64,000 nt of DNA from Bacteroidota bacterium (lineage in GTDB: Bacteria > Bacteroidota > Bacteroidia > B-17B0 > Aurantibacillaceae). A program made the translations under genes and the position numbers. Positions 1 through 64,000 of the stretch are shown in pieces. Under the pieces are notes generated by a model. That model was not told where the DNA came from, did no database searches, and saw nothing but the letters and a program-made list of their open reading frames with translations. Position 1 is the first letter of the stretch. Each line of letters opens with the position of its first letter. The stretch lies in assembly GCA_016185125.1 (NCBI GenBank), contig JACPOC010000027.1, positions 62,001-126,000 on the forward strand, read 5' to 3'.

Positions 1-275
1 TCCGCTTTCGGAGTTTCTTTTTTTGCTTCGGGCTTAAAGGAAGTATCAATTTTTACCACCACCTGACCCACTTTTACAGTATCGCCTTCAGCCGCTAAAA
101 CTTCAATTTTGCCGCTATCTTCGGCGTTAAGAGTAAGAGTGGCTTTGTCGGAATCAATCTCCGCCAACACATCGTCTTTTTCAACAACGTCACCGGTGTT
201 TTTTATCCAGCGCGCAATGATTACTTCTGTAATGGATTCTCCGGGACTTGGTACTTTTAATTCTACTATTGCCAT
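1..275 (-). CDS. sucB: Dihydrolipoyl succinyltransferase (E2 of 2-oxoglutarate dehydrogenase), N-terminal part
   Basis: Only the first 91 codons lie in the window; the rest is beyond the left edge. The protein begins MAIVELKVPSPGESI, a typical E2 start, and residues 1-80 form a biotinyl/lipoyl domain with the lipoylated lysine at residue 44 in the motif DSDKAT. A charged Lys/Pro/Glu-rich linker starts at the edge. In the family the lipoyl arm carries succinyl groups from SucA to the C-terminal catalytic core. It follows sucA on the same strand, but a toxin-antitoxin pair sits between them; the gap to hepT is 19 bases, so all four genes are probably cotranscribed. Confidence 0.9.
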   Translation of the reverse strand, partial: MAIVELKVPSPGESITEVIIARWIKNTGDVVEKDDVLAEIDSDKATLTLNAEDSGKIEVLAAEGDTVKVGQVVVKIDTSFKPEAKKETPKA

Positions 276-294
276 ATACTTAATTTTGAATTAT

Positions 295-636
295 TTAGTT
301 ATAATTTTGAATTATTTTTTTAATCTGCATTTTTAGATTAGGAACATTTATTTGAATAATCTGCCAAACGGCGCTCAAATCGACACCTTCATAATCGTGA
401 ATTAAAACATCCCGTAAACCTGCCATTTTTTTCCACTCTACTTCCGGAAACTTGTTTTTTAAATCAGAGGATATTTTTTTTGTTGCTTCGCCCATTACTT
501 CAAACATTCTGATTGATGAATTAAATGTTTTTTTATCTGTAACAAACAAATTTTCTGAATAGCCTTCTACAAATAATTCAATATCAATAATACAATCTAA
601 AATTTGGTTTAAATATGTAAGGTCTTTATCAGACAT
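295..636 (-). CDS. hepT: HepT-like HEPN-domain toxin (DUF86)
   Basis: 113-residue all-helical HEPN/DUF86 protein. The RX4HXY motif of HEPN RNases is intact: Arg75, His80 and Tyr82 in RDVLIHDY. In characterised HepT-MntA pairs (type VII toxin-antitoxin) HepT is an RNase and its partner modifies the tyrosine of this motif with AMP. The 5' end overlaps the MNT antitoxin gene by 8 bases, so translation is coupled. The pair sits between sucA and sucB, an unusual place. Family and motif are seen directly; toxicity is inferred. Confidence 0.85.
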   Translation of the reverse strand: MSDKDLTYLNQILDCIIDIELFVEGYSENLFVTDKKTFNSSIRMFEVMGEATKKISSDLKNKFPEVEWKKMAGLRDVLIHDYEGVDLSAVWQIIQINVPNLKMQIKKIIQNYN

Positions 637-919
637 TAAATAAAATTTTTATATCTTTTTCAACGTAAGATTTTAAATGTTTATTAATATATCTTTTAGA
701 AACTAAATCAACTTGTTTATTTAATTTTTGTTGTAACGTTTCCTTTAAATCAATTAGATCAAACAAACTGAATGTGGGGTTATTGAATTCGTATAATAAA
801 TCAATATCACTGCTTTCGGTTTCTTCGTTTCTTGCGTATGAACCAAACAAACCAATATAAGTGGGATCAAACGGTTTTAATGTTTCAAGTATAATATTTG
901 TTTGCTCTGTTGTTAGCAT
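629..919 (-). CDS. mntA: MntA-like minimal nucleotidyltransferase antitoxin
   Basis: 96-residue MNT-type nucleotidyltransferase. The signature GSX10DXD is complete: Gly26-Ser27, ten residues, then Asp38 and Asp40 (metal ligands). The C-terminal helix ends VEKDIKILF, usual for the family. In studied pairs MntA adenylylates HepT and silences it. The ATG begins 2 bases after the sucA stop, so it is probably read from the sucA transcript, and it overlaps hepT by 8 bases. The order here is antitoxin first. Confidence 0.87.
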   Translation of the reverse strand: MLTTEQTNIILETLKPFDPTYIGLFGSYARNEETESSDIDLLYEFNNPTFSLFDLIDLKETLQQKLNKQVDLVSKRYINKHLKSYVEKDIKILFNV

Positions 920-921
920 TT

Positions 922-3663
922 TTACTTTACTAAAACTTTTGTAAAAATATTTGTCATTATTTCTTCGTTTTCAGCGGCGTGACGTTTGGCAAAGCCTGTA
1001 GCAGGACTGGCCGCCGCATCTCTGCCAACATATTTTAAATTTAAAGTGCGAAGATTATTATCTACAAATCTCCACGGCCCCATGTTCTCAGGCTCTTCCT
1101 GCACAAATAAAAACTCTTTTGCTTTGCTGTATTTTTTTAAAATCGCATCCACCTGCTTTTGCGGAAAAGGATATAATTGCTCCAAACGAATGAACGCAAT
1201 ATCGTCAGCGTTTTCTTTTTCGCGTCTCTCTATTAAATCGTAATATACTTTACCGGAGCAAAAAGCAAGGCGTGTAATTTTCTTTACATCAACAGTTGTT
1301 GTTGAGCCTGCCGAAACATCGTCCAGCACTTCCTGAAAATTAAAATGGGTAAAGTCTTTTAATTTACTTACACAACTTGGGTAACGCAATAATTTTTTTG
1401 GCGTAAAGCAGATTAAGGGCTTTCTGAAATCTCTTTTTAACTGTCGGCGAATAACATGGAATTGTTGCGCGGGCGTTGTAGCGTTTACAATTTGTATGTT
1501 GTTTTCAGCACAGGCTTGTAAAAACCTTTCCATGCGGGCACTGGAGTGTTCCGGGCCCTGGCCTTCATAACCATGAGGTAATAAAAGCACCAATCCATTC
1601 ATACGGCGCCATTTGTATTCCGCTGAGGTTAAGTATTGGTCAATAATGATTTGCGCGCCATTGAAAAAATCTCCAAATTGTGCTTCCCAAATGGTTAAAG
1701 TATTTGGCGCGGCAAAGGCATAGCCATAATCAAAACCTAAAACACCATATTCACTCAACAGCGAATTATAAATGCTAAGTTTAGCTTTTGAATCAATACT
1801 GTTAAGAGGCGTGTATTCTTCTTCACTGTCTTCAAGTTTTACAATGGCGTGGCGGTGAGAAAAAGTACCGCGTTCAACGTCCTGCCCGCTAAAGCGTACC
1901 GGAAAACCTTCTTTCATCAAGGTGGCATAAGCCAATAATTCGCCCATGGCCCAATCATAATTATTATTGGTTATCATGGCCTTGCGGTCTTCAAATACTT
2001 TCTGGGTTTTATTAAAGAATTTTTTATCTTTTGGAAGTTCAGTGGTTTGCTTAGCCAGTTCTAAAAATAATTTTTCATCAACTGCTGTTTTTGGCGATTC
2101 TTCAAAATCCTTATCAGAAGCCATTTTCACTCCTTTCCAATTTCCTTCTAAAAATGAAGTGATTTTGGCCTTATCTGTTTTTTTAGCCTGATCAAGATTG
2201 TTGTCCAGTTCGGCTTTAAACATGTTTTCTATTTCTTTGGCTTCACTCGCCAAGTCAGGCTGTTCAGCTTCCAGTTTTTTAACGTATATATCTTTGGGGT
2301 TAGCGTGTGCCGCTATGGCTTTATACAACAAGGGTTGTGTAAAACGGGGCTCATCACCTTCGTTATGTCCATATTTGCGATAACATAATACATCCACAAA
2401 TACATCTCTATGAAAGGTTTGGCGAAATTCCATTGCCAATTTTGAAATAAAACATAAAGCTTCCACATCATCGCCATTCACGTGAAACACCGGGCTTAAT
2501 ACCACCTTTGCCACATCTGTGCAATAAGTAGAAGAACGACCGTCAGTAAAATTGGTTGTAAATCCGACCTGATTATTTATAACGTAATGCACTGTGCCGC
2601 CCGTTTTGTACCCATCGAGCTGACTCATTTGAATTAATTCGTAAACCAATCCTTGGCCGGCAATAGCGGCATCGCCATGTAAAATAACAGGACAAGCTTT
2701 TGAATTATCTCCTTTATGTAAGTTATCAATTTTGGCCCGAACAATTCCCTGCACTACTGCAGCTGAGGTTTCGAGGTGAGAAGGATTGGGTGTTAAACTG
2801 ATATGAACTTTTTTTCCGCCATCACTAGTTTGATCTGATGAATAACCCATGTGATATTTAACATCGCCATCGAATAAAGAGTCTTCACTGGGCCTTCCTT
2901 CAAACTCGGTGAATACATCCTTGTAGGTTTTATTCATAATGTTGGTGAGAACATTTAGACGGCCGCGGTGAGCCATGCCAATAACATAATCCTCAATTCC
3001 TAAATTAACTCCATGCTCCATTAAGGCATTAATGGCGGGAATTACCGCTTCCCCGCCTTCAAGTGAAAAACGTTTTTGGCCTACAAATTTTGTATGAAGA
3101 TAGTTTTCAAATACCACAGCCTGGGTTAACTTTTTAAGAATAATTTTTTTCTCTTCTTTGGAAAATGCCGGGGTGTTCCGGTTCTTTTCCATACGTTCCT
3201 GCAACCATTTTATAACTTTAGGTTCGCGAACATATAAATATTCAACACCAATACTTTGGCAATAAGTTTGCTCAAGGTGAGCGATGATATCTTTTAATTT
3301 GGCAGCTCCAATACCAATCTCGGTTCCGGCCTGAAATATCACATCCAGATCTTTTTCTGAAAGCCCGAAATTTTCCAGATCTAATGTGGGTTGATAAGAA
3401 CGACGTTGACGAACAGGGTTAGTTTTTGTAAATAAATGACCGCGTTGTCTATATCCGGTGATTAAACTAATCACTTTAAATTCTTTACTAACGTTTTCAG
3501 AAATGGTGCCTTGGGAGGAAGAGTAATCCATTTTGCCAAACTCAAAACCTTTAAAAAAGTCTTGCCAGGTTTTATCTACTAACTTCGGGTCTTTTTGATA
3601 TTGCACAAAAAGTTCGTCAATCGCATTCACATCGCTGTTTCCTAAATAAGAAAATTTATCCAT
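922..3663 (-). CDS. sucA: 2-oxoglutarate dehydrogenase E1 component
   Basis: 913 residues, the usual length for E1o. It decarboxylates 2-oxoglutarate with thiamine diphosphate and transfers succinyl to the SucB lipoyl arm (TCA cycle, cytoplasm). The N-terminal motif (FSYLGNSDVNAIDELFVQY) is the Bacteroidota form of the E2-binding helix. The ThDP core includes HGDAAIAGQGLVYE and VINNQVGFTTNF, and the C-terminal transketolase-like half includes HGYEGQGPEHSSARMERFL. A -7-like TACCTTCG (reverse strand, 3676-3683) lies just upstream, identical to that of tatA, but no -33 TTTG was found at proper spacing. Confidence 0.97.
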   Translation of the reverse strand: MDKFSYLGNSDVNAIDELFVQYQKDPKLVDKTWQDFFKGFEFGKMDYSSSQGTISENVSKEFKVISLITGYRQRGHLFTKTNPVRQRRSYQPTLDLENFGLSEKDLDVIFQAGTEIGIGAAKLKDIIAHLEQTYCQSIGVEYLYVREPKVIKWLQERMEKNRNTPAFSKEEKKIILKKLTQAVVFENYLHTKFVGQKRFSLEGGEAVIPAINALMEHGVNLGIEDYVIGMAHRGRLNVLTNIMNKTYKDVFTEFEGRPSEDSLFDGDVKYHMGYSSDQTSDGGKKVHISLTPNPSHLETSAAVVQGIVRAKIDNLHKGDNSKACPVILHGDAAIAGQGLVYELIQMSQLDGYKTGGTVHYVINNQVGFTTNFTDGRSSTYCTDVAKVVLSPVFHVNGDDVEALCFISKLAMEFRQTFHRDVFVDVLCYRKYGHNEGDEPRFTQPLLYKAIAAHANPKDIYVKKLEAEQPDLASEAKEIENMFKAELDNNLDQAKKTDKAKITSFLEGNWKGVKMASDKDFEESPKTAVDEKLFLELAKQTTELPKDKKFFNKTQKVFEDRKAMITNNNYDWAMGELLAYATLMKEGFPVRFSGQDVERGTFSHRHAIVKLEDSEEEYTPLNSIDSKAKLSIYNSLLSEYGVLGFDYGYAFAAPNTLTIWEAQFGDFFNGAQIIIDQYLTSAEYKWRRMNGLVLLLPHGYEGQGPEHSSARMERFLQACAENNIQIVNATTPAQQFHVIRRQLKRDFRKPLICFTPKKLLRYPSCVSKLKDFTHFNFQEVLDDVSAGSTTTVDVKKITRLAFCSGKVYYDLIERREKENADDIAFIRLEQLYPFPQKQVDAILKKYSKAKEFLFVQEEPENMGPWRFVDNNLRTLNLKYVGRDAAASPATGFAKRHAAENEEIMTNIFTKVLVK

Positions 3664-3976
3664 TTTATTATATTACGAAGGTAAATTTAGCAAAATATTG
3701 GGAGCTGTTTTAATATTTTCTAAACATTATTTATTAGATAATTTGGCTGAACTCGCCTTTGCTATTAAGCGCAGATTCTCGAAGAAAGTTTGGTTTTTAA
3801 TATCGCTTAAAACCTAACCAGTACCTTATTAGCCGAATAATAGCACTCTACTGAAAAAAGGATTAAATTTATACCTTAGGACATACGTTTTATTGAATAA
3901 GGCTTATTAAAGTTTTAACGTAATCTAAATCGAATTAGTAATACGGTTAAACCTTTATATCTAAAATATTTTTCTA
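3664..3976. other. 313-base gene-free spacer between gatA and sucA
   Basis: This spacer separates the sucA start from the gatA stop, both on the minus strand. It should hold the sucA promoter (candidate TACCTTCG at 3676-3683) and the end of the gatA transcript. A short palindrome, AATAAG-G-CTTATT, lies at 3896-3908. I see no convincing RNA gene, ORF or strong terminator. Confidence 0.5.
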
Positions 3977-5401
3977 TTAATATTTAGACATCAAGCTGGA
4001 AATTGCGAAAAGTGTAGATTCTTCAAAATAATTACTCATCAATTGAATACCCATTGGCAAACCGTTAGTATGTATTCCGCAGGGAACTGAAATAGCGGGT
4101 ACGCCGGCAATGTTGGCTTGCACCGTAAAAATATCCTCCAAATACATTTTAATAGGGTCTTTGCTGTTTTTGCCAAATTCAAAGGCGGGACCGGGTGTAG
4201 AAGGCGTAACAATCACATCAAAATTTTTTAAAATTTCAAATGTTTTGTTTTGAATTAAACGTCTTACTTTTTGGGCTTTGCTGTAGTAGGCATCGTAATA
4301 ACCCGCGCTTAAAACAAAAGTGCCAAGCATGATCCGGCGTTTTACTTCTACACCAAAACCTTCGCTGCGTGATTTTTTATAAACGCTTTCAAGGTCGGTG
4401 GCATTGGAACTTCTATAACCAAAATGCACGCCATCAAAGCGCGAGAGATTTGAGGAAGCTTCGGCGGTTGTTAAAACATAATAAGCAGGCACTAAATATT
4501 CCAAATAAGGGAAACTAACAGGTTCAACGGTATATCCGGCTTTTTTTAAATTTTCGAGTTGGTTTACAAGGGCTTGTTTCACTTCCGAATCAAGTCCTTC
4601 AGCTTCCACACACTCTTTTAAATAGGCTATTTTAAATTTTTTATCCGACTTAATTTCTTTACTGTATTCACTCACTTTTTGCGATGAAGACGTGGTGTCC
4701 ATTTTATCTTGTCCGCTTATAATTTCCATAATCAGTGCGGCATCTTCCACATTTTTAGTGATGGGCCCAATTTGATCAAAAGAAGAAGCGTAGGCAATTA
4801 AACCGTAACGCGATACCCGGCCGTAGGTAGGCTTTAGGCCTACTGTGCCAGTAAAAGAAGCGGGTTGACGGATAGAACCGCCGGTATCGGAACCTAAGGC
4901 TACATGACATAAATTGGCCGCTACCGCAGCTGCCGCACCTCCAGAAGAACCTCCGGGCACGCATTTTTCGTTTAAGGGATTTAAAACTTTTGCAAAAGCG
5001 GAGTTTTCGTTGCTGCTTCCCATAGCAAATTCATCGCAATTTAATCTCCCTATGATGATGGCATCTTCTGCAAGTAATTTTTCAATAACGGTGGCACTGT
5101 ATAAGGATTCAAAACCTTCCAATATTTTTGAAGATGCAGAAACTTTGTGTCCTTTATAACAAATATTATCTTTAATGGCAATTACCACTCCCGCCAATTT
5201 TCCTAAAGGAGAATTAGAATTAATTTTTTCATCAATTTTTTTAGCCTGTGTAAGGGCAGATGATTCGAATGCCTCCAAATACGCATTGAGGTGGGCTTTG
5301 CGTTTAATCTCTGCAAGTAAATCATTTACAATATCCGCGCAGGTAATGCTGCCTTTTTTTAAATCTGCTTGTAATTGAAAAATATTGGTAAATGAATACA
5401 C
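3977..5401 (-). CDS. gatA: Asp-tRNA(Asn)/Glu-tRNA(Gln) amidotransferase subunit A
   Basis: 474-residue amidase-signature enzyme. GatA releases ammonia from glutamine (or asparagine) for GatB to amidate misacylated Glu-tRNA(Gln) or Asp-tRNA(Asn). The Ser-cisSer-Lys triad is complete: Lys77 in AIKDNI, Ser152 in GGSSGG and Ser176 in GSDTGGSIRQP. These motifs plus the GRVSRYGLIAYASSFDQIGP segment separate GatA from generic amidases. The gene stands alone: gatB and gatC are not in the window. The tatA terminator ends 23 bases upstream of the start, so gatA needs its own promoter, which I could not find. Confidence 0.95.
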   Translation of the reverse strand: MYSFTNIFQLQADLKKGSITCADIVNDLLAEIKRKAHLNAYLEAFESSALTQAKKIDEKINSNSPLGKLAGVVIAIKDNICYKGHKVSASSKILEGFESLYSATVIEKLLAEDAIIIGRLNCDEFAMGSSNENSAFAKVLNPLNEKCVPGGSSGGAAAAVAANLCHVALGSDTGGSIRQPASFTGTVGLKPTYGRVSRYGLIAYASSFDQIGPITKNVEDAALIMEIISGQDKMDTTSSSQKVSEYSKEIKSDKKFKIAYLKECVEAEGLDSEVKQALVNQLENLKKAGYTVEPVSFPYLEYLVPAYYVLTTAEASSNLSRFDGVHFGYRSSNATDLESVYKKSRSEGFGVEVKRRIMLGTFVLSAGYYDAYYSKAQKVRRLIQNKTFEILKNFDVIVTPSTPGPAFEFGKNSKDPIKMYLEDIFTVQANIAGVPAISVPCGIHTNGLPMGIQLMSNYFEESTLFAISSLMSKY

Positions 5402-5423
5402 GTTTAATGTTTTAAAATAATAA

Positions 5424-5453
5424 AAGCGTTGCCTCTTTAAAGGAACAACGCTT
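5424..5453 (-). terminator. Intrinsic terminator downstream of tatA
   Basis: Perfect 8-base stem AAGCGTTG (5424-5431) / CAACGCTT (5446-5453) with a 14-base loop. On the minus strand it is followed by TTTTATTATTTT. It lies 30 bases after the tatA stop and before gatA, so it separates the two units. Confidence 0.75.
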
Positions 5454-5483
5454 CAAAATTAATGATTACCTTGAACTAAAGGA

Positions 5484-5681
5484 TTATTTTTTTTCTATTT
5501 CAGTATTTTCTACGCTTTCGCCCTTGCTTGCTTCCTTGAAATCTTTAACGCCGCGGCCTAAACCCTTCATTAATTCAGGAATTTTTTTCCCCCCAAACAT
5601 TAAAAGGATAATTACCAGAATAATAATAATTTCAGGTGCCCCTAAGCCGCCTAAAATACCTAATACAAATAATAAAGACAT
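5484..5681 (-). CDS. tatA: Twin-arginine translocase subunit TatA/TatE family
   Basis: 65-residue protein with TatA architecture: one N-terminal membrane helix (about residues 3-29, Ile/Leu/Val rich), the hinge [16 protein letters not shown], an amphipathic helix, and a charged acidic/basic tail. TatA oligomers form the pore that exports folded twin-arginine proteins across the inner membrane. The Phe-Gly pair after the membrane segment is the family hallmark. Monocistronic by appearance, with its own promoter (5698-5729) and terminator (5424-5453). tatC is not in the window. Confidence 0.92.
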
Positions 5682-5697
5682 TTTGGTTTATTTTATG

Positions 5698-5729
5698 CGA
5701 AGGTACAATTATCCTTCCATTATATCAAA
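5698..5729 (-). promoter_or_regulatory. Bacteroidota-type promoter of tatA
   Basis: Read on the minus strand: TTTG (5726-5729), 20 bases, then TACCTTCG (5698-5705), close to the TTTG-N19..23-TAnnTTTG consensus. The predicted start of transcription is about 10 bases before the tatA ATG. Confidence 0.55.
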
Positions 5730-5824
5730 TTTATTCACATTTTTTTTAGGCCTGCTCTTTCTTAAAAATAGTGAATATGTCCATAAAATCTAACTTAAAA
5801 CTCAATTAATATTCTAAATTTTCG

Positions 5825-5832
5825 TATCTTTA
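5825..5832 (+). promoter_or_regulatory. Possible -7 element of the nuo operon
   Basis: TATCTTTA resembles the Bacteroidota -7 element TAnnTTTG. No TTTG at -33 spacing was found, so support is weak. If real, transcription starts near 5838 and the ATG at 5834 would be upstream of the message start. Confidence 0.3.
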
Positions 5833-5863
5833 TATGTTACTTTTTTTTGACGATTTAGTAAAA

Positions 5864-6274
5864 ATGGTTAACCTTACAGTCTTAAAATTAATGCACGAAA
5901 TGAACACGCCAACTTCACCGATTCAATATTTGCCTATTCTGCTCATGTTTTTAGTTGCTATGGGTTTTGTGGTTACTACCATGGTGGCAACACATTTGTT
6001 AGGACCCAAGCGAAGAACTAAAATTAAATTAGATTCGTTTGAGTGCGGAATTGAGCCTCAGGGAAACGCCAGGGTGCCATTTGCGGTTAAGTATTTTTTA
6101 GTTGCTATTCTGTTTGTTTTATTTGATGTGGAAGTTATTTTTATGTATCCATGGGCAGTAAATTACAGAGAGCTGGGCACAAAAGGTGTTATTGAAGTAT
6201 TTAGTTTTATTGCCCTTTTATTGGTTGGGTTTTACTATATGATGTCGAAAAAAGCGATTAAGTGGGAAGAGTAA
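5864..6274 (+). CDS. nuoA: NADH-quinone oxidoreductase subunit A
   Basis: First gene of a 14-subunit complex I operon; a small membrane subunit near the quinone site. Three membrane helices are visible, with the conserved loop FECGIEPQGNARVPFAVKYF holding the invariant Cys and the Glu/Gly of the family, and FDVEVIFMYPWA in the second helix. I chose the ATG at 5864 (136 residues). An in-frame ATG at 5834 adds 10 residues unlike the family and would sit 2 bases from the candidate -7 element; ATGs further in (for example 5900) also remain possible. Confidence 0.9.
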   Translation: MVNLTVLKLMHEMNTPTSPIQYLPILLMFLVAMGFVVTTMVATHLLGPKRRTKIKLDSFECGIEPQGNARVPFAVKYFLVAILFVLFDVEVIFMYPWAVNYRELGTKGVIEVFSFIALLLVGFYYMMSKKAIKWEE

Positions 6275-6349
6275 TTAACAGTTTTTAATGTTGAGTTATT
6301 AGTTTCGAATATTAAACACTAAACATTAAGAACTAAAAACTATTATAAG
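6275..6349. repeat. AT-rich nuoA-nuoB spacer of low complexity
   Basis: Contains repeated short words (AAACACTAAACATTAAGAAC, then ACTAAAAACT). It resembles the other simple-sequence spacers of this operon in composition but does not share their GACAATTT word. Confidence 0.4.
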
Positions 6350-6913
6350 ATGGGAAAAGAAATTATAAAACGCACCAAGCTTGAGATGGCTAAGAGTCCG
6401 CAAGGAATGGAAGGCCCCGGGTTTTTTGCTGCGAAGTTGGAAGATGTTATTGGTTTGGCTCGTGCAAATTCATTATGGCCTCTGCCTTTTGCAACATCGT
6501 GTTGCGGAATAGAATTTATGGCCACCATGGCCTCTGATTATGATTTGGGAAGATTTGGCGCCGAACGTTTGAGTTTTTCACCGCGTCAGGCCGATTTGCT
6601 AATGGTTATGGGAACTATTGCTAAAAAAATGGGGCCAACACTCCGCCAAATCTATGAGCAAATGGCCGAGCCAAAATGGGTATTATCTGTTGGTGCCTGT
6701 GCAAGCAGCGGTGGGATTTTTGATACCTACAGTGTGTTGCAGGGAATCGATAGAATTATTCCGGTTGACGTTTATGTGCCGGGTTGTCCTCCTCGTCCGG
6801 AGCAAATTATAGAAGGCATTTTAAAAATACAGGAATTAGCAAAAAATGAGTCGTTCCGCCGCAGGCACTCGGATGAATACAAGCGCTTATTGAACAGTTA
6901 CGGAATGGAGTAA
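6350..6913 (+). CDS. nuoB: NADH-quinone oxidoreductase subunit B
   Basis: 187 residues. NuoB carries the last Fe-S cluster (N2), which passes electrons to quinone. The four ligands are present: the adjacent pair Cys51-Cys52 in TSCCGIEFMA, Cys117 in VGACASSGG, and Cys146 in VPGCPPRPE. It lies on the cytoplasmic side against NuoD and NuoH. Fits the family end to end, with a 74-base repeat-bearing spacer before nuoC. Confidence 0.97.
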   Translation: MGKEIIKRTKLEMAKSPQGMEGPGFFAAKLEDVIGLARANSLWPLPFATSCCGIEFMATMASDYDLGRFGAERLSFSPRQADLLMVMGTIAKKMGPTLRQIYEQMAEPKWVLSVGACASSGGIFDTYSVLQGIDRIIPVDVYVPGCPPRPEQIIEGILKIQELAKNESFRRRHSDEYKRLLNSYGME

Positions 6914-6987
6914 ATAAATTGACAATTTAGTGATTGATGATTTAAAATTGTCAATCGTAAATTGAAAAATTGTAAAATATTAAACGA
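6914..6987. repeat. nuo spacer repeat with inverted GACAATTT words
   Basis: Holds a 10-base inverted repeat TTGACAATTT (6919-6928) / AAATTGTCAA (6945-6954), then AAATTGAAAAATTGTAAAAT. The same words recur in the spacers before nuoJ, nuoK, nuoL and nuoN. Confidence 0.55.
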
Positions 6988-7488
6988 ATGAGTCAGGAGC
7001 TATTAAATAAAATAAAAGAGCAATTAGATGCCGCAATTCCCGGAGCTGTGGAACATGCCGAAATGCCGTATGATTTTATTACGTTTACAATTAAACAGGA
7101 TAAAGTTCATGAAGTATTATCGTTTTTGAAAAATGATGCTGAATTAAATTTTCATTTTTTAACCGATCTTACAGGAATGCAAACTGCTGATGAAAAACAT
7201 CTTGGTGTAATTTATCATTTGCATAACATGATTAAAAATTACAGAATTAGAATAAAAACATTTTTCTCTATGGATAAGCCCGAAATTCCAACGGCTATTG
7301 ATCTTTGGCCGGGCGCTAACTGGATGGAGCGTGAGACCTTTGATTTTTATGGAATTAAATTTAAAGGGCATCCAAATTTAAAACGTATTTTAAATGTGGA
7401 TGAAATGGATATTTTTCCAATGAGAAAAGAATATCCTTTGGAAGATCAATCGCGCGATGATAAGAGTGATAAAATGTTTGGCAGATAA
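6988..7488 (+). CDS. nuoC: NADH-quinone oxidoreductase subunit C
   Basis: 166-residue 30-kDa subunit of the peripheral arm. The signature runs through the C-terminal half: WMERETFDFYGIKFKGHPNL followed by RILNVDEMDIFPMRKEYPLE. Separate from nuoD (stop and start 3 bases apart), unlike the fused NuoCD of enterobacteria. Confidence 0.95.
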   Translation: MSQELLNKIKEQLDAAIPGAVEHAEMPYDFITFTIKQDKVHEVLSFLKNDAELNFHFLTDLTGMQTADEKHLGVIYHLHNMIKNYRIRIKTFFSMDKPEIPTAIDLWPGANWMERETFDFYGIKFKGHPNLKRILNVDEMDIFPMRKEYPLEDQSRDDKSDKMFGR

Positions 7489-7491
7489 ATT

Positions 7492-8712
7492 ATGGCAAAA
7501 AAAGAAAACATTAGCACAGGGGCATTAAATAATGAAGTGGAAGAGAAAGAATATTCTACTCTTAACCTTGGCCCCACGCATCCGGCCACGCATGGTATTT
7601 TTCAAAACATCCTTAAAATGGATGGCGAAATTATTCATGAAGCAACGCCAACCGTTGGCTATATTCACAGAGCTTTTGAAAAATTAGCGGAAAGAAGACC
7701 GTATAATCAAATAACTCCGCTTACCGACAGGATGAATTATTGTTCATCGCCTATTAATAATTTAGGCTGGCACATGACCGTTGAAAAGCTGTGCGGCATT
7801 ACTCTTCCAAAACGCGCGCAATACATGCGTGTTATTTTGATGGAATTGGCACGGATTTCCGATCATCTAATTTGCAACTCTGTTATTGGTGTAGATACCG
7901 GGGCTATGACCGGCTTTCTTTATATTTTTCAATGGCGCGAAAAGATCTATGATATTTATGAAGATATCTGCGGCGCACGCTTAACCACCAACATTGGTCG
8001 GATCGGTGGGTTCGAAAAAGAATGGCCGGAAACTACTTGGAAAAAAATCCAAAGCTTTGTGGATAATTATCCTAAAGCCCTGCAGGAATTTGCTAATCTA
8101 TTAGAGCGCAATAAAATTTTTATGGATCGTACCATTAATTGCGGACCAATTTCTGCGGCGATGGCTTTGAATTATAGTTTTACCGGACCAAATTTACGCG
8201 CTGCCGGTGTTGATTATGATGTGCGGGTTGCTACGCCATACTCGTCTTACGAAGATTTTAAATTCGATATTCCCGTTGGTATCAGCGGAGATACTTATGA
8301 TCGCTTTATGGTCCGTCAGCATGAAATGTGGCAATCGTTAGAGATTATTAAACAGGCCATGAAAAACATGCCTAAAGATGAGCCTGTGAGAGCGGATGTG
8401 CCGGATATATTTTTACCTCCTAAAGAAGAAGTATATAATAACATGGAGGCATTGATTTACCACTTTAAAATAGTGATGGGAGAAATGGATGTTCCGAAAG
8501 GAGAAGTTTATCACGCGGTGGAGGGAGGTAATGGAGAATTGGGTTTTTATCTGATAAGCGATGGCGGAAGAACACCGTTTCGTTTGCATTTTAGGCGACC
8601 TTGTTTTATTTATTACCAGGCTTATCCGGAAATGATAAAAGGGAGTATGTTAAGTGACGCAATCATCACCATGAGCAGCATGAATGTTATTGCCGGGGAG
8701 TTGGACGCGTAA
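7492..8712 (+). CDS. nuoD: NADH-quinone oxidoreductase subunit D
   Basis: 406-residue 49-kDa subunit forming the quinone pocket with NuoB. Characteristic motifs: LNLGPTHPATHG (its His residues line the quinone site), HRAFEKLAERRPYNQITPLTDR, and the C-terminal segment GSMLSDAIITMSSMNVIAGELD with the final Asp-x-x-x-Gly-Glu-x-Asp arrangement. A short low-complexity N-terminal extension of about 20 residues precedes the conserved core. Confidence 0.97.
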   Translation: MAKKENISTGALNNEVEEKEYSTLNLGPTHPATHGIFQNILKMDGEIIHEATPTVGYIHRAFEKLAERRPYNQITPLTDRMNYCSSPINNLGWHMTVEKLCGITLPKRAQYMRVILMELARISDHLICNSVIGVDTGAMTGFLYIFQWREKIYDIYEDICGARLTTNIGRIGGFEKEWPETTWKKIQSFVDNYPKALQEFANLLERNKIFMDRTINCGPISAAMALNYSFTGPNLRAAGVDYDVRVATPYSSYEDFKFDIPVGISGDTYDRFMVRQHEMWQSLEIIKQAMKNMPKDEPVRADVPDIFLPPKEEVYNNMEALIYHFKIVMGEMDVPKGEVYHAVEGGNGELGFYLISDGGRTPFRLHFRRPCFIYYQAYPEMIKGSMLSDAIITMSSMNVIAGELDA

Positions 8713-8784
8713 AAAAATTAATAATGAAAAATGAGGAATTAAAAGTTGGTAATTTTCAATTCTTAATTAAATAATTTCAAAATA
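8713..8784. repeat. AT-rich nuoD-nuoE spacer of low complexity
   Basis: Built of near-repeats of AATTAATAATGAAAAATGAG and AATTTTCAATTCTTAATTAA. No ORF. It is of the simple-sequence spacer type seen elsewhere in this operon. Confidence 0.4.
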
Positions 8785-9366
8785 ATGGGAGCACAAGTAC
8801 ACGGAACGCAGCCGTTCGACGCAAGCAAAAGAGCTGAAATAAAATTCAACGAGGTTGCTATGGCTACTGTTCAAAAAATTATTTCACACTATCCTGAAGG
8901 AAAACAAAAATCGGCCTTGCTTCCTATTTTGCATATTGCACAAGCGGAGTTTGGCGGGTGGTTAAGTCCTGAAGTGATGGATTACGTTGCTGAGGTTTTA
9001 AAAATAAAATCAATAGAAGTTTTTGAAGTTGCATCTTTTTACACGATGTACCATTTAAAGCCTGTGGGCAAATGTGTCATTGAAGTTTGTCAAACTTCTT
9101 CATGCTGGTTATCCGGTGCCGAAGATATTATCAAACATATTGAAAAGAAATTAAATATTAAAGTAGGAGAAACTTCGCGAGACGGCATGTTTACTTTAAA
9201 AACAGCAGAGTGTTTAGGTTCATGCGGAACAGCGCCAATGGCACAGGTAGGGGCAAGCTACCATGAAAATTTAACCTACGAAAAAGTAGATGCGCTTCTT
9301 GAGAAATATAAATCAGAAGGTAAATTAAGAAGTTATACGGATTTAGATTATAATAATACATTATAA
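8785..9366 (+). CDS. nuoE: NADH-quinone oxidoreductase subunit E
   Basis: 193-residue 24-kDa subunit with a thioredoxin-like domain binding a [2Fe-2S] cluster (N1a). The four ligands are Cys102 and Cys107 (CQTSSC) and Cys143 and Cys147 (CLGSC). An N-terminal helical domain (about residues 20-85, including EVASFYTMYHLKPVG) contacts NuoF. The gap to nuoF is 5 bases, so the NADH-oxidising module genes are tightly linked. Confidence 0.96.
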   Translation: MGAQVHGTQPFDASKRAEIKFNEVAMATVQKIISHYPEGKQKSALLPILHIAQAEFGGWLSPEVMDYVAEVLKIKSIEVFEVASFYTMYHLKPVGKCVIEVCQTSSCWLSGAEDIIKHIEKKLNIKVGETSRDGMFTLKTAECLGSCGTAPMAQVGASYHENLTYEKVDALLEKYKSEGKLRSYTDLDYNNTL

Positions 9367-9371
9367 AAATA

Positions 9372-10709
9372 ATGGGAAGAAAATTATTAATTCACAACGA
9401 TAAAATACCAAACATTCAAACGCTGGATGTGTATCGTTCTCATGGCGGGTATGCTTCGGTAGAAAAAGCGCTAAAGACTATGACTCCTGATCAGGTAACT
9501 GATGAGGTGAAAAAATCAGGATTGCGCGGACGTGGCGGAGCGGGATTTCCAACAGGATTAAAGTGGAGCTTTTTAGCAAAGCCGGAAGGCGTTCCCCGTT
9601 ATTTGGTTTGTAATGCTGATGAATCGGAACCCGGAACTTTTAAAGATCGTTACTTGATGGAAGTTATTCCGCATGCTTTAATAGAAGGCATGATTACCTC
9701 TTCTTACGCCTTAGGAGCCAAAATTTCTTACATATACATTCGCGGAGAATATTTTTATGTGGCGCGTATTGTTGAAAAAGCCCTTGAAGAAGCCTACGCC
9801 GCAGGTTTATTAGGAAAAAATATTTTAGGAACTGATTTCTCACACGATTGTTATGTACAAGTTGGAGGGGGTGCCTACATTTGCGGAGAAGAAACCGCGT
9901 TATTGGAGTCTTTGGAAGGTAAGCGTGGTAATCCTCGCATCAAACCCCCATTCCCCGCTGTTGCAGGATTATGGGGTTGCCCTACTGTTGTAAATAATGT
10001 GGAAACTATCGCGGCTGTTTGTCCGATTGTGAACATGGGCGGCGAAGAGTATGCAAAAATAGGAATAGGAAAATCTACAGGCACTAAATTAATTTCAGCA
10101 TCGGGTCATATTAATAAACCGGGTGTTTATGAAATTGAGTTAGGAGTTCCCGTTGAGGAATTTATATACAGCGAAGAATATTGCGGTGGAATTCGTAACG
10201 GTAAAAAAATGAAAGCTGTTGTGGCGGGTGGTTCATCTGTTCCGATTCTTCCAACAGAATTAATTTTAAAAACCGCGAAAGGCGAACCGCGTTTAATGAC
10301 TTATGAAAGTTTGGGCGATGGAGGTTTTCAAACAGGAACTATGTTAGGCTCGGGTGGTTTTATTGTAATGGATGAAGATACCAGCATTGTTAAAAATCTG
10401 TTTACATTCACTCGCTTTTATCACCACGAATCATGCGGACAATGTTCGCCTTGCCGCGAAGGAACCGGGTGGATGGAAAAAATTCTAAAGAAATTCTTAA
10501 ACGGCACTGCCGAAGAGAGTGATGTTGAATTACTTTGGGATATTCAAAGTAAGATAGAAGGAAAAACAATTTGTCCTTTAGGTGAAGCAGCTGCATGGCC
10601 TGTAGCAGCAGCTATTCGTCATTTTAAACAAGAATTTTTAGATGTGGCAAGAAGCAAGAAGTTTGTGGATGTTAGTCATTATAATAGGTTGAATAAAATT
10701 GTTGCGTAA
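9372..10709 (+). CDS. nuoF: NADH-quinone oxidoreductase subunit F
   Basis: 445-residue 51-kDa subunit where NADH reduces FMN and cluster N3. Visible motifs: NADH-binding LRGRGGAGFPTGLKW, FMN-binding GGGAYICGEETALLESLEGK, and the [4Fe-4S] ligands in ESCGQCSPCREGTGWM plus TICPLGEAAAWP. Its 3' end abuts a non-Nuo gene for a TonB-C/TPR protein that starts with TTG at or just before the nuoF stop, so nuoG is displaced about 1.6 kb downstream. Confidence 0.97.
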   Translation: MGRKLLIHNDKIPNIQTLDVYRSHGGYASVEKALKTMTPDQVTDEVKKSGLRGRGGAGFPTGLKWSFLAKPEGVPRYLVCNADESEPGTFKDRYLMEVIPHALIEGMITSSYALGAKISYIYIRGEYFYVARIVEKALEEAYAAGLLGKNILGTDFSHDCYVQVGGGAYICGEETALLESLEGKRGNPRIKPPFPAVAGLWGCPTVVNNVETIAAVCPIVNMGGEEYAKIGIGKSTGTKLISASGHINKPGVYEIELGVPVEEFIYSEEYCGGIRNGKKMKAVVAGGSSVPILPTELILKTAKGEPRLMTYESLGDGGFQTGTMLGSGGFIVMDEDTSIVKNLFTFTRFYHHESCGQCSPCREGTGWMEKILKKFLNGTAEESDVELLWDIQSKIEGKTICPLGEAAAWPVAAAIRHFKQEFLDVARSKKFVDVSHYNRLNKIVA

Positions 10710-10710
10710 G

Positions 10711-11646
10711 TTGAAAATTGTCACATACATACTTTGTTTTATTTGTCTGTTTGGAAAAGCTCAGGATAATGTTTTGACTATTGCAGATTCAATGCCGAAA
10801 TTTCCTGAGGGAAATTCAGCTATTGCAAATTTTATTCAAAAGAATATGATAATTCCTCCGGATGCGCGCAAAAAATCTAATAACGAAAAGACTTTTATAA
10901 AATTTATTGTGGATACTTCAGGTAAAGTTGTAAACCCGATTGTTATTAAACCATCGGGTTTTAAATCGTTTGACCAGGAAGCGATTAGGATAGTTTCAAA
11001 AATGCCTCAGTGGGAACCAGGTTTTGATAAGGGAAAAAAAGTAAACGTTTATATGATTTTGCCTATTTCTTATAAGAATATCGGAATCGTTGCTGCCGAA
11101 CCTGTTACTCCCGAACACGAAAAGGCTATGAAGTATTGGAATGAAGGCCGTAAGCTTGAACTTCAGTTAAAATTTGACAAGGCTCTTGTAGAATATAATA
11201 AGGCTTTAGATATAGAACCTCATAATAATACTGTTCTTTTTGACAAGGCTAAAATGTTACTTGCGATGGGGGAAAAGAACAAAGCCGGGGAAATTTGGAA
11301 AAATTTAGTTGAAAAGAACGTTCGAAAAGATGAGGCCGAAGGGTATTTGAAGAAATATTGTGCTCAAAACTCCGATCCATTTAAATTTTCTACAGAATTA
11401 AAAAGCATTAGTTTTTTTAATTATGGTATGGATAATATGCGTAGCGGAAGATATGAGTCGGCTCTTCGAAAATTCGATTCATCTTTAAAGTACAGTCCTG
11501 ACCATACAAATGCTCTTTTCAACAAAGCAGAAATGCACAATAAACTTAATCAGCCGAAAGTAGCCTGTGTTACCTGGAAAAAACTTTTGGAGTTATCGCC
11601 GGAAGATAAGGAAGTAGAAGAGTTGATAAAAAAAAATTGTAATTAA
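10711..11646 (+). CDS. Secreted TonB C-terminal domain / TPR protein inside the nuo operon
   Basis: About 311 residues. After a signal peptide ending near FGKAQ, residues about 25-105 form a TonB C-terminal-like domain (IKFIVDTSGKVVNPIVIKPS, then MPQWEPGFDKGKKVNVYMIL). Two TPR-like blocks follow (about 130-200 and 235-305). The role is unknown; TonB_C/TPR proteins are common in Bacteroidota envelopes. No ATG suits the start. TTG at 10711, one base after the nuoF stop, gives a standard signal peptide; TTG at 10699 is also in frame. It is probably translated by coupling to nuoF. Confidence 0.75.
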   Translation: MKIVTYILCFICLFGKAQDNVLTIADSMPKFPEGNSAIANFIQKNMIIPPDARKKSNNEKTFIKFIVDTSGKVVNPIVIKPSGFKSFDQEAIRIVSKMPQWEPGFDKGKKVNVYMILPISYKNIGIVAAEPVTPEHEKAMKYWNEGRKLELQLKFDKALVEYNKALDIEPHNNTVLFDKAKMLLAMGEKNKAGEIWKNLVEKNVRKDEAEGYLKKYCAQNSDPFKFSTELKSISFFNYGMDNMRSGRYESALRKFDSSLKYSPDHTNALFNKAEMHNKLNQPKVACVTWKKLLELSPEDKEVEELIKKNCN

Positions 11647-11657
11647 ATTTCGGAAAC

Positions 11658-11960
11658 ATGCTCGCGCCCATCATAACAAATAATATTGCAACTATAAACG
11701 CTTTATGTAAAGAATATAAGGTTAAAGAGTTGTATGTATTTGGGTCGGCCGCAAAGAATCTAATGAAAGAAAGCAGTGATGTGGACTTCATAGTTAAATT
11801 TAATACTGAAGTGCCGGTAGAAGATTATGCTGATTTATATTTTGATTTAGTAGAATCGTTAGAGGATTTGTTAAAAAGAAATGTTGATCTTTTAACAGAT
11901 AAACCAATTAGAAATAAATATTTAAAAAAAGATATAGAAGAAACAAAACAAATAATATAA
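11658..11960 (+). CDS. mntA: MntA-like minimal nucleotidyltransferase antitoxin (second copy)
   Basis: 100-residue MNT protein with an intact GSX10DXD motif: Gly29-Ser30, Asp41 and Asp43 in the segment VFGSAAKNLMKESSDVDF. It is a distant relative of the copy at 629-919, not a recent duplicate: only the motif and general layout are shared. Its stop overlaps the hepT start by one base (TAATG). Located 11 bases after the TonB-C/TPR gene, inside the nuo operon. Confidence 0.85.
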   Translation: MLAPIITNNIATINALCKEYKVKELYVFGSAAKNLMKESSDVDFIVKFNTEVPVEDYADLYFDLVESLEDLLKRNVDLLTDKPIRNKYLKKDIEETKQII

Positions 11961-12287
11961 TGCCGCATAAAGCAGCAAAATATTTACAAGATATTTTAAC
12001 TTCCATTGAAGCAATTGAAACTTATACGAAAGACATTAAAACTTTTGATGCTTTTGTTTCAAAAAGAATGGCTTATAGGGCAGTTGAAAGAGAACTTGAA
12101 ATAATTGCTGAGGCGATATCAAGAATTAAAAAAGCTAATTTTGATTTTGAAATATCACATTCAAAACAGATAATAGGATTAAGAAACAGAGTTATACATT
12201 CGTATGATAATTATAGTATGGGGAGTTGTAATAAAGCATCTACCCGAGTTAAAAGAAGAAGTTGATCAATTGATTAAAAACTTTTAA
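11960..12287 (+). pseudogene. hepT: HepT-like HEPN toxin, frameshifted near the C-terminus
   Basis: The open frame (11960-12265, 101 residues) keeps the toxin motif RX4HXY as Arg75, His80 and Tyr82 in RNRVIHSY, but right after SYDN it turns into an unrelated basic tail (SMGSCNKASTRVKRRS). The next frame, from about 12210 to a stop at 12285-12287, encodes the expected HepT C-terminus: IIVWGVVIKHLPELKEEVDQ then LIKNF. The family normally has a few more residues between the motif and this helix, so a deletion of about 11 bases (net shift +1) is likely. The toxin may be dead or altered. Confidence 0.75.
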
Positions 12288-12293
12288 ATTAAA

Positions 12294-13277
12294 ATGAAAG
12301 TAACAATAGACGGAATAGAAATTGATGTGCCAAAAGGAACTACGATTCTTCAGGCAGCCCGTATGATAGGCCCCGAGGTTGCTCCGCCTGCCATGTGTTA
12401 TTATACAAAATTAAAAACCAGCGGTGGTTATTGCAGAACCTGTATTGTAAAGGTTTCGCAAGGAAGCACCGCTAATCCTAATCCTATACCTAAGCCGGTA
12501 GCAAGCTGCCGGACAGAGGTGATGGATGGAATGGTTGTTCAGAATTTTACATCTCCCGAAATTTTAGAAGCACGTAAAGGTGTTGTTGAATTTTTATTGA
12601 TCAATCATCCTCTTGATTGTCCGGTTTGTGATCAGGCGGGTGAGTGTAAATTGCAGGATCTTGGTTATGAAAATGGTTCAGTAAAAACACGCTTCGAGTT
12701 TAAACGCCGTGAATACGACATGATTGATATCGGGGATAAAATTAAATTACACATGAACCGTTGCATCTTATGTTACCGTTGCGTAAAAACAGCGGAGCAA
12801 ATTACAGATAAACGTTTACATGGTGTTGTTCATCGGGGCGACGCTTCGGAAATTTCAACTTATATTGAACAGATTATTGATAATGATTTTAGTGGTAACG
12901 TTATTGATGTTTGTCCGGTTGGTGCATTAACCGACAGAACATTCCGTTTTAAGCAGCGCGTTTGGTTTACAAAGCCGGTAGATGCTCATCGTAATTGCGA
13001 TAAGTGCTGCGGAAAAACCCGCGTTTGGTTAAAGGGCGAAGAAGTTGTGCGTGTAACAGCACGCAAAGATCAGTGGGATGAAGTAGAAGAATTTATTTGT
13101 AATTCTTGTCGCTACGATCATAAGAAAACAAGTGATTGGGTAATTGAAGGGCCTTCGCCGATTCATAGAAGTTCTGTTATTTCTCAAAATCATTATAATC
13201 ATTTAAATGAATTAAAAACTCAGGCAATGAAACAGCAAAAAGCATTAGGGTTCATTCCATTCGATAAACGTCCGTAA
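12294..13277 (+). CDS. nuoG: NADH-quinone oxidoreductase subunit G, short form (Fe-S domain only)
   Basis: 327 residues carrying only the iron-sulfur part. Ligands seen: [2Fe-2S] Cys35, Cys47, Cys50 and Cys72; His105, Cys109, Cys112 and Cys118 (HPLDCPVCDQAGEC); [4Fe-4S] Cys157, Cys160, Cys163 and Cys207; and a third Cys set at 235-239 and 269-272 in the 4Fe-4S Mo/W-type domain. The large molybdopterin-like domain of enterobacterial NuoG (about 900 residues) is absent. The downstream gene begins 3 bases on, so this is the natural end and not a truncation by frameshift. Confidence 0.94.
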   Translation: MKVTIDGIEIDVPKGTTILQAARMIGPEVAPPAMCYYTKLKTSGGYCRTCIVKVSQGSTANPNPIPKPVASCRTEVMDGMVVQNFTSPEILEARKGVVEFLLINHPLDCPVCDQAGECKLQDLGYENGSVKTRFEFKRREYDMIDIGDKIKLHMNRCILCYRCVKTAEQITDKRLHGVVHRGDASEISTYIEQIIDNDFSGNVIDVCPVGALTDRTFRFKQRVWFTKPVDAHRNCDKCCGKTRVWLKGEEVVRVTARKDQWDEVEEFICNSCRYDHKKTSDWVIEGPSPIHRSSVISQNHYNHLNELKTQAMKQQKALGFIPFDKRP

Positions 13278-13279
13278 AT

Positions 13280-14338
13280 ATGATATCATTTGTAATATAT
13301 AAATTTGTAGTATGCGTCATCGTGTTCGGCTTGTCCTTGGCCGTTGCCGCATATTCTACATGGTGGGAACGTAAACTATCCGCTTTGCTTCAGGACAGGA
13401 TTGGCCCTAATCGCGCCGGCCCTTTTGGTTTATTACAACCATTGGCCGACGGTGGAAAAATGTTTTTTAAAGAAGAGATCATTCCTAACGTAAGTAATAA
13501 ATTTTTATTTATTCTTGGTCCCAGCTTATTTATGCTCACCGCGCTGATGACCGGGAGCGTTATACCATGGGGAAAATCCTTTACTACCGAAGCGGGTAAC
13601 ACGTATTCTTTTCAGATTACCGATATCAGCATTGGAGTTCTTTATTTATTCGGCGTAGTTTCTATTGGTGTGTATGGAATCATGATTGGAGGCTGGGCGT
13701 CAAATAATAAATTTGCATTGCTTGGAGCTATTCGTGCATCTTCGCAAATGATTAGCTATGAAATTGCAATGGGAATTTCTGTTATTGCATTGATCGTAAC
13801 ATCAGGTGGCACTTTAAGTTTAAGCGAAATTGTAGAACAACAGGATGCAGGTTTTGCGAATATAGTATGGCAACCTCTCGGGTTTTTAATTTTCTTTATC
13901 TGCGCGTTGGCAGAAACTAACCGTGCGCCTTTCGATTTACCTGAATGCGAAAGTGAATTAGTTGGAGGATATCACACAGAATATTCTTCTATGAAATTAG
14001 GATTATTTTTATTTGCCGAATATATCAACATGTTCATTTCATCGGCTATCATGGCCGCGTTTTATTTCGGTGGATATAATTTTCCATGGGCGCATGAGCT
14101 TTATCAAACATTAGGACTTCATGACGGATCTGTTTGGATTTCCATTATTGGTTTCGGGGCTTTCTTTACAAAAATCTGTATTTTCATTTCTGTATTTATG
14201 TGGGTGCGCTGGACTTTGCCGCGTTTCCGTTATGATCAGCTGATGCATTTGGGTTGGAAAATTCTTTTGCCTTTGTCACTTTTAAATTTAGCAATTACGG
14301 TAGTGGTTGAATATTTCAGAGGTAACATACATTTATAA
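13280..14338 (+). CDS. nuoH: NADH-quinone oxidoreductase subunit H
   Basis: 352-residue membrane subunit that forms the quinone channel at the joint of the two arms, with about eight membrane helices. Signatures: DRIGPNRAGPFGLLQPLADG near residue 40, AETNRAPFDLPECESELVGG near 215, and FMWVRWTLPRFRYDQLM near the C-terminus. The many conserved charged residues inside membrane segments are present. Start is 3 bases after nuoG. Confidence 0.97.
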   Translation: MISFVIYKFVVCVIVFGLSLAVAAYSTWWERKLSALLQDRIGPNRAGPFGLLQPLADGGKMFFKEEIIPNVSNKFLFILGPSLFMLTALMTGSVIPWGKSFTTEAGNTYSFQITDISIGVLYLFGVVSIGVYGIMIGGWASNNKFALLGAIRASSQMISYEIAMGISVIALIVTSGGTLSLSEIVEQQDAGFANIVWQPLGFLIFFICALAETNRAPFDLPECESELVGGYHTEYSSMKLGLFLFAEYINMFISSAIMAAFYFGGYNFPWAHELYQTLGLHDGSVWISIIGFGAFFTKICIFISVFMWVRWTLPRFRYDQLMHLGWKILLPLSLLNLAITVVVEYFRGNIHL

Positions 14339-14339
14339 A

Positions 14340-14429
14340 ATGGAGATTATTAAAGCCATATGTAAGTTATCGGAAGGAATAGAATTGTATGTAATAATTA
14401 TAATAGCGATGGTAACATTTTTTAAATAA
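14340..14429 (+). CDS. Possible 29-residue membrane micropeptide between nuoH and nuoI
   Basis: ATG at 14340 begins one base after the nuoH stop; the TAA at 14427-14429 is 6 bases before nuoI. The peptide is a charged N-terminus (MEIIKAICKLSEG) followed by a hydrophobic stretch IELYVIIIIAMVTFF and a Lys, the profile of a single membrane helix. Position and hydropathy suit a small complex I accessory peptide, but 29 residues can be chance and I know no homologue. Confidence 0.35.
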   Translation: MEIIKAICKLSEGIELYVIIIIAMVTFFK

Positions 14430-14435
14430 ATTAAA

Positions 14436-15038
14436 ATGCAATTAACGAATAGAAGTAAAGTAGTATCAGACAAAGTGCAGACGGGCATGGAGAAGATGTA
14501 TCTTCCCGCGATCTTAAAAGGCATGATGATCACTGCGAGCCATATATTTAAGCGGAGACCCACTATCAAATATCCTGAGCATACACGAAAAATGTCGGCT
14601 GTTTACCGCGGACTCCATGTATTAAAGCGCGATGAAAAAGGAGCGGAACGTTGCACGGCTTGTGGGTTGTGCGCGGTGGCTTGTCCGGCTGAAGCAATTA
14701 CCATGGAAAGTGCTGAACGTAAAAAGGGAGAAGAAAGTTTGTATAGAGAAGAAAAATACGCTCGTGTATATGAAATAAACATGCTGCGTTGTATTTTTTG
14801 CGGTTTGTGTGAAGAAGCTTGCCCCAAGGAAGCTATATTTTTAACGGATAGAATTGTGGATACGGAATATGAGCGTGAAGATTTTATTTATGGAAAAGAT
14901 AAGCTGGTAGAAAAAATTGATAAACCAATTGATGTCAGCAAACGACAAACTTTAGCTGTTACTGAATTTAAAAAAATACCCGGATTAAAGCATAACGCGG
15001 TTTGGGAAGGCAACAGACTGGATAGAAAAAGTAATTAA
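14436..15038 (+). CDS. nuoI: NADH-quinone oxidoreductase subunit I
   Basis: 200-residue ferredoxin-type subunit with two [4Fe-4S] clusters (N6a and N6b) linking NuoG to NuoB. The ligand sets are Cys73, 76, 79 and 83 (CTACGLCAVACP) and Cys119, 122, 125 and 129 (CIFCGLCEEACP). The N-terminal amphipathic region packs on NuoH in the family. The preceding spacer is short apart from the possible micro-ORF. Confidence 0.96.
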   Translation: MQLTNRSKVVSDKVQTGMEKMYLPAILKGMMITASHIFKRRPTIKYPEHTRKMSAVYRGLHVLKRDEKGAERCTACGLCAVACPAEAITMESAERKKGEESLYREEKYARVYEINMLRCIFCGLCEEACPKEAIFLTDRIVDTEYEREDFIYGKDKLVEKIDKPIDVSKRQTLAVTEFKKIPGLKHNAVWEGNRLDRKSN

Positions 15039-15110
15039 TGAAAATGGACGATTTAATGATTGGCGATTTACAATTGTCAATAAGAAATAAAAAATTGTAA
15101 ATAAATATTT
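15039..15110. repeat. nuo spacer repeat before nuoJ
   Basis: Contains GATTTACAATTGTCAAT (15065-15081) and AAATTGTAAATAAATATT, words shared with the spacers at 6914, 15624, 16041, 16384 and 19787. Confidence 0.5.
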
Positions 15111-15623
15111 ATGTTAGGATACACAATTACACAATGGCTTTTCGGGATACTTTCTTTCCTGGCAATTATGTTTGCTTTAATGGTAGTGTTTAGTCGCAAC
15201 CCTGTTAACAGTGTGTTGTATTTGGTAATGACCTTCTTTTGTATTGCAGGCCATTATTTATTAATGAATGCTCAGTTTTTGGCAATTGTTCATATTGTTG
15301 TTTATGCCGGAGCTATTATGGTACTGTTTTTATTTGTGATCATGCTCATGGATTTAAATCAGGATTCAGAACCGCAAAAATCTGCGTGGATAAAAATTGT
15401 TGCGGGAATTGCTGGGGGATTATTACTTTTTGTTTTAGTGGGAACGTTAAAGGGTACAGAACAAATGAACCTTACTTCCTATGGATCATCTCAAATAGGA
15501 ACAGTAAAAAATTTAGGTAAAGTGTTGTTTAGTGAATTTTTATTTCCTTTTGAAATTGCGAGTGTATTATTATTGGCTGCTATGGTTGGTGCCATTATGA
15601 TAGGGAAGAAGGAGATTAAATAA
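15111..15623 (+). CDS. nuoJ: NADH-quinone oxidoreductase subunit J
   Basis: 170-residue membrane subunit with five membrane helices. The third helix holds the conserved VVYAGAIMVLFLFVIMLMDL segment, with the flexible Gly that forms a pi-bulge in solved structures. Ends IMIGKKEIK, typical. Downstream, instead of nuoK directly, lies a four-helix-bundle gene flanked by spacer repeats. Confidence 0.95.
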   Translation: MLGYTITQWLFGILSFLAIMFALMVVFSRNPVNSVLYLVMTFFCIAGHYLLMNAQFLAIVHIVVYAGAIMVLFLFVIMLMDLNQDSEPQKSAWIKIVAGIAGGLLLFVLVGTLKGTEQMNLTSYGSSQIGTVKNLGKVLFSEFLFPFEIASVLLLAAMVGAIMIGKKEIK

Positions 15624-15662
15624 AATTTACGATTTAAAAAGACTGACAATTTACAATTGCAA
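15624..15662. repeat. nuo spacer repeat, left flank of the four-helix-bundle gene
   Basis: Contains AATTTACGATTT and GACAATTTACAATTG (15645-15659), matching words in the other nuo spacers. Confidence 0.5.
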
Positions 15663-16040
15663 ATGAATATAACCCCCGAAATATTAAAAAATAGAACTTT
15701 TAACTTTGCGTTGAGCACCTTGAAAACAGTTAACCATTTAAAAAATTCTACTGCCAACGAAATAATGGGCAAGCAAGTAATGCGTTCAGCCAATTTTGTT
15801 GGCGCAAATTATCGTGCAGTTTGTAAAGCGAAGTCAACGACTGATTTTATAAATAAATTAAAGATAGTTGAAGAAGAGTCTGAAGAATCTGTTAATTGGT
15901 TAGAATTGATAAAGGAGTTTAATAAAATTGATAATCCTGATTACGAGATTCTTTTAAAGGAATCATCGGAGTTGGAAAAAATATTCGCCGCTTCGGCCAT
16001 AAGAGCAAAAAACAATAAGTATAAATCTTTGCAATGGTAA
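15663..16040 (+). CDS. Four-helix-bundle protein (23S rRNA intervening-sequence type)
   Basis: About 125 residues of the 'four helix bundle protein' family, related to proteins coded in 23S rRNA intervening sequences. Family marks: the opening RTFNFALSTLKTVNHLK, MGKQVMRSANFVGANYRAVCKAKS (helix two, Ser/Asn/Tyr pattern) and LKIVEEESEESVNWLEL (helix three). The biochemical role is unknown; solved relatives assemble as pentamers. A TTG at 15657 is in frame, but the ATG at 15663 is preferred. It interrupts nuoJ-nuoK and carries related AT repeats on both sides, suggesting later insertion into a spacer. Confidence 0.85.
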   Translation: MNITPEILKNRTFNFALSTLKTVNHLKNSTANEIMGKQVMRSANFVGANYRAVCKAKSTTDFINKLKIVEEESEESVNWLELIKEFNKIDNPDYEILLKESSELEKIFAASAIRAKNNKYKSLQW

Positions 16041-16071
16041 ATTGTAAATAATCAAATCGTCAATAAAAAAT
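16041..16071. repeat. nuo spacer repeat, right flank of the four-helix-bundle gene
   Basis: ATTGTAAATAATCAAATCGTC and following AATAAAAAAT share the ATTGTAAAT and CGTCAAT words with the left flank and other nuo spacers. Confidence 0.45.
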
Positions 16072-16383
16072 ATGATAAACGGAATATCTATAAATTACTA
16101 TTTACTGTTAAGCACAGTATTATTTATTATCGGAGCAATTGGCGTAATGGCAAGACGTAACTCAATTATCATTTTTATGTGTATTGAATTAATGCTTAAT
16201 GCGGTGAATTTATTATTGGTTTCGTTCAGCACATTGCACGGCGATGCAAGCGGGCAGGTTTTTGTTTTTTTCATCATGGCGGTTGCTGCTGCTGAGGTAG
16301 CTGTTGGCCTCGCTATTTTAAGTATGATCTACCGTAACGTAAAAAGTATTGATACGGATTTACTGAGTAATTTGAAAAATTAA
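16072..16383 (+). CDS. nuoK: NADH-quinone oxidoreductase subunit K
   Basis: 103 residues, three membrane helices, related to MrpC antiporter subunits. The conserved membrane glutamates are in helix two ([14 protein letters not shown]) and helix three ([13 protein letters not shown]), where they belong to the proton path. Length and motifs match the family exactly. Confidence 0.96.
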
Positions 16384-16422
16384 TTTGACAATTGTAGATA
16401 ACAAAATTGTAAATATTATTAT
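16384..16422. repeat. nuo spacer repeat before nuoL
   Basis: TTTGACAATTGTAGATAAC then AAAATTGTAAATATTATT: the same GACAATT and ATTGTAAAT words as in other nuo spacers. Confidence 0.5.
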
Positions 16423-18312
16423 ATGATAAAACTAATTGCCCTCGTTCCTTTGTTCCCCTTAATTGGATTTTTAATTAATGGTTTCTTTGGAAAAAAATTA
16501 AACAAAAGTGTTAGCGGAGTAATTGCGGCCGGAAGTATTCTCGCTTCTTTTGTTGTTGCGGTTGCTGCATTTGTAGAACTGCAAGGATGCGAGCAAAAGT
16601 CACACATCATCAATTTGTTTTCATGGATCAAATCGGGAACTCTGCAAATACCTTTTGAATTTTTGTTTGACCCTCTTTCCTCTTTGTTTTTATTGATCAT
16701 TACAGGAATTGGTTTTTTAATTCACGTTTACTCCATCGGTTATATGCACGATGATGAAGGCTTCTCACGTTTCTTTACCTACCTGAACCTGTTTGTTTTC
16801 TTTATGTTATTATTAGTATTAGGAAACAATTACCTTATCATGTTCGTTGGATGGGAAGGAGTAGGGCTTTGTTCTTATTTACTAATTGGTTTTTGGTTTA
16901 AAAACACAGCATATAACAATGCCGCCAGAAAAGCTTTTGTTATTAATCGAATAGGAGATCTTGGTTTTTTATTAGGCATCATTTTAATTTTCATAACCTT
17001 TGGAAGTATTTCATTTGATAATGTATTCGCCAAGGCAGGAACCGTTAGCACCTCCGTTATCACGTCTATCGCTTTATTATTATTTATTGGAGCAATGGGA
17101 AAATCCGCCCAAGTCCCTTTGTATACTTGGCTGCCCGATGCAATGGCGGGACCTACTCCCGTGTCAGCCCTGATCCACGCCGCTACCATGGTTACAGCGG
17201 GTGTTTATATGGTGGTGCGCTCAAATATATTTTATTCCATCAGTGATGTAGCTAGCGAAGTAGTTGCCCTTACAGGAATTATTACCGCATTATTTGCAGC
17301 AACAATAGGTTTATTACAAAACGATATTAAAAAAATTCTAGCTTATTCAACAGTTTCACAATTAGGCTTCATGTTTTTAGGATTGGGTGTAGGAGCTTAT
17401 AGTTCATCTGTGTTTCATGTAACAACACATGCTTTCTTTAAGGCCTTGTTATTTCTTGGCGCAGGTTCTGTCATCCATGCTATGGGCGGAGAGCAGGATA
17501 TCAGAAAGATGGGCGGATTAAAAGGACATATTAAAATTACTTTTATAACCATGCTATTGGGAACAATAGCCATTAGTGGTATTCCACCATTTAGCGGATT
17601 CTTTAGTAAGGATGAAATTCTTGCACACGTTTACGAGCACAGCAAATTGTTATGGGTATTAGGGATGGTAACTTCTATGCTAACAGCCTTTTATATGTTC
17701 AGGATGTTGTTCGGTACGTTTTACGGAAAGTTCAGAGGTACAAATTCTCAAGAGCATCATTTGCATGAGTCGCCTTCCTCCATGACTATTCCCTTAATTG
17801 TGCTTGCCGCTTTATCGGTATTGGGTGGAGTTCTTGGTTTACCGGAATTCTGGCATCTGCCAAACTGGATGCATCACAATTTAGAGCCCGTGATTATGCG
17901 TCCTGATCCAAGTATTTTGCCCCATGATACAGAGTGGCTGCTGATGGGATTAGCTGTAGCTTCAGCCGCTGCGGTAATTTTCTTAGCCCACAGAATGTAC
18001 AGAACGTATAATGTATTACCTGTTGAGAGAGAAGAAGATCTAAAACCGGTTGCTAAAGTAATTTACAATAAATATTATGTGGATGAGTTTTTTGACAAAA
18101 CAATTCGCAAACCGTTAGATCTATTAGGACAGATCTTCCACAAATTCTTTGACATTGCCATGATTGATGGCATTGTGAATGGAGTGGGCAAAGCTGTTAC
18201 CGGAGTGGGTTCGGTGGTTCGTTTAGCGCAACAAGGCAATATCGGTTTTTACGTAATCAGTATGGTTGTTGGAGTGGTTTGTATTATTGTATTCACTTTT
18301 TTAATTAAATAG
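16423..18312 (+). CDS. nuoL: NADH-quinone oxidoreductase subunit L
   Basis: 629-residue antiporter-like proton-pumping subunit with about 15-16 membrane helices. Signatures: FVGWEGVGLCSYLLIGFWF (key Glu), GAMGKSAQVPLYTWLPDAM, PTPVSALIHAATMVTAGVY, and the C-terminal lateral-helix region after about residue 540 that clamps NuoM and NuoN. Full length for the family. Spacing to nuoM is 13 bases. Confidence 0.97.
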   Translation: MIKLIALVPLFPLIGFLINGFFGKKLNKSVSGVIAAGSILASFVVAVAAFVELQGCEQKSHIINLFSWIKSGTLQIPFEFLFDPLSSLFLLIITGIGFLIHVYSIGYMHDDEGFSRFFTYLNLFVFFMLLLVLGNNYLIMFVGWEGVGLCSYLLIGFWFKNTAYNNAARKAFVINRIGDLGFLLGIILIFITFGSISFDNVFAKAGTVSTSVITSIALLLFIGAMGKSAQVPLYTWLPDAMAGPTPVSALIHAATMVTAGVYMVVRSNIFYSISDVASEVVALTGIITALFAATIGLLQNDIKKILAYSTVSQLGFMFLGLGVGAYSSSVFHVTTHAFFKALLFLGAGSVIHAMGGEQDIRKMGGLKGHIKITFITMLLGTIAISGIPPFSGFFSKDEILAHVYEHSKLLWVLGMVTSMLTAFYMFRMLFGTFYGKFRGTNSQEHHLHESPSSMTIPLIVLAALSVLGGVLGLPEFWHLPNWMHHNLEPVIMRPDPSILPHDTEWLLMGLAVASAAAVIFLAHRMYRTYNVLPVEREEDLKPVAKVIYNKYYVDEFFDKTIRKPLDLLGQIFHKFFDIAMIDGIVNGVGKAVTGVGSVVRLAQQGNIGFYVISMVVGVVCIIVFTFLIK

Positions 18313-18325
18313 TTTAAAAGAATTT

Positions 18326-19786
18326 ATGTTAACAGCTTTATTAATAGGTTTTCCTTTGCTTGGCGCTTTGATAGTGTTTTTTGTAAAAGGAAATGCAGCC
18401 CGTAATTTCGCGCTCGGACTTTCAGTTCTGGAGTTTGTTTTATCCTTGGTTGCCTTTGCGATGTATAAGAACAATCCCGCATGTACACAGCTTTCTTTTA
18501 ATCATACCTGGGTGCAATCATTAGGAATTAATTTTTCAGTGGGATTAAACGGCATTAGTTTATTACTGGTACTCTTAACAACATTTTTGGTACCTCTTAT
18601 TATTTTATCTTCTTATAAAAATGAATACGAAAACCCTTCATCCTTTTATGGTTTAATTTTAATAATGCAAATGGCTTTGGTTGGGGTTTTTGCCGCTAAC
18701 GATGGCTTTTTGTTTTATGTGTTTTGGGAACTTGCTTTGATTCCGATTTATTTTATTTGTTTATTGTGGGGCGGAGAAGGAAGGTCAAGAATTACATTTA
18801 AGTTTTTCGTGTATACATTAGCGGGTTCGTTATTTATGCTGGTGGGTTTAATTTATGTATATAATCACACCAATGTTGAAGGTTTAAAATCATGGGCAGT
18901 GCAAGATATGTATAACGCAGGAAAGTCGCTTACTGCAGATCAGCAGGGCGTTGTGTTTTGGTTAATTTTTATAGCCTTTGCGGTGAAGATGCCTGTTTTT
19001 CCTTTCCACACCTGGCAACCCGATACGTATGTAAATGCGCCAACACAAGGCACCATGTTGCTATCTGGTATCATGCTAAAAATGGGAACTTTCGGGGTTA
19101 TGAAATGGTTATTGCCAATTGTTCCATTGGGTTTAGAAAGATGGGGTAATACCGCTATCTGTATTTCTGTTATTGGAGTTGTGTACGCATCCTGCATTGC
19201 AATTGTTCAAAAAGATTTTAAACGTTTGATCGCTTATTCTTCCATTGCACACGTTGGTTTGATTTCTGCCGGAATTTTTTCTACAACGCAGCAAGGTTTG
19301 CAGGGAGCGGTAATGCAAATGCTTGCGCACGGAGTAAATGTGGTGGGATTATTTTTAATAGCCGATATTTTATTGCGTCACACGGGAACAAGGGAAATCG
19401 ATAAACTTGGTGGCATTCGTGGCATGAACGGAAACTTTGCTGTTTTGTTTCTCATCGTTTTATTAGGTTCTGTAGCGCTACCATTAACAAACGGATTTGT
19501 AGGCGAGTTTTTATTAATTAACGGCCTCTATCAATACAGTGCTATTGCCGCGGCTTTTGCAGGATTAAGCGTTATACTGGGAGCAGTTTATATGTTAAGG
19601 AGTTATCAGGGTATTATGCTAGGAGAAAGAAAAGACAATCATTTAACATTCGGCTCCTTAGCCGCAACAGACAAAGCTGTATTGATTATTATTTGCAGCG
19701 TAATAATTGCTTTTGGAGTTTATCCAAAACCTTTAAATGAAATGGCAGAAGAGGGAGTTAAAATTTTGTTGAGTAACATAAAATAA
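18326..19786 (+). CDS. nuoM: NADH-quinone oxidoreductase subunit M
   Basis: 486-residue antiporter-like proton-pumping subunit with about 14 membrane helices. Key segments: FYVFWELALIPIYFICLLWG (conserved Glu), AFAVKMPVFPFHTWQPDTYV (Lys of the channel), and LIAYSSIAHVGLISAGIF. Complete, 13 bases after nuoL, and followed by a 93-base repeat-bearing spacer before nuoN. Confidence 0.97.
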   Translation: MLTALLIGFPLLGALIVFFVKGNAARNFALGLSVLEFVLSLVAFAMYKNNPACTQLSFNHTWVQSLGINFSVGLNGISLLLVLLTTFLVPLIILSSYKNEYENPSSFYGLILIMQMALVGVFAANDGFLFYVFWELALIPIYFICLLWGGEGRSRITFKFFVYTLAGSLFMLVGLIYVYNHTNVEGLKSWAVQDMYNAGKSLTADQQGVVFWLIFIAFAVKMPVFPFHTWQPDTYVNAPTQGTMLLSGIMLKMGTFGVMKWLLPIVPLGLERWGNTAICISVIGVVYASCIAIVQKDFKRLIAYSSIAHVGLISAGIFSTTQQGLQGAVMQMLAHGVNVVGLFLIADILLRHTGTREIDKLGGIRGMNGNFAVLFLIVLLGSVALPLTNGFVGEFLLINGLYQYSAIAAAFAGLSVILGAVYMLRSYQGIMLGERKDNHLTFGSLAATDKAVLIIICSVIIAFGVYPKPLNEMAEEGVKILLSNIK

Positions 19787-19879
19787 ATTCACAATTTGTA
19801 GATTGACAATTTGCGATTGGAAAAAAATCGAATTGCATTCTCAAAATTGTACTTGCAAAAATTGTAAATTGGAAAGAAT
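19787..19879. repeat. nuo spacer repeat before nuoN, longest copy
   Basis: Four tandem-like degenerate units: CACAATTTGTAGATT, GACAATTTGCGATTGG, CTCAAAATTGTACTTGC and AAAAATTGTAAATTGG. Best example of the repeat words that punctuate the operon. Confidence 0.55.
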
Positions 19880-21271
19880 ATGAAAGGATTATTGATTATA
19901 AGTGGACTTGGAGTTTTAGCAATGCTTGCCGAAATTTTTAAGTTCAAGAAATTGTTATTGCCCATGGTGCTGCTTGGTATTGTTGCCGCCTATGCTTTTA
20001 ATTTTATGGAGTGGACTAACGAGTATTCTATTTCGTATTTCAGTAACATGATCTCCTTTGATAAAATAGGAATAGCCTTCTCAGGAATAATCATTGCTAC
20101 AGCATTTTTCTGGTTCATTTTAGCCAATGATTATTTTGAAGAAGATACAAATGTGGTAGATCATTTTGCCTTGGTATTGTTTGCTTTGGTGGGAGCTTTA
20201 ATGTTAACCGCTTTCACAAACATGACCACTTTGTTTTTAGGAATAGAAATCATGAGTATTCCTTTATATGTGTTAGCTGCAAGTCAGAAAAAAGATTTGA
20301 GAAGTAATGAAGCCGGCTTTAAATATTTGATCATGGGTTCATTTGCAAGTGGTTTTTTACTCTTTGGAATAGCTTTGGTATATGGCGCCAGCGGTAGTTT
20401 TGATTTAGAAAAAATTCGTGAATATATTGCATTAAATTCAAGTGGCATGCCTATGTTTTTTTATGTGGGAGTAATTATGATCATGATAGCGATGTGCTTT
20501 AAGGTATCTGCCGCACCTTTCCATTTTTGGGCACCCGATGTTTATCAGGGGTCGCCAACACTTATTACCGCGCTGATGAGCACCGTTGTTAAAACCGCGG
20601 CCTTTGCTGCTTTCCTTCGTTTATTTATGGTAGGTTTTGCCGGTGTGAGTGAAGTGTGGACTGGCATTCTTGCCGGCATCATTGCATTGTCCTTAGTCGT
20701 TTCTAATTTTTCTGCGGCCATGCAAACCAATGTAAAACGGATGTTAGCTTATTCTAGTATCAGTCATGCGGCTTTTATGTTAATGGTTGTTCTGGCTAAC
20801 ATCAGAAGCAATATTTCTGTAGATGCCATTTTATATTATTCTTTAGCTTATTCAATAGGAAGTATTGCCGCCTTTGGAGTTTTGTATAATGTAACCAGAA
20901 AAAATACTGAGAGTATTGAAGCTTTTAATGGCTTGGGAAAGCGTAATCCTTTGTTGGCTTTTTGTATGACGGTGGCGATGCTTTCTTTAGCGGGAATTCC
21001 GGTAACATCCGGATTTTTTGCCAAGTATTTTGTATTTACCACCATGATAGGTACGCACTATAAATGGCTGCTGATTCTGGCGGTTATTACTTCGGCTATT
21101 GGCGCTTATTATTATTTGAAAGTTGTTATTGCCATGTATTATAAAAAACCAATTCATGAAGAGGCGGTGGTTATTGAACGATCAAATGTGTTGGTTATAA
21201 CACTTACCACTGTAATTGTAATCGTTATAGGCATTGTGCCGGGACTGGTATCTGAAATGTTCAAATTTTAA
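19880..21271 (+). CDS. nuoN: NADH-quinone oxidoreductase subunit N
   Basis: 463-residue antiporter-like proton-pumping subunit and last gene of the operon. Signatures: MTTLFLGIEIMSIPLYVLAA (conserved Glu), KVSAAPFHFWAPDVYQGSPT (channel Lys), and RMLAYSSISHAAFMLMVV. Length fits the family. All fourteen nuo subunits are therefore present in the canonical order A-N. Confidence 0.97.
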   Translation: MKGLLIISGLGVLAMLAEIFKFKKLLLPMVLLGIVAAYAFNFMEWTNEYSISYFSNMISFDKIGIAFSGIIIATAFFWFILANDYFEEDTNVVDHFALVLFALVGALMLTAFTNMTTLFLGIEIMSIPLYVLAASQKKDLRSNEAGFKYLIMGSFASGFLLFGIALVYGASGSFDLEKIREYIALNSSGMPMFFYVGVIMIMIAMCFKVSAAPFHFWAPDVYQGSPTLITALMSTVVKTAAFAAFLRLFMVGFAGVSEVWTGILAGIIALSLVVSNFSAAMQTNVKRMLAYSSISHAAFMLMVVLANIRSNISVDAILYYSLAYSIGSIAAFGVLYNVTRKNTESIEAFNGLGKRNPLLAFCMTVAMLSLAGIPVTSGFFAKYFVFTTMIGTHYKWLLILAVITSAIGAYYYLKVVIAMYYKKPIHEEAVVIERSNVLVITLTTVIVIVIGIVPGLVSEMFKF

Positions 21272-21419
21272 TTAAGCCTTTTAATAGTACCATTTATTTT
21301 AGGCAAGAGTGTATTAATGTCTTAAAAAATAAACTATTTTAATAATGGATTCGCTGTATAAGTCCCACCATTATAAAAAACGGTATCTATATTATTAGTC
21401 TATTTTATAACAAGTATTG

Positions 21420-22049
21420 TTAGAAAGACGAGGTTTCGGTTTTGAGTAGCTTAATGTCGGCAATCAATTTAACAACAGAGGCATTGTCAGTTCCGTCATA
21501 CATACCTCGAATTCGGCCTTGTTTATCTACGAGTAAAAAAAGTTCGCTGTGTAAAAAGCCCTCTGCGCTTCCATCGTCTTCAAAAGCGTTTACCAAATAA
21601 CTGTTTTTTGCAAGATCGTAAATTTGTTTTTTATTTCCAGTTAAAAAATGCCATTTGTTTTTTTTTGCTCCATAAACTTTGCTGTAATCATTTAAAACTT
21701 CTATGGTATCATGTTTAGGATTTACACTGTGTGAAAGAATAAGAAATGAATTATCGTCTTCAAATTCTTTTTGAACCGACGCCAGATTTTTACTCATTTC
21801 CGGGCAAATGCTCTGGCAAGTAGCAAAGAAAAAATCAGCCACATAAATTTTATTTTTAACTGTGTTAAGGGTTATTGTTTCCCTATATTGATTGGTTAAG
21901 TTAAACTCGCCCACGGTGTGATAAATTGTATCCTTATTTCCAAGCTTTTTTTCTCCGAAAACAGGGAGTAACAGAGGTTCTGAATTTTTTTTACAGGCCA
22001 ATAATAAAAAGCTCATCAAAGCCGCATTAAGAATTATTTTTAATTTCAT
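21420..22049 (-). CDS. SCO1/SenC-family copper-binding lipoprotein
   Basis: 209-residue lipoprotein: signal peptide with lipobox LLAC (Cys19), then a thioredoxin-fold Sco domain. The copper ligands are present: Cys78 and Cys82 in the CX3C motif (CQSIC) and His167 in EGFLHSELF. Sco proteins deliver copper to the CuA site of cytochrome oxidase or act as thiol reductants in the periplasm. The start overlaps by 23 bases the end of a second Sco-like gene, so the two are expressed together. No oxidase gene is in the window. Confidence 0.9.
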   Translation of the reverse strand: MKLKIILNAALMSFLLLACKKNSEPLLLPVFGEKKLGNKDTIYHTVGEFNLTNQYRETITLNTVKNKIYVADFFFATCQSICPEMSKNLASVQKEFEDDNSFLILSHSVNPKHDTIEVLNDYSKVYGAKKNKWHFLTGNKKQIYDLAKNSYLVNAFEDDGSAEGFLHSELFLLVDKQGRIRGMYDGTDNASVVKLIADIKLLKTETSSF

Positions 22050-22689
22050 TTTGATTGATTAATTTTTGTTTTTCATCTTTTAATCGTAAATGTTTGTATT
22101 CATCAATTAAACGTTTTATTTCTGCTGTATAACGTCCGTCGTAATAACCACGAATATTTCTATTGCCATCAATTAAAACAAAAAAACTGTAGTCGATGTG
22201 TATTGGTTTATTTTTAAAGTACAATCGGTTAATGCTGTCAAAAGCCAAATGTTCCAAGGTTAAAAAATTAACATTGTGATTATCTGAAAATTTCTCAAGA
22301 TCTTTCTGAATTACCGCAACATTGTTTTTTGTTTCAGTAATAAGAAATATTGGAATGTGGCCAATTTTTTCTTTTTTATAATTGAGATACTCCCACAGCC
22401 CGGCAACCCTGTAAGAGTCTTTTCTGTAATTTTCTTTAATAAATGCAATTGCAAATAAAGGATAGTGTACTGAATCAATTTTAAACAAACTGAAATCAGG
22501 GTTGTAAGAGGAAATAACGGAATAGCAATTGTCAGGCACTTTGTAGTATAAGGTATCGTTATTTGGTAGGGTTTTTTTTGGACCGTAATAATGTAATTTA
22601 TAGGAGTTGATGGTGCTGGTTTCAAGCAATACCCATAAAAACGAAGGGATTGCAATAATGAGTAATAAGAGCCATTTTTTACTTTTCAT
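22027..22689 (-). CDS. Sco-like thioredoxin-fold protein lacking the copper-binding cysteines
   Basis: 220 residues with an N-terminal membrane anchor (about residues 5-23). It aligns with the downstream Sco protein over its second half: HIDYSFFVLIDGNRNIRGYY corresponds to LHSELFLLVDKQGRIRGMY. But where the partner has CX3C this protein has AIAFIKENYRK, without cysteine; only the C-terminal His is kept. It may therefore be a structural or regulatory partner rather than a copper chaperone. A -7 element TATCTTTG (minus strand, 22695-22702) ends 6 bases before the ATG, implying a very short or absent leader. Confidence 0.75.
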   Translation of the reverse strand: MKSKKWLLLLIIAIPSFLWVLLETSTINSYKLHYYGPKKTLPNNDTLYYKVPDNCYSVISSYNPDFSLFKIDSVHYPLFAIAFIKENYRKDSYRVAGLWEYLNYKKEKIGHIPIFLITETKNNVAVIQKDLEKFSDNHNVNFLTLEHLAFDSINRLYFKNKPIHIDYSFFVLIDGNRNIRGYYDGRYTAEIKRLIDEYKHLRLKDEKQKLINQNEIKNNS

Positions 22690-22710
22690 TTCGGCAAAGA
22701 TACGATGTAA

Positions 22711-22742
22711 AAAATAAAAAAACCCCGAAATAATTTCCGGGG
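22711..22742 (-). terminator. Intrinsic terminator of the T9SS gene at 22766
   Basis: GC-rich stem CCCCG (22723-22727) / CGGGG (22738-22742), extended by A-T pairs, followed on the minus strand by a run of eight T. Confidence 0.85.
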
Positions 22743-22765
22743 CTTAAATTATGGATAAAAATAAT

Positions 22766-23803
22766 TTATTCTACAATAAGGCGTCTCGAGGATGATTGCG
22801 CACCCAAAGTAGTTTTAACAATGTAAATGCCGGAGCTTAAATTCGTTAAAGAAATTGTTTGCTTAATTTCCGGGGAATTTCCTAAAGCTATTACTCTGCA
22901 CAAAGTGCCAATACTGTTATAAATTTCTACTGTGCAAACTGCATTGTTGGCATTGGTAAGGTTAACATTAAAGGCGTCTTTAGCAGGATTTGGAAATATT
23001 TGAAAAGTGGCATTAAGATTATTATCGGTTAAGCCTTGTATTACATTTGAGTTAACTTTAATTGAAGCACTAGAGGTAATGGTAGGCCCACCAATCGAAC
23101 TTAAGGTTTGTTTTTGATAAGAAACAGTTACTAACTCAAATTTGTCGCTGCTGTGGTAGTAACTGTAATCGGTTGATGAAATCGTTCCGGTAATGGTGGT
23201 GAAGCCTGAACCTGAAGTTAAAGTAGTTGTGTTAATAGTTTTAACCTGTAGAATATTACTTAACACTGCTCCACCGGGTAAGGTAATCGTTCCTGTACCC
23301 GAACCGTTGGTTACAATGGTACCCGCTAAAGTGCCTGTTACAGGCTGCGTTACGCTTCCTGAATAAGTATCCGTGTTCGAATAACCAAACGATATGGGCC
23401 AAACCGCCGCTATTGCAGAATTGGTAAAAGTTAAAGCAAAATTAGGTGCTTGAAAGCCTAATGATTCAAAAGAAGTAGTTGGAGTTGCTACGGATTTATA
23501 AAACACGTAGGAATTACTTCCCTGATCTTCTACAATGGTGGCCGAAGGATAAGCAGAAGAGGATGGCACAGAGCTCGGTGATACAAAAGTTGAAGAAGAA
23601 ACAGTTGTGTTTTGCGTAATTGCTGAAAAGTTCCAACTCATATTAGCGCCTGTATTTTTTGGAATAACACCGCTTGAATCATAACCTTTGTAAGAATTAG
23701 TGTTACCTATTACCGGTTCATTTGATGCTTTTGTTAATGTTTGCGCTAAGGCTAACTGCCCAATAAATAAGCTGCTTAAAAGTGTAATGTAAAGTTTTTT
23801 CAT
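22766..23803 (-). CDS. Secreted protein with T9SS type A sorting domain
   Basis: 345 residues: signal peptide ending near LALAQ, a Ser/Thr/Gly-rich beta domain (about 22-260), and a C-terminal sorting domain (about 265-345) that starts IFPNPAKDAFNV and ends SSRRLIVE. Such domains send proteins through the type IX system to the cell surface. The function of the central domain is unknown. It is a paralogue of the protein at 47047-48060: same size, same order (MKKLY...QTLT start, Thr-rich centre), and ends in the same kind of domain. It has its own terminator. Confidence 0.85.
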   Translation of the reverse strand: MKKLYITLLSSLFIGQLALAQTLTKASNEPVIGNTNSYKGYDSSGVIPKNTGANMSWNFSAITQNTTVSSSTFVSPSSVPSSSAYPSATIVEDQGSNSYVFYKSVATPTTSFESLGFQAPNFALTFTNSAIAAVWPISFGYSNTDTYSGSVTQPVTGTLAGTIVTNGSGTGTITLPGGAVLSNILQVKTINTTTLTSGSGFTTITGTISSTDYSYYHSSDKFELVTVSYQKQTLSSIGGPTITSSASIKVNSNVIQGLTDNNLNATFQIFPNPAKDAFNVNLTNANNAVCTVEIYNSIGTLCRVIALGNSPEIKQTISLTNLSSGIYIVKTTLGAQSSSRRLIVE

Positions 23804-23866
23804 GTTTATTTTTTATGTTGTTATAAATGCAGAGCACCCTGCTCTTTTTTGTGATATAAAAATAAC

Positions 23867-23893
23867 AAATTATACTTTACTAAGGTATAATTT
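23867..23893 (-). terminator. Possible AT-rich terminator after bshC
   Basis: Perfect 9-base stem AAATTATAC (23867-23875) / GTATAATTT (23885-23893) 22 bases after the bshC stop, followed on the minus strand by GTTATTTTTATAT. The stem is AT-rich, so its strength is doubtful. Confidence 0.4.
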
Positions 23894-23915
23894 AACATAT
23901 AAAGTTTTTATCAAA

Positions 23916-25511
23916 CTACTCTTCTATAAGCGCAAGGTGTTCTTTTTTTAATACGTTAATGTATTCTTTTAATGTCTTCACAAAACTTTTACCCCATTTT
24001 ATGTAGAATGTTGAGAAATTATCAAAACGTTCTTGTGGTATTTTATTAGGAAATAATTTTTCTTTAATGGTTTTAACCTGATTTATTTCAGTTTCCGACT
24101 TTTGTTTAATGGCGCGGTTGGCCTTATTAACCAGATTATCTAAACTATTAATGCTTTTTTGTTTTTCTGCCGCTACATTATTTACAAGGGTTTTATCTAC
24201 AAGATTTATTTTTCCTGTAATCTCTGTAAATAATCTCTCCATCTCTTCCTTTTCGTTGTTAAGTGTAAATAAAGTGTTTGATTTAACTTGAAAAAGTGTA
24301 ATTAACTCTTGCTCTTCTTTAAAAACATCTTCAATTGTAAATCTCAGCTTATCTATTTTTGTTTTTATATTTTTTTCAATCAAAGTAATAAATGCTCTTG
24401 GAATTAACACCGGAAATACAGCAATAAAATCCTCAAACATATTCTTGTATTCCAGCCAATATGATAATTCGCCCGGGCCGCCCACGTAAGCAACATTGGG
24501 TAAAATGGTTTGTTGGTACAAAGGCCTTAAAACAACATTAGGACTAATTTTTTCGGGCTCTGTTTCAATCATATTTTTAAGTTGCTCAGGCGAAAAAGTT
24601 TTTTCAGTTCCTATAATCCGGAAAACTTCACCCTCTTTCTCAATCCGTGCCCTTATGCCGGCCTCCATATAAAAACAATTTATTTCACGAGGCTTAACCT
24701 GCGCCTGGTAACCGAGTGTATGAAGCGCGTCAACGCTTTTAGTTACACACGAGTACGCTCTGTTTTCAAAAATATCTTTTTTAAATTGACTGATAAACTG
24801 TTGTTTAAGTTCTTTATCATTTCCATCAATAGTAATCAAGCCAAATTCTCCAAATAATTCATTTACTAAAAACCTGGTAGCATCACGTAAAGTTTCATGT
24901 TGCAAATACGTTTTTTCAAAAAGTTGAATGAGCTCTTCGGCATTTATGCCTGAGCCTATTGCTTCTTTAAGCGAAGGAAGAAGTGCTTGCAGTTCTTTTG
25001 TTTTAAAAGCCCCTACCGCACCTGTTTGCGAACTTTGCCAACTTATTTTTTTTCCGAAAACATGTATATGATTTACTTCTTCAAAGTCATGATCTTCAGT
25101 AGCGGCCCAATACACAGGTACAAATTTTTGCGTTGGAAAAAGCTGATTTAGCTCTTCTGCTAAATTAATTGCAGAAATTATTTTATAAATGAAATAAAGC
25201 GGCCCTGTAAATAAACATAATTGATGTCCGGTGGTAATTGTATAACAGTCCTTATGCTTTAGCAAATGAATATTATTCTTTGTTTTATCAGAAGTATTAC
25301 TAACGGTTGCCGTTTGTTTTAGAAGAATAGCAGATAAGGTTTCACGATTCAGCGAGGGATATTTATCAACTTTTAAAAAATCTGTAAAGCCCTCTTTATC
25401 AGGATAATGATCATAAAAAGGATTCAGCGTTTCTTTTTTATCAAGATAATCGTTTATCAGATTATTTAAAACACCTGATTGTTTTAAAGAAGATGTTTTG
25501 GCTGTAAACAT
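23916..25511 (-). CDS. bshC: Bacillithiol biosynthesis cysteine-adding enzyme BshC
   Basis: 531 residues, the usual BshC length. BshC is proposed to join cysteine to GlcN-malate in the last step of bacillithiol synthesis. Characteristic segments: ITTGHQLCLFTGPLYFIYKI, FVPVYWAATEDHDFEEVNHI and PNVAYVGGPGELSYWLEYK (the conserved GGPGE). A coiled coil covers about residues 370-460. bshA and bshB are not in the window. It starts 2 bases after the upp stop, so it shares the transcript with upp and the PD40 gene. Confidence 0.93.
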   Translation of the reverse strand: MFTAKTSSLKQSGVLNNLINDYLDKKETLNPFYDHYPDKEGFTDFLKVDKYPSLNRETLSAILLKQTATVSNTSDKTKNNIHLLKHKDCYTITTGHQLCLFTGPLYFIYKIISAINLAEELNQLFPTQKFVPVYWAATEDHDFEEVNHIHVFGKKISWQSSQTGAVGAFKTKELQALLPSLKEAIGSGINAEELIQLFEKTYLQHETLRDATRFLVNELFGEFGLITIDGNDKELKQQFISQFKKDIFENRAYSCVTKSVDALHTLGYQAQVKPREINCFYMEAGIRARIEKEGEVFRIIGTEKTFSPEQLKNMIETEPEKISPNVVLRPLYQQTILPNVAYVGGPGELSYWLEYKNMFEDFIAVFPVLIPRAFITLIEKNIKTKIDKLRFTIEDVFKEEQELITLFQVKSNTLFTLNNEKEEMERLFTEITGKINLVDKTLVNNVAAEKQKSINSLDNLVNKANRAIKQKSETEINQVKTIKEKLFPNKIPQERFDNFSTFYIKWGKSFVKTLKEYINVLKKEHLALIEE

Positions 25512-25513
25512 AT

Positions 25514-26164
25514 TTAGAGTTTGCTTCCGAAAGCAAGATCACCGGCATCCCCTAAGCCGGGAACAATGTAGGCGTGAGCTGTTAATTCTTCGTCAATAGC
25601 ACCGCACCAAATTGTATAATTGTTATTTGGCATGTGCGCTTTTAAATGGTTAATGCCTGCCTGGCTGGCAATGGCGGTTACAATATGGGTGTGAGAAGGA
25701 GTTCCTTTGGCAAGTAAAGCTTTGTAGGTTAAAACCATAGATGCGCCTGTTGCCAGCATTGGGTCGCACAAAATTAATGTTTTGCCGTTAATATCGGGGC
25801 AGGCAATATATTCTAAAGCAATTTCAAATGTATTGTCTTTGTGATGCCTTCTGTAAGCGCTTACAAAAGCATTTTGCGCGGCATCAAAATAATTCAGTAT
25901 CCCTAAATGTAAAGGTAATCCGGCTCTGAGGATGGTGGCTATTACCGGCTGATCGTTTAATTGTTTGCAGTCTGCTTCCCCTAATGGAGTTGTAGTTTTA
26001 ACATCGTTGTACTTTAGCGTTTTACTTATTTCATAAGCAAAAACTTCACCCATGCGTTCCATATTTCTTCTAAATCGCATACTATCTTTTTGAATGTTTG
26101 CATCGCGTATTTCTGATAAAAACTGATTGAATATGGAATTTTGTTGTGCGAGGTTATGGATCAT
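25514..26164 (-). CDS. upp: Uracil phosphoribosyltransferase
   Basis: 216 residues. Converts uracil and PRPP to UMP (pyrimidine salvage, cytoplasm). The PRPP loop is LCDPMLATGASMVLTY; the uracil-binding end is YIVPGLGDAGDLAFGSKL; the N-terminal RAGLPL segment is also conserved. The start overlaps by 4 bases (ATGA) the stop of the upstream envelope protein gene, and bshC follows 2 bases after its stop, an odd functional mix in one transcript. Confidence 0.95.
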   Translation of the reverse strand: MIHNLAQQNSIFNQFLSEIRDANIQKDSMRFRRNMERMGEVFAYEISKTLKYNDVKTTTPLGEADCKQLNDQPVIATILRAGLPLHLGILNYFDAAQNAFVSAYRRHHKDNTFEIALEYIACPDINGKTLILCDPMLATGASMVLTYKALLAKGTPSHTHIVTAIASQAGINHLKAHMPNNNYTIWCGAIDEELTAHAYIVPGLGDAGDLAFGSKL

Positions 26165-27741
26165 AATTTTTTAGTTAATGAGATGTTTAAATTTATTTCT
26201 GATTGATAAGACGCTTTATCGTAAACTTCAATGGGATAGATGTAATCTTTAAATCCGGGAGACTCTACCGTAACAGTGTATTTACCGGGAGGCAAAATAA
26301 TAATAAGCTTGCCACTATTTGGATTTGGAACATATGTGCCAACAATTTCATTGGTAATGTTATCATTTACGGCAACAAAACTATTTTTGTAATCTACTTT
26401 TAAGGTAGAATCTTTACTATTTATTTGCCAGATTAAAACGGTATAATCTACTTCTACATCATTAAAAGAAACACGGTAAATATCATAATCTCCTAAACCG
26501 CCACCGCGCAAAGATGCCACATAACCATAGCGGCCGTTTTTTGAGATCCTAAAATTAAGATCATCAAAGGAAGTATTAAGTGGATAACCGATGTTCTGTA
26601 CATTTCCAAACACTTGAAATTCATTATTAAAGGTGGCTCTAAAAATATCGTAGCCACCCATACTGCTGTGTCCTTTACTGCTGAAATAAAGGTTTTTTCC
26701 ATCGGGTGAAAGATTCGGGAAATCTTCATCATAAATGGTATTAATTTCTTTACCTAAATTTTGAGCTTCACTCCACTTGCCGTTAGGTAATTTGTTACAC
26801 ACATAAAGGTCGGTGCCGCCGTAACCACCTTTACGGTTACTTGCAAAATAAATTTCTGAACCCTCACTATTAATAGTAGCGGCTATTACATCGCCCGATC
26901 CATTAATTACCGGAGGGAGTTCTACAGGCTTTGTAAAATCGCCATTGGCAATAATTTCTGATTGATATAATTTACTTTCGCCGCGGATATTATGTTTGTT
27001 TATTAAAATTATATTACCGCGCGAATTCATTCCAATAATCTCATTGCCGGAATTACCCTTACTTATTGGTTCTTCTACAACAGTACTTTCCATGTAAGTT
27101 CCATTCACCACTTTCGAAACCTGAATATTATTTAAATACTGTCCGTTTTCAAGCTTTGCAGCTTCCTTATCAGTCGGCCTCCGGGAGTTATAAATGATAT
27201 AAGATTCATTTTCAGTAACAAAGGGATAATAGTCTGCAAAGGCGGAATTAATGTTTTTTCCTAAATTATGAAATTGAACATCTAAAGGATATTTTATAAG
27301 TTCTTTAGCGTTTATACAGTGCTGAATCTGCTGTTCAACTTCTTTTAAATTATCTTCATTGCCTTTTGCGTTTTTTTTAAATTTTTCGAAAGAAGCAATA
27401 GCGTCGTCAAAGCGGTTAGAATATTGATAAGCTCTTCCTAATAAATAATCTGCATTGGGATTATGTTTTTCGTTACGTGTTACAATTTCAAGATATGGAA
27501 CGGCTTTGGCTTTATTAATATTTGTGTTTAAATAACAAATGGCGGTGTTATAATTTACTGTTTCGTTTTTAGAATCAAGGGTTGTAATTTGTAAATAATC
27601 TTCCAGCGCATCTTCGTAATTTTCAACTTTAAATTTAGTTTCGGCCGACGCCGTTAAAGTTTTAATATCTTTTTTATCCTGCGCGTTTACTGCACAAAAA
27701 AAAGAGAGTATCAGTAAAATTAAATATGTTTTAATAGTCAT
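26161..27741 (-). CDS. Periplasmic TPR / PD40 beta-propeller protein, PorE-like without OmpA domain
   Basis: 526 residues: signal peptide ending near AVNAQ, TPR repeats (about 25-145), PD40-type beta-propeller blades (about 165-420; for example SEIYFASNRKGGYGGTDLYV, DGKNLYFSSKGHSSMGGYDI and NGRYGYVASLRGGGLGDYDI), and a C-terminal carboxypeptidase-regulatory-like fold (about 455-520). The T9SS component PorE has TPR-PD40-CRD plus an OmpA_C peptidoglycan-binding domain; here that last domain is absent. The true role is unknown. A -7-like TAACTTCG lies on the minus strand at 27758-27765. Confidence 0.8.
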   Translation of the reverse strand: MTIKTYLILLILSFFCAVNAQDKKDIKTLTASAETKFKVENYEDALEDYLQITTLDSKNETVNYNTAICYLNTNINKAKAVPYLEIVTRNEKHNPNADYLLGRAYQYSNRFDDAIASFEKFKKNAKGNEDNLKEVEQQIQHCINAKELIKYPLDVQFHNLGKNINSAFADYYPFVTENESYIIYNSRRPTDKEAAKLENGQYLNNIQVSKVVNGTYMESTVVEEPISKGNSGNEIIGMNSRGNIILINKHNIRGESKLYQSEIIANGDFTKPVELPPVINGSGDVIAATINSEGSEIYFASNRKGGYGGTDLYVCNKLPNGKWSEAQNLGKEINTIYDEDFPNLSPDGKNLYFSSKGHSSMGGYDIFRATFNNEFQVFGNVQNIGYPLNTSFDDLNFRISKNGRYGYVASLRGGGLGDYDIYRVSFNDVEVDYTVLIWQINSKDSTLKVDYKNSFVAVNDNITNEIVGTYVPNPNSGKLIIILPPGKYTVTVESPGFKDYIYPIEVYDKASYQSEINLNISLTKKL

Positions 27742-27779
27742 TATTTTTATCCAAGCCCGAAGTTACTAAAATAATTAAA

Positions 27780-28985
27780 TCAGCACTTTTCAATTATTAC
27801 CGCGTAACCCTGACCAACGCCTATACACATTGTTATTAGCGCATATTTTTTACTATGTAATTGTAAATCAATGGCTGCTGAATTTAAAATACGCGTTCCG
27901 CTCATGCCTAAAGGATGTCCTAATGAAATGGCCCCTCCGTTAATATTTATTCGCTCGTCATTATCAGAAAGCCCCCAGGCACGGGTGCAGGCTAGGCTTT
28001 GTGCGGCAAATGCTTCGTTTAGTTCAATCAAATCAATATCTTTAAAAGTTAATCCGGCGCGTTTTAATGCCTTATTTGCGGCTTCAATAGGGCCAATTCC
28101 CATAATGCGTGGCTCTACGCCAACCGCCGCGCTTGATACAATTCGTGCTAAGGGTGTTAAATTATTTTTTTTCAGGCCATCTTCCCCTGCTAATAAAATT
28201 GCCGCGGCTCCATCGTTTAAACCGCTTGCATTTCCGGCAGTAACCGTTCCCTCTTTTTTAAAGGATGCTTTTAAGTTGGAGAGGCCCTGGAGCGTGGTAT
28301 TTGCTTTGGCAAACTCATCGTTGGCAAAAATTATTGGATCTCCTTTTTTTTGGGGTATGGCAATAGGAACAATTTCTTTATCAAAACGTTTATTTTCTTT
28401 TGCTTTTTGTGTTTTTTGCTGGCTCCAAAGCGCAAATTTATCCTGATCTTCTCGGCTGATTTTATATTTTTCTGCTACATTTTCGGCTGTTTCTCCCATG
28501 GCATCTACGCCAAACAATTCCTTCATTTTTGGATTAATAAAACGCCAGCCAAAACTACTGTCAAATAACTGCTGATCTCTTCCATAAGCCGAAGATGCTT
28601 TGCCCATAACCAATGGCCCCCGGGTCATATTTTCTACTCCGGCGGCAATCATCAACTCTTCATGGCCCACCTGAATGGCACGAGCGGCGTCTACGGCAGC
28701 GCTTAATCCACTGGCACACAATCTGTTAACTGTTTGTCCTGGAACAGAAACAGGTAATCCGGCAAGTAAAACCGCCATGCGCGCCACGTTGCGATTATCT
28801 TCGCCGGCCTGGTTGGCACAGCCCATAATTACATCACCCACCTGCGAAAAATCTACGCCCGCGTTTTTTTTAACTAATTCGTGTAAAACAAAGGCTGCGA
28901 GATCGTCCGGCCTTACAGTTGAAAGTGTTCCTCCAAAATTTCCGATGGCGGTTCTTAGTCCGTTTACTATATATGCTTGTTTCAT
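27780..28985 (-). CDS. Thiolase (acetyl-CoA / 3-oxoadipyl-CoA acyltransferase)
   Basis: 401-residue type-I thiolase. The nucleophile is Cys90 in NRLCASGLSA; the catalytic His is in GHPLGMSG and the second Cys in CIGVGQG. Cleaves 3-oxoacyl-CoA or condenses acyl-CoAs. Segments YGRDQQLFDSSFGWRFINPK and GVEPRIMGIGPIEAANKAL resemble PcaF/PaaJ (3-oxoadipyl-CoA thiolase) more than FadA or AtoB, but specificity cannot be fixed from sequence alone. No beta-oxidation partner adjoins it. Confidence 0.88.
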   Translation of the reverse strand: MKQAYIVNGLRTAIGNFGGTLSTVRPDDLAAFVLHELVKKNAGVDFSQVGDVIMGCANQAGEDNRNVARMAVLLAGLPVSVPGQTVNRLCASGLSAAVDAARAIQVGHEELMIAAGVENMTRGPLVMGKASSAYGRDQQLFDSSFGWRFINPKMKELFGVDAMGETAENVAEKYKISREDQDKFALWSQQKTQKAKENKRFDKEIVPIAIPQKKGDPIIFANDEFAKANTTLQGLSNLKASFKKEGTVTAGNASGLNDGAAAILLAGEDGLKKNNLTPLARIVSSAAVGVEPRIMGIGPIEAANKALKRAGLTFKDIDLIELNEAFAAQSLACTRAWGLSDNDERININGGAISLGHPLGMSGTRILNSAAIDLQLHSKKYALITMCIGVGQGYAVIIEKC

Positions 28986-28993
28986 GTATTGAA

Positions 28994-29029
28994 ATTAAAA
29001 AGCCCTGTAATTCTTGTAAAAATACAGGG
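28994..29029 (-). terminator. Intrinsic terminator after the GHGN-rich protein gene
   Basis: Stem CCCTGTA (29003-29009) / TACAGGG (29023-29029), perfect 7 pairs, followed on the minus strand by CTTTTTAATTT. It ends the transcript of the gene at 29057-29536 just upstream of the thiolase start. Confidence 0.75.
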
Positions 29030-29056
29030 TTTATTTAGTAATAAAAAAATTAATGC

Positions 29057-29536
29057 TTATTCGGGTTTAAATTCAGATTTATGATTGTCATTTCCTTTAT
29101 AAACATCGTCATCATCATCCTCTTTTTCCTTGAGTTCGTAATGTTTTTCTTTTTCAAGATTAAGGTTTATAATTACCGGTGGAGCGGTGGGTTGAGAAAT
29201 CCAGGTGTTTCCGTCGTAAAATACATAATGATTTCTCCAATTATCCCAATAAAAATTGTGTTTGGGAAAATACACCCAGCGACGGTTATAGGAATGATTG
29301 GGATACCAGTTAGGATGAAAAACTACTACATTTTTAGGGCGGTAGTTACTGCGGTTAACTATAACTACGTTTCCGCCATGTTTTCGGCCGTGGCCGCCGC
29401 CAATGCGTACGTGGCCGTTTCCATGACCTCTGTTTCCGTGGCCTCCATTGCCGTGACCGCCATTGCCGTGGCCCCTTTGAGCGAACGTTCCGCAGCTTAA
29501 AAGCGTAAGGATAATTGTTAATTGAATAGTTTTCAT
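29057..29536 (-). CDS. Secreted His/Gly/Asn-rich protein with GHGN tandem repeats
   Basis: 159 residues. After a signal peptide (cleavage near TFAQ) come four tandem GHGN-type units and further GGHGRKHGG motifs (about residues 22-55), a Tyr/Trp/Asn-rich middle (NWYPNHSYNRRWVYFPKHNF, about 75-115) and an acidic tail with five consecutive Asp. I do not recognise the family. The His-rich repeats could bind metal ions or form an adhesive or disordered surface; this is inference. Single gene with its own terminator. Confidence 0.75.
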   Translation of the reverse strand: MKTIQLTIILTLLSCGTFAQRGHGNGGHGNGGHGNRGHGNGHVRIGGGHGRKHGGNVVIVNRSNYRPKNVVVFHPNWYPNHSYNRRWVYFPKHNFYWDNWRNHYVFYDGNTWISQPTAPPVIINLNLEKEKHYELKEKEDDDDDVYKGNDNHKSEFKPE

Positions 29537-29570
29537 CTAATTTATTTTATGGCACAAAATATATGCCAAG

Positions 29571-29999
29571 TTAATCCCAGTTTTTGGAAGTTTTATAAAC
29601 AATGCCTTTAAACAAAGCTACAATTTTTTCAGGCTCATTTGTTAAGTAAAGATGAATCCGGTAATGTCCTAATTTTTCAGTTTCTGTTTCACAAATGGCT
29701 TGGGCCGTAATTTCATCGTTTTCTTTTAAACTGATAATGTGCGAAATGGAGGTTTCGATGCTTACACTTTTTCTTCCTTTAGAATTAGAGGAAAATGCCA
29801 AAGCACTATCGGCAATGGAATAGGTTATTCCGCCGTGGGCAATTCCAAATCCATTTAACATTTCTTTGCGAATTACAGCGCTAAGTTTGCAATAGCCCGG
29901 TTTTATTTCTATTAAACTGATTCCCAGCCATTTACTAAAGTAATCCATGGCCATCATTTTATTTACTATTTCTTCGGGGCTCATTTTTTTGGTTTCCAA
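29571..29999 (-). CDS. PaaI-family hotdog-fold thioesterase
   Basis: 142 residues, a single hotdog domain. The PaaI signature NGFGIAHGGITYSIADSALAF holds the active-site Asn/His-Gly-Gly and the acidic residue. Hydrolyses acyl-CoA thioesters, in the model case phenylacetyl-CoA derivatives; the substrate here is unknown. It overlaps the upstream adenosyltransferase gene by 19 bases, so the two are translated together. Confidence 0.85.
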   Translation of the reverse strand: METKKMSPEEIVNKMMAMDYFSKWLGISLIEIKPGYCKLSAVIRKEMLNGFGIAHGGITYSIADSALAFSSNSKGRKSVSIETSISHIISLKENDEITAQAICETETEKLGHYRIHLYLTNEPEKIVALFKGIVYKTSKNWD

Positions 30000-30535
30000 G
30001 GCAATTCTTCGGCTTTATAAATAAATGTTAAATAACGTGATAACATAAATAAATAGTCAGAGAGGCGATTGAGGTATTTAAAATGAATATCTTCTACTTT
30101 TTCGTTTTCGGCCAATCTTAAAACAGCCCGCTCGGCTCTGCGGCAAACGCAGCGTGCAATGTGGCAATAAGAAACGTGAATGTGTCCGCCGGGCAAAACA
30201 AATGATTTCATTTCCGGAACCAAATTATCAATTACATCAATGGCTTTTTCAAGAGCAATAATATCATCTTCAAACAAAGAAGGCAGTTCCATTTTATTTT
30301 TTATGGGATCGGCGGCAAGGTGCGAACCGATAGTAAACAAACGGTCTTGAATGGAGATAAGTAATTGATTGGTTGCTTTATCTTCTATTACATCGCGTAA
30401 CAATCCTATGTGAGAATTCAGTTCGTCAACCGTTCCGTAAGCTTCTATTCTTATATGATGCTTGGGCAGGCGCGTGCCTCCAATAAGGGAAGTCTGGCCT
30501 TTATCACCTGTTTTGGTATAAATTTTAAATGCCAT
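29981..30535 (-). CDS. Cob(I)alamin adenosyltransferase, PduO type
   Basis: 184-residue PduO-type ATP:cob(I)alamin adenosyltransferase: makes adenosylcobalamin from ATP and reduced cobalamin. ATP-site motifs: IYTKTGDKGQTSLIGGTRL at the N-terminus, IEAYGTVDELNSHIGLLRD, and CVCRRAERAVLRL with the catalytic Arg pair. Complete. No cobalamin biosynthesis genes nearby, consistent with a salvage role for a B12 enzyme encoded elsewhere. Confidence 0.92.
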   Translation of the reverse strand: MAFKIYTKTGDKGQTSLIGGTRLPKHHIRIEAYGTVDELNSHIGLLRDVIEDKATNQLLISIQDRLFTIGSHLAADPIKNKMELPSLFEDDIIALEKAIDVIDNLVPEMKSFVLPGGHIHVSYCHIARCVCRRAERAVLRLAENEKVEDIHFKYLNRLSDYLFMLSRYLTFIYKAEELPWKPKK

Positions 30536-30592
30536 TTTTTAGCTTGTAATAGTACTAAGTTAATAAAAATAAACTAATAAATATAGTCGTAT

Positions 30593-30626
30593 GTCAGGTT
30601 GGTTTTACGCAGAACCCTGACAGGGG
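30593..30626. repeat. Intergenic palindromic element with CCCTGACAGGG core
   Basis: GTCAGGTT (30593-30600) pairs with AACCCTGAC (30613-30621), and the right half contains a second palindrome CCCTGACAGGGG. It lies between the receptor stop (30687) and the adenosyltransferase start, without a T-tract. Much richer in G+C than its surroundings. It may be a dispersed intergenic repeat; only one copy is in the window. Confidence 0.4.
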
Positions 30627-30686
30627 TTTTGGTGGGTTGGTGATAGAAACTTTGTGAGGGTTGAACATTATAGACACGACTCTTAT

Positions 30687-33056
30687 TTAAAAAGTTAAAC
30701 TCATATTTAAGCTCGGCATTATGGGCAATTGGTTAATTCGTTTAAATGTAAAACGGTCTACATAAAAAATATTAGCTCTGTTATAAATATTGGTTGCGCC
30801 TGCGTTTATTTCTAAAAGTGTTCGTTCGCTCCAATGATATTTATATTTTAACCCAATATCCATGCGGTGAAAACTGGGTAATCTTCCGCCATTAAGTGTT
30901 GATGGGATATAGCCAAGATTACTGCTATTAGCGGTAGGAAAATTATAATTGATATTGCCTTGCGGATTAAAGGAATTTATGAATCCCTGAGTTTGCGTAA
31001 ATGGAAAGCCGGTCCCAAAATTCCAACGGGCGTTTACTTCCCAGTTTTTTCTTTTCCCAAAAGTGTAAGAAGAAACCAGGTTAATGTTATGGCGGCGGTC
31101 AAAATTTGGAGGATAATTTAAAACAACTTTGGTATTGTTATTTCCAACCCAGCGATCGTTAACGGTTAAAGAATATACCGCCCAAAAATAGTAGCGTTTA
31201 CGATCGTATTTTAATACCACATCAAAACCACGGGCACGCCCCTGCTCAATCACAAAATTCTTTTTAAATTCATCAGGACGTGAAGCATTTAAAACATTGT
31301 CTTCAAAAACTTTATCGCGGTTGGTGTTAATAACCTGATTAAAAAATTTCTGATAAACTTCTACATTTAATTCAATATGTTTAAATAAATCTAATTCAAA
31401 ACCTCCAACAATATGAGTTGATTTTTGAACGGCCGAACTAACGGTTTGCAGGCGGCCTTTGTTATCTAAATAATTTTTTGAAATATCTTCTGAATTGGGA
31501 GCATTTATAAAACCGTAAAATAAGTTAACCACATCTCTATCGTTACTGGCGCTTATAAGCGTTTGGCTGTAAAGTCCGCCGGCCCCTTTAAACCTTATTT
31601 TTGGCGTGATGTTGATTTTAATAGCGCCGCGCGGTTCGGGTGAAACAACACCTAAGGTTGCATAATATTGTACGCGAAAACTCGGCTCAAATACAATACG
31701 TTTTTTAGTATCAACAAATTTATATTTTAAAAAGCTCGCTATATCAATGGTTGAACGTTTTAATTCTATTACTGCGTATAAAGGATTCTGCAATTGAAAA
31801 TTGGTATTGGTAATAATGCCTTCAAAACCAAAGCGCATTTCCTGTTTGCCAAAAAATTTCACAAAATTAAACCCGGTGTTAACTCCGCTTACTTCACTGC
31901 TTTTAGAATCGGTTTCAAGGCTGGGGTTTTTAAAATCAATACGGTATTTGGAGAAAGCAAATACACCCTCTACAAGTATGTTGGAGTTTGGCGGAACAAA
32001 TACAAAATTAGTTCCTGCACCAATATTTTTCCAGGCAAAAGATGCTATATCGCTGTAATTAACTTTGTCGGTAAAATTAAAACCGAATAAACTGAATTTT
32101 CCTCCGTTGGTGGAATTAATAGAAGCTTTTCCATAAACATCGGTGTAGTAAAAAGGTAGTCCGTTTGGATTTGCATAGGGATAAATAATTTTTGAAGTTT
32201 GCGGCAGGTAAGAATGTTTGGCAGAAATAATAAAAGAGGCACTGGTGTTGCCGCTTTCGGTAAGTTTAACAAGGGGGCCTTCCAATACAGCTTTACCTCC
32301 AAATGTAGAAAAACCGATTTTGCCCGACAATCTTTTTTTGTTTCCGTCGCGGGTGGTAATATCCATTATGGAAGATGTTCTTCCGCCATATTCGGCGCCA
32401 AAACCCGCGCTGTAAACATCGGCGTTTTTCATAATATCATTATCAAACACTGAAAACAAACCAATGGAATGGAAGGGGTTGTAAACAATTAGCCCATCCA
32501 ATAAAACTTTATTTTGCACGGGCAAGCCTCCTCTGATGTATAACTGACCACCCTGATCGCCGGTAAAAACAACGCCCGGCAGCACTTGCAAATACTGGGC
32601 AATATCGGGCTCGCCCACGCTGGGTAATTTATTAATGAGAATAGGATCAATTTTTTGAACCGCCACGGTTGTGTTTTCTACTTTTTCAGTGTTGTTGGTG
32701 CTCACTTCCACTTCATCCAGTTTAATGCCTCCTTTAACGGCAAAAAACTTCTTGCTTAAAATTTCACCCGCTTTAAGGCTAATGGATTCGCGAATGGTAT
32801 CAAAATCGAGGTTGGTAACTAAAAGCGTGTATTCTCCGGGAGGAATTTTTGTTATCGAAAAAAAACCATTCAAATCGGTGTTTGCGCCTATGGTTGTACC
32901 CTTAAAATAAACATTGCTAAAGGGCACGGGCTCGCCGTTGGCTTTATCATAAACAAAGCCTTTAACCATGCTGTTGGTTTGCGAAAAAAAGGAAAGGGAT
33001 AATAAACAAAGTAAAAAAACGAGAAGATGTTTAACTGTAAAAAAGCCTGTATTCAT
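30687..33056 (-). CDS. TonB-dependent outer-membrane receptor with carboxypeptidase-regulatory domain
   Basis: 789 residues. Signal peptide, then a CarboxypepD_reg-like beta domain (about 29-115, VKGFVYDKANGEPVPFSNVY), a TonB-dependent plug (about 130-240; LPSVGEPDIAQYLQVLPGVV, GQLYIRGGLPVQNKVLLDGL) and a beta-barrel ending MPSLNMSLTF with the terminal aromatic needed for barrel assembly. Imports an unknown ligand across the outer membrane using TonB energy. No SusD partner adjoins it, so it is not a classical polysaccharide locus. Confidence 0.92.
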   Translation of the reverse strand: MNTGFFTVKHLLVFLLCLLSLSFFSQTNSMVKGFVYDKANGEPVPFSNVYFKGTTIGANTDLNGFFSITKIPPGEYTLLVTNLDFDTIRESISLKAGEILSKKFFAVKGGIKLDEVEVSTNNTEKVENTTVAVQKIDPILINKLPSVGEPDIAQYLQVLPGVVFTGDQGGQLYIRGGLPVQNKVLLDGLIVYNPFHSIGLFSVFDNDIMKNADVYSAGFGAEYGGRTSSIMDITTRDGNKKRLSGKIGFSTFGGKAVLEGPLVKLTESGNTSASFIISAKHSYLPQTSKIIYPYANPNGLPFYYTDVYGKASINSTNGGKFSLFGFNFTDKVNYSDIASFAWKNIGAGTNFVFVPPNSNILVEGVFAFSKYRIDFKNPSLETDSKSSEVSGVNTGFNFVKFFGKQEMRFGFEGIITNTNFQLQNPLYAVIELKRSTIDIASFLKYKFVDTKKRIVFEPSFRVQYYATLGVVSPEPRGAIKINITPKIRFKGAGGLYSQTLISASNDRDVVNLFYGFINAPNSEDISKNYLDNKGRLQTVSSAVQKSTHIVGGFELDLFKHIELNVEVYQKFFNQVINTNRDKVFEDNVLNASRPDEFKKNFVIEQGRARGFDVVLKYDRKRYYFWAVYSLTVNDRWVGNNNTKVVLNYPPNFDRRHNINLVSSYTFGKRKNWEVNARWNFGTGFPFTQTQGFINSFNPQGNINYNFPTANSSNLGYIPSTLNGGRLPSFHRMDIGLKYKYHWSERTLLEINAGATNIYNRANIFYVDRFTFKRINQLPIMPSLNMSLTF

Positions 33057-33237
33057 AAAAATTAAGTCCTTTTAAATCTGAAAGATGAAATGGAGCGTAA
33101 ATGTAATTAATATTCTTTATTTACAAGATGGTTATCTAAATTTGCCATTGTTTTGGAAGTAGATTCAGTATCGTAGATAAAATTGGGTAATCTTTAGAAA
33201 AATTAAGACAAAAGCTGTTAAATATTAGTCGAATAAA

Positions 33238-33268
33238 TTTGCTATGTATTAAATATTTAATAACTTTA
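33238..33268 (+). promoter_or_regulatory. Promoter of the frameshifted T9SS gene
   Basis: TTTG (33238-33241), 19 bases, TAACTTTA (33261-33268), near the Bacteroidota consensus. The start of transcription would be near 33274, about 30 bases before the ATG at 33305. Confidence 0.55.
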
Positions 33269-33304
33269 CTATACAAAAAAAAGACATTAATAAATACCCG
33301 ATAA

Positions 33305-36300
33305 ATGAAGAAAAATTACTTTAAACAGATAGCCTTAATTTTATTTATGGCAACGGCAAGTATTGGAAGCGCGCAAGTAGTAATTAAGAGTGAAGATTTT
33401 ACTGCCCCTGTAGGGTTTACTTCAACAGGAGATTGGGTTACTGATGTTGGCACCATACCCTCCAGTAACACTTATCCAAGTTTTAGCGGAGGCGATTATC
33501 TAATAGCGGCGAATTCAAATACCTTCACCGAAACTATTACATGGGATAATAATATCTCCACTTTGGCTTATACTAATGTTACTGTGCAATGGGGAGGGTA
33601 TATTGAACCCGGATTTCCAACACCTGTTAGTTTTGCTTGGAGTGCCGATGGAGTTACTTGGAATGCTGTTAGCTTTACCAATGTAACTAACAATACTTTT
33701 AGCCAGCAAACCAACGTTATAGCCCTTCCTGCCGGAGCCGCCGGAATTGCTAACCTTAGATTAAGGTGGGAATACACAGGAAATGGTGGCAATGTTTATT
33801 ATGCAATGGACGATATTGTTATACGCGGAACTATTATTAAATATTTTTCAAAATCTACCGGTAATTTGGATGTTTTAACCACATGGGGAACCGAGGCCGA
33901 CGGTACCGGATACGCCCCTGCTGATTTTATCAGCAGTGATATTACCTATAATATAGTGAACAACGCCGCGCCTACTATTGGGGCAAATTGGACAGTGAGC
34001 GGAACAAATTCAAAAGTTATTACAGGCAATGGAACATTTGCTACAAATTTCACTATTCCAAGTTCTTTCGCATATACTGGAACAATTGATGTTACGAATA
34101 CTGCTACTCTAACTATAGTAAATACCGCCATTCCAACTTTTGGTATTCTTGGCACATCAAGTACGGTAAATTACGCCGCCGCCGGAGCACAAACAATTAC
34201 CTCAATGGTTTATAATGGGAATGTTACTATTTCCGGATCGGGCGCTAAGACTTACAATGCAAACACTACAATAAACGGAATTTTAAATATCAGTGCCGGC
34301 ACATTAAACATGCCTCCTGGCGGGCTAAAAATTTTAACCTTAAATGGCACCATTACCGGAGCCGGAACCATAACAGGAAATACCACCACTCCTTCTAAGA
34401 TTACCATTGGAGGGACTACCGGCGGAGCTTTTGGCAGTTTATTATTTACAACGGGTTCTCAAACAATACATACGAAGTGGACAAACTTTAACTTTAGGAA
34501 ATGCCTTGGATATATACGGCGCTGCCACACCAACCGTTGGAACACTTGCTACGGGCGGTAATTTAACTTTAAAAAGCAATAGTTCGGGAAAGGGAAGAAT
34601 TGGAATTATTGGCGCCTCTGGAGCTTTAACCGGCAATGTGACCGTGGAAGTATATAAACCGGCAGGTAAAACAGGCTGGACTAACCTTTGCTCCGGTGGT
34701 GTAACAGGTAAAATGTTCTCTGATTGGAATATGTCTTTCGCTATAACTTGCTCTACTTGTCCTGACGGAAGTTCGGCGGGTGGCGTTCCTTTCACTTCAG
34801 TATATGAATATAACGAAACTTTGGGTAGCACAAGTAATTCTGCAGATCCTTTGCATTATACAGAATTACTTACAACCGCTACCCCTATTAACTCTTATAA
34901 AGGTTACTGGGTTTATTTAGGTAATAATACGCCTAACACTACAGCTATAACAATTCCTTTAACAGGGGGAGTTAACACTAAAAATTCGGGAGGTAATTAT
35001 ACACTTACCCGCACAGGAGCTACTGCCGGCCCGGAAACTGGATGGAATTTAATTTCTAATCCTTACCCTTCTCCAATTTTAGTTTCTCAGATTATCGCTT
35101 CTGCCGGAGCGTCTAATATTGATAATACTTTATATGGTTACGACCCTGATATGGATAATTTTAAATTATTTACAGCAGGCGGCACCTTTAGTGTTATTCC
35201 AATGGGCCAAGCCTTTCAAGTAAGATCAGTTGGTACTAGCGTTGCGATTACTCCTTCTGAAACGTGGAAAACAACATTCAACAGCAATCTTTCTATTGAA
35301 AAAACTGCTTCTGCAAGCAATTATGCATTTAATGATTTTCTTTTAGATCTTAAGAGTTCCGCGGGACCTTCAGGTTTCTCTTCTCAGGCTTTTTTTGCTT
35401 TTGGAAGCGGATACACTACCGGTTTTGATAATGGCAACGATGCTTATTTTATTGCCGGTGCGGTGGATCCTAACAGTCCGGTAATTTATAGTATTTCTAA
35501 CAATGAAACTTTTATTAAAAACGCATTGCCAACTATTAACGGTGTGGTAAGTGTTCCTGTTAAAGTTCAAACAGGTTATGCCGGAACGTATACCATTAAT
35601 CCGGTAAACATGAATATGTTGCCTGCGGGCGCTTGTGTAGCCTTATACGACATTGCAAAAAACATTACACATGATCTTAAAACAGGCGCTTACACTACAA
35701 CCATAGCAGCGGGTGCCACAACACCACAGTTTGAATTAAAAATAACTGTTAATCAAACGGCAATTACTTCTAATGTAGTTAATCCAACTTGTGCTAATGC
35801 GGCCACCGGTTCTATTAAAGCTCAAGGTACTACAGGCGGCCCATGGAATTATACCTGGAAAAACTCCAGCAATACCATCATTAAAACAGCATTAAACAAA
35901 GCTTCTGCCGATACATTGAAAAACGTTACTGTAGGTACGTATTTTGTAGATGTGAATACTGTTGGTTCGTGTGATAACGCTAACGCAACCTTTAATGTGC
36001 AGAGCACAACTCCGGCCGCAACAGCTTTGTTTACCGCTAATACAACTACCGTAGATGCTTCAAGCAATGTTCCTGTATCGTTTACAAACAATTCTTCCAA
36101 TGCAGTAACTTATTCTTGGAATTTTGGCGACGGAAGTCCGCTGGTAACTACTGCAAATGCTACACACGCGTTTAATACCCCTGGCACTTATAATGTTGTT
36201 TTAACTGCTACCGGTCCTTGTGGTGATGTTTCCACTGCTTCTACTCAAATTGATGCTCTTCTTGTTTCAGGGATTGCTGATAAGAGCATTTCTCAAGATA

Positions 36301-36530
36301 ATATGTTTGTCAGTAAGGATGAAAACGGCGTGTTTGTTCAGTTAAATTTCGATCAAATTACTACCGCCGATATTAATGTTACCAACGTACTTGGTCAGGT
36401 TATCATTAATAAAAAACAGGTTACCGGCGATAAAACCAAGCTTTATCTAATGGTTCCTGAAAACGAAAAAGTGCTTTTTGTAACGGTTATTGCTAACGGA
36501 CAAAAAGTAACTAAAAAGTTGATCAATTAA
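33305..36530 (+). pseudogene. Large T9SS-secreted protein with PKD domain, split by a frameshift
   Basis: Two overlapping frames encode one protein of about 1,070 residues. Frame one (33305-34561) starts with a signal peptide (ASIGSAQ) and a galactose-binding-like beta domain, and reads sensibly to FTTGSQTIHT; frame two takes over near 34466-34480 with SGQTLTLGNALDIYGAATPT. The net shift is +1 base, not in a homopolymer. The C-terminal half has a PKD domain (about 36030-36250; YSWNFGDGS, FNTPGTYNVVLTATG) and a T9SS-like sorting domain ending KVTKKLIN. It could be a true lesion, a phase-variant state or an assembly error; promoter and terminator are intact. Confidence 0.8.
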
Positions 36531-36554
36531 TTTTTAAATTCTTTAATATTCAAA

Positions 36555-36582
36555 CCCCGGCTGTATAAGTCGGGGTTTTTTT
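36555..36582 (+). terminator. Intrinsic terminator of the T9SS gene
   Basis: Stem CCCCG (36555-36559) / CGGGG (36571-36575) with a short loop, directly followed by seven T. It lies 25 bases after the stop at 36530. Confidence 0.85.
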
Positions 36583-36610
36583 ATGGAAACCTCTAAAAAG
36601 GTTATATAAT

Positions 36611-36643
36611 TTTGTGCTACCCCCTTTTTTTGAGCTACTTTTG
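36611..36643 (+). promoter_or_regulatory. Promoter of glnN
   Basis: TTTG (36611-36614), 21 bases, TACTTTTG (36636-36643): a full match to the Bacteroidota TAnnTTTG consensus. Transcription should start near 36649, about 13 bases before the ATG. Confidence 0.7.
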
Positions 36644-36661
36644 TAAAAAAATCAAAAAAAA

Positions 36662-38851
36662 ATGACCACCAGACGAATTTTAGCCATGCAGGACGTTGTA
36701 AATCGCGTTCCTGTTCAAATAAACAAAACAAATCAACAGGTTTCGCAATATTATGGATCGGATGTGTTTGGCCTGGATGCCATGCGCGAATATCTCTCAG
36801 AAGAAGCTTTTAATAGTATTCAAAACTCCATGCATCAAGGTACAATTGTAGAGCGAAAAATGGCCGATCAGGTGGCTGCTTGCATGAAGGCTTGGGCGCA
36901 GGCAAAAGGCGTTACTCATTTCACCCATTGGTTTCAGCCTTTATCGGGTGCAACCGCTGAAAAACATGACGGTTTTTTTGAACCCATTGAAGGCGGGCGT
37001 GCCATTGAGCGTTTCAGTGGCAATGCTTTAGTTCAACAAGAACCGGATGCTTCTTCTTTTCCTAATGGAGGAATTCGTAATACATTCGAAGCTCGAGGTT
37101 ATACAGCGTGGGATCCCACTTCGCCCGCTTTTATTTGGGGACAAACACTTTGCATTCCCACCATATTTATTTCTTATACAGGAGAATCGCTTGATTTTAA
37201 AACACCTCTCTTAAAATCATTGGCTGCGGTGGACAAAGCCGCTACTGATGTTTGTCAGTATTTTGATAAAAACGTAACCAAAGTTATTGCCACTTTAGGA
37301 TGGGAACAAGAATACTTTTTAATTGATTCGGCTTTATATAATATTCGTTATGATCTTCAGCAAACCGGAAGAACCTTATTCGGACACGCGTCGGCAAAGG
37401 GACAACAATTAGAAGACCATTATTGGGGTTCAATACCTGAAAGGGTTGCGGCCTACATGCGCGATTTTGAACATGAATCGCATTTATTGGGAATACCCGT
37501 TCGCACGCGACATAACGAAGTGGCTCCCGCACAATTTGAATGCGCACCCGTGTTTGAAGAAACCAATTTAGCGGTTGATCATAATTTATTATTAATGGAT
37601 GTTATGGAAAAAGTTGCCATTCGCCATAACTTCAGAGTGCTTCTTCACGAAAAACCTTATGCAGGAGTTAATGGAAGCGGTAAGCATAACAACTGGAGCC
37701 TTGCCACTAATACAGGAAAAAATTTGTTATCTCCCGGTAAAACGCCAAAAACAAATTTACAGTTTCTTACTTTTTTTGTAAATACTGTAATGGCAGTGTA
37801 TGAGCATGCTGATCTGTTGCGTGCATCCATTGCATCGGCCAACAACGATCATCGTTTGGGTGCTAACGAAGCTCCTCCGGCCATCATGAGCGTTTTCTTA
37901 GGCGAACAATTATCAAAGGTGTTGGACGAATTAGAAAAAGCGGTTCACAGCGGAAAAATGAGTCCTGAAGAAAAAACCGCTCTTAAATTAAACATCGGAA
38001 AAATTCCTGATATTTTATTAGATAATACAGATCGTAACAGAACGTCGCCTTTCGCTTTTACAGGAAATAAATTTGAATTTCGTGCGGTGGGTTCTTCGGC
38101 AAATTGCGGCGGACCAATGACTGTTTTAAACGCCATTGTAGCAGAGCAATTAGTGGCATTTAAAAAAGAAGTGGATGGCTTGATGGAGAAGAAGGTGGAG
38201 AAAGATGAAGCCATTTTTCAGGTGCTAAAAAAATACATCAGCGCGAGTAAAAAAATTCGTTTTGAAGGAAACGGTTACGGAGATGAGTGGAAAGCGGAAG
38301 CAAAAAAACGCGGGCTAAATAATATTCCAACAACGCCGGGAGCTTTAGATGCAATGATCAGTAAAAAAACCTTGCGCATGTTTGAATCGCAGGGAATTTT
38401 AAATCACCGTGAGCAGGAAGCCCGTTATGAAATTAGCCTGGAAACATACACTAAAAAAATTCAGATCGAATCCCGCATCATTGCCGATATGGTAAATAAT
38501 CAGATCATTCCTGCTGCATTGATGTATCAGAAAGTTTTAATAGACAATGCTTCGGGATTAAAAAATATTTTAAGTGCCTCTGAATTTAAAAAAGCTGCTG
38601 AAACACAAATTGAATTAATAAAAGAGATCAGTGAGCGCGTTGCCATTATTAAAAAGGCGGGCGATGACATGACAGAAGAACGCAGAAAGGCAAATCTTTT
38701 AGACAGCGCAAAAAAACAAGCGCATGCTTATTGCGAAAAAGTAAAACCGTTTTTTGAGATTATGCGTTACAACGTTGATAAGCTTGAAAACATTGTGGAT
38801 GATAATACATGGCCATTGCCAAAGTACCGCGAAATGATGTATTTGAGATAA
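36662..38851 (+). CDS. glnN: Glutamine synthetase type III
   Basis: 729 residues, the size of GSIII (GS types I and II are about 350-470). Joins ammonia to glutamate with ATP. Motifs: FTHWFQPLSGATAEKHDGFF (N-terminal), GWEQEYFLID (metal-binding Glu), VRTRHNEVAPAQFECAPVFE, GVNGSGKHNNWSLAT (ATP and glutamate site) and ANNDHRLGANEAPPAI. The C-terminal 200 residues are the GSIII-specific helical extension. Monocistronic with its own strong promoter. Confidence 0.96.
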   Translation: MTTRRILAMQDVVNRVPVQINKTNQQVSQYYGSDVFGLDAMREYLSEEAFNSIQNSMHQGTIVERKMADQVAACMKAWAQAKGVTHFTHWFQPLSGATAEKHDGFFEPIEGGRAIERFSGNALVQQEPDASSFPNGGIRNTFEARGYTAWDPTSPAFIWGQTLCIPTIFISYTGESLDFKTPLLKSLAAVDKAATDVCQYFDKNVTKVIATLGWEQEYFLIDSALYNIRYDLQQTGRTLFGHASAKGQQLEDHYWGSIPERVAAYMRDFEHESHLLGIPVRTRHNEVAPAQFECAPVFEETNLAVDHNLLLMDVMEKVAIRHNFRVLLHEKPYAGVNGSGKHNNWSLATNTGKNLLSPGKTPKTNLQFLTFFVNTVMAVYEHADLLRASIASANNDHRLGANEAPPAIMSVFLGEQLSKVLDELEKAVHSGKMSPEEKTALKLNIGKIPDILLDNTDRNRTSPFAFTGNKFEFRAVGSSANCGGPMTVLNAIVAEQLVAFKKEVDGLMEKKVEKDEAIFQVLKKYISASKKIRFEGNGYGDEWKAEAKKRGLNNIPTTPGALDAMISKKTLRMFESQGILNHREQEARYEISLETYTKKIQIESRIIADMVNNQIIPAALMYQKVLIDNASGLKNILSASEFKKAAETQIELIKEISERVAIIKKAGDDMTEERRKANLLDSAKKQAHAYCEKVKPFFEIMRYNVDKLENIVDDNTWPLPKYREMMYLR

Positions 38852-38907
38852 TTTAAATTATCGTAATTTATAAATAACTAGTAATTAAGTACTTATAAAT
38901 TATTTTT

Positions 38908-38940
38908 GGAATTATTTGGAATCAGATTCCAAATAATTCC
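38908..38940. promoter_or_regulatory. Perfect 16-base palindrome upstream of the DUF4143 ATPase, probable operator
   Basis: GGAATTATTTGGAATC (38908-38923), one base, then its exact reverse complement (38925-38940). The promoter -33 TTTG (38915-38918) lies inside the left arm and the -7 element begins one base after the right arm, so a bound protein would block transcription. The right part (38918-38940) recurs with 20 of 23 identities just after the gene (40126-40148). Confidence 0.7.
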
Positions 38941-38949
38941 GTATATTTG
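38915..38949 (+). promoter_or_regulatory. Promoter of the DUF4143 ATPase
   Basis: TTTG (38915-38918), 23 bases, TATATTTG (38942-38949). The -7 element matches the consensus fully. The predicted transcript start falls at or next to the GTG start codon at 38954, implying a leaderless message. Confidence 0.6.
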
Positions 38950-38953
38950 TTTT

Positions 38954-40114
38954 GTGATTCAACGCTCTGCAAAAGATAAATTATTAAACATCGCTTCTAA
39001 ATTTAAAGCGGTGGCGGTTACCGGTGCAAGGCAAAGCGGAAAAACTACGCTTATAAAAAAGGTATTTAAAAACAAAGCGTATCTTTCGTTAGAAAATCCT
39101 GATAACCGCCACTTTGCCTTGGAAGATCCGCGCGGATTTTTGGCATCGTATCCGAAAGGCGCTATTTTAGATGAGGTTCAACGAACTCCTTTATTGTTTT
39201 CTTACCTTCAGGAAATTCTGGATAACTCTAAAGAAAAAGGTTTGTTTATTCTTTCCGGTTCAAATAATTTTTTATTGCAGCAATCTATTTCGCAAACATT
39301 GGCGGGAAGAGTAGGCTATCTCAATCTTTTACCATTTTCTATTACCGAATTAAGGAAAGGAAAAATGCTACCTTCTGCCGACGACGCTCTTATGCTAAAA
39401 GGATTTTATCCTCCGGTGTACGATCAAAAAATTCCGCCGCAAGATTGGTGCCCCAATTACATACGCACCTACATTGAAAAAGATGTAAGACAAATTAAAA
39501 ACATTACCGACCTTATTATTTTTGAGCGCTTTATGAGATTACTGGCCGGAAGAACGGGTCAGGAATTAAACAGTAGTGCTTTGTCGGTGGAAGCGGGAGT
39601 TGACGTAAAAACTATTCAATCATGGATTGGCATTCTTGAAAGCAGTTTTATTATTTATCTTTTAAAACCGCATCATAAAAATTACAATAAAACTTTGGTT
39701 AAACGCCCTAAAGTTTATTTTTACGACACCGCGCTTGTGTGTTCTTTGTTGGGCATTCATACGGCTAAACAATTAAGCACATACCCAACCAGAGGTGCTA
39801 TTTTTGAAACCATGGTAATTGCTGAGTTGGTAAAAAAGAGAACCAATAAAGGCTTACCCGTAAATTTATTTTATTGGCGTGATAAAACAGGACATGAAAT
39901 TGATTTAATAATTGATGATGGCGGTAGTTTGCTGCCTGTGGAAATTAAATCAGGCAAAACAATAAACTCTGAGTTTTTTAAAAACATTGATTATTGGACA
40001 AATTTAAGCGGGGTTCAAAAATCTGTTTTGTTATATGGGGGCGAGCAAAGTCAAAAAAGAAGTAATGGCACTGAAATTTTTAATTGGAGAAAATTAATCA
40101 GCAAAGATCTTTAA
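38954..40114 (+). CDS. AAA ATPase with C-terminal DUF4143 (PD-(D/E)XK-like) domain
   Basis: 386 residues from a GTG start. Walker A is GARQSGKT (residues 24-31), Walker B AILDEVQR (about 72-79), and the sensor-like LSGSNNFLL follows. The C-terminal DUF4143 domain has the nuclease-like pattern HEIDLII...LPVEIKSGK. Physiological role unknown; such genes are widespread as single, often mobile units. The upstream in-frame TTG (38906) would place the promoter inside the gene; GTG at 38954 gives the normal family start MIQRSAKDKLLNIA. It is bracketed by similar palindromic sequences at 38918 and 40126. Confidence 0.88.
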   Translation: MIQRSAKDKLLNIASKFKAVAVTGARQSGKTTLIKKVFKNKAYLSLENPDNRHFALEDPRGFLASYPKGAILDEVQRTPLLFSYLQEILDNSKEKGLFILSGSNNFLLQQSISQTLAGRVGYLNLLPFSITELRKGKMLPSADDALMLKGFYPPVYDQKIPPQDWCPNYIRTYIEKDVRQIKNITDLIIFERFMRLLAGRTGQELNSSALSVEAGVDVKTIQSWIGILESSFIIYLLKPHHKNYNKTLVKRPKVYFYDTALVCSLLGIHTAKQLSTYPTRGAIFETMVIAELVKKRTNKGLPVNLFYWRDKTGHEIDLIIDDGGSLLPVEIKSGKTINSEFFKNIDYWTNLSGVQKSVLLYGGEQSQKRSNGTEIFNWRKLISKDL

Positions 40115-40125
40115 TGGAAAAATAT

Positions 40126-40148
40126 GGAATCGGAATCCAAATTATTCC
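40126..40148. repeat. Downstream copy of the palindrome half flanking the ATPase gene
   Basis: A 23-base sequence, starting GGAATCGGAATCC and ending TTATTCC, 11 bases after the ATPase stop. It matches 38918-38940 at 20 of 23 positions in the same orientation, so the gene lies between near-direct repeats. Confidence 0.65.
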
Positions 40149-40246
40149 ACATTGATTTTAAAAATTACTTTGTCTTTCCGACGGTTAGATATTTGCTGAT
40201 ATTATGCTGAAATTTTTTCTAAGCATCAGTATCGAACTCATAAAAA

Positions 40247-40276
40247 GCAAAAAAGCCGTCTCAAATGAAACAGCTT
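40247..40276 (-). terminator. Intrinsic terminator of the unknown gene at 40304
   Basis: Stem GCCGTCTC (40255-40262) / GAAACAGC (40267-40274) with G-U pairs, followed on the minus strand by TTTTTTGCTTTTT. Confidence 0.7.
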
Positions 40277-40303
40277 TTTATGGGGGTATCTGAAAGTTTT
40301 AAA

Positions 40304-40771
40304 TTAGTTGGCGTAAGCGCGTTTGTTATCCTGATACCATTCTCTTCCGTAAAAGGTGGGGGTAGCCAACACATCATTCGAATGAAAAATGCATTCAATA
40401 ATTCCGGCACGTTTTAAATAAGTAGTATAATCATGAGCGCGTTTGTAGTGCTCGGGTTCTACTTCCAATATTTCCATAACGGATGATTTTTTTTGATCAA
40501 TCACCGCTTCAAGAATCATGTATTGAATATCGTTTAATACATTACTAATCTGCGTAATTCCCAAAGTGGTAATAGTGCAGCTAAAACCCCCGTCGTTTAA
40601 AAAACGGTGATTTTTAACAAAACCCTTCTCAATAAGATACTTTCCCATTGAATGGATATCATGCGGACCTTTGGGAGTATTCTGAGTAAAACTTTCAGAA
40701 ATATCAACAATCGCATTTGGATTTTCCTGGTATTTCTCAAACAGCCAAGATAACGTATGATTAACTTCCAT
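40304..40771 (-). CDS. Conserved-looking protein of unknown function
   Basis: 155 residues from the ATG at 40771 (MEVNHTLSWLFEKYQENP). The open frame extends 33 codons upstream to 40870, but that stretch is not gene-like and includes the probable leader. I do not recognise the family. Alpha/beta layout with the segments MGKYLIEKGFVKNHRFLNDG and YTTYLKRAGIIECIFHSNDV that could be winged-helix-like; no catalytic motif, signal peptide or membrane segment. Single gene with a clear terminator. Confidence 0.7.
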   Translation of the reverse strand: MEVNHTLSWLFEKYQENPNAIVDISESFTQNTPKGPHDIHSMGKYLIEKGFVKNHRFLNDGGFSCTITTLGITQISNVLNDIQYMILEAVIDQKKSSVMEILEVEPEHYKRAHDYTTYLKRAGIIECIFHSNDVLATPTFYGREWYQDNKRAYAN

Positions 40772-41025
40772 GTTTTGTTTTTTTTGTTTATCTAATATAA
40801 AGATAATGATTTTATAACCTGGCACAAAGTTTATAGAGTTATCAACTGGGGAATGTTTTCCCAAAAACATCTAAAATAGGGGATTATTGGGATGAAATGA
40901 TAATTTCTACCAATGAAAGCCTATAATTTTTAGACAGAAACTTTAAATTTCACCGATTTCTATTAACAGTTACTAAAATTATGTTAAAATATTTGATGGA
41001 AAATCTCATCGGAAGGCTGCGAAAT

Positions 41026-41913
41026 TTATTTTATGATTACCGAAGTCATAGAAAAAGAACCTGCAAGCGGCACATCATTAAAAAAGGATACTGTTTCGTT
41101 TTTTTCCTTCATGGCTAATGTGTACAGTAAGGGCAAATAATGTTCGGGAGTAGGCACGGCAAGATTAATATCTTTTCCTTGATTTTTATAATTTATCAAA
41201 GACTTATGATCGTTGGAAGAAATGTATTTTTTAAATTTTTCATTGGCACTGATGGCCCAATCGTGTCCGAATGGCGCGTTAAAATCGTTATTCTTAATTT
41301 GAACGTATCCAAAATTATGCACCATATTGCCGCTGCCAATAACTAACACTCCTTTTTTTCTGAGCGCTGTTAATTGTTTAGCTAAATCATAATGATATTG
41401 TGCATCTTTGGTATAATCCAAACTTAGTTGAATAATAGGCACATTGGCATTTGGAAACATATTTTTAGTAACGCTCCAGCAGCCATGATCAAAGCCCCAA
41501 TGTTCATCCAACTCAATGTTAGTAAGTGTAGCAGTTTTTTGAGTTTCTTCTCTGAGCCATTTACTTCCCGGGGCAGGATATTGTGTATCAAATAAAGCTT
41601 TTGGAAACCCGCCAAAATCATGAATAGTGGGCGGAGAATCTTGTGCGGTAACAAAGGTGCCTTGGGTTTCCCAATGCGCCGAAACCATTAAAATAGCTTT
41701 TGGTTTTGGGAGTGATTTACCTACAGCTTTCATTTCTCTGGAAAAAGCGTTATCCTCAATGGCATTCATAGGGTTACCGTGGCCAACAAACAAAAGGGGC
41801 ATTGTTTCAGTGTTCGCCCCTTTATTTAAGATCTCGTTCAGTGAATTTAATTTCATAGCAAGTCCTGTTAACGGTAATAATCCAAGGGATTTTATAAATT
41901 CTTTCCTTTGCAT
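41026..41913 (-). CDS. ygiD: 4,5-DOPA-extradiol-dioxygenase family protein (class III ring-cleavage type)
   Basis: 295 residues, LigB-like class III extradiol family. Metal-site motifs: FVGHGNPMNAIE (first His), VSAHWETQGTFV (second His), HDFGGFP, DHGCWSV and GSGNMVHNFGYV. The E. coli relative YgiD cleaves L-DOPA; the physiological substrate is unknown. About 35 extra N-terminal residues (MQRKEFIKSLGLLPLTGLAM) resemble an export signal, unusual for this family. A perfect -7 element TAACTTTG (minus strand, 41923-41930) sits just upstream. Confidence 0.88.
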   Translation of the reverse strand: MQRKEFIKSLGLLPLTGLAMKLNSLNEILNKGANTETMPLLFVGHGNPMNAIEDNAFSREMKAVGKSLPKPKAILMVSAHWETQGTFVTAQDSPPTIHDFGGFPKALFDTQYPAPGSKWLREETQKTATLTNIELDEHWGFDHGCWSVTKNMFPNANVPIIQLSLDYTKDAQYHYDLAKQLTALRKKGVLVIGSGNMVHNFGYVQIKNNDFNAPFGHDWAISANEKFKKYISSNDHKSLINYKNQGKDINLAVPTPEHYLPLLYTLAMKEKNETVSFFNDVPLAGSFSMTSVIIK

Positions 41914-41977
41914 TTATCAATACAAAGTTAAGGGATAAATAAATTCCTTTATTGTTTTAGGTTTAATATAAACGAAT

Positions 41978-42871
41978 TTAAACCGGACTAACCCCGCTTA
42001 AATAAGGGCTGTAGCTTAAATTATCCGTTTCAACTACCGGAATACTTAACACAGGAATATCAGAATGATTTACAAATTGTTTAGCGAAAGGGCCGGTAAT
42101 GATTTGATCTAAACTAAAATCGTTATCATTCATAATAGCTATAAGATCGGCTTGCGTATTTTTTGCGTGAGCCAATATTTCTTTCATAAAATTTGCATCA
42201 TGTATGTAGGATGAGTTAAAGGCAATTCCTAATTTTTTTAAGTACCCTTCAACCTGTTTAACATACAATTTTATTTTGCTGAGATGATCTTTGTTTTTGT
42301 CGGGCGTGTATCCTGTTATGTGAACAGTTGATCCGTAAATTTTAGCCAGTTCCACTACATAATCTACTTTTTGGCGTGAATGAAGCCCTAAGCGAATAGG
42401 AAGAATAATATTTTTAAAACCATTTTTAATTTTCTTCTGAACCGTTATTACCGGGCAAACGGCATTGTGCACTACCTTATAAGCGTTGCTTCCAATAAAA
42501 AATTCTTTAGCCCCCGAAGTTCCATGCGTACCCATAATAATAAGGTCGAATTTTTCTTTCTTAGCCGTTTGATTGATTACATTTTCTATTCCGCCCATTT
42601 TCACGTCATACGTAACTACAATTCCGGAAACGGTGGCGGCCATAGCTTTTAATTTATCTAAGGCTGTTTTTTGAATTTTATTGTAGAAGGCCTCACTGTT
42701 GGGTACCGTTAATTCACTTCCGGTTAAATAAACCGAGCTAACCGCGTGGATAAGTTTAATACTGGCATTATTTGCCTTGGCAATGGTTATAGCCTGCTTT
42801 AGGGCATTGGCGGCAGTGTCAGAAAAATCGGTTGGTACTAAAATTTTTTGAATGGTGAATTTTTTTTTCAT
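41978..42871 (-). CDS. Tandem universal stress protein
   Basis: 297 residues with two UspA domains (about 1-148 and 150-285). The first keeps the nucleotide-binding pattern G-x2-G-x9-G-S in MGTHGTSGAKEFFIGS and the opening ILVPTDFSDTAANAL; the second is divergent (IILPIRLGLHSRQKV) and lacks the G-rich loop. Probably binds ATP or AMP through domain one only. Stress-related by family; exact role unknown. Confidence 0.9.
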   Translation of the reverse strand: MKKKFTIQKILVPTDFSDTAANALKQAITIAKANNASIKLIHAVSSVYLTGSELTVPNSEAFYNKIQKTALDKLKAMAATVSGIVVTYDVKMGGIENVINQTAKKEKFDLIIMGTHGTSGAKEFFIGSNAYKVVHNAVCPVITVQKKIKNGFKNIILPIRLGLHSRQKVDYVVELAKIYGSTVHITGYTPDKNKDHLSKIKLYVKQVEGYLKKLGIAFNSSYIHDANFMKEILAHAKNTQADLIAIMNDNDFSLDQIITGPFAKQFVNHSDIPVLSIPVVETDNLSYSPYLSGVSPV

Positions 42872-42941
42872 AACGAATTTTTTTTTGATGTTTAAATATA
42901 AGCTCTTTTAATAAGATACAAAATACGTACCAGTCAAATAA

Positions 42942-43271
42942 TTAGATAAATTCGCCTTTTTTAAAGTAATCGATCATTGAATCTATTATTAATTTATTTT
43001 GTTGTTTGGCATCCAGATGAGGTAAATTTTCTTTCAAACTCCAATGAGGCCAGCCTTCTTCATCTTTACCTGTAAATTCATAAAAACCAAAAGGTTCCAG
43101 TAAGGTGCAAATGGCCACATGCATTACTTCCAGTTTTTCATCTTTTTTATATTTCTTATAAGGTTTCCCCAATTCATTAAGGCCAATCATAAACAGCATG
43201 GTGTCATAATCCATTTCTCCACCAAAACGTTCGCTTAATTTTTTTTGCAGAATATCCCAGTCGCTTGCCAT
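42942..43271 (-). CDS. Small conserved-looking protein downstream of engB
   Basis: 109 residues, no recognised domain. Mainly helical and soluble, with MDYDTMLFMIGLNELGKPYK and GFYEFTGKDEEGWPHWSLKE as its most conserved-looking stretches. Its start overlaps the engB stop by one base (TAATG type), so it is translated with engB and may act in the same process, but that is inference. Confidence 0.75.
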   Translation of the reverse strand: MASDWDILQKKLSERFGGEMDYDTMLFMIGLNELGKPYKKYKKDEKLEVMHVAICTLLEPFGFYEFTGKDEEGWPHWSLKENLPHLDAKQQNKLIIDSMIDYFKKGEFI

Positions 43272-43885
43272 TATTGAAGGTCTAATTTTTTAATTTCTTG
43301 GTTATGAAAATGTATGAAATCCAATATAGCTTCGTGCCCGGTTTTTTTTTCGGCGGAAGTTATAAAGCTATTCGGTAATTCATCCCAATGTTTAGCCAAT
43401 TCTGTTTCTATATTTTTTATATTTTTTGCAAGTTCCAGCTTGCTGTTTTTATCAGCTTTAGTATAAACGATGCTAAAGGGAATTTCTTTGGAACTGCACC
43501 ACTGCATAAATTCGAGGTCTATTTTTTGTAAAGGCAAACGGCTATCGATCAATACAAAAAGTGTTGCGAGGTTTTCGCGCTTTTGGCAATAATCGCTGAT
43601 GATTATCTCAAATTTATCGCGGTTATCTTTACTGGTTTTGGCGTAACCGTACCCGGGAAGATCCACCAAGTGCCAGTTGTCGTTAATTAAAAAATAATTG
43701 ATCAGTTGCGTTTTTCCGGGAGTGGCCGAAGTTTTTGCAAGTTTATTGTTATTGCAAAGCATGTTTATGAGCGAAGATTTTCCCACATTACTGCGGCCTA
43801 TAAATGCGTATTCGGGTAAATGAGATTTAGGACAATCTTGCAGCCTTGGCGCGCTTTGTTTAAATATTGCTTTTTTAATTTCCAT
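43271..43885 (-). CDS. engB: Ribosome biogenesis GTP-binding protein EngB (YihA/YsxC)
   Basis: 204-residue GTPase needed for large-subunit assembly. G motifs: G1 GRSNVGKS (residues 30-37), G2 Thr in TSATPGKT, G3 DLPGYG, G4 TKAD. Starts 2 bases after the upstream acyltransferase gene and overlaps the downstream small gene, so three genes form one unit. Confidence 0.95.
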   Translation of the reverse strand: MEIKKAIFKQSAPRLQDCPKSHLPEYAFIGRSNVGKSSLINMLCNNNKLAKTSATPGKTQLINYFLINDNWHLVDLPGYGYAKTSKDNRDKFEIIISDYCQKRENLATLFVLIDSRLPLQKIDLEFMQWCSSKEIPFSIVYTKADKNSKLELAKNIKNIETELAKHWDELPNSFITSAEKKTGHEAILDFIHFHNQEIKKLDLQ

Positions 43886-43887
43886 TT

Positions 43888-44832
43888 TTATTTTGGGCGA
43901 TTCTCTTTTTCTAAAAGATAAGATGTAAAGTGACGCTCTTTTTTGCTTTCGTAAACATCGTTAATGGTTACTAAAATGCCTGTTTCTTCCACCCCGCCAA
44001 AAGTAGGATTAATAGCGGTGCCAAAGCTTTTCATGGTTGGGCTTAAGTTCATGTAAGCATTTACCAGTGGCGGTATATTTTCCCCAAGCATTCTTACGTT
44101 TTTATTAAGTAGCGCATGACCCTCTTTATAGTTAAGATTCTTTAAATCATTTAAAAAAGCCGAAATATCCGTTTTAATCGAAATGCCATGTATTGGTGTT
44201 ACTAAGTTTTCATGATCGGGAAAATAATGTTTCATAAACGATAAAATATAATCACGCGCCTGAATATTAAAATCAGTGTACATGGTTACTTTTCCATAAA
44301 AATGTTTTTGAGAGGGATTGTCTAAAACAATAGCTCCGAGTCCATCCCACAAATTATCCAGACTAAACAATCCCTTGCGAAATTGCTCGCTGGGCTGATA
44401 AGCCGGCTGAATAAATGAACGGCCAAGCTCGATTGTGTAAGGGAGATATTCTTTATAAAATTGCGGACTAAAATCAAATAGCTCTGTTGTTGCCAGATGT
44501 ACACGTCCATCTTTATATTCAGCGTCTTTGCAAAGAATAAAACGATAAGCACCAACAATTTCTTTTTCTGAAGGGTTCCACACCAAAAGTTGCTGATAAG
44601 GATGAGTGCTGGTATCAAATTCGTCAATATCAATCTGCTTTCCCGTGCCTCCACCGGCATGCCTGAAGGTAAGTTCGCGAAGCCTTGCTATTTCAAGCAT
44701 AACATTGGGCGAGTTGTGATGGGTAATAATATAAATTTCGTTGTGCCCATTATTAGTTTTACGCACATAGCGGGTTTTATTTAACTCATCCAGCAGTGCT
44801 TCTTTAATTACGGGTTCAATTATACTTTCCAT
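43888..44832 (-). CDS. GNAT-superfamily N-acyltransferase, OlsB/GlsB-like
   Basis: 314 residues. The core (about 45-250) resembles the acyl-ACP-dependent N-acyltransferases OlsB (ornithine lipids) and GlsB (glycine lipids of Bacteroides): RLRELTFRHAGGGTGKQIDI, EIVGAYRFILCKDA, YTIELGRSFIQPAYQ and LWDGLGAIV. It may therefore make the N-acyl amino acid step of glycine lipids. A separate O-acyltransferase (GlsA) is not adjacent. First gene of the engB unit. Confidence 0.8.
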   Translation of the reverse strand: MESIIEPVIKEALLDELNKTRYVRKTNNGHNEIYIITHHNSPNVMLEIARLRELTFRHAGGGTGKQIDIDEFDTSTHPYQQLLVWNPSEKEIVGAYRFILCKDAEYKDGRVHLATTELFDFSPQFYKEYLPYTIELGRSFIQPAYQPSEQFRKGLFSLDNLWDGLGAIVLDNPSQKHFYGKVTMYTDFNIQARDYILSFMKHYFPDHENLVTPIHGISIKTDISAFLNDLKNLNYKEGHALLNKNVRMLGENIPPLVNAYMNLSPTMKSFGTAINPTFGGVEETGILVTINDVYESKKERHFTSYLLEKENRPK

Positions 44833-44922
44833 ACCTATTGGGTTAAAGATACAATTAAAATTTCAGGCTATATATTTTGAACCAAACAAGCTAAAAAAAA
44901 TATTTTTTGTACCTTTAACTGT

Positions 44923-45498
44923 ATGTTTAAATGGCATTATCCTAAAATCATCCTGACTTGTGTTTTTTTGCTTTTTAGTGTAAAAGTAATTTCTCAGAGC
45001 TCCTATACTTTTACGCCTTTCTCTCAAAATGCTAAATGCAGCAAAGGAAGTGCAAGTGTTATTATTATGGGTTTACAAAGCTACGACACTTTAACGATAA
45101 CCTGGAGTAATGGCCAGAGTGGCGTTTTCAGTATAAATTCTCTTGAACCCGCTTCTTACAATGTGCATATCGTTATTAAAAATAAAATAGATACCACCTT
45201 AAATTATACAATTGAACAGGAGAAGTGCGAAGTAGGTTTGGCCAATCATTTTACGCCTAATGGAGATGCTTATAATGATTTTTGGCAGATAACAAATTCG
45301 CAAAACTATCCTAAGTTTGAGTTGTATGTATTTAATAAATGGGGGCAGCAAGTGCACTCTCAAAAAGGAAGTTATACGCCTTGGGATGGAAACTGGAATG
45401 GTATTAACGCCCTTGATGGTACTTATTATTATGTTTTTTATTATGATGGCGGCAATAAACATGATTTTATAAAAGGGGATGTTACAATATTGCGATGA
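44923..45498 (+). CDS. Short secreted protein with T9SS type B (gliding-associated) sorting domain
   Basis: 191 residues: signal peptide (to about ISQSS), one beta-sandwich repeat (about 30-105, SprB-like repeat character: CSKGSASVIIMGLQSYDTLT), then the type B C-terminal domain (about 108-191), with NHFTPNGDAYNDFWQI, FELYVFNKWGQQVHS, WDGNWNGINALDGTYYYVFY and the end GDVTILR. Most type B cargo is much larger. Overlaps the PorP/SprF gene by 4 bases (ATGA), so the two act together. Confidence 0.88.
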   Translation: MFKWHYPKIILTCVFLLFSVKVISQSSYTFTPFSQNAKCSKGSASVIIMGLQSYDTLTITWSNGQSGVFSINSLEPASYNVHIVIKNKIDTTLNYTIEQEKCEVGLANHFTPNGDAYNDFWQITNSQNYPKFELYVFNKWGQQVHSQKGSYTPWDGNWNGINALDGTYYYVFYYDGGNKHDFIKGDVTILR

Positions 45499-46454
45499 GA
45501 AAGATCGCAATATATTTTTTTTTAGTTCACGCTGTATTTTTTATAAAAGCGCAGCAGTTTCCGCAGTATACTCAGTTTATTTTTAATAAAATAGGATATA
45601 ATCCTGCGGCCTCCGGAAGCGCCGTTAATGTGCCTTTTGAAATTATTGCAGGCGCACGTACCCAATGGATTGGAGTGAGCAATAACCCGAAATCTCAGTT
45701 TATATCCTTTAATTATAATTTTGTGCCTCAGCGTAGTTATAGCAAATGGCATAATGTGGGCATTTATATTGATCAGGATCAAAACGGACTTTTTATTAAA
45801 AATGATGTTTGGTTGTCTTACACCTTTCATCTACTACTCTCTAAAAAAATTGTGCTCTCGGCAGGATTATTTGCAGGGATAAAACAATTTAAATTAAGTA
45901 GCGGTAATTTAGATAAAGGCGACCCTGCGGTAATAAAAAGTTCCGGAACCGTTATTGCTTATCCTGATTTAGTGCCCGGAGTAAGATTATCCTCAAAGAA
46001 ATTTTTTGCTGATTTTTCTTTACAGCAAATAACACTCTTTAATCAAAGAGGTTTGGGTAAACAAATTGGTAGCCCATCCCGATTGCTCCCGCATTATAAT
46101 ATTAGCGCAGGTATTAAAAGGCGTTTTAATGATTACACGGTATTAATTATGGCGGCCAATTTGCGGGGCTCCGTAACCGCTCTACCTTCAATTGAATTTA
46201 ATGTGATGAGTTATTACGATAAAAAATTTGGCTTTGGCGCTAGCATACGAGGAAGAAATTTTGTGTCCGGAATTATTCAATTTAGGTTGGTGCGTAATTT
46301 TAATATAGGCATTGCTTACGATTTATCCATAAATAAAATGCTGCCGGCTGCCCCAAATACCGTAGAAGTAATGTTAAGCGTTACTCCTGTTTTTGGCGGA
46401 GAAATATCAAAAGAAAAATCAGGCGGTCACTCTGTTGACGATTGTACTTTTTAA
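45495..46454 (+). CDS. PorP/SprF-family type IX secretion membrane protein
   Basis: 319 residues: signal peptide (FFIKAQQ), then an outer-membrane beta-barrel. Family marks: QFPQYTQFIFNKIGYNPAAS, GARTQWIGVSNNPKSQFISF and RNFNIGIAYDLSINKM near the end. SprF is needed to place type B cargo such as SprB on the surface; here the partner is the short protein encoded just upstream and overlapping. The last residues (GGHSVDDCTF) form a small tail. Confidence 0.92.
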   Translation: MRKIAIYFFLVHAVFFIKAQQFPQYTQFIFNKIGYNPAASGSAVNVPFEIIAGARTQWIGVSNNPKSQFISFNYNFVPQRSYSKWHNVGIYIDQDQNGLFIKNDVWLSYTFHLLLSKKIVLSAGLFAGIKQFKLSSGNLDKGDPAVIKSSGTVIAYPDLVPGVRLSSKKFFADFSLQQITLFNQRGLGKQIGSPSRLLPHYNISAGIKRRFNDYTVLIMAANLRGSVTALPSIEFNVMSYYDKKFGFGASIRGRNFVSGIIQFRLVRNFNIGIAYDLSINKMLPAAPNTVEVMLSVTPVFGGEISKEKSGGHSVDDCTF

Positions 46455-46540
46455 TTTATACTTTACCACTTATTGGCTAAGCAAGTAATTTAAACGGGAT
46501 TAAGTTTAATTTTTGTTTGGAACTGATCGGTTTTCTAATC

Positions 46541-46981
46541 TTATCCAAGCAACTGCTTAACAAGCACAGAAACTAATTTATTGTCTGCTTTGCCTCCTAA
46601 AGCTTTAGACGCTGCGCCCATTACTTTGCCCATATCGCCGGGTCCGCTTGCACCAATGGAAGCTATGATTTTAGTGAGTTCCGATTTAATTTCATCTTCA
46701 CTCATTTGTTTTGGTAAATATTCCTCCATAACAGCAGCCTGCGATAATTCTACTTCTTCCAAATCAGGTCTGTTTTGCGATTTATAAATTTCGCCCGACT
46801 CTTTTCTCTTTTTCACTTCTTTTTGCAGCGCTTTATTTACGCTATCTTCAGTAAGTCCTTCAGGCGATGTTTTTAACAGTAGTATAACCGATTTGATGGC
46901 GCGTAAAGCTTCCAGTTTTTTAGCGTCTTTTGCAAGCATCGCCGTTTTTATATCGGCATTAACTTTTTCTTCTATATTCAT
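46541..46981 (-). CDS. yqeY: GatB/YqeY domain protein
   Basis: 146 residues from the ATG at 46981 (MNIEEKVNADIKTAMLAKDA). YqeY resembles the tRNA-binding tail of GatB; its role is unclear. Signature segments: KKLEALRAIKSVILL, KKRKESGEIYKSQNRPDLEE, and MGKVMGAASKALGGKADNKL. An in-frame start at 47032 is rejected because the extra codons run through the terminator of the neighbouring T9SS gene. Confidence 0.92.
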   Translation of the reverse strand: MNIEEKVNADIKTAMLAKDAKKLEALRAIKSVILLLKTSPEGLTEDSVNKALQKEVKKRKESGEIYKSQNRPDLEEVELSQAAVMEEYLPKQMSEDEIKSELTKIIASIGASGPGDMGKVMGAASKALGGKADNKLVSVLVKQLLG

Positions 46982-47000
46982 GTGATGATGTTTAAATAAA

Positions 47001-47029
47001 ATAAAAAAGCCACCCAAAAATGAGTGGCT
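47001..47029 (-). terminator. Intrinsic terminator of the T9SS gene at 47047
   Basis: Stem GCCACCC (47009-47015) / GAGTGGC (47022-47028) with one G-U pair, followed on the minus strand by TTTTTTATTTTA. Confidence 0.8.
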
Positions 47030-47046
47030 CAATTAAAGTTTATAAA

Positions 47047-48060
47047 TTAGTGGGTAACAGTAAATTTAGCTGATTTAATAAAATTATTATCGGCACTAAT
47101 TATTTTGTAGGAATAAATTCCGTTCGCGTAATTACTAACATCAAGTTTTAAAGAAGTGTTCAATGATTTGCCTTCAATAAATTTACCATTGATGTCATAA
47201 ATAGAAATTGTTTTTGCGCTTTGGCTTGGAGTTTCGAAATTAATAGCCGAAGAAGAAGGATTAGGAAATACTGAAATTGAATTTTCTTTTTCAAAGTCTA
47301 CTGAAGAAATACCGGTTAAATAATTTGACGCAATTGTAATAATGGTTTGAGAGGTAGTTGTAATAATAGGTGGCCCTGAAACTGTTGAAGTGGCGATGGT
47401 AAAAAGAGGTGTTTTCTTACCGGAAGTATAAAAATCGTAAGTTACCTGATTGATCAATCCATTTCCAATTCCAGCGGAAGGGATAGCGAAATTAATGGTT
47501 TGTGAACTTACAACTCTTAAAACATTAGTAAATGTTGTGCCGGGTAGGATAAGGGTGCCCGAACCATCCGCAATAACAGCCATGTTCCCGGTAAAAGTTC
47601 CATTGTTGCTTAACGCACTTAATGTACCGCTCGTAACCGAAGAAGTGGTGGTGTTTAAACTCATTGGATATTTAGCATATACCGCCGGTGACGTATAGGT
47701 AATAGTTGCTGGAAAACCTCCTAGTACAATATTCCCTCCAAAATATTTCAACTCATTGGAACTGCTTAAATAATATGATGATTCGCCGCTGTTTCCAGAA
47801 ACTACAATATTAGCTGGGGTGTAGGTACTGTTCGCAGAATTTGTGCCGCTAAAAGTTGTAACACTGGATGTTAACGTTATATTATTGAAATTGTAAGTAA
47901 CGCCTGCTCCAGAATTTCCAGGACTGGTAATTGATCCGTTACAAATAGTAGTACTGTACACATCGCCGTTTGCAGGGGCATGGTTGGCTTGGGTTAGGGT
48001 TTGGGCATTTAGATGTAATCCTAAAGCCGCAGTTAGTAAAGTAAAGTAAAGTTTTTTCAT
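47047..48060 (-). CDS. Secreted protein with T9SS type A sorting domain (paralogue of 22766-23803)
   Basis: 337 residues: signal peptide ending LHLNAQ, Thr/Ser-rich beta domain, and a C-terminal sorting domain (about 262-337; ISVFPNPSSSAINFETPSQS, YDINGKFIEG, NGIYSYKI). It shares start (MKKLY...QTLT), length and layout with the protein at 22766-23803. Function unknown. A perfect -7 element TACATTTG lies on the minus strand at 48084-48091. Confidence 0.83.
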   Translation of the reverse strand: MKKLYFTLLTAALGLHLNAQTLTQANHAPANGDVYSTTICNGSITSPGNSGAGVTYNFNNITLTSSVTTFSGTNSANSTYTPANIVVSGNSGESSYYLSSSNELKYFGGNIVLGGFPATITYTSPAVYAKYPMSLNTTTSSVTSGTLSALSNNGTFTGNMAVIADGSGTLILPGTTFTNVLRVVSSQTINFAIPSAGIGNGLINQVTYDFYTSGKKTPLFTIATSTVSGPPIITTTSQTIITIASNYLTGISSVDFEKENSISVFPNPSSSAINFETPSQSAKTISIYDINGKFIEGKSLNTSLKLDVSNYANGIYSYKIISADNNFIKSAKFTVTH

Positions 48061-48123
48061 ATTATATTGTTTTAATTATATACCAAATGTATAAAAAATA
48101 TTGCATGTTTAGGAGTGTAAATT

Positions 48124-48864
48124 TTATTTCGCCATAAGCTTTATCACTTTTTCAATATCTTCGGGTGTATCAATGCAGTGGCTGTCGAACGTGGTTTCAA
48201 TGCATTTAATTTTAAAGCCATGCTCAAGCCAGCGCAACTGTTCGAGTGATTCTGCGTTTTCAAGTGTTGAAGGAGCCAGGGATGTGATTTTTTTAAGAAT
48301 ATCCGTGCGGTAAGCGTACATCCCCACATGGCGATAGTAATTATAGTGCTTATGCCATTCGTGTTGCTCCTTTCCTTTTATAAAGGGTATTACATTTCGG
48401 CTGAAATATAATGCCTCGTTATTGGTATTAAGAATAATTTTCACCTCTCCGGTGTCAAATAAAACTTCATAGTTGCTGCACTTTATCATTTGTGTAGCAA
48501 TTTCAACAGAAGAATTACAGGCCGCTGCCAGCGAATTAATTTGCTCCGGGTCTAAAAATGGCTCGTCTCCCTGAATATTCAAAACATGATCGAATTTTTT
48601 TTCTAACTTACTGTATGCTTCAAAACAACGGTCAGTTCCACTAGGATGTTCTTTTTTGGTTAGCACCACATTTGCCCCAAAGGTTAAAGCGTGTTCCTGA
48701 ATGCGGGCATCATCAGTAGCAATGATAATTTCGTTTACTAAAAATGATTTAGCAGCCTGCTCGTAAACACGCTGCAGCATAGACTTTCCTTCTATTTTTA
48801 CAAGGGGTTTTCCGGGGAAACGGCTGGAGGCATATCTTGCGGGTATAATTCCTAAAATAGACAT
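48124..48864 (-). CDS. kdsB: 3-deoxy-manno-octulosonate cytidylyltransferase
   Basis: 246 residues. Activates Kdo as CMP-Kdo for lipopolysaccharide synthesis. Motifs: GIIPARYASSRFPGKPLVKI (CTP-binding), HPSGTDRCFEAYSKL, NIQGDEPFLDPEQI (metal-binding Asp), and HVGMYAYRTDILKKI. Complete. The -7 element TATTTTTG (minus, 48881-48888) lies back to back with that of the divergent DUF1571 gene. Confidence 0.95.
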   Translation of the reverse strand: MSILGIIPARYASSRFPGKPLVKIEGKSMLQRVYEQAAKSFLVNEIIIATDDARIQEHALTFGANVVLTKKEHPSGTDRCFEAYSKLEKKFDHVLNIQGDEPFLDPEQINSLAAACNSSVEIATQMIKCSNYEVLFDTGEVKIILNTNNEALYFSRNVIPFIKGKEQHEWHKHYNYYRHVGMYAYRTDILKKITSLAPSTLENAESLEQLRWLEHGFKIKCIETTFDSHCIDTPEDIEKVIKLMAK

Positions 48865-48923
48865 ATCAATTTTTATTATTCAAAAATAACTATAAAATAA
48901 TTAGGTAGCTTTGTATTCAGCAA

Positions 48924-49769
48924 ATGAAATTAAAATTTTACGCCATATTTTTCGTTTTCTTCCTTGTAGCGGCGTCCTTTAAAAAAGGCCCGGAAATGAA
49001 GGCTTTAAAAGTTCTTCAGCAGATGAATGATTCTATAAAAGCCATTAAATGGGTAAGAGCTCATATTGCTTCGTTGGAAAGAGTTGAAACTACTTTTAAA
49101 ACCTCAAATTCAGAGATAAAACTTCAAACGCATCCACGGAGGTTGTATTTTAAAAATGCAACACAAAAAATTGAAGTACTTTACAATTGGGGAGTGTTAA
49201 ATAATAAAGCACTGGTTAAAATTAATTCATTTCCGTATGTTACACTGCAGTTAGATCCTACCGGAAATCTGATGCGAAAAAATCAGCATTATACTATTCA
49301 CGAGCTTGGTTTTGAATTTGTAGGCGAGTCCATTGCAAGGGCAATTAGCAAGGATAAGGACGGCTTAACTAATTTTAAATATCACGGTAAGGTGCTAAAA
49401 AACGGGTATAATTGCCATCTTATTGAGTATGAAAATAAGAATTATGCGTACGTAGATTATACAGTTGGCGAAAAAGAAACCGCAGGCTCTATTGCTTCAA
49501 AATTGGTAGTAAACGAATATTTACTTCGTTATAAAAATGAACTTCTTAATGATTATGGCTATTTAAAAAAGGGAATGATTCTTAAAGTTCCAACCTTATT
49601 TTGTAAAAAAGCAACTTTATTTGTTGATGATAAAATGCTTGTTCCGGTAGTGGTAAGCTTAAGCGATGATATAGGAATATTTGAAAATTATGAGTTCTCT
49701 AAAATAGAGATCGATAAGCCGATAAAAGGCGAAGAATTTAGTAGGAATTATAAGGATTATAATTTTTAA
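48924..49769 (+). CDS. Exported DUF1571-type protein with LysM-like segment
   Basis: 281 residues. Signal peptide (MKLKFYAIFFVFFLVAASF), then a DUF1571-like domain (about 30-160; VLQQMNDSIKAIKWVRAHIA, SNSEIKLQTHPRRLYFK). Residues about 170-225 (VGEKETAGSIASKLVVNEYL, GYLKKGMILKVP) have the look of a LysM peptidoglycan-binding motif. Role unknown. A perfect -7 element TAGCTTTG is at 48906-48913, divergent from kdsB; its 3' end faces the M42 peptidase gene 12 bases away. Confidence 0.75.
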   Translation: MKLKFYAIFFVFFLVAASFKKGPEMKALKVLQQMNDSIKAIKWVRAHIASLERVETTFKTSNSEIKLQTHPRRLYFKNATQKIEVLYNWGVLNNKALVKINSFPYVTLQLDPTGNLMRKNQHYTIHELGFEFVGESIARAISKDKDGLTNFKYHGKVLKNGYNCHLIEYENKNYAYVDYTVGEKETAGSIASKLVVNEYLLRYKNELLNDYGYLKKGMILKVPTLFCKKATLFVDDKMLVPVVVSLSDDIGIFENYEFSKIEIDKPIKGEEFSRNYKDYNF

Positions 49770-49780
49770 AATAAATTTTT

Positions 49781-50725
49781 TTATAATTCTTTCATCAAAA
49801 CTTGGTAAAGCTTTATCATCCCTTCAATATCTTTTTTGTGAACCTTTTCATCCGGAGTGTGAACGTGTTCTTCTGCCGCCCCAACAAAACACCAGTCCCA
49901 GGGGTTTTCGCTCATTTGCAACGCCCCTGCATCGCTGCCTCCGGATCCTTCTACTTCCAACTGAAAAGCGCAATTATTTTTTTTAGCAATAGCAATTATT
50001 TTATTGATAAAACTTTTACGCGGAATTAAACTATCTCTTAAACTTATCACCGGCCCTTGTGCAAAATGCACTCCGTCAGAAATCCAGCTAATGTCGGAAA
50101 TAAGAGCCTGCTGAATTTTATATTTTTTATGCAAGAAACGCTGAAGATATTCAACGCTTCCTCCTCCATGTTCTTCCCAGGTACTAAAAACAATTGCGCC
50201 ATCTTTCAAAGTTTCGGCAAGCTTCAAAGCGTTATATACTCCAAGGCGGTTATCCATGTAACAGCATTGAATGTGATCTTTATCTTCGCGCCAGTTTGGT
50301 TTATAAGTAAGGTCGGTGCCCGTTTCAAAATTCCGTTTAGCTTTGTATTCAAGCTTTTTCGTGCCTGTTTTTTTATCTTCAACAATTTTCAGTTCAGCTT
50401 CTTGTATTCCTTTTGAATCGCTTCCAACTAATTTAATGCCGTTTTTAATCATAGAGCCGCCTATTTTCACTAATTGCTTGCCATATCGAACCGTAAAGCC
50501 AATACTATCCATGTGGGCAAACACAGCAGTGCGTGGTTTCCCGAAAATTAATATAATGTTATCCTGAATGTCAGGGCCTGCAATTACTTTGGGCTTAACT
50601 TTCCATTTTTTTGAATGTTCTTTTATGTAATATATTAAAAACTGCTTCATTGCTATTTCATTACCGCTCGGTGCCGGAATGTGACACATTAATTTTAGAG
50701 TGTCGTATTTACTTATTTCTGACAT
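49781..50725 (-). CDS. M42-family-like metallo-aminopeptidase
   Basis: 314 residues. Two-metal site of the M42/M20 clan complete: His71 and Asp73 (AHMDSIGF), bridging Asp158 (CYMDNRLG), Glu184-Glu185 (STWEEHGGG), Asp211 (ISDISW) and His289 (EEHVHTPDE). A short insert (about 95-140) takes the place of the usual M42 PDZ-like lid. Probably cytoplasmic; substrate not known. Convergent with the DUF1571 gene. Confidence 0.83.
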   Translation of the reverse strand: MSEISKYDTLKLMCHIPAPSGNEIAMKQFLIYYIKEHSKKWKVKPKVIAGPDIQDNIILIFGKPRTAVFAHMDSIGFTVRYGKQLVKIGGSMIKNGIKLVGSDSKGIQEAELKIVEDKKTGTKKLEYKAKRNFETGTDLTYKPNWREDKDHIQCCYMDNRLGVYNALKLAETLKDGAIVFSTWEEHGGGSVEYLQRFLHKKYKIQQALISDISWISDGVHFAQGPVISLRDSLIPRKSFINKIIAIAKKNNCAFQLEVEGSGGSDAGALQMSENPWDWCFVGAAEEHVHTPDEKVHKKDIEGMIKLYQVLMKEL

Positions 50726-50802
50726 ATAATTTTTTTGAGTTTTTTTATTTGATTTGCGATATGAAGATAATGGAATTTTAGCCTTAAATCTATAAATAAT
50801 TG

Positions 50803-51678
50803 TTATAGCGCAATTAAAATTATAGATATCAAGGCCAGAATAATCCCTGTCACATTTAAAACTGATAATTTCTCTTTAAACGCCAACCAACCGAGGATGG
50901 CAGCCAAAGCCACATTACATAAATTTAATACAGGAAATAACTGCGCGCTGCTCAATAATTTTGTATCAAGCGATTTAAAAATAAAATAAATACTGAAGTA
51001 ATTTGGAATGCCAAGAGCAATACCACCGAAAATATTCTTAAAATGCAATAACTGATTAACTGCCAGTTTTTTTTGTGAGAGTTGATAAATGACGAGAAGA
51101 AGTCCAATGCAAAATGCAGAGGCGAATGTACTGATACTGAAAAGGGCACTATCTTGCTTTGTTTTAACGTAAAAAGTATTTGCAATATTTATGGTGGTGT
51201 CAATTAAGCCGCTGCCTATAAAAACGAGTATGGGCAGCCATATTAATTTTTTTAATTGCGGATTGTTTTCTGACGCGGAAGTGGATAGGTAAACCGCTAT
51301 CAACGCTAAAAAAATGCCGCATAATTTAATTAGGGATAAGTTTTCATGCAAATAAAATATTGAAAACAATACAGGGATTACCACGCTCATTTTGTTAGCA
51401 ACAGAGGCAGTTGCAATTCCAATACGTTGGGCGGTTTGAGATATTAAATAAAAAATACTTATAAAAACCGCTCCCAAGGGTAAGCTTATTTTAAACCAGT
51501 CGGCGTTAATTATTTCATGCAAGTTTACAGGTGCGTTCAAAAAAAGAATTCCTGTAATTGTGGCCGCCATGTAATTAATTATTATAGCTACAAAGCTGTT
51601 TACGTCAAATAACTGAAATAATTTAAAGATGACGAGTAACAGGACGCTGATAAGAATGGTAGAAATTATGTAAAGCAT
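50803..51678 (-). CDS. EamA/DMT-family transporter
   Basis: 291 residues, ten predicted membrane helices in two repeated halves of five, as in the drug/metabolite transporter (EamA) superfamily. The half ends SVANKMSVVIPVLFSIFYLH and SSAQLFPVLNLCNVALAAIL resemble the conserved helix 3-4 and 8-9 regions. Substrate unknown. Single gene. Confidence 0.85.
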   Translation of the reverse strand: MLYIISTILISVLLLVIFKLFQLFDVNSFVAIIINYMAATITGILFLNAPVNLHEIINADWFKISLPLGAVFISIFYLISQTAQRIGIATASVANKMSVVIPVLFSIFYLHENLSLIKLCGIFLALIAVYLSTSASENNPQLKKLIWLPILVFIGSGLIDTTINIANTFYVKTKQDSALFSISTFASAFCIGLLLVIYQLSQKKLAVNQLLHFKNIFGGIALGIPNYFSIYFIFKSLDTKLLSSAQLFPVLNLCNVALAAILGWLAFKEKLSVLNVTGIILALISIILIAL

Positions 51679-51825
51679 AGCTCAAAAATAGAATTAATTT
51701 ATTAAAATAAAAGCACATATTTAAGTACAACTATATTTTTATATTAGTATAGATTGTACATGCTATTTGCTGATAGGTGAAGCATCAAATTTTATAAAAC
51801 TCACTTCCTACTTAAATTTAAATAG

Positions 51826-51833
51826 TAAATTTG
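51826..51833 (+). promoter_or_regulatory. -7 element upstream of the DUF1569 gene
   Basis: TAAATTTG matches TAnnTTTG exactly; no TTTG at -33 spacing. About 36 bases before the ATG at 51870. Confidence 0.4.
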
Positions 51834-51869
51834 TTTTGCGTAAAATATATTAAAAAAAAATTTTAGTAA

Positions 51870-52322
51870 ATGAAGAGCCTTTTTAACGAAAAACATACAG
51901 TTGAATTTATTATGAGAATTAATAAATTACATGCAACTACCCCTGCGCACTGGGGCAAAATGAATGTTGCGCAAATGCTTACACACTGCCAAAAGCCATT
52001 GGAGATGGCGTCGGGTGCTTTGAAGCCTAAAATTAATAAAATTATAAAATGGTTGTTCGGTAAAAAAGCCAAGGCGCAATTAATTAGTAATGCTGATTTT
52101 AAAAGAAATCTTCCCACTTTTTCGGAAGCTAAAATTGTAGATCAAAAAGTTTTTGACATGGAAAAAGATAAGCTCATACATCTTATTGAACAGTTTCATA
52201 AAAACGGAATTAAAGGATTAACAAAAGAGCCTCATCCTTTTTTTGGCGATCTTTCGCCACAAGAATGGGATCTATTACAAACCAAACACCTCGATCATCA
52301 TTTAAAGCAATTTGGCGTTTAA
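51870..52322 (+). CDS. DUF1569 (DinB-like) protein
   Basis: 150-residue four-helix protein of the DUF1569/DinB-like group. Typical motifs: HWGKMNVAQMLTHCQKPLEM (His of the metal site) and FFGDLSPQEWDLLQTKHLDH followed by HLKQFGV. The DinB fold often binds a metal with three His; function unknown. The next gene starts 20 bases after its stop, so the pair may be cotranscribed. Confidence 0.85.
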   Translation: MKSLFNEKHTVEFIMRINKLHATTPAHWGKMNVAQMLTHCQKPLEMASGALKPKINKIIKWLFGKKAKAQLISNADFKRNLPTFSEAKIVDQKVFDMEKDKLIHLIEQFHKNGIKGLTKEPHPFFGDLSPQEWDLLQTKHLDHHLKQFGV

Positions 52323-52342
52323 CAAAATCAAAATTTTATAGC

Positions 52343-53119
52343 ATGGCATTTATACTTTCGGAACTAACAGGAAACGTTCTTTTATTAAAATTAAACAGAC
52401 CCGATAAGTTTAACAGCTTTAACCGCGAAATGGCTCTGCAACTTATTTCGGAATTGGATAAGGCCGAAAAAGATCCGTCTGTGCGCGCTATATTAATTAC
52501 CGGTGAAGGCAAAGCTTTTTGCGCGGGGCAAGATCTTGCCGAAGCAATTGATCCTAACGGTCCGGGGATTAAGAAAATTGTAGAGGAGCATTACAATCCC
52601 ATTATTTTAAAAATACGAACTATTGATAAACCTGTTTTAGCAGCCGTTAACGGAGTGGCAGCAGGAGCCGGCGCTAACATCGCTTTGGCATGCGATATCG
52701 TTTATGCTTCAAAAAGTGCCGGCTTTATTCAGGCCTTCAGTAAAATTGGTTTAATACCCGATAGTGGCGGAACCTTCTCTTTACCACGTATTATTGGTTT
52801 TAATATGGCAAGCGCTTTAATGATAACCGGGGACAAATTAAACGCCGAAGAGGCAAAGGCTTGCGGCATGATCTATAAAATTTTTGAGGATGCTGATCTG
52901 CTAAATCATTGTCTCACGGACGCTGCTAAAATTGCTGCAATGCCAACAAAAGCAATTGGTTTAACCAAACGCTTATTAAATCAATCCTATTCTAATTCGT
53001 TACAGCAACAATTAAACGTGGAGCGCGATCTTCAAATAGAAGCGGCAGATAGTTATGATTACAATGAAGGTGTTAAAGCGTTTCTTGAAAAACGTAAGCC
53101 TGAATTTAAGGGCAAATAA
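52343..53119 (+). CDS. Enoyl-CoA hydratase/isomerase family, PaaG-like
   Basis: 258 residues from the ATG at 52343; an in-frame start at 52265 lies inside the DUF1569 gene and is rejected. Crotonase fold with oxyanion-hole segments GKAFCAGQDLAEAI and NGVAAGAGANIALACDIVYA. The stretch FIQAFSKIGLIPDSGGTFSL is typical of PaaG (ring-1,2-epoxyphenylacetyl-CoA isomerase), with Asp in place of the hydratase Glu. No paaA-E ring oxygenase is in the window. The stop touches the stop of the next gene on the other strand. Confidence 0.87.
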   Translation: MAFILSELTGNVLLLKLNRPDKFNSFNREMALQLISELDKAEKDPSVRAILITGEGKAFCAGQDLAEAIDPNGPGIKKIVEEHYNPIILKIRTIDKPVLAAVNGVAAGAGANIALACDIVYASKSAGFIQAFSKIGLIPDSGGTFSLPRIIGFNMASALMITGDKLNAEEAKACGMIYKIFEDADLLNHCLTDAAKIAAMPTKAIGLTKRLLNQSYSNSLQQQLNVERDLQIEAADSYDYNEGVKAFLEKRKPEFKGK

Positions 53120-53632
53120 TTACTTGAACCAACTGCTGTACATTAAATAATTATTCGCTATACGGTCTATTTCTCCATTAACTAACTCCTGAGAAATATC
53201 TTTAATTTTTTTGGCCGGGACCCCCGCGAAAATACAACCCGGCGGAACAATGGTTCCTTCTGTTACTACGGCTCCCGCAGCTATAATTGTATTGCTTCCT
53301 ATTTCACAATTATCCATTACAATAGCACCCATGCCTATCAAAACGTTATCATGCACTTTGCATCCGTGTACAATAGCATTGTGACCAATTGAAACATTAT
53401 TTCCTAATATTACTGTTGTTTTTTGGTAGGTGCAGTGTATCACGGCGCCGTCCTGAATGTTTACTTTATTCCCAATGCGGATACTGTTTACATCACCTCG
53501 TATCACGGCGTTAAACCAAAAACTGCATTCGTTTCCGGCAATTACATCGCCTACAATTGTTGCGTTTGGAGCAATAAAACAATTTTCTCCAAATTGAGGA
53601 GAGATTCCGTTTACAGGTAAAATAACTGGCAT
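53120..53632 (-). CDS. Gamma carbonic anhydrase-like hexapeptide protein (YrdA/PaaY type)
   Basis: 170 residues, left-handed beta-helix of hexapeptide repeats (IAPNATIVGDVIAGNECSFW, DNVLIGMGAIVMDNCEIG). The three zinc ligands are present: His66, His84 and His89. Family members include YrdA and the PaaY thioesterase; position next to a PaaG-like gene leans toward PaaY, but it is on the opposite strand. The stop codons of the two genes are directly adjacent, with no spacer. Confidence 0.88.
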   Translation of the reverse strand: MPVILPVNGISPQFGENCFIAPNATIVGDVIAGNECSFWFNAVIRGDVNSIRIGNKVNIQDGAVIHCTYQKTTVILGNNVSIGHNAIVHGCKVHDNVLIGMGAIVMDNCEIGSNTIIAAGAVVTEGTIVPPGCIFAGVPAKKIKDISQELVNGEIDRIANNYLMYSSWFK

Positions 53633-53669
53633 ACTATTATAAGGTTAAGCAATTAATAATGTAAATATA

Positions 53670-53700
53670 TTGGATTAAAGACAAATTTAAATTACTTTTG
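53670..53700 (+). promoter_or_regulatory. Promoter of the PAS/SpoIIE-redoxin cluster
   Basis: TTG (53670-53672), 20 bases, TACTTTTG (53693-53700), consensus -7. Transcription would start near 53706, giving a leader of about 130 bases before the ATG at 53838. Confidence 0.6.
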
Positions 53701-53710
53701 TTGTCTAAGT

Positions 53711-53782
53711 ATGATTTTCTTATCACATACCTATTGCTGTTATTGCCCCATGTGCCAAATGTGGTGCATTTCTGCGCGTTGA
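53711..53782 (+). CDS. Possible 23-residue Cys-rich leader peptide
   Basis: ATG at 53711, about 5 bases from the predicted transcript start; stop TGA 53780-53782. The peptide has five cysteines in eleven residues (CCYCPMCQMWC). Its stop codon falls in the bulge of a hairpin (53776-53799) ahead of the PAS/SpoIIE gene. It could be a leader peptide or chance; no other evidence. Confidence 0.25.
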   Translation: MIFLSHTYCCYCPMCQMWCISAR

Positions 53783-53799
53783 TCTTTTTATAAAGACGC
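53776..53799 (+). promoter_or_regulatory. Hairpin in the leader of the PAS/SpoIIE gene
   Basis: GCGT (53776-53779) + CTTT (53784-53787) pair with AAAG (53792-53795) + ACGC (53796-53799) with a four-base bulge and loop TTAT, followed by ATTTTCTCATT. Could be an attenuator or simply part of the leader. Confidence 0.3.
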
Positions 53800-53837
53800 A
53801 TTTTCTCATTAGTATTTAATTAAAAACAAACACCTTT

Positions 53838-54998
53838 ATGGTACAATTTGATATACAGGAGCAAGTCCTGGAAAAACTGAACGCTTTAGTAGTTGTTTTA
53901 AACAGAAACGGCAATGCCGAATACGTTAGTAAATCTGCAGGTGAACTTCTTGGTTACGACTGTTCACTGCTTTTAGGAAGCAACTGGTGGGAGGTTACGC
54001 GCTTTTCAAAACCGGATGGTGAAAGAACAAAGAATAAAATTCTCGCCTTATTAGAACACAGCACCAATTCCGCCCAAACATTCGAACATTTATTTCGTAC
54101 TTCTTATGGTGGTCAAAAATGGATCCGATGGAACGTTTCTTACCTAAGCGATGGACAGATAATTGGGATTGGTTACGATGTTACCGAAAAAAAGCATCAG
54201 GAAAAACAACTACAGGAACGTGCTATTCTACTGCAACAGCAGCATAAGGAAATAAAAGACAGTATTTTTTATGCGCAAAGAATTCAGCGGAATAGTCTGC
54301 AATCAAAAACGCACATTAACTCTGTATTCGGACAAAATTTTGTGCTTTATAAACCAAAAGATATTTTGAGCGGAGATTTTTTCTTCTTTTTTCAGGACGA
54401 GGATAACCGATATGCTATTGCAGTAGATTGTACCGGCCATGGCGTACCGGGAGCGATGATGAGCATGGTCGCGAATTCAATTATTAAAGAAGTGTTACTC
54501 AATAAAAAAATAAAAGCGGCATCACAAATTTTGTATGAAATGGATAAAGTTTTATTTAACTCTATTAATTCTTATGGAACCGAACTTAACAGTGATGGAA
54601 TGGATGTGGCAATTATAAGTATCAATAAAAAAAGTAATCGCATGCATTTTGCTGGCGCATTCAGGCCAATGATTATTATTCGCGACCAAACTGTTATTGA
54701 GTTAAAAGCAAGTCGCTACCCGCTTGGGTTTTACAATGATGTTGAGAAAATTTTCGAAGAGCATGTAATATTGTTGCAGGCTAATGACTGCCTTTATTTA
54801 TTCACCGACGGTTTCATTGATCAATTTGGCGGTGAGGCCGGCAAAAAGTTAAATAAACGCAATTTTAAAGAGCTCCTTAAAATGGCCGCTGCAATGCCTT
54901 TAAATGAACAGGAATCTTTTCTCGAATACTCTTTTAATAACTGGAAACAGGAAGAGGAACAAACCGACGATGTATTGGTGATTGGGATTAAAATATAG
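53838..54998 (+). CDS. PAS domain / SpoIIE-type (PP2C) protein phosphatase
   Basis: 386 residues, soluble. PAS sensor about 10-125 (LNALVVVLNRNGNAEYVSKS, WIRWNVSYLSDGQIIGIGYD), a coiled-coil signalling helix about 120-155 (DSIFYAQRIQRNSLQ), and a SpoIIE phosphatase domain about 170-386 with metal-binding motifs DCTGHGVPGAMMSM, SDGMDVAI, LFTDGFIDQFGG and DDVLVIGIKI. Likely dephosphorylates an anti-sigma-antagonist-type or other target in response to a PAS signal. Paralogue of the gene at 56060, with a redoxin gene between them. Confidence 0.9.
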   Translation: MVQFDIQEQVLEKLNALVVVLNRNGNAEYVSKSAGELLGYDCSLLLGSNWWEVTRFSKPDGERTKNKILALLEHSTNSAQTFEHLFRTSYGGQKWIRWNVSYLSDGQIIGIGYDVTEKKHQEKQLQERAILLQQQHKEIKDSIFYAQRIQRNSLQSKTHINSVFGQNFVLYKPKDILSGDFFFFFQDEDNRYAIAVDCTGHGVPGAMMSMVANSIIKEVLLNKKIKAASQILYEMDKVLFNSINSYGTELNSDGMDVAIISINKKSNRMHFAGAFRPMIIIRDQTVIELKASRYPLGFYNDVEKIFEEHVILLQANDCLYLFTDGFIDQFGGEAGKKLNKRNFKELLKMAAAMPLNEQESFLEYSFNNWKQEEEQTDDVLVIGIKI

Positions 54999-55077
54999 AT
55001 GTTAAATGATGTTTAAGAGAGTTTGAACTTAGCCAATAATATTGCTATATTTATTTCATGATTATGTTTTGAGTAAG

Positions 55078-56058
55078 ATGAAAAAAATTCATGTAAGCAC
55101 AACTATTGCGGTTGCATTAAATAGTATTTCTGTTTTTTGCCTAAGCATTAATTATAGTCTGCTGGCAGCCGTTTTTTCCCTTATCGCTTATTTCGCGTCC
55201 ATAAAGGAAGTTTCAAAATATACCAGCTGGTATCAGTTTATCACCGTTTTTATTTCTTCTCTACTTATTGGTTTAGCTGTTGAAATGCCTTTGTCCGGGT
55301 TTCCATATTTAATTTTTTCACTTTTATTTGCTACTGGTGCTTCTATTTTAAGAATAGTTTTGTTTAATGTTTTTTCATACACAAAATATTCATGGTTTGA
55401 ACCCGGCGCTTTTATTATGGCTGTAATTGCTTTTTTGGTTGGTAATTTAGTACATCCACACGAATGGACTGGTTGGTTTTTTCCGACACCTGTAATTGTT
55501 TTTGGCGCCATTTTAACTGCCGGAATTTTAAAAGATAATAAACAATTGCTTGCAAATGCAAAAGGAGGATATCGCGTAAAAGTAGGCCAGGCAGCATCGC
55601 CATTTGAATTGCCTGATCAGAATGGCGAACTTATCCGCCTATCTGATTACGAGGGAAAACGGCATTTACTTTTGATTTTTGTACGGGGTGATTGGTGCCC
55701 CGGTTGTCATATGATGCTAAGAACGTACGAAAAAAATAATGAAAAATTTAAGGCTAAAAATGTTTTGGTGATGGCAATTGGCCCAGATCCGGTTGGCGTA
55801 AACAGAGGTATGGTTGAAAAACTTGGCCTTGATTTTAAAGTGCTTTCAGATGAAGGACAAAAAACAGCGATGGTTTACGGCGTTCAGTTAAAAGAATACG
55901 ATAATGATTTTGCTGAAAAATATACCGAAGGAATTCCTCTGCCTGCATCTTTTTTAATAGACAAAACCGGAATTGTTCGTTATGTATCCCGACCCGATAA
56001 GGTTGGTGAATTTTTAAATCCGTCTATGATTTTTCCAATAGTAGATCAGCTCCAATAA
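55078..56058 (+). CDS. Membrane protein with C-terminal redoxin (AhpC/TSA-like) domain
   Basis: 326 residues from the ATG at 55078 (an in-frame TTG at 55042 is less likely). N-terminal half: about five membrane helices (residues 7-150). C-terminal half (about 165-326): peroxiredoxin/redoxin fold with Cys207 and Cys210 in RGDWCPGCHM and the segment GIPLPASFLIDKTGIVRYVS. The CPGC pair may act as a redox centre. The stop is one base before the second PAS/SpoIIE gene, so the two are surely cotranscribed. Confidence 0.85.
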   Translation: MKKIHVSTTIAVALNSISVFCLSINYSLLAAVFSLIAYFASIKEVSKYTSWYQFITVFISSLLIGLAVEMPLSGFPYLIFSLLFATGASILRIVLFNVFSYTKYSWFEPGAFIMAVIAFLVGNLVHPHEWTGWFFPTPVIVFGAILTAGILKDNKQLLANAKGGYRVKVGQAASPFELPDQNGELIRLSDYEGKRHLLLIFVRGDWCPGCHMMLRTYEKNNEKFKAKNVLVMAIGPDPVGVNRGMVEKLGLDFKVLSDEGQKTAMVYGVQLKEYDNDFAEKYTEGIPLPASFLIDKTGIVRYVSRPDKVGEFLNPSMIFPIVDQLQ

Positions 56059-56059
56059 T

Positions 56060-57406
56060 ATGCTTTTATATTTTTTTATCACGCTTTCTTTCTTTCTGAT
56101 ACTGGGCTGTGCGTGTTTAATTTATTCAAAAAATCAAAAGGTATTAAAATTAAAAAAAGCAGAAACCGAGTTAAGTAATTACAGTAGCATTATTAATCAG
56201 GCAAATGATGCCATGTTGGTTATTGATATTGTTGATGGTAAAATACATCAGGCTAATCCAAGTGCAGCACAACTATTAGGGTACACCGAAAAAGAGCTGG
56301 CTACATTATCCTTATTTGATCTGCATCCAAAAGAATATTTGAATAAAAGTTCGCAGGTTGTGGCCGATGTTTGGGAAAAGGGTGGCTTAATCTATAACGA
56401 TATTCCATTTCTCATTAAATCGGGTACATTAGTGCCCGTTGAATGTTCGGCAAAGGTTGCGCCCTTTGCAGGGAGGCCGGCTATAGTTATTTATGCGCGC
56501 GATATTACCGAGCGCATTCGTCTCGAAAATGAAATTAATAAGCAGCGAAAAATTATTGATGATAAAACTAAAGACATAACAGACAGTATCGAATATTCAA
56601 AACGCATTCAACGGTCTATTTTTATAGAACAGGAAAAACTAAAACAATACGCTCCTGAATCATTTATATTTTTTCAGCCGCGCGATGTTGTTAGCGGTGA
56701 TTTTTATTGGTTTACTAATTATAAAATTAAAGAAGATCTTTTTCCGGAAAACGGTTACAACTATAAAGCGGGTACTAATATTCTGGTAGTGGCAGCGGTA
56801 GATTGTACCGGGCATGGTGTTCCCGGAGCATTCATGAGCATTATAGGAAATACATTATTAAATCAAACTTTAAATAATTTATCCGTAAATTCTGCAGCTT
56901 ATGCATTGGATTTTGTGAATGCCGAACTTAAAAAAAGTCTGAATAAGAATAATGAAGGTACTCCCCTCAGAGACGGAATGGATATGGCCCTTTGCTGCAT
57001 TGATTTTGAAAATATGCGCATGGAATTTGCGGGAGCCAACAACCCAGTTTACGTTATACGGAATCAGGAACTCATCCTACTAAAAGCAGATAAGCAGCCC
57101 TTAACTGCAGCATTGGAAAATGAGCCTAAGCCCTTTACAAATCAACTTTTTAAATTAGAAAAAGGTGATGCTGTATATTTGTTTACCGATGGATTTGCCG
57201 ATCAATTTGGCGGTACTGAGTTGTTGCAGGAAAATGCATTTGGAATGGGTAAAAAATTTATGTATAAGCGTTTTAAACAGGCGTTACTTGATATTCAAGA
57301 TAAAACAATGGAGGATCAAAAAACTTCACTTCAAAAAAGATTTGATTCCTGGAGAGGCGATTTGCCCCAAGTAGATGATGTATTGGTAATTGGAATAAAA
57401 ATATAA
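56060..57406 (+). CDS. Membrane-anchored PAS / SpoIIE-type protein phosphatase
   Basis: 448 residues: one N-terminal membrane helix (about 3-23), PAS domain about 40-155 (NDAMLVIDIVDGKIHQANPS, VIYARDITERIRLENE), coiled helix (DSIEYSKRIQRSIF), and SpoIIE phosphatase domain about 205-448 with DCTGHGVPGAFMSI, RDGMDMAL, LFTDGFADQFGG and the end DDVLVIGIKI, identical in its last ten residues to the paralogue at 53838. Follows the redoxin gene by one base. Confidence 0.9.
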   Translation: MLLYFFITLSFFLILGCACLIYSKNQKVLKLKKAETELSNYSSIINQANDAMLVIDIVDGKIHQANPSAAQLLGYTEKELATLSLFDLHPKEYLNKSSQVVADVWEKGGLIYNDIPFLIKSGTLVPVECSAKVAPFAGRPAIVIYARDITERIRLENEINKQRKIIDDKTKDITDSIEYSKRIQRSIFIEQEKLKQYAPESFIFFQPRDVVSGDFYWFTNYKIKEDLFPENGYNYKAGTNILVVAAVDCTGHGVPGAFMSIIGNTLLNQTLNNLSVNSAAYALDFVNAELKKSLNKNNEGTPLRDGMDMALCCIDFENMRMEFAGANNPVYVIRNQELILLKADKQPLTAALENEPKPFTNQLFKLEKGDAVYLFTDGFADQFGGTELLQENAFGMGKKFMYKRFKQALLDIQDKTMEDQKTSLQKRFDSWRGDLPQVDDVLVIGIKI

Positions 57407-57443
57407 AAATCCCGGTAAAAATTTTTAATTTATTTACCGGGAT
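57400..57443 (-). terminator. Terminator between the convergent phosphatase and OmpA genes
   Basis: Perfect 11-base stem ATCCCGGTAAA (57409-57419) / TTTACCGGGAT (57433-57443). On the minus strand it is followed by TTTTTATATTTTT, so it best serves the OmpA gene that ends at 57461; it may also stop plus-strand transcripts. Confidence 0.8.
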
Positions 57444-57460
57444 GATCAATTCTAAAATAA

Positions 57461-58126
57461 TTATTTTATTGTTCCGTTCTTAGCCGCCTTTTTTAATTTT
57501 TTATCGGCCATAATTGCAATGTCTACCCTTCGGTTTTTTGCCTTACCTTCTGCAGTTTCATTACTTTCAATTGGCTGTGTTGCTCCATATCCTGTTGTAG
57601 TAATACGAGAAGACGGAATGCTTTGAGCCTTTAAATATGTGGAAACAGATTCTGCACGTTTCACCGATAACTTTTGGTTATATTTATCTTCTCCTGTATT
57701 GTCGGTGTGTCCTTCTATTAAAATTTCGGTATCAGGATATTTTTTTAATACTTTAGATAATTCGGCAATGTTATCGGTAGCGGTTTGTTTAAGTTCTGCG
57801 GAATTAACATCGTATAAAATGCCGGAATCAAACGTAATTTTAATACCTTCTCCAACGCGTTCTACTTTTGCCCCTTTAACATCTTTTTGAATTTCCTCTG
57901 CCTGTTTGTCCATATAATGCCCAATAACTCCTCCTGCAGCCCCACCTACCGCGGCTCCAATGATAGCACCAAGAATGGTGTTGTTATTAGCCGCTTTTCC
58001 AATAGCCCCGCCAACAACGGCACCCGTACCGGCACCAATGGCAGCACCTTTTTTAGATTTATTCCAGCTTTTACAAGCCCCAACCAGCAACCCAACTGTT
58101 AATATTGCAATCGTAATTTTTTTCAT
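57461..58126 (-). CDS. OmpA-family lipoprotein with glycine-zipper segment
   Basis: 221 residues. Lipobox LVGAC (Cys18), a glycine-zipper stretch about 28-72 (GAAIGAGTGAVVGGAIGKAA), then an OmpA_C peptidoglycan-binding domain about 90-205 with ILIEGHTDNTGEDKYNQKLS and GYGATQPIESNETAEGKAKN plus RRV (the Asp and Arg that bind diaminopimelate). Anchors the outer membrane to the cell wall. Single gene. Confidence 0.93.
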   Translation of the reverse strand: MKKITIAILTVGLLVGACKSWNKSKKGAAIGAGTGAVVGGAIGKAANNNTILGAIIGAAVGGAAGGVIGHYMDKQAEEIQKDVKGAKVERVGEGIKITFDSGILYDVNSAELKQTATDNIAELSKVLKKYPDTEILIEGHTDNTGEDKYNQKLSVKRAESVSTYLKAQSIPSSRITTTGYGATQPIESNETAEGKAKNRRVDIAIMADKKLKKAAKNGTIK

Positions 58127-58199
58127 GATTTTATAGTGTTTACTGGATTCTACTATAAAATTGTGCCAGCTTAAGTGGGAAAAAATAAAGATTTGGAAG

Positions 58200-58508
58200 T
58201 TAAAACAATCCCGGCATTAATCCGCCGGCTACTTTTTTCATTTCCTCGTCATGTATTTTGTCGGCTTTTTCAATAGCAAGATTCATGGCTTTAAGTAATT
58301 GTTCTTCTAATTGTTTTTTATCGCCATGCTGCAGAGCCGCTGCTACGTTAATACTTTTTACTTTTCGGTTTCCCGAAATTTCAATTTTAATATCTCCGCC
58401 TGCACATTCAACGCTTAAAGATGTATTATCGAGTTTATCTTTTATTTCTCCGGCAATTTTTTTTGCTTCCTGCAATTTGCCCATCATGTCACCGAATTTT
58501 CCTAACAT
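58200..58508 (-). CDS. ybaB: YbaB/EbfC-family nucleoid-associated protein
   Basis: 102 residues from the ATG at 58508 (MLGKFGDMMGKLQEAKK). DNA-binding dimer of the YbaB family; marks are KIEISGNRKVKSINV and NLAIEKADKIHDEEMKKVAG plus the Gly-Leu-Met-Pro-Gly end. An earlier in-frame start at 58541 would overlap nadE and is rejected. Starts 5 bases after the nadE stop, so it is cotranscribed with nadE. Confidence 0.92.
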   Translation of the reverse strand: MLGKFGDMMGKLQEAKKIAGEIKDKLDNTSLSVECAGGDIKIEISGNRKVKSINVAAALQHGDKKQLEEQLLKAMNLAIEKADKIHDEEMKKVAGGLMPGLF

Positions 58509-58513
58509 ATTTT

Positions 58514-59290
58514 TTATTTTAATTCTTTTGGTATTATACAAACCGGAATTGGGTTCATTTTGTGAAGATTGGCCGCATGTCTGCGCGAATAAATTTCCAT
58601 TACTTTTTTCTGTCGATCATTTAAGTCAGAACTTTCATTGGCCTGTATATATTCCATGACCCATTCCAATTCGGGGTAAGTAGCGCCTATCTGGTCTTCA
58701 TCTGTTCTTCCGTCGGCAAAAAGTCCGTCGGTAGGCTTTGCGTTTTGAATGCTTGCCGGAACATTTAATTCTTTGGCTAATTGATATATTTCAGTTTTGT
58801 AAAGATCGGCAATAGGCGAAAGATCCACACCTCCATCGCCATATTTTGTAAAAAAGCCCACTCCAAAATCTTCCACTTTATTACCTGTTCCTGCAACTAA
58901 TAATTTGTGGTGTGTTGCAAACGAATACAAAGTGGTCATTCTTAATCGAGCGCGTGTGTTAGCCATGGTTAAAAAATCTTGAGTTTCTTTTGGGATAGAA
59001 TTTTCAAAAGCCTCAAAAACAGGAGTTAATTCAACGGTTGCCGATTCTACGTTTTTAAAATTAGTTTTAAGCCATTCAATATGTTCGTTACTGCGGTCGA
59101 ATTCGTTTTTAAATTGGCGTATAGGCATGTTTAATACCATAAGCCTTTTTCCGGTGATGGCACAAAGCGTGGAGGTTACCGCGCTGTCAATTCCTCCGGA
59201 TATACCAATTACATAACCATTTGTTTTAGAGTTATCGGAATAATCTTTAAGCCACTTAACGATATGCTCAATAATTTCTTTGGATTTCAT
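58514..59290 (-). CDS. nadE: NAD+ synthetase, ammonia-dependent
   Basis: 258 residues. Converts nicotinic acid adenine dinucleotide to NAD+ with ATP. The P-loop is GISGGIDSAVTS (SGGIDS at residues 31-36); the substrate-binding stretch VAGTGNKVEDFGVGFFTKYG DGG is present. There is no N-terminal glutaminase domain, so it uses free ammonia. Forms a unit with ybaB. Confidence 0.95.
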   Translation of the reverse strand: MKSKEIIEHIVKWLKDYSDNSKTNGYVIGISGGIDSAVTSTLCAITGKRLMVLNMPIRQFKNEFDRSNEHIEWLKTNFKNVESATVELTPVFEAFENSIPKETQDFLTMANTRARLRMTTLYSFATHHKLLVAGTGNKVEDFGVGFFTKYGDGGVDLSPIADLYKTEIYQLAKELNVPASIQNAKPTDGLFADGRTDEDQIGATYPELEWVMEYIQANESSDLNDRQKKVMEIYSRRHAANLHKMNPIPVCIIPKELK

Positions 59291-59380
59291 TTATTGCCTA
59301 AAAAATTGGTTAACAAATTTGTTTGTAAAGTTACATATTTGGCTGTATTTATTAGTTAAAGCTCTTTAATTTTACGTCGT

Positions 59381-60025
59381 ATGAATGAAAGGGCTATTCA
59401 ATTTCAAAAAAACTCAGAGATACTTAAGAAATATTTACCGGCGCAAAGTGTTGCCCTCATTGCCCAATGGATTGTGGAGTATGATTTTAAATTAAAAATT
59501 AAACGTGAACGCAGCACGCGGTTGGGTGATTATACTTCGCCGCATAATGGGCTTAACCACACCATTACCGTTAACCATAATTTAAATCCATTTTCTTTTT
59601 TAATTACCCTTGTACATGAGGTAGCTCACTTGGTAACTTACAACGAATATAAAAATTCAGTGTCTCCGCACGGCAGCGAATGGAAACAAAATTTTATAAA
59701 ATTAATGAACCCGTTTTTAACTCCTGACATATTCCCTTTGGAGGTATTTGCGGCGCTAAGAAGTTATATGAAAAATCCTGCGGCTGCCAGTTGTACAGAT
59801 TTGAAGCTTCTGCGCGTGCTTAAGTTACATGATGAAGAGTCTGACAGCGTTTTTTTAGAAAGGCTTCCGGTAAATAGTTTGTTTATTTTTAACGACCATA
59901 GAATTTTTAAAAAAGGGGAAAAGATCCGAAAGCGAATTAAATGCCTGGAAGTAAAATCGGGAACGGTTTATCTGTTTAATCCCTTAACAGAAGTACAGTT
60001 GCTGGATGAGGTTACCGTTCAATAA
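59381..60025 (+). CDS. SprT-like zinc metalloprotease-domain protein
   Basis: 214 residues with a SprT-like domain (about 5-110). The active-site motif is HEVAH: His79, Glu80 and His83 in LVHEVAHLVTYNEY, with a third His in SPHGSEWKQNF. The C-terminal 100 residues are an added module of unknown fold instead of a zinc ribbon. Family members in eukaryotes (SPRTN) cut DNA-protein crosslinks; the bacterial role is unclear. Its last 14 bases overlap the LacI gene end on the other strand. Confidence 0.85.
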   Translation: MNERAIQFQKNSEILKKYLPAQSVALIAQWIVEYDFKLKIKRERSTRLGDYTSPHNGLNHTITVNHNLNPFSFLITLVHEVAHLVTYNEYKNSVSPHGSEWKQNFIKLMNPFLTPDIFPLEVFAALRSYMKNPAAASCTDLKLLRVLKLHDEESDSVFLERLPVNSLFIFNDHRIFKKGEKIRKRIKCLEVKSGTVYLFNPLTEVQLLDEVTVQ

Positions 60026-61022
60026 GTTTTGTAGAAAGAACAATGTTTGATTTGTTCAGTTGCTTTCCATCAATAATATCCAGCAGTAACAAGGAAGCGT
60101 TTTTGCCTATCTCTTCAATGGGTTGAGATACAGAAGTTACCTTTTTTTCAATAATATTAAATAATTCTATATCATCAAAACAAGCGATTTTTAAGTTGGC
60201 CCCAAATTTTTCAAATTCTTTTTGCCGGATAGTTTTTAAAATGGCGGTGGCAAGGTGATTATTAAGAGCGTAAATTCCATCAAGATCAGGATGCTTACGC
60301 ATAAGTTCTTTTAAAGCAGTTTCTGTATCGGCCATAATATTATCAAAACCAATCAGCTTTATCAGGCTTTTATCGGCTTTTATTTTATTTTTTATAAACG
60401 CTTGGTTATAACCATTAATGCGGTCTTCAATAGTACTTAAATAAGATGGTGTAATTGAAAAACAGGCAATTTTTTTGCAACCGTTTTTTATAAGATGCGT
60501 GGTTGCTTCAAGTGAACCGCCGTAATTATCAGTTACTACATAATTTGTTTTAAATAAAGGCAAAAGGCGATCAATAAAAACAATTGGAGTTTTTGCAAAG
60601 CGCGGCTTATCATAAAAGGAAGAATCTTTAAAGGTTGTTGAAACAATTACCCCGTCAACACCCTGTTGATTCAGCATCATTTCAACAAGCCGTTTTTCTT
60701 TTTCTTCATTTTCTTCGGTGCTGCACACCATTAAATTATAGCCCCGGTCAAATAAAACATGCTCAATATTTTTTGCAATGGTTGAATAAAAAGGATTTGA
60801 AATATCCGCTACAATTAAACCAATAAAATGACTTTTTCCCGTGCGCAATGCTTTTGCAAATTTATTGGGCGTGTAATCTAGTTGACCAACAGCTTCCAGA
60901 ACTGCTTCCTGCGTTTTTTTACTTATTCCGTATTGATTTCCCTTACCATTTAAAACCATGGAAATAAGAGTTTTTGAATAACCAAGTTGTTTGGAGAGGT
61001 CTTCGAGTTGTAATCTTTTCAT
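60012..61022 (-). CDS. LacI-family transcriptional regulator
   Basis: 336 residues: N-terminal helix-turn-helix about 3-55 (LEDLSKQLGYSKTLISMVLN, then hinge LDYTPNKFAKALRTGKS) and a periplasmic-binding-protein-like sensor domain (about 62-336; HFIGLIVADISNPFYSTIAK, GVDGVIVSTT). Effector and targets are unknown. Opposite the aminotransferase gene across a 239-base spacer that could hold its operator. Confidence 0.92.
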   Translation of the reverse strand: MKRLQLEDLSKQLGYSKTLISMVLNGKGNQYGISKKTQEAVLEAVGQLDYTPNKFAKALRTGKSHFIGLIVADISNPFYSTIAKNIEHVLFDRGYNLMVCSTEENEEKEKRLVEMMLNQQGVDGVIVSTTFKDSSFYDKPRFAKTPIVFIDRLLPLFKTNYVVTDNYGGSLEATTHLIKNGCKKIACFSITPSYLSTIEDRINGYNQAFIKNKIKADKSLIKLIGFDNIMADTETALKELMRKHPDLDGIYALNNHLATAILKTIRQKEFEKFGANLKIACFDDIELFNIIEKKVTSVSQPIEEIGKNASLLLLDIIDGKQLNKSNIVLSTKLIER

Positions 61023-61199
61023 GGTGCGAAGGGGTTAAATTAATCTTAAAACTCTTATTAGTATTATAAATCTAATCTTAATAATATGAAATGTGAAATA
61101 TTTTAAATGGATTTAGATAGACTATCGGGTCTTGAATGACCAAATAGCATTTTTATAGCCTAAATAGCCTAAAAAGTGGTATTTAAATTAAATATATTA

Positions 61200-61230
61200 T
61201 TTGTTTAATGTTTTTAATGATTTAGGTTTG
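61200..61230 (+). promoter_or_regulatory. Promoter of the aminotransferase gene
   Basis: TTTG (61200-61203), 19 bases, TAGGTTTG (61223-61230): full match to the Bacteroidota consensus. Transcription should start near 61236, 26 bases before the ATG at 61262. Confidence 0.7.
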
Positions 61231-61261
61231 TAAAAAAATAAATTCAACGTTTTCTCAGATT

Positions 61262-62518
61262 ATGAAAGTTTCCAAACTCGCACAAAATATTATTGGTTCC
61301 GAAATTATTAAACTCGCCGCTGAAGTAAATGAAAAAGTAAAGCAAGGTGAAAAAATATATAACCTTACCATTGGAGATTTTAATCCTAAAGAATTTCCTA
61401 TTCCCGATGAATTAAAACAATTAATCGTGGATGCTTATTTTGCCAATCAAACAAATTATCCTGCCGCGGATGGTATGCTGGAATTACGCCAAGCAGTAAG
61501 CAATTTACTGAAGCAACGAGGCGGATTGGATTATAAAAGCGATGAGATCTTAATAGCGGGCGGAGCAAGGCCGGTAATTTATTCTATTTTCAGAGCGCTG
61601 GTAGATGAAGGCGATACGGTAATTTTTGCGGTTCCATCGTGGAACAATAATCATTACAGCTATCTTACCTCGGCTAAACAAGTTGTAATTGAAGCAAAAG
61701 CCGATAATAATTTTATGCCCAGTGCAGCCGATATAAAGCCTCATATTTCACAGGCTTCATTGGTGGCTTTATGCTCGCCGCAAAACCCAACAGGCACTGT
61801 TTTTACAAAAGAGGGACTTGAAGAAATTTGTGATTTGATTCTGGAAGAAAATAAAAAACGCAACCAAGATCAGAAGCCGGTTTATTTGATGTATGATCAA
61901 ATTTATTGGGCGCTTACATTGGGCGATGTTAAACATTTTGACCCTGTAAGCCTTCGTCCGGAAATGAAAAACTACACGGTGTTTGTAGATGGCATTTCTA
62001 AATCTCTTTCCGCTACCGGAGTAAGGGTAGGGTGGAGTATGGGGCCCAAGTTTATTATCGATAAGATGAAGGCTATTTTAACGCACATAGGCGCCTGGGC
62101 ACCCAAAGCCGAGCAAATGGCCACAGCCGCTTACTTAACACAGTTAGATAAATACGATGCTTTTTTAATCACTCAAAAACAAAAAATAAGCGAACGCCTT
62201 ACCGGTTTTCACAAAGGCTTTCAACAATTAAAATCGGAAGGTTTTAATGTGGATTCCATTACGCCGCAAGCCGCTATTTATTTAACTGCAAGGTTTTCCC
62301 TGCACGGTAAAAAAACAGCTAACGGTTCGGTGTTAACTACCACAAAAGATGTCACTAAATATTTATTGGATGAAGCTAAATTGGCCATTGTGCCTTTTTA
62401 TGCGTTTGGGGCTTCTGAAAATTCTGACTGGTATCGCTTATCAGTAGGAACTTGCAGTGTTAAGGATGTTGATGGAATCATCAGTAATCTCAGGGCTGCG
62501 TTGCAGAAGCTTTCCTAA
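61262..62518 (+). CDS. PLP-dependent class I/II aminotransferase (aspartate aminotransferase-like)
   Basis: 418 residues, fold type I. The PLP lysine is Lys247 in DGISKSLSATGVRVGW; other marks are GGARPVIYSIF, ALCSPQNPTGTVFT (Asn for PLP ring) and the C-terminal Arg in WYRLSVGTCS. Transfers amino groups, probably between aspartate or an aromatic amino acid and 2-oxoglutarate; specificity not clear. Single gene with a clear promoter and terminator. Confidence 0.9.
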   Translation: MKVSKLAQNIIGSEIIKLAAEVNEKVKQGEKIYNLTIGDFNPKEFPIPDELKQLIVDAYFANQTNYPAADGMLELRQAVSNLLKQRGGLDYKSDEILIAGGARPVIYSIFRALVDEGDTVIFAVPSWNNNHYSYLTSAKQVVIEAKADNNFMPSAADIKPHISQASLVALCSPQNPTGTVFTKEGLEEICDLILEENKKRNQDQKPVYLMYDQIYWALTLGDVKHFDPVSLRPEMKNYTVFVDGISKSLSATGVRVGWSMGPKFIIDKMKAILTHIGAWAPKAEQMATAAYLTQLDKYDAFLITQKQKISERLTGFHKGFQQLKSEGFNVDSITPQAAIYLTARFSLHGKKTANGSVLTTTKDVTKYLLDEAKLAIVPFYAFGASENSDWYRLSVGTCSVKDVDGIISNLRAALQKLS

Positions 62519-62547
62519 TTTATCTGAATCATTTTATAACAACAAAA

Positions 62548-62580
62548 AATCCGTCTTAAATTTTAAGGCGGATTTTTTTT
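62548..62580 (+). terminator. Intrinsic terminator of the aminotransferase gene
   Basis: Stem AATCCGTCTTAAA (62548-62560) / TTTAAGGCGGATT (62562-62574) with one G-U pair, then eight T. Confidence 0.85.
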
Positions 62581-62598
62581 GTCATTTCAAAAAGTAAA

Positions 62599-63118
62599 TT
62601 ACTCGATGATCAGTTTTTTGGTTGAAGTAGACGTGCTCGTTTTAATTTGAATTGCCTATAGGGTTATAAATTCCTCCGGTAGGGTATCGTCCAACATTAG
62701 CATTATCACTGTAAATACAAGTGCTGTCCCATGTGCCGCCCCAATTGGTGGAGATCATGGCAACTATGGCGCCGGAGTTACTGAACGGAGCCGCCGCATA
62801 GGTAGGACTTTTACGGTGTATAAATGAAACCGCGTTTAAATCGGGATTGTATTGCAAAGGTTTTTGTCCGTCAATTAACACGCCGTAGATATTGGTAGAA
62901 CTGGTAAAGTTATTCCAATTTGCAGAAGAGCTCGCTGCGGCTAAAGGTAAAGGTTGTAGGGGTGAAGATGCCGGCTTGGGATTTGGGCTCTCTATTTTTA
63001 AATAGGAAGGCCTTTGCGTGGTAAAATTATTTCTTTTGCGTGTGGACGTAACATTGTTTTGTCCTACTGAAATTACACAGCTTAAAATAGCTGCCAGGGT
63101 AATAAATTGATATTTCAT
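62599..63118 (-). pseudogene. Degraded T9SS-secreted protein: N-terminus joined to a C-terminal remnant out of frame
   Basis: The open frame 62642-63118 (158 residues) has a signal peptide (SCVISVGQ), a Pro/Ser-rich stretch and a segment AIVAMISTNWGGTWDSTCIY typical of the start of a large surface protein, then stops at GNSN. In another frame the next codons, 62599 to about 62645, read IKTSTSTSTKKLIIE and stop: the normal last residues of a T9SS sorting domain. The body of the protein and most of the sorting domain are missing. This fits an internal deletion; a misassembled repeat is the alternative. Confidence 0.7.
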
Positions 63119-63130
63119 AGTTATAAATAT

Positions 63131-63163
63131 AAAAAAAACCGCTCTTTTTTGGGAGCGGTTTTT
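63131..63163 (-). terminator. Intrinsic terminator of the T9SS gene at 63187
   Basis: Stem AACCGCTC (63137-63144) / GAGCGGTT (63153-63160), perfect 8 pairs, followed on the minus strand by eight T. Confidence 0.85.
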
Positions 63164-63186
63164 AATAATAAGTAAAAAAAAATTAT

Positions 63187-64000
63187 TTATTCAACAATTA
63201 GCTTTTTAGTAGCGCTAACACCACCAACTTTTACATTAACCATGTAAATGCCGGTTGTAAGGTTATTTAAACCAATGGTAATGTTGTTTTCACCAATCTG
63301 ACCATTTGCTTTTTGAGAAGCAACTAACTGACCTACAACATTATACACTTGAATAGAAACAACTGAATTGTCTTTTAAGTCGATAGATAAATTAGCATTA
63401 GCCGAAGTAGGGTTAGGATAAAGAACAGCGTTGTTTACAACCGCTAATTCGTTCTCGTTAATACCAACCACTGTTAATTTAAAATCTAATTGAGCAGCGC
63501 AAAACCAGTGTGCAATGTTAGTACCTGTGGCCGGAGCCGCTTCGTATGGCGCAGTAAGATTATCAATATGCGATACTGTAAACGGTATAGTAAGGGTACT
63601 GCTTTTTGAGGCATCTGAACCTACAGACATGGAACCAGAAACCGGAGCCATGTAATGTAATACAGATTTACCTGAAATAGCAGGATTAGGCTGGCCTGAA
63701 CCTGATGCTGTTAAATTACTCGCGTTAATTTTAGTTGGGCTAAGCTTGTAAGTTCCCATTCCGCCGGTACCGGTAATGTCCATTAAACGAACTTTAAGTT
63801 CTGGAGCAGCATTGTAGCTATGGTTACCCGGTTGAGCAAAGTTAGGGTTTGATTCAGCCCATGAGATTGCTACATACTTTCCATCAGCCGTGCGGCTTGC
63901 CTGAATACGGGCATCACATCCCAGTTTAGCAGCAGCCGACCAAGGATTTTGATTATATCCTGGATTTCCGGAAGTAGTAGAAGCATCTTCACTGGTTAAA
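63187..64000 (-). CDS. Secreted protein with T9SS type A sorting domain, C-terminal part
   Basis: The frame stays open to the right edge (271 codons seen), so the gene begins outside the window; the ATG at 63783 is internal. Upstream residues include NPWSAAAKLGCDARIQASRT and ADGKYVAISWAE, like a beta-propeller or lectin repeat. The last 80 residues are a T9SS type A domain: LYPNPTSANANLSIDLKDNS, IQVYNVVGQLVASQKANGQI, NLTTGIYMVNVKVGG and the end TKKLIVE. Its ending closely resembles the remnant (TKKLIIE) in the neighbouring degraded gene. Confidence 0.88.
   Translation of the reverse strand, partial: LTSEDASTTSGNPGYNQNPWSAAAKLGCDARIQASRTADGKYVAISWAESNPNFAQPGNHSYNAAPELKVRLMDITGTGGMGTYKLSPTKINASNLTASGSGQPNPAISGKSVLHYMAPVSGSMSVGSDASKSSTLTIPFTVSHIDNLTAPYEAAPATGTNIAHWFCAAQLDFKLTVVGINENELAVVNNAVLYPNPTSANANLSIDLKDNSVVSIQVYNVVGQLVASQKANGQIGENNITIGLNNLTTGIYMVNVKVGGVSATKKLIVE

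What the first reader, a model, noticed from the sequence alone, without database searches (positions are those of the whole stretch)
38908..40148. AAA/DUF4143 ATPase gene bracketed by near-identical palindromic sequences, with a leaderless GTG start
A perfect 16-base inverted repeat overlaps the promoter, and 23 bases of it (38918-38940) recur at 20/23 identity and the same orientation 11 bases after the stop (40126-40148). The -7 element TATATTTG ends 4 bases before the GTG start. The unit could be autoregulated through the palindrome, and the flanking copy suggests the gene moves as a cassette between such sites, with its PD-(D/E)XK-like domain acting on them. This is the best candidate here for an undescribed element.
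Basis: partly seen in the sequence, partly recalled or inferred. Interest (0 to 1): 0.75.

Follow-up and report, generated by a model that had tools for sequence, protein, structure and literature searches.

The report
Palindrome-tagged single-gene mobile cassette
A very common bacterial and archaeal gene of unknown function often carries its own private palindrome in its promoter, sometimes repeated right behind the gene, and in relatives the palindrome-plus-gene unit is found inserted as a block next to other genes, so this supposed defence gene may be, or travel as, a tiny mobile element.

Summary
In detail: a perfect 16+1+16 palindrome (38908-38940) overlaps the promoter of an AAA_14/DUF4143 gene, and a copy (28/34) starts directly behind the stop codon; within 3 mismatches its core occurs at just these two places in the 3.34-Mb genome. 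It is not a local oddity: 45 of 142 family genes have an upstream palindrome scoring >=12, against 2 of 572 control windows. The palindrome behaves as symmetric DNA, tracks the protein, and in three genomes tested is private to one gene. A matched downstream copy is a minority trait (11 of 141). The unit runs from the palindrome's outer edge to the stop codon. Direct repeats (palindrome copies in 9) bracket 29 of 243 cassettes but 2 of 360 neighbouring genes. In relative G696 a 75-bp repeat of a tex-like gene's 3' end brackets a 1305-bp unit; four relatives show the empty site with one copy. So: probably an autoregulated gene that moves as a one-gene cassette. That its own AAA+/PD-(D/E)XK protein moves it, or that palindromes are its targets, is not shown. 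The family is filed as defence candidate PDC-S01.

The parts
38907..38940 (.). upstream private palindrome (perfect 16+1+16 core 38908-38940) overlapping the promoter; left edge of the unit
   Evidence: DNA homology to the closest relative L014 starts at -47 from the start codon
38942..38949 (+). TATATTTG, fits the Bacteroidota -7 element TAnnTTTG (motif recalled), 4 bases before the GTG
   Evidence: consensus from own knowledge
38954..40114 (+). AAA_14 + DUF4143 gene, 386 aa, GTG start, TAA stop
   Evidence: PADLOC PDC-S01
39002..39352 (+). AAA_14 domain (residues 17-133), Walker A GxRQxGKT, Walker B DE
39512..39721 (+). winged helix-turn-helix-like region (residues about 187-256)
   Evidence: order of secondary-structure elements in the AlphaFold2 model, pLDDT 94.6; my reading
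39791..40036 (+). PD-(D/E)XK-like core (residues about 280-361); E285, D317 and K332 invariant in 53 sequences, E330 at least 90%
40115..40149 (.). downstream copy of the palindrome, imperfect, directly behind the stop codon; right edge of the unit

Best explanation
The gene belongs to a large, horizontally spreading family (AAA+ ATPase, winged-helix-like part, PD-(D/E)XK nuclease-like domain). Many members carry at their left end a private dyad-symmetric DNA site that covers the promoter. The encoded protein most likely binds that site as a symmetric assembly and so controls its own expression (inferred). The palindrome-to-stop-codon block, about 1.2-1.3 kb, moves and inserts as a unit; insertions can leave long direct repeats of the target, for example the 3' end of a neighbouring gene (shown by one occupied and four empty sites in one group, inferred elsewhere). 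In a minority of members, the window's among them, a second copy of the site marks the right edge. Which enzyme moves the block is not shown.
For: Upstream palindromes of score >=12 in 45/142 against 2/572 controls. Shared consensus TTACAAATTTGAAATT-N-AATTTCAAATTTGTAA in 76 odd-centred sites, which were chosen for being palindromic. 10 of 17 arm pairs changed on both sides, 35 double-change cells against 13.2 shuffled, 2 one-sided cells: DNA dyad rather than RNA hairpin. Palindrome tracks protein: Spearman 0.473, best of 1000 permutations 0.330, control region -0.026. Private pairs: exactly two sites per genome in G000, G395 (one contig) and G423. Up-down match >=15 in 10 of 141 genes against 9 of 3352 cross-pairs. 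Unit edges at the palindrome edge and the stop codon in relatives at other places. Flanking direct repeats at E<=1e-5: 29/243 (20 of them not palindrome copies) against 3/975 shifted windows and 2/360 neighbouring genes. G696: 75-bp repeat, 73 identical, around 1305 bp; four relatives with one copy and no unit. Patchy: 68 of 199 genomes of one genus, 1-13 copies where present. Own locus: of the 29 relatives' glutamine synthetase III loci held, none has the gene in the held flank and 2 have the window's next gene there instead.
Against: No binding or expression data. 214 of 243 cassettes show no flanking repeat at E<=1e-5, and repeat length varies (24-170 bp in 19 non-palindrome cases), unlike known transposases. 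In Rhizobiaceae the repeat-like edges are a motif that also stands in a locus without a DUF4143 gene (L164), pointing to another mover. Of 6 units behind a full tex-like C-terminus only G440 and G696 show a right-hand copy, so descent from one ancestral insertion is possible. Two further relatives with the same right flank, G581 and G645, lack the tex repeat before it. The window's own insertion has no alignable empty site. Genes without a matched copy show hardly any residual half-site downstream.
Confidence: 0.55

Rival explanations
1. An ordinary horizontally acquired single gene (defence candidate PDC-S01 or similar) with an autoregulatory operator; the downstream copy is a second operator for looping or for blocking read-through, and the flanking repeats come from general illegitimate recombination.
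For: Operator-like position and symmetry; private sites would avoid cross-talk between paralogues; most genes lack a matched downstream copy (130 of 141) and lack flanking repeats (214 of 243).
Against: Repeats are far rarer around neighbouring genes (2 of 360). Unit edges recur at the palindrome and stop codon in different places. Occupied and empty sites differ by the whole unit plus one repeat copy.
Confidence: 0.27
2. The cassette is a passenger: other recombination systems (integrase-like att sites, recombination at CRISPR repeats or gene 3' ends, natural transformation) move it, and the DUF4143 protein plays no part in mobility.
For: Edge sequences differ by lineage: T-arm-like motif in Agrobacterium, a CRISPR-like repeat at the Thermus right edge (my reading), gene 3' ends elsewhere. 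The Rhizobiaceae motif also stands in L164, which has no DUF4143 gene.
Against: The 1305-bp unit of G696 has room for little beyond the one gene, and the family is over-represented among repeat-flanked genes of the same loci.
Confidence: 0.25
3. The palindromes act as RNA hairpins (terminators or leader structures).
For: Perfect arms can fold; two flank the gene where a promoter and a terminator are expected.
Against: In the window the upstream one lies before the -7 element, so before the expected start of transcription; compensatory changes are nearly all Watson-Crick double changes (35 double against 2 one-sided cells); up and down copies match in sequence, not only in pairing.
Confidence: 0.05

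Closest known systems
PDC-S01 / COG1373 / AAA_14-DUF4143 family (PADLOC phage-defence candidate; the COG number is recalled)
   Same: Same protein family: PADLOC model PDLC04790 matches residues 1-374 at 7.4e-97; both Pfam domains present.
   Different: The family is defined by protein; validation is pending for most such candidates (passages of PMC12988326). The private palindrome, the downstream copy, the unit edges and the flanking duplications are added here.
Insertion sequences and other minimal transposons (general knowledge)
   Same: One gene, about 1.2-1.3 kb, patchy, multicopy, direct repeats at some insertions.
   Different: No known transposase domain; ends are not inverted repeats of each other but a self-palindrome at the left, sometimes also at the right; duplications long and variable.
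Archaeal AAA+ ATPases SSO1545 (2fna) and PABY2304 (2qen)
   Same: Best structural matches of residues 1-266/267 (Z 14.7 and 15.3, rmsd 3.2 A, 244 aligned).
   Different: 20% and 16% identity; the alignment stops before the PD-(D/E)XK part.
Cdc6/Orc1-type initiators (2qby) and RuvB (7pbl)
   Same: AAA+ proteins among the Foldseek matches (E 2.1e-5 and 3.7e-5); both carry winged helices and Cdc6/Orc1 binds symmetric origin DNA (general knowledge).
   Different: No nuclease domain there; low TM-scores (0.29-0.36).
Integrative elements at gene 3' ends (tyrosine-recombinase type, general knowledge)
   Same: Repeat equals the 3' end of a host gene, whose reading frame stays complete (tex-like, uvrB, a class II tRNA synthetase).
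   Different: No integrase in the unit.

Membership tests
AAA_14/DUF4143 (PDC-S01) | AAA_14 and DUF4143 domains over Pfam cut-offs | tested here: met
   96.6 and 169.1 bits, cut-offs 27 and 28.1
AAA_14/DUF4143 (PDC-S01) | PADLOC PDC-S01 model | tested here: met
   E 7.4e-97
AAA_14/DUF4143 (PDC-S01) | anti-phage activity | not testable with these tools
   validation described as pending for most such candidates (passages)
Active PD-(D/E)XK nuclease | conserved acidic and lysine residues in an alpha-beta-beta-beta-alpha-beta core | tested here: met
   E285, D317, K332 invariant and E330 >=90% in 53 sequences; order of elements in the model. The C-terminal part was not folded or searched alone, and activity was not tested
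Insertion sequence / transposon | insertion as a unit with target duplication | tested here: met
   for one group of relatives only (75-bp repeat in G696, four empty sites); not for the window's own copy
Insertion sequence / transposon | self-encoded transposase | tested here: inconclusive
   no known transposase domain in the protein; whether DUF4143 acts as one is unknown
Insertion sequence / transposon | terminal sequences at both ends | tested here: inconclusive
   palindrome at the left edge in many; at both edges in 11 of 141
Autoregulated operon | symmetric site over the promoter that co-varies with the protein | tested here: met
   the promoter position rests on recalled promoter motifs
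Autoregulated operon | protein binds the site and represses | not testable with these tools
   no bench data

The most novel reading that the evidence does not exclude
The DUF4143 protein is itself the mobility enzyme of a new class of one-gene mobile element: AAA+ and winged helix recognise the element's own palindrome, the PD-(D/E)XK domain cuts, and integration at gene 3' ends copies a long stretch of the target, so that one of the most abundant 'defence' genes in prokaryotes is a selfish element.
Probability: 0.28. Interest if true: 0.93.

Novelty: new variant of a known kind. Interest (0 to 1): 0.74.

Why it matters
PDC-S01 is reported as the fourth most common defence across prokaryotes, with 9,986 copies counted in archaea and 29,494 in bacteria, and validation pending for most such candidates (passages of PMC12988326). 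A private DNA site for many copies gives the family a direct bench handle: a DNA ligand to test for binding, cutting and expression control. The insertion evidence also gives a concrete alternative to the defence label, a one-gene mobile cassette, which excision and insertion assays can decide.

Tried and rejected
Palindromes as a general insertion target: not supported in three genomes, where no other copy was found (each of the two patterns was absent from the 11 other genomes searched). Downstream copy as the remnant of a tandem second cassette: not supported; in all 12 cases compared the up-down match ends before the start codon, and in 11 it overlaps the palindrome (for L210 that script found the outer repeat instead). 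General residual half-site downstream in the other genes: weak, 66 genes, mean 6.27 against 6.02 and 5.86 in two control stretches, p 0.064 and 0.027. Window empty site: L044 and L060 lack the gene between the same neighbours but are too diverged to align. Rhizobium etli and phaseoli junctions: a shared 22-nt right end, left side ambiguous. L213 at uvrB: a 122-bp repeat, but relative G567 keeps the left flank and the first 25 nt of the gene, so a clean empty site was not shown. L210 region: none of the 298 other genomes gave a match in the flanks at E<=1e-12. L294: perfect 34-bp repeat, but its left flank is not the tex-like gene itself, and in G458 the left flank and the tex-like end lie about 1.5 kb apart. 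G584: right flank at a contig end, a tex-like fragment on its far side. Solved structures by sequence: short P-loop matches only. NCBIfam and PHROGs: no family for the window protein. Paper search (571 papers, 30 listed) returned noise and was not followed, so papers that mention PF13173 are not excluded. In the structural second look a family that is not listed is not excluded.

Rows dropped: 155 loci gave 147 complete genes, 143 distinct, 142 with enough flank, 141 in the pair test; 110 loci gave 107 genes, 105 with enough flank (one of these, L305, repeats L038); 248 distinct genes in all, 243 with flank on both sides. L084 and L113 are missing from the centred sites because their genes run off the contig. 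The window's own gene (L013) is included in the counts.

Full report
What is there. The window lies in an unnamed 3.34-Mb, 59-contig genome, where this is the only gene matching DUF4143. Gene 38954-40114 encodes 386 aa with AAA_14 and DUF4143, PADLOC PDC-S01. A perfect 16+1+16 palindrome stands over the promoter and a 28/34 copy begins directly behind the stop codon. With up to 3 mismatches the 21-nt core occurs at these two places only in the genome (the backward control pattern gave one place).

Is it general? I collected family members from relatives, plasmids, GTDB contigs of many phyla and viral contigs. In 142 genes with enough flank the best palindrome in the 116 nt around the start scored >=12 in 45, against 2 of 572 control windows of the same loci; >=10 in 66 against 8; >=8 in 97 against 34; downstream >=12 in 11. 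The upstream palindromes of score >=10 centre on -35.5 (median); some include or abut the start codon or contain TTGACA (reading TTGACA as a -35 box is mine). A second set, L204-L313, 101 loci of one unnamed genus g6 (Flavobacterium, I presume) and 9 of other genera of the window's class, gave >=12 upstream in 59 of 105 and downstream in 17 of 105, in slightly wider windows and without a separate control.

What kind of site? Of 248 distinct genes, 109 had a palindrome of score >=9 in the right place, 76 odd-centred and 33 even-centred; the odd ones share TTACAAATTTGAAATT-N-AATTTCAAATTTGTAA. These were chosen for being palindromic, so their complementarity is not independent evidence, but the shared letters are. 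In 12 aligned sites 10 of 17 arm pairs changed on both sides, with 35 double-change cells (shuffled mean 13.2) and 2 one-sided cells. The near-absence of G-U intermediates and, in the window, a position before the -7 element point to DNA symmetry. Palindrome similarity follows protein similarity (Spearman 0.473; best of 1000 Mantel permutations 0.330; sequence further upstream -0.026; 75 genes).

Matched pairs. Own up-against-down similarity >=15 was seen in 10 of 141 genes and in 9 of 3352 cross-pairs: L040, L110, L094, L039, L035, L027, L025, L037, L013 (window) and L034; L026 was added from the gapped search. In the ten the matched stretch starts between -11 and +17 of the stop codon. In the second set 5 of 105 reached 15: four of these five best matches lie outside the palindrome, and L234 has a 19-nt core; one of the four, L210, also carries a weaker palindrome copy. 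So the matched copy is a minority trait; the cases come from the window's class or from contigs named Bacteroidia or Bacteroidetes. For L040 and L027 the palindrome occurs exactly twice in their genomes, at both ends of one gene, although those genomes hold 8 and 4 homologous matches.

Edges and flanks. DNA homology between cassettes in different places begins near the palindrome's outer edge and ends near the stop codon (window gene against L014: -47 to +3). In genus g6 a unit (L294) keeps its left edge within 10 nt and its right edge within 13 nt in 9 of the 10 other genomes that match it at 74-90% identity; the tenth, G440, matches further out. Direct repeats with inner edges within 170 nt of the gene were found at E<=1e-5 in 29 of 243 cassettes, 3 of 975 shifted pseudo-cassettes and 2 of 360 neighbouring genes of >=200 aa. 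By the script's list of palindrome pairs 20 of the 29 are not palindrome copies; 19 if L210 is also set aside, with lengths of 24 to 170 bp. Several are 3' ends of host genes: uvrB (L213), a class II tRNA synthetase (L142; asnS by recall), and one C-terminus shared by L228 and L245. Others lie in intergenic or repetitive sequence.

Occupied and empty site. In G696 the last 75 bp of a tex-like gene (HHH_9 and S1 domains in the relative L381; name recalled), stop codon included, stand on both sides of a 1305-bp unit, 73 of 75 identical. G697, G592, G705 and G476 have the same gene end running straight into the same right flank, with one copy; G592 carries a unit elsewhere. Two more relatives with that right flank, G581 and G645, have no tex repeat before it, and G584 is not readable there. 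Of 11 homologous units, 6 lie behind a full tex-like C-terminus (G440, G580, G696, G579, G567, G461), G596 behind a fragment, G629 shows a right-hand fragment only, and G257, G592 and G715 show none; right-hand copies are seen in G596, G440, G696 and G629. The DUF4143 frame of G440 is only 211 codons. One ancestral insertion followed by descent is not excluded for the group.

Other lineages. In Agrobacterium plasmids one about 1.5-kb unit, 96-99.6% identical, sits in five right-hand and four left-hand contexts; 8 of its 10 edges carry a GGTTCGATTCC-like motif within 3 mismatches, and two plasmids without the unit show one motif-like stretch at the same right flank, diverged in L355. No tRNA gene is present in the ten loci scanned, and the motif also stands in L164, which has no DUF4143 gene, so another system may do the moving there. 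In Thermus the unit, 96% identical in two contexts, abuts a CRISPR-like repeat (my reading of the repeat).

Protein. The AlphaFold2 model (pLDDT 94.6, pTM 0.92) shows an AAA+ part, a winged-helix-like part and a PD-(D/E)XK-like core with E285, D317, E330 and K332. Nearest solved folds for residues 1-267 are 2qen and 2fna; Cdc6/Orc1 and RuvB appear in Foldseek. The C-terminal part was not searched alone.

Mechanism. Shown: symmetric DNA site over the promoter region, its link to protein identity, private pairs in three genomes, unit edges, excess of flanking repeats, one occupied/empty case. Inferred: binding, autoregulation, role of the downstream copy. Open: the enzyme that moves the unit. 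The window's own insertion is supported only by synteny: of the 29 relatives' glutamine synthetase III loci held, none has the gene in the held flank, and 2 show the window's next gene there.

Known or new. Searches of the paper library for DUF4143 (1 paper), COG1373 (7), PDC-S01 and related names (10), and word combinations on palindromes, ATPases and mobile elements listed no paper whose title or abstract start concerns these palindromes or such a cassette. I saw passages of PMC3861447, PMC4406477, PMC12988326 and PMC13356809 and otherwise only the listings; most subscription-journal papers and all bioRxiv preprints are outside that library.

Noticed in passing
L344 2247 and 3732; L346 3777; L353 1501 and 2984; L164 1020 and 2100 (minus strand); L165 3755 (minus strand): A tRNA-T-arm-like motif, GGTTCGATTCCnTTCAAGGCGA, recurs between modules of Rhizobiaceae plasmids; no tRNA gene in the ten loci scanned, which did not include L164 and L165. 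It looks like an att-type site of an unidentified cassette system.
   Followed up: partly
L100 1-3629: A 3629-base Bacteroidales contig is an exact tandem of a 1912-bp unit holding one DUF4143 gene with its site (0 mismatches over 1717 bases): tandem duplication, small circle or assembly product.
   Followed up: partly
L161 4291-4318, L162 4291-4318: In Thermus plasmids the DUF4143 unit ends at a CRISPR-like repeat, in L161 the first of an array; PMC4406477 lists TT_P0211 (DUF4143) with the value 6.6 in a section on expression changes with plasmid DNA (passage only).
   Followed up: no
L029-L032 and L294, upstream of the start codon: Some subfamilies carry two or three palindromes in tandem before the gene (GTCAACGTATTGAC and CCGTCAATTAATTGACGG types).
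   Followed up: no
L080 2936-4201: In Emticicia a cassette sits on the opposite strand between adjacent genes annotated L-ribulose-5-phosphate 4-epimerase and araA.
   Followed up: no
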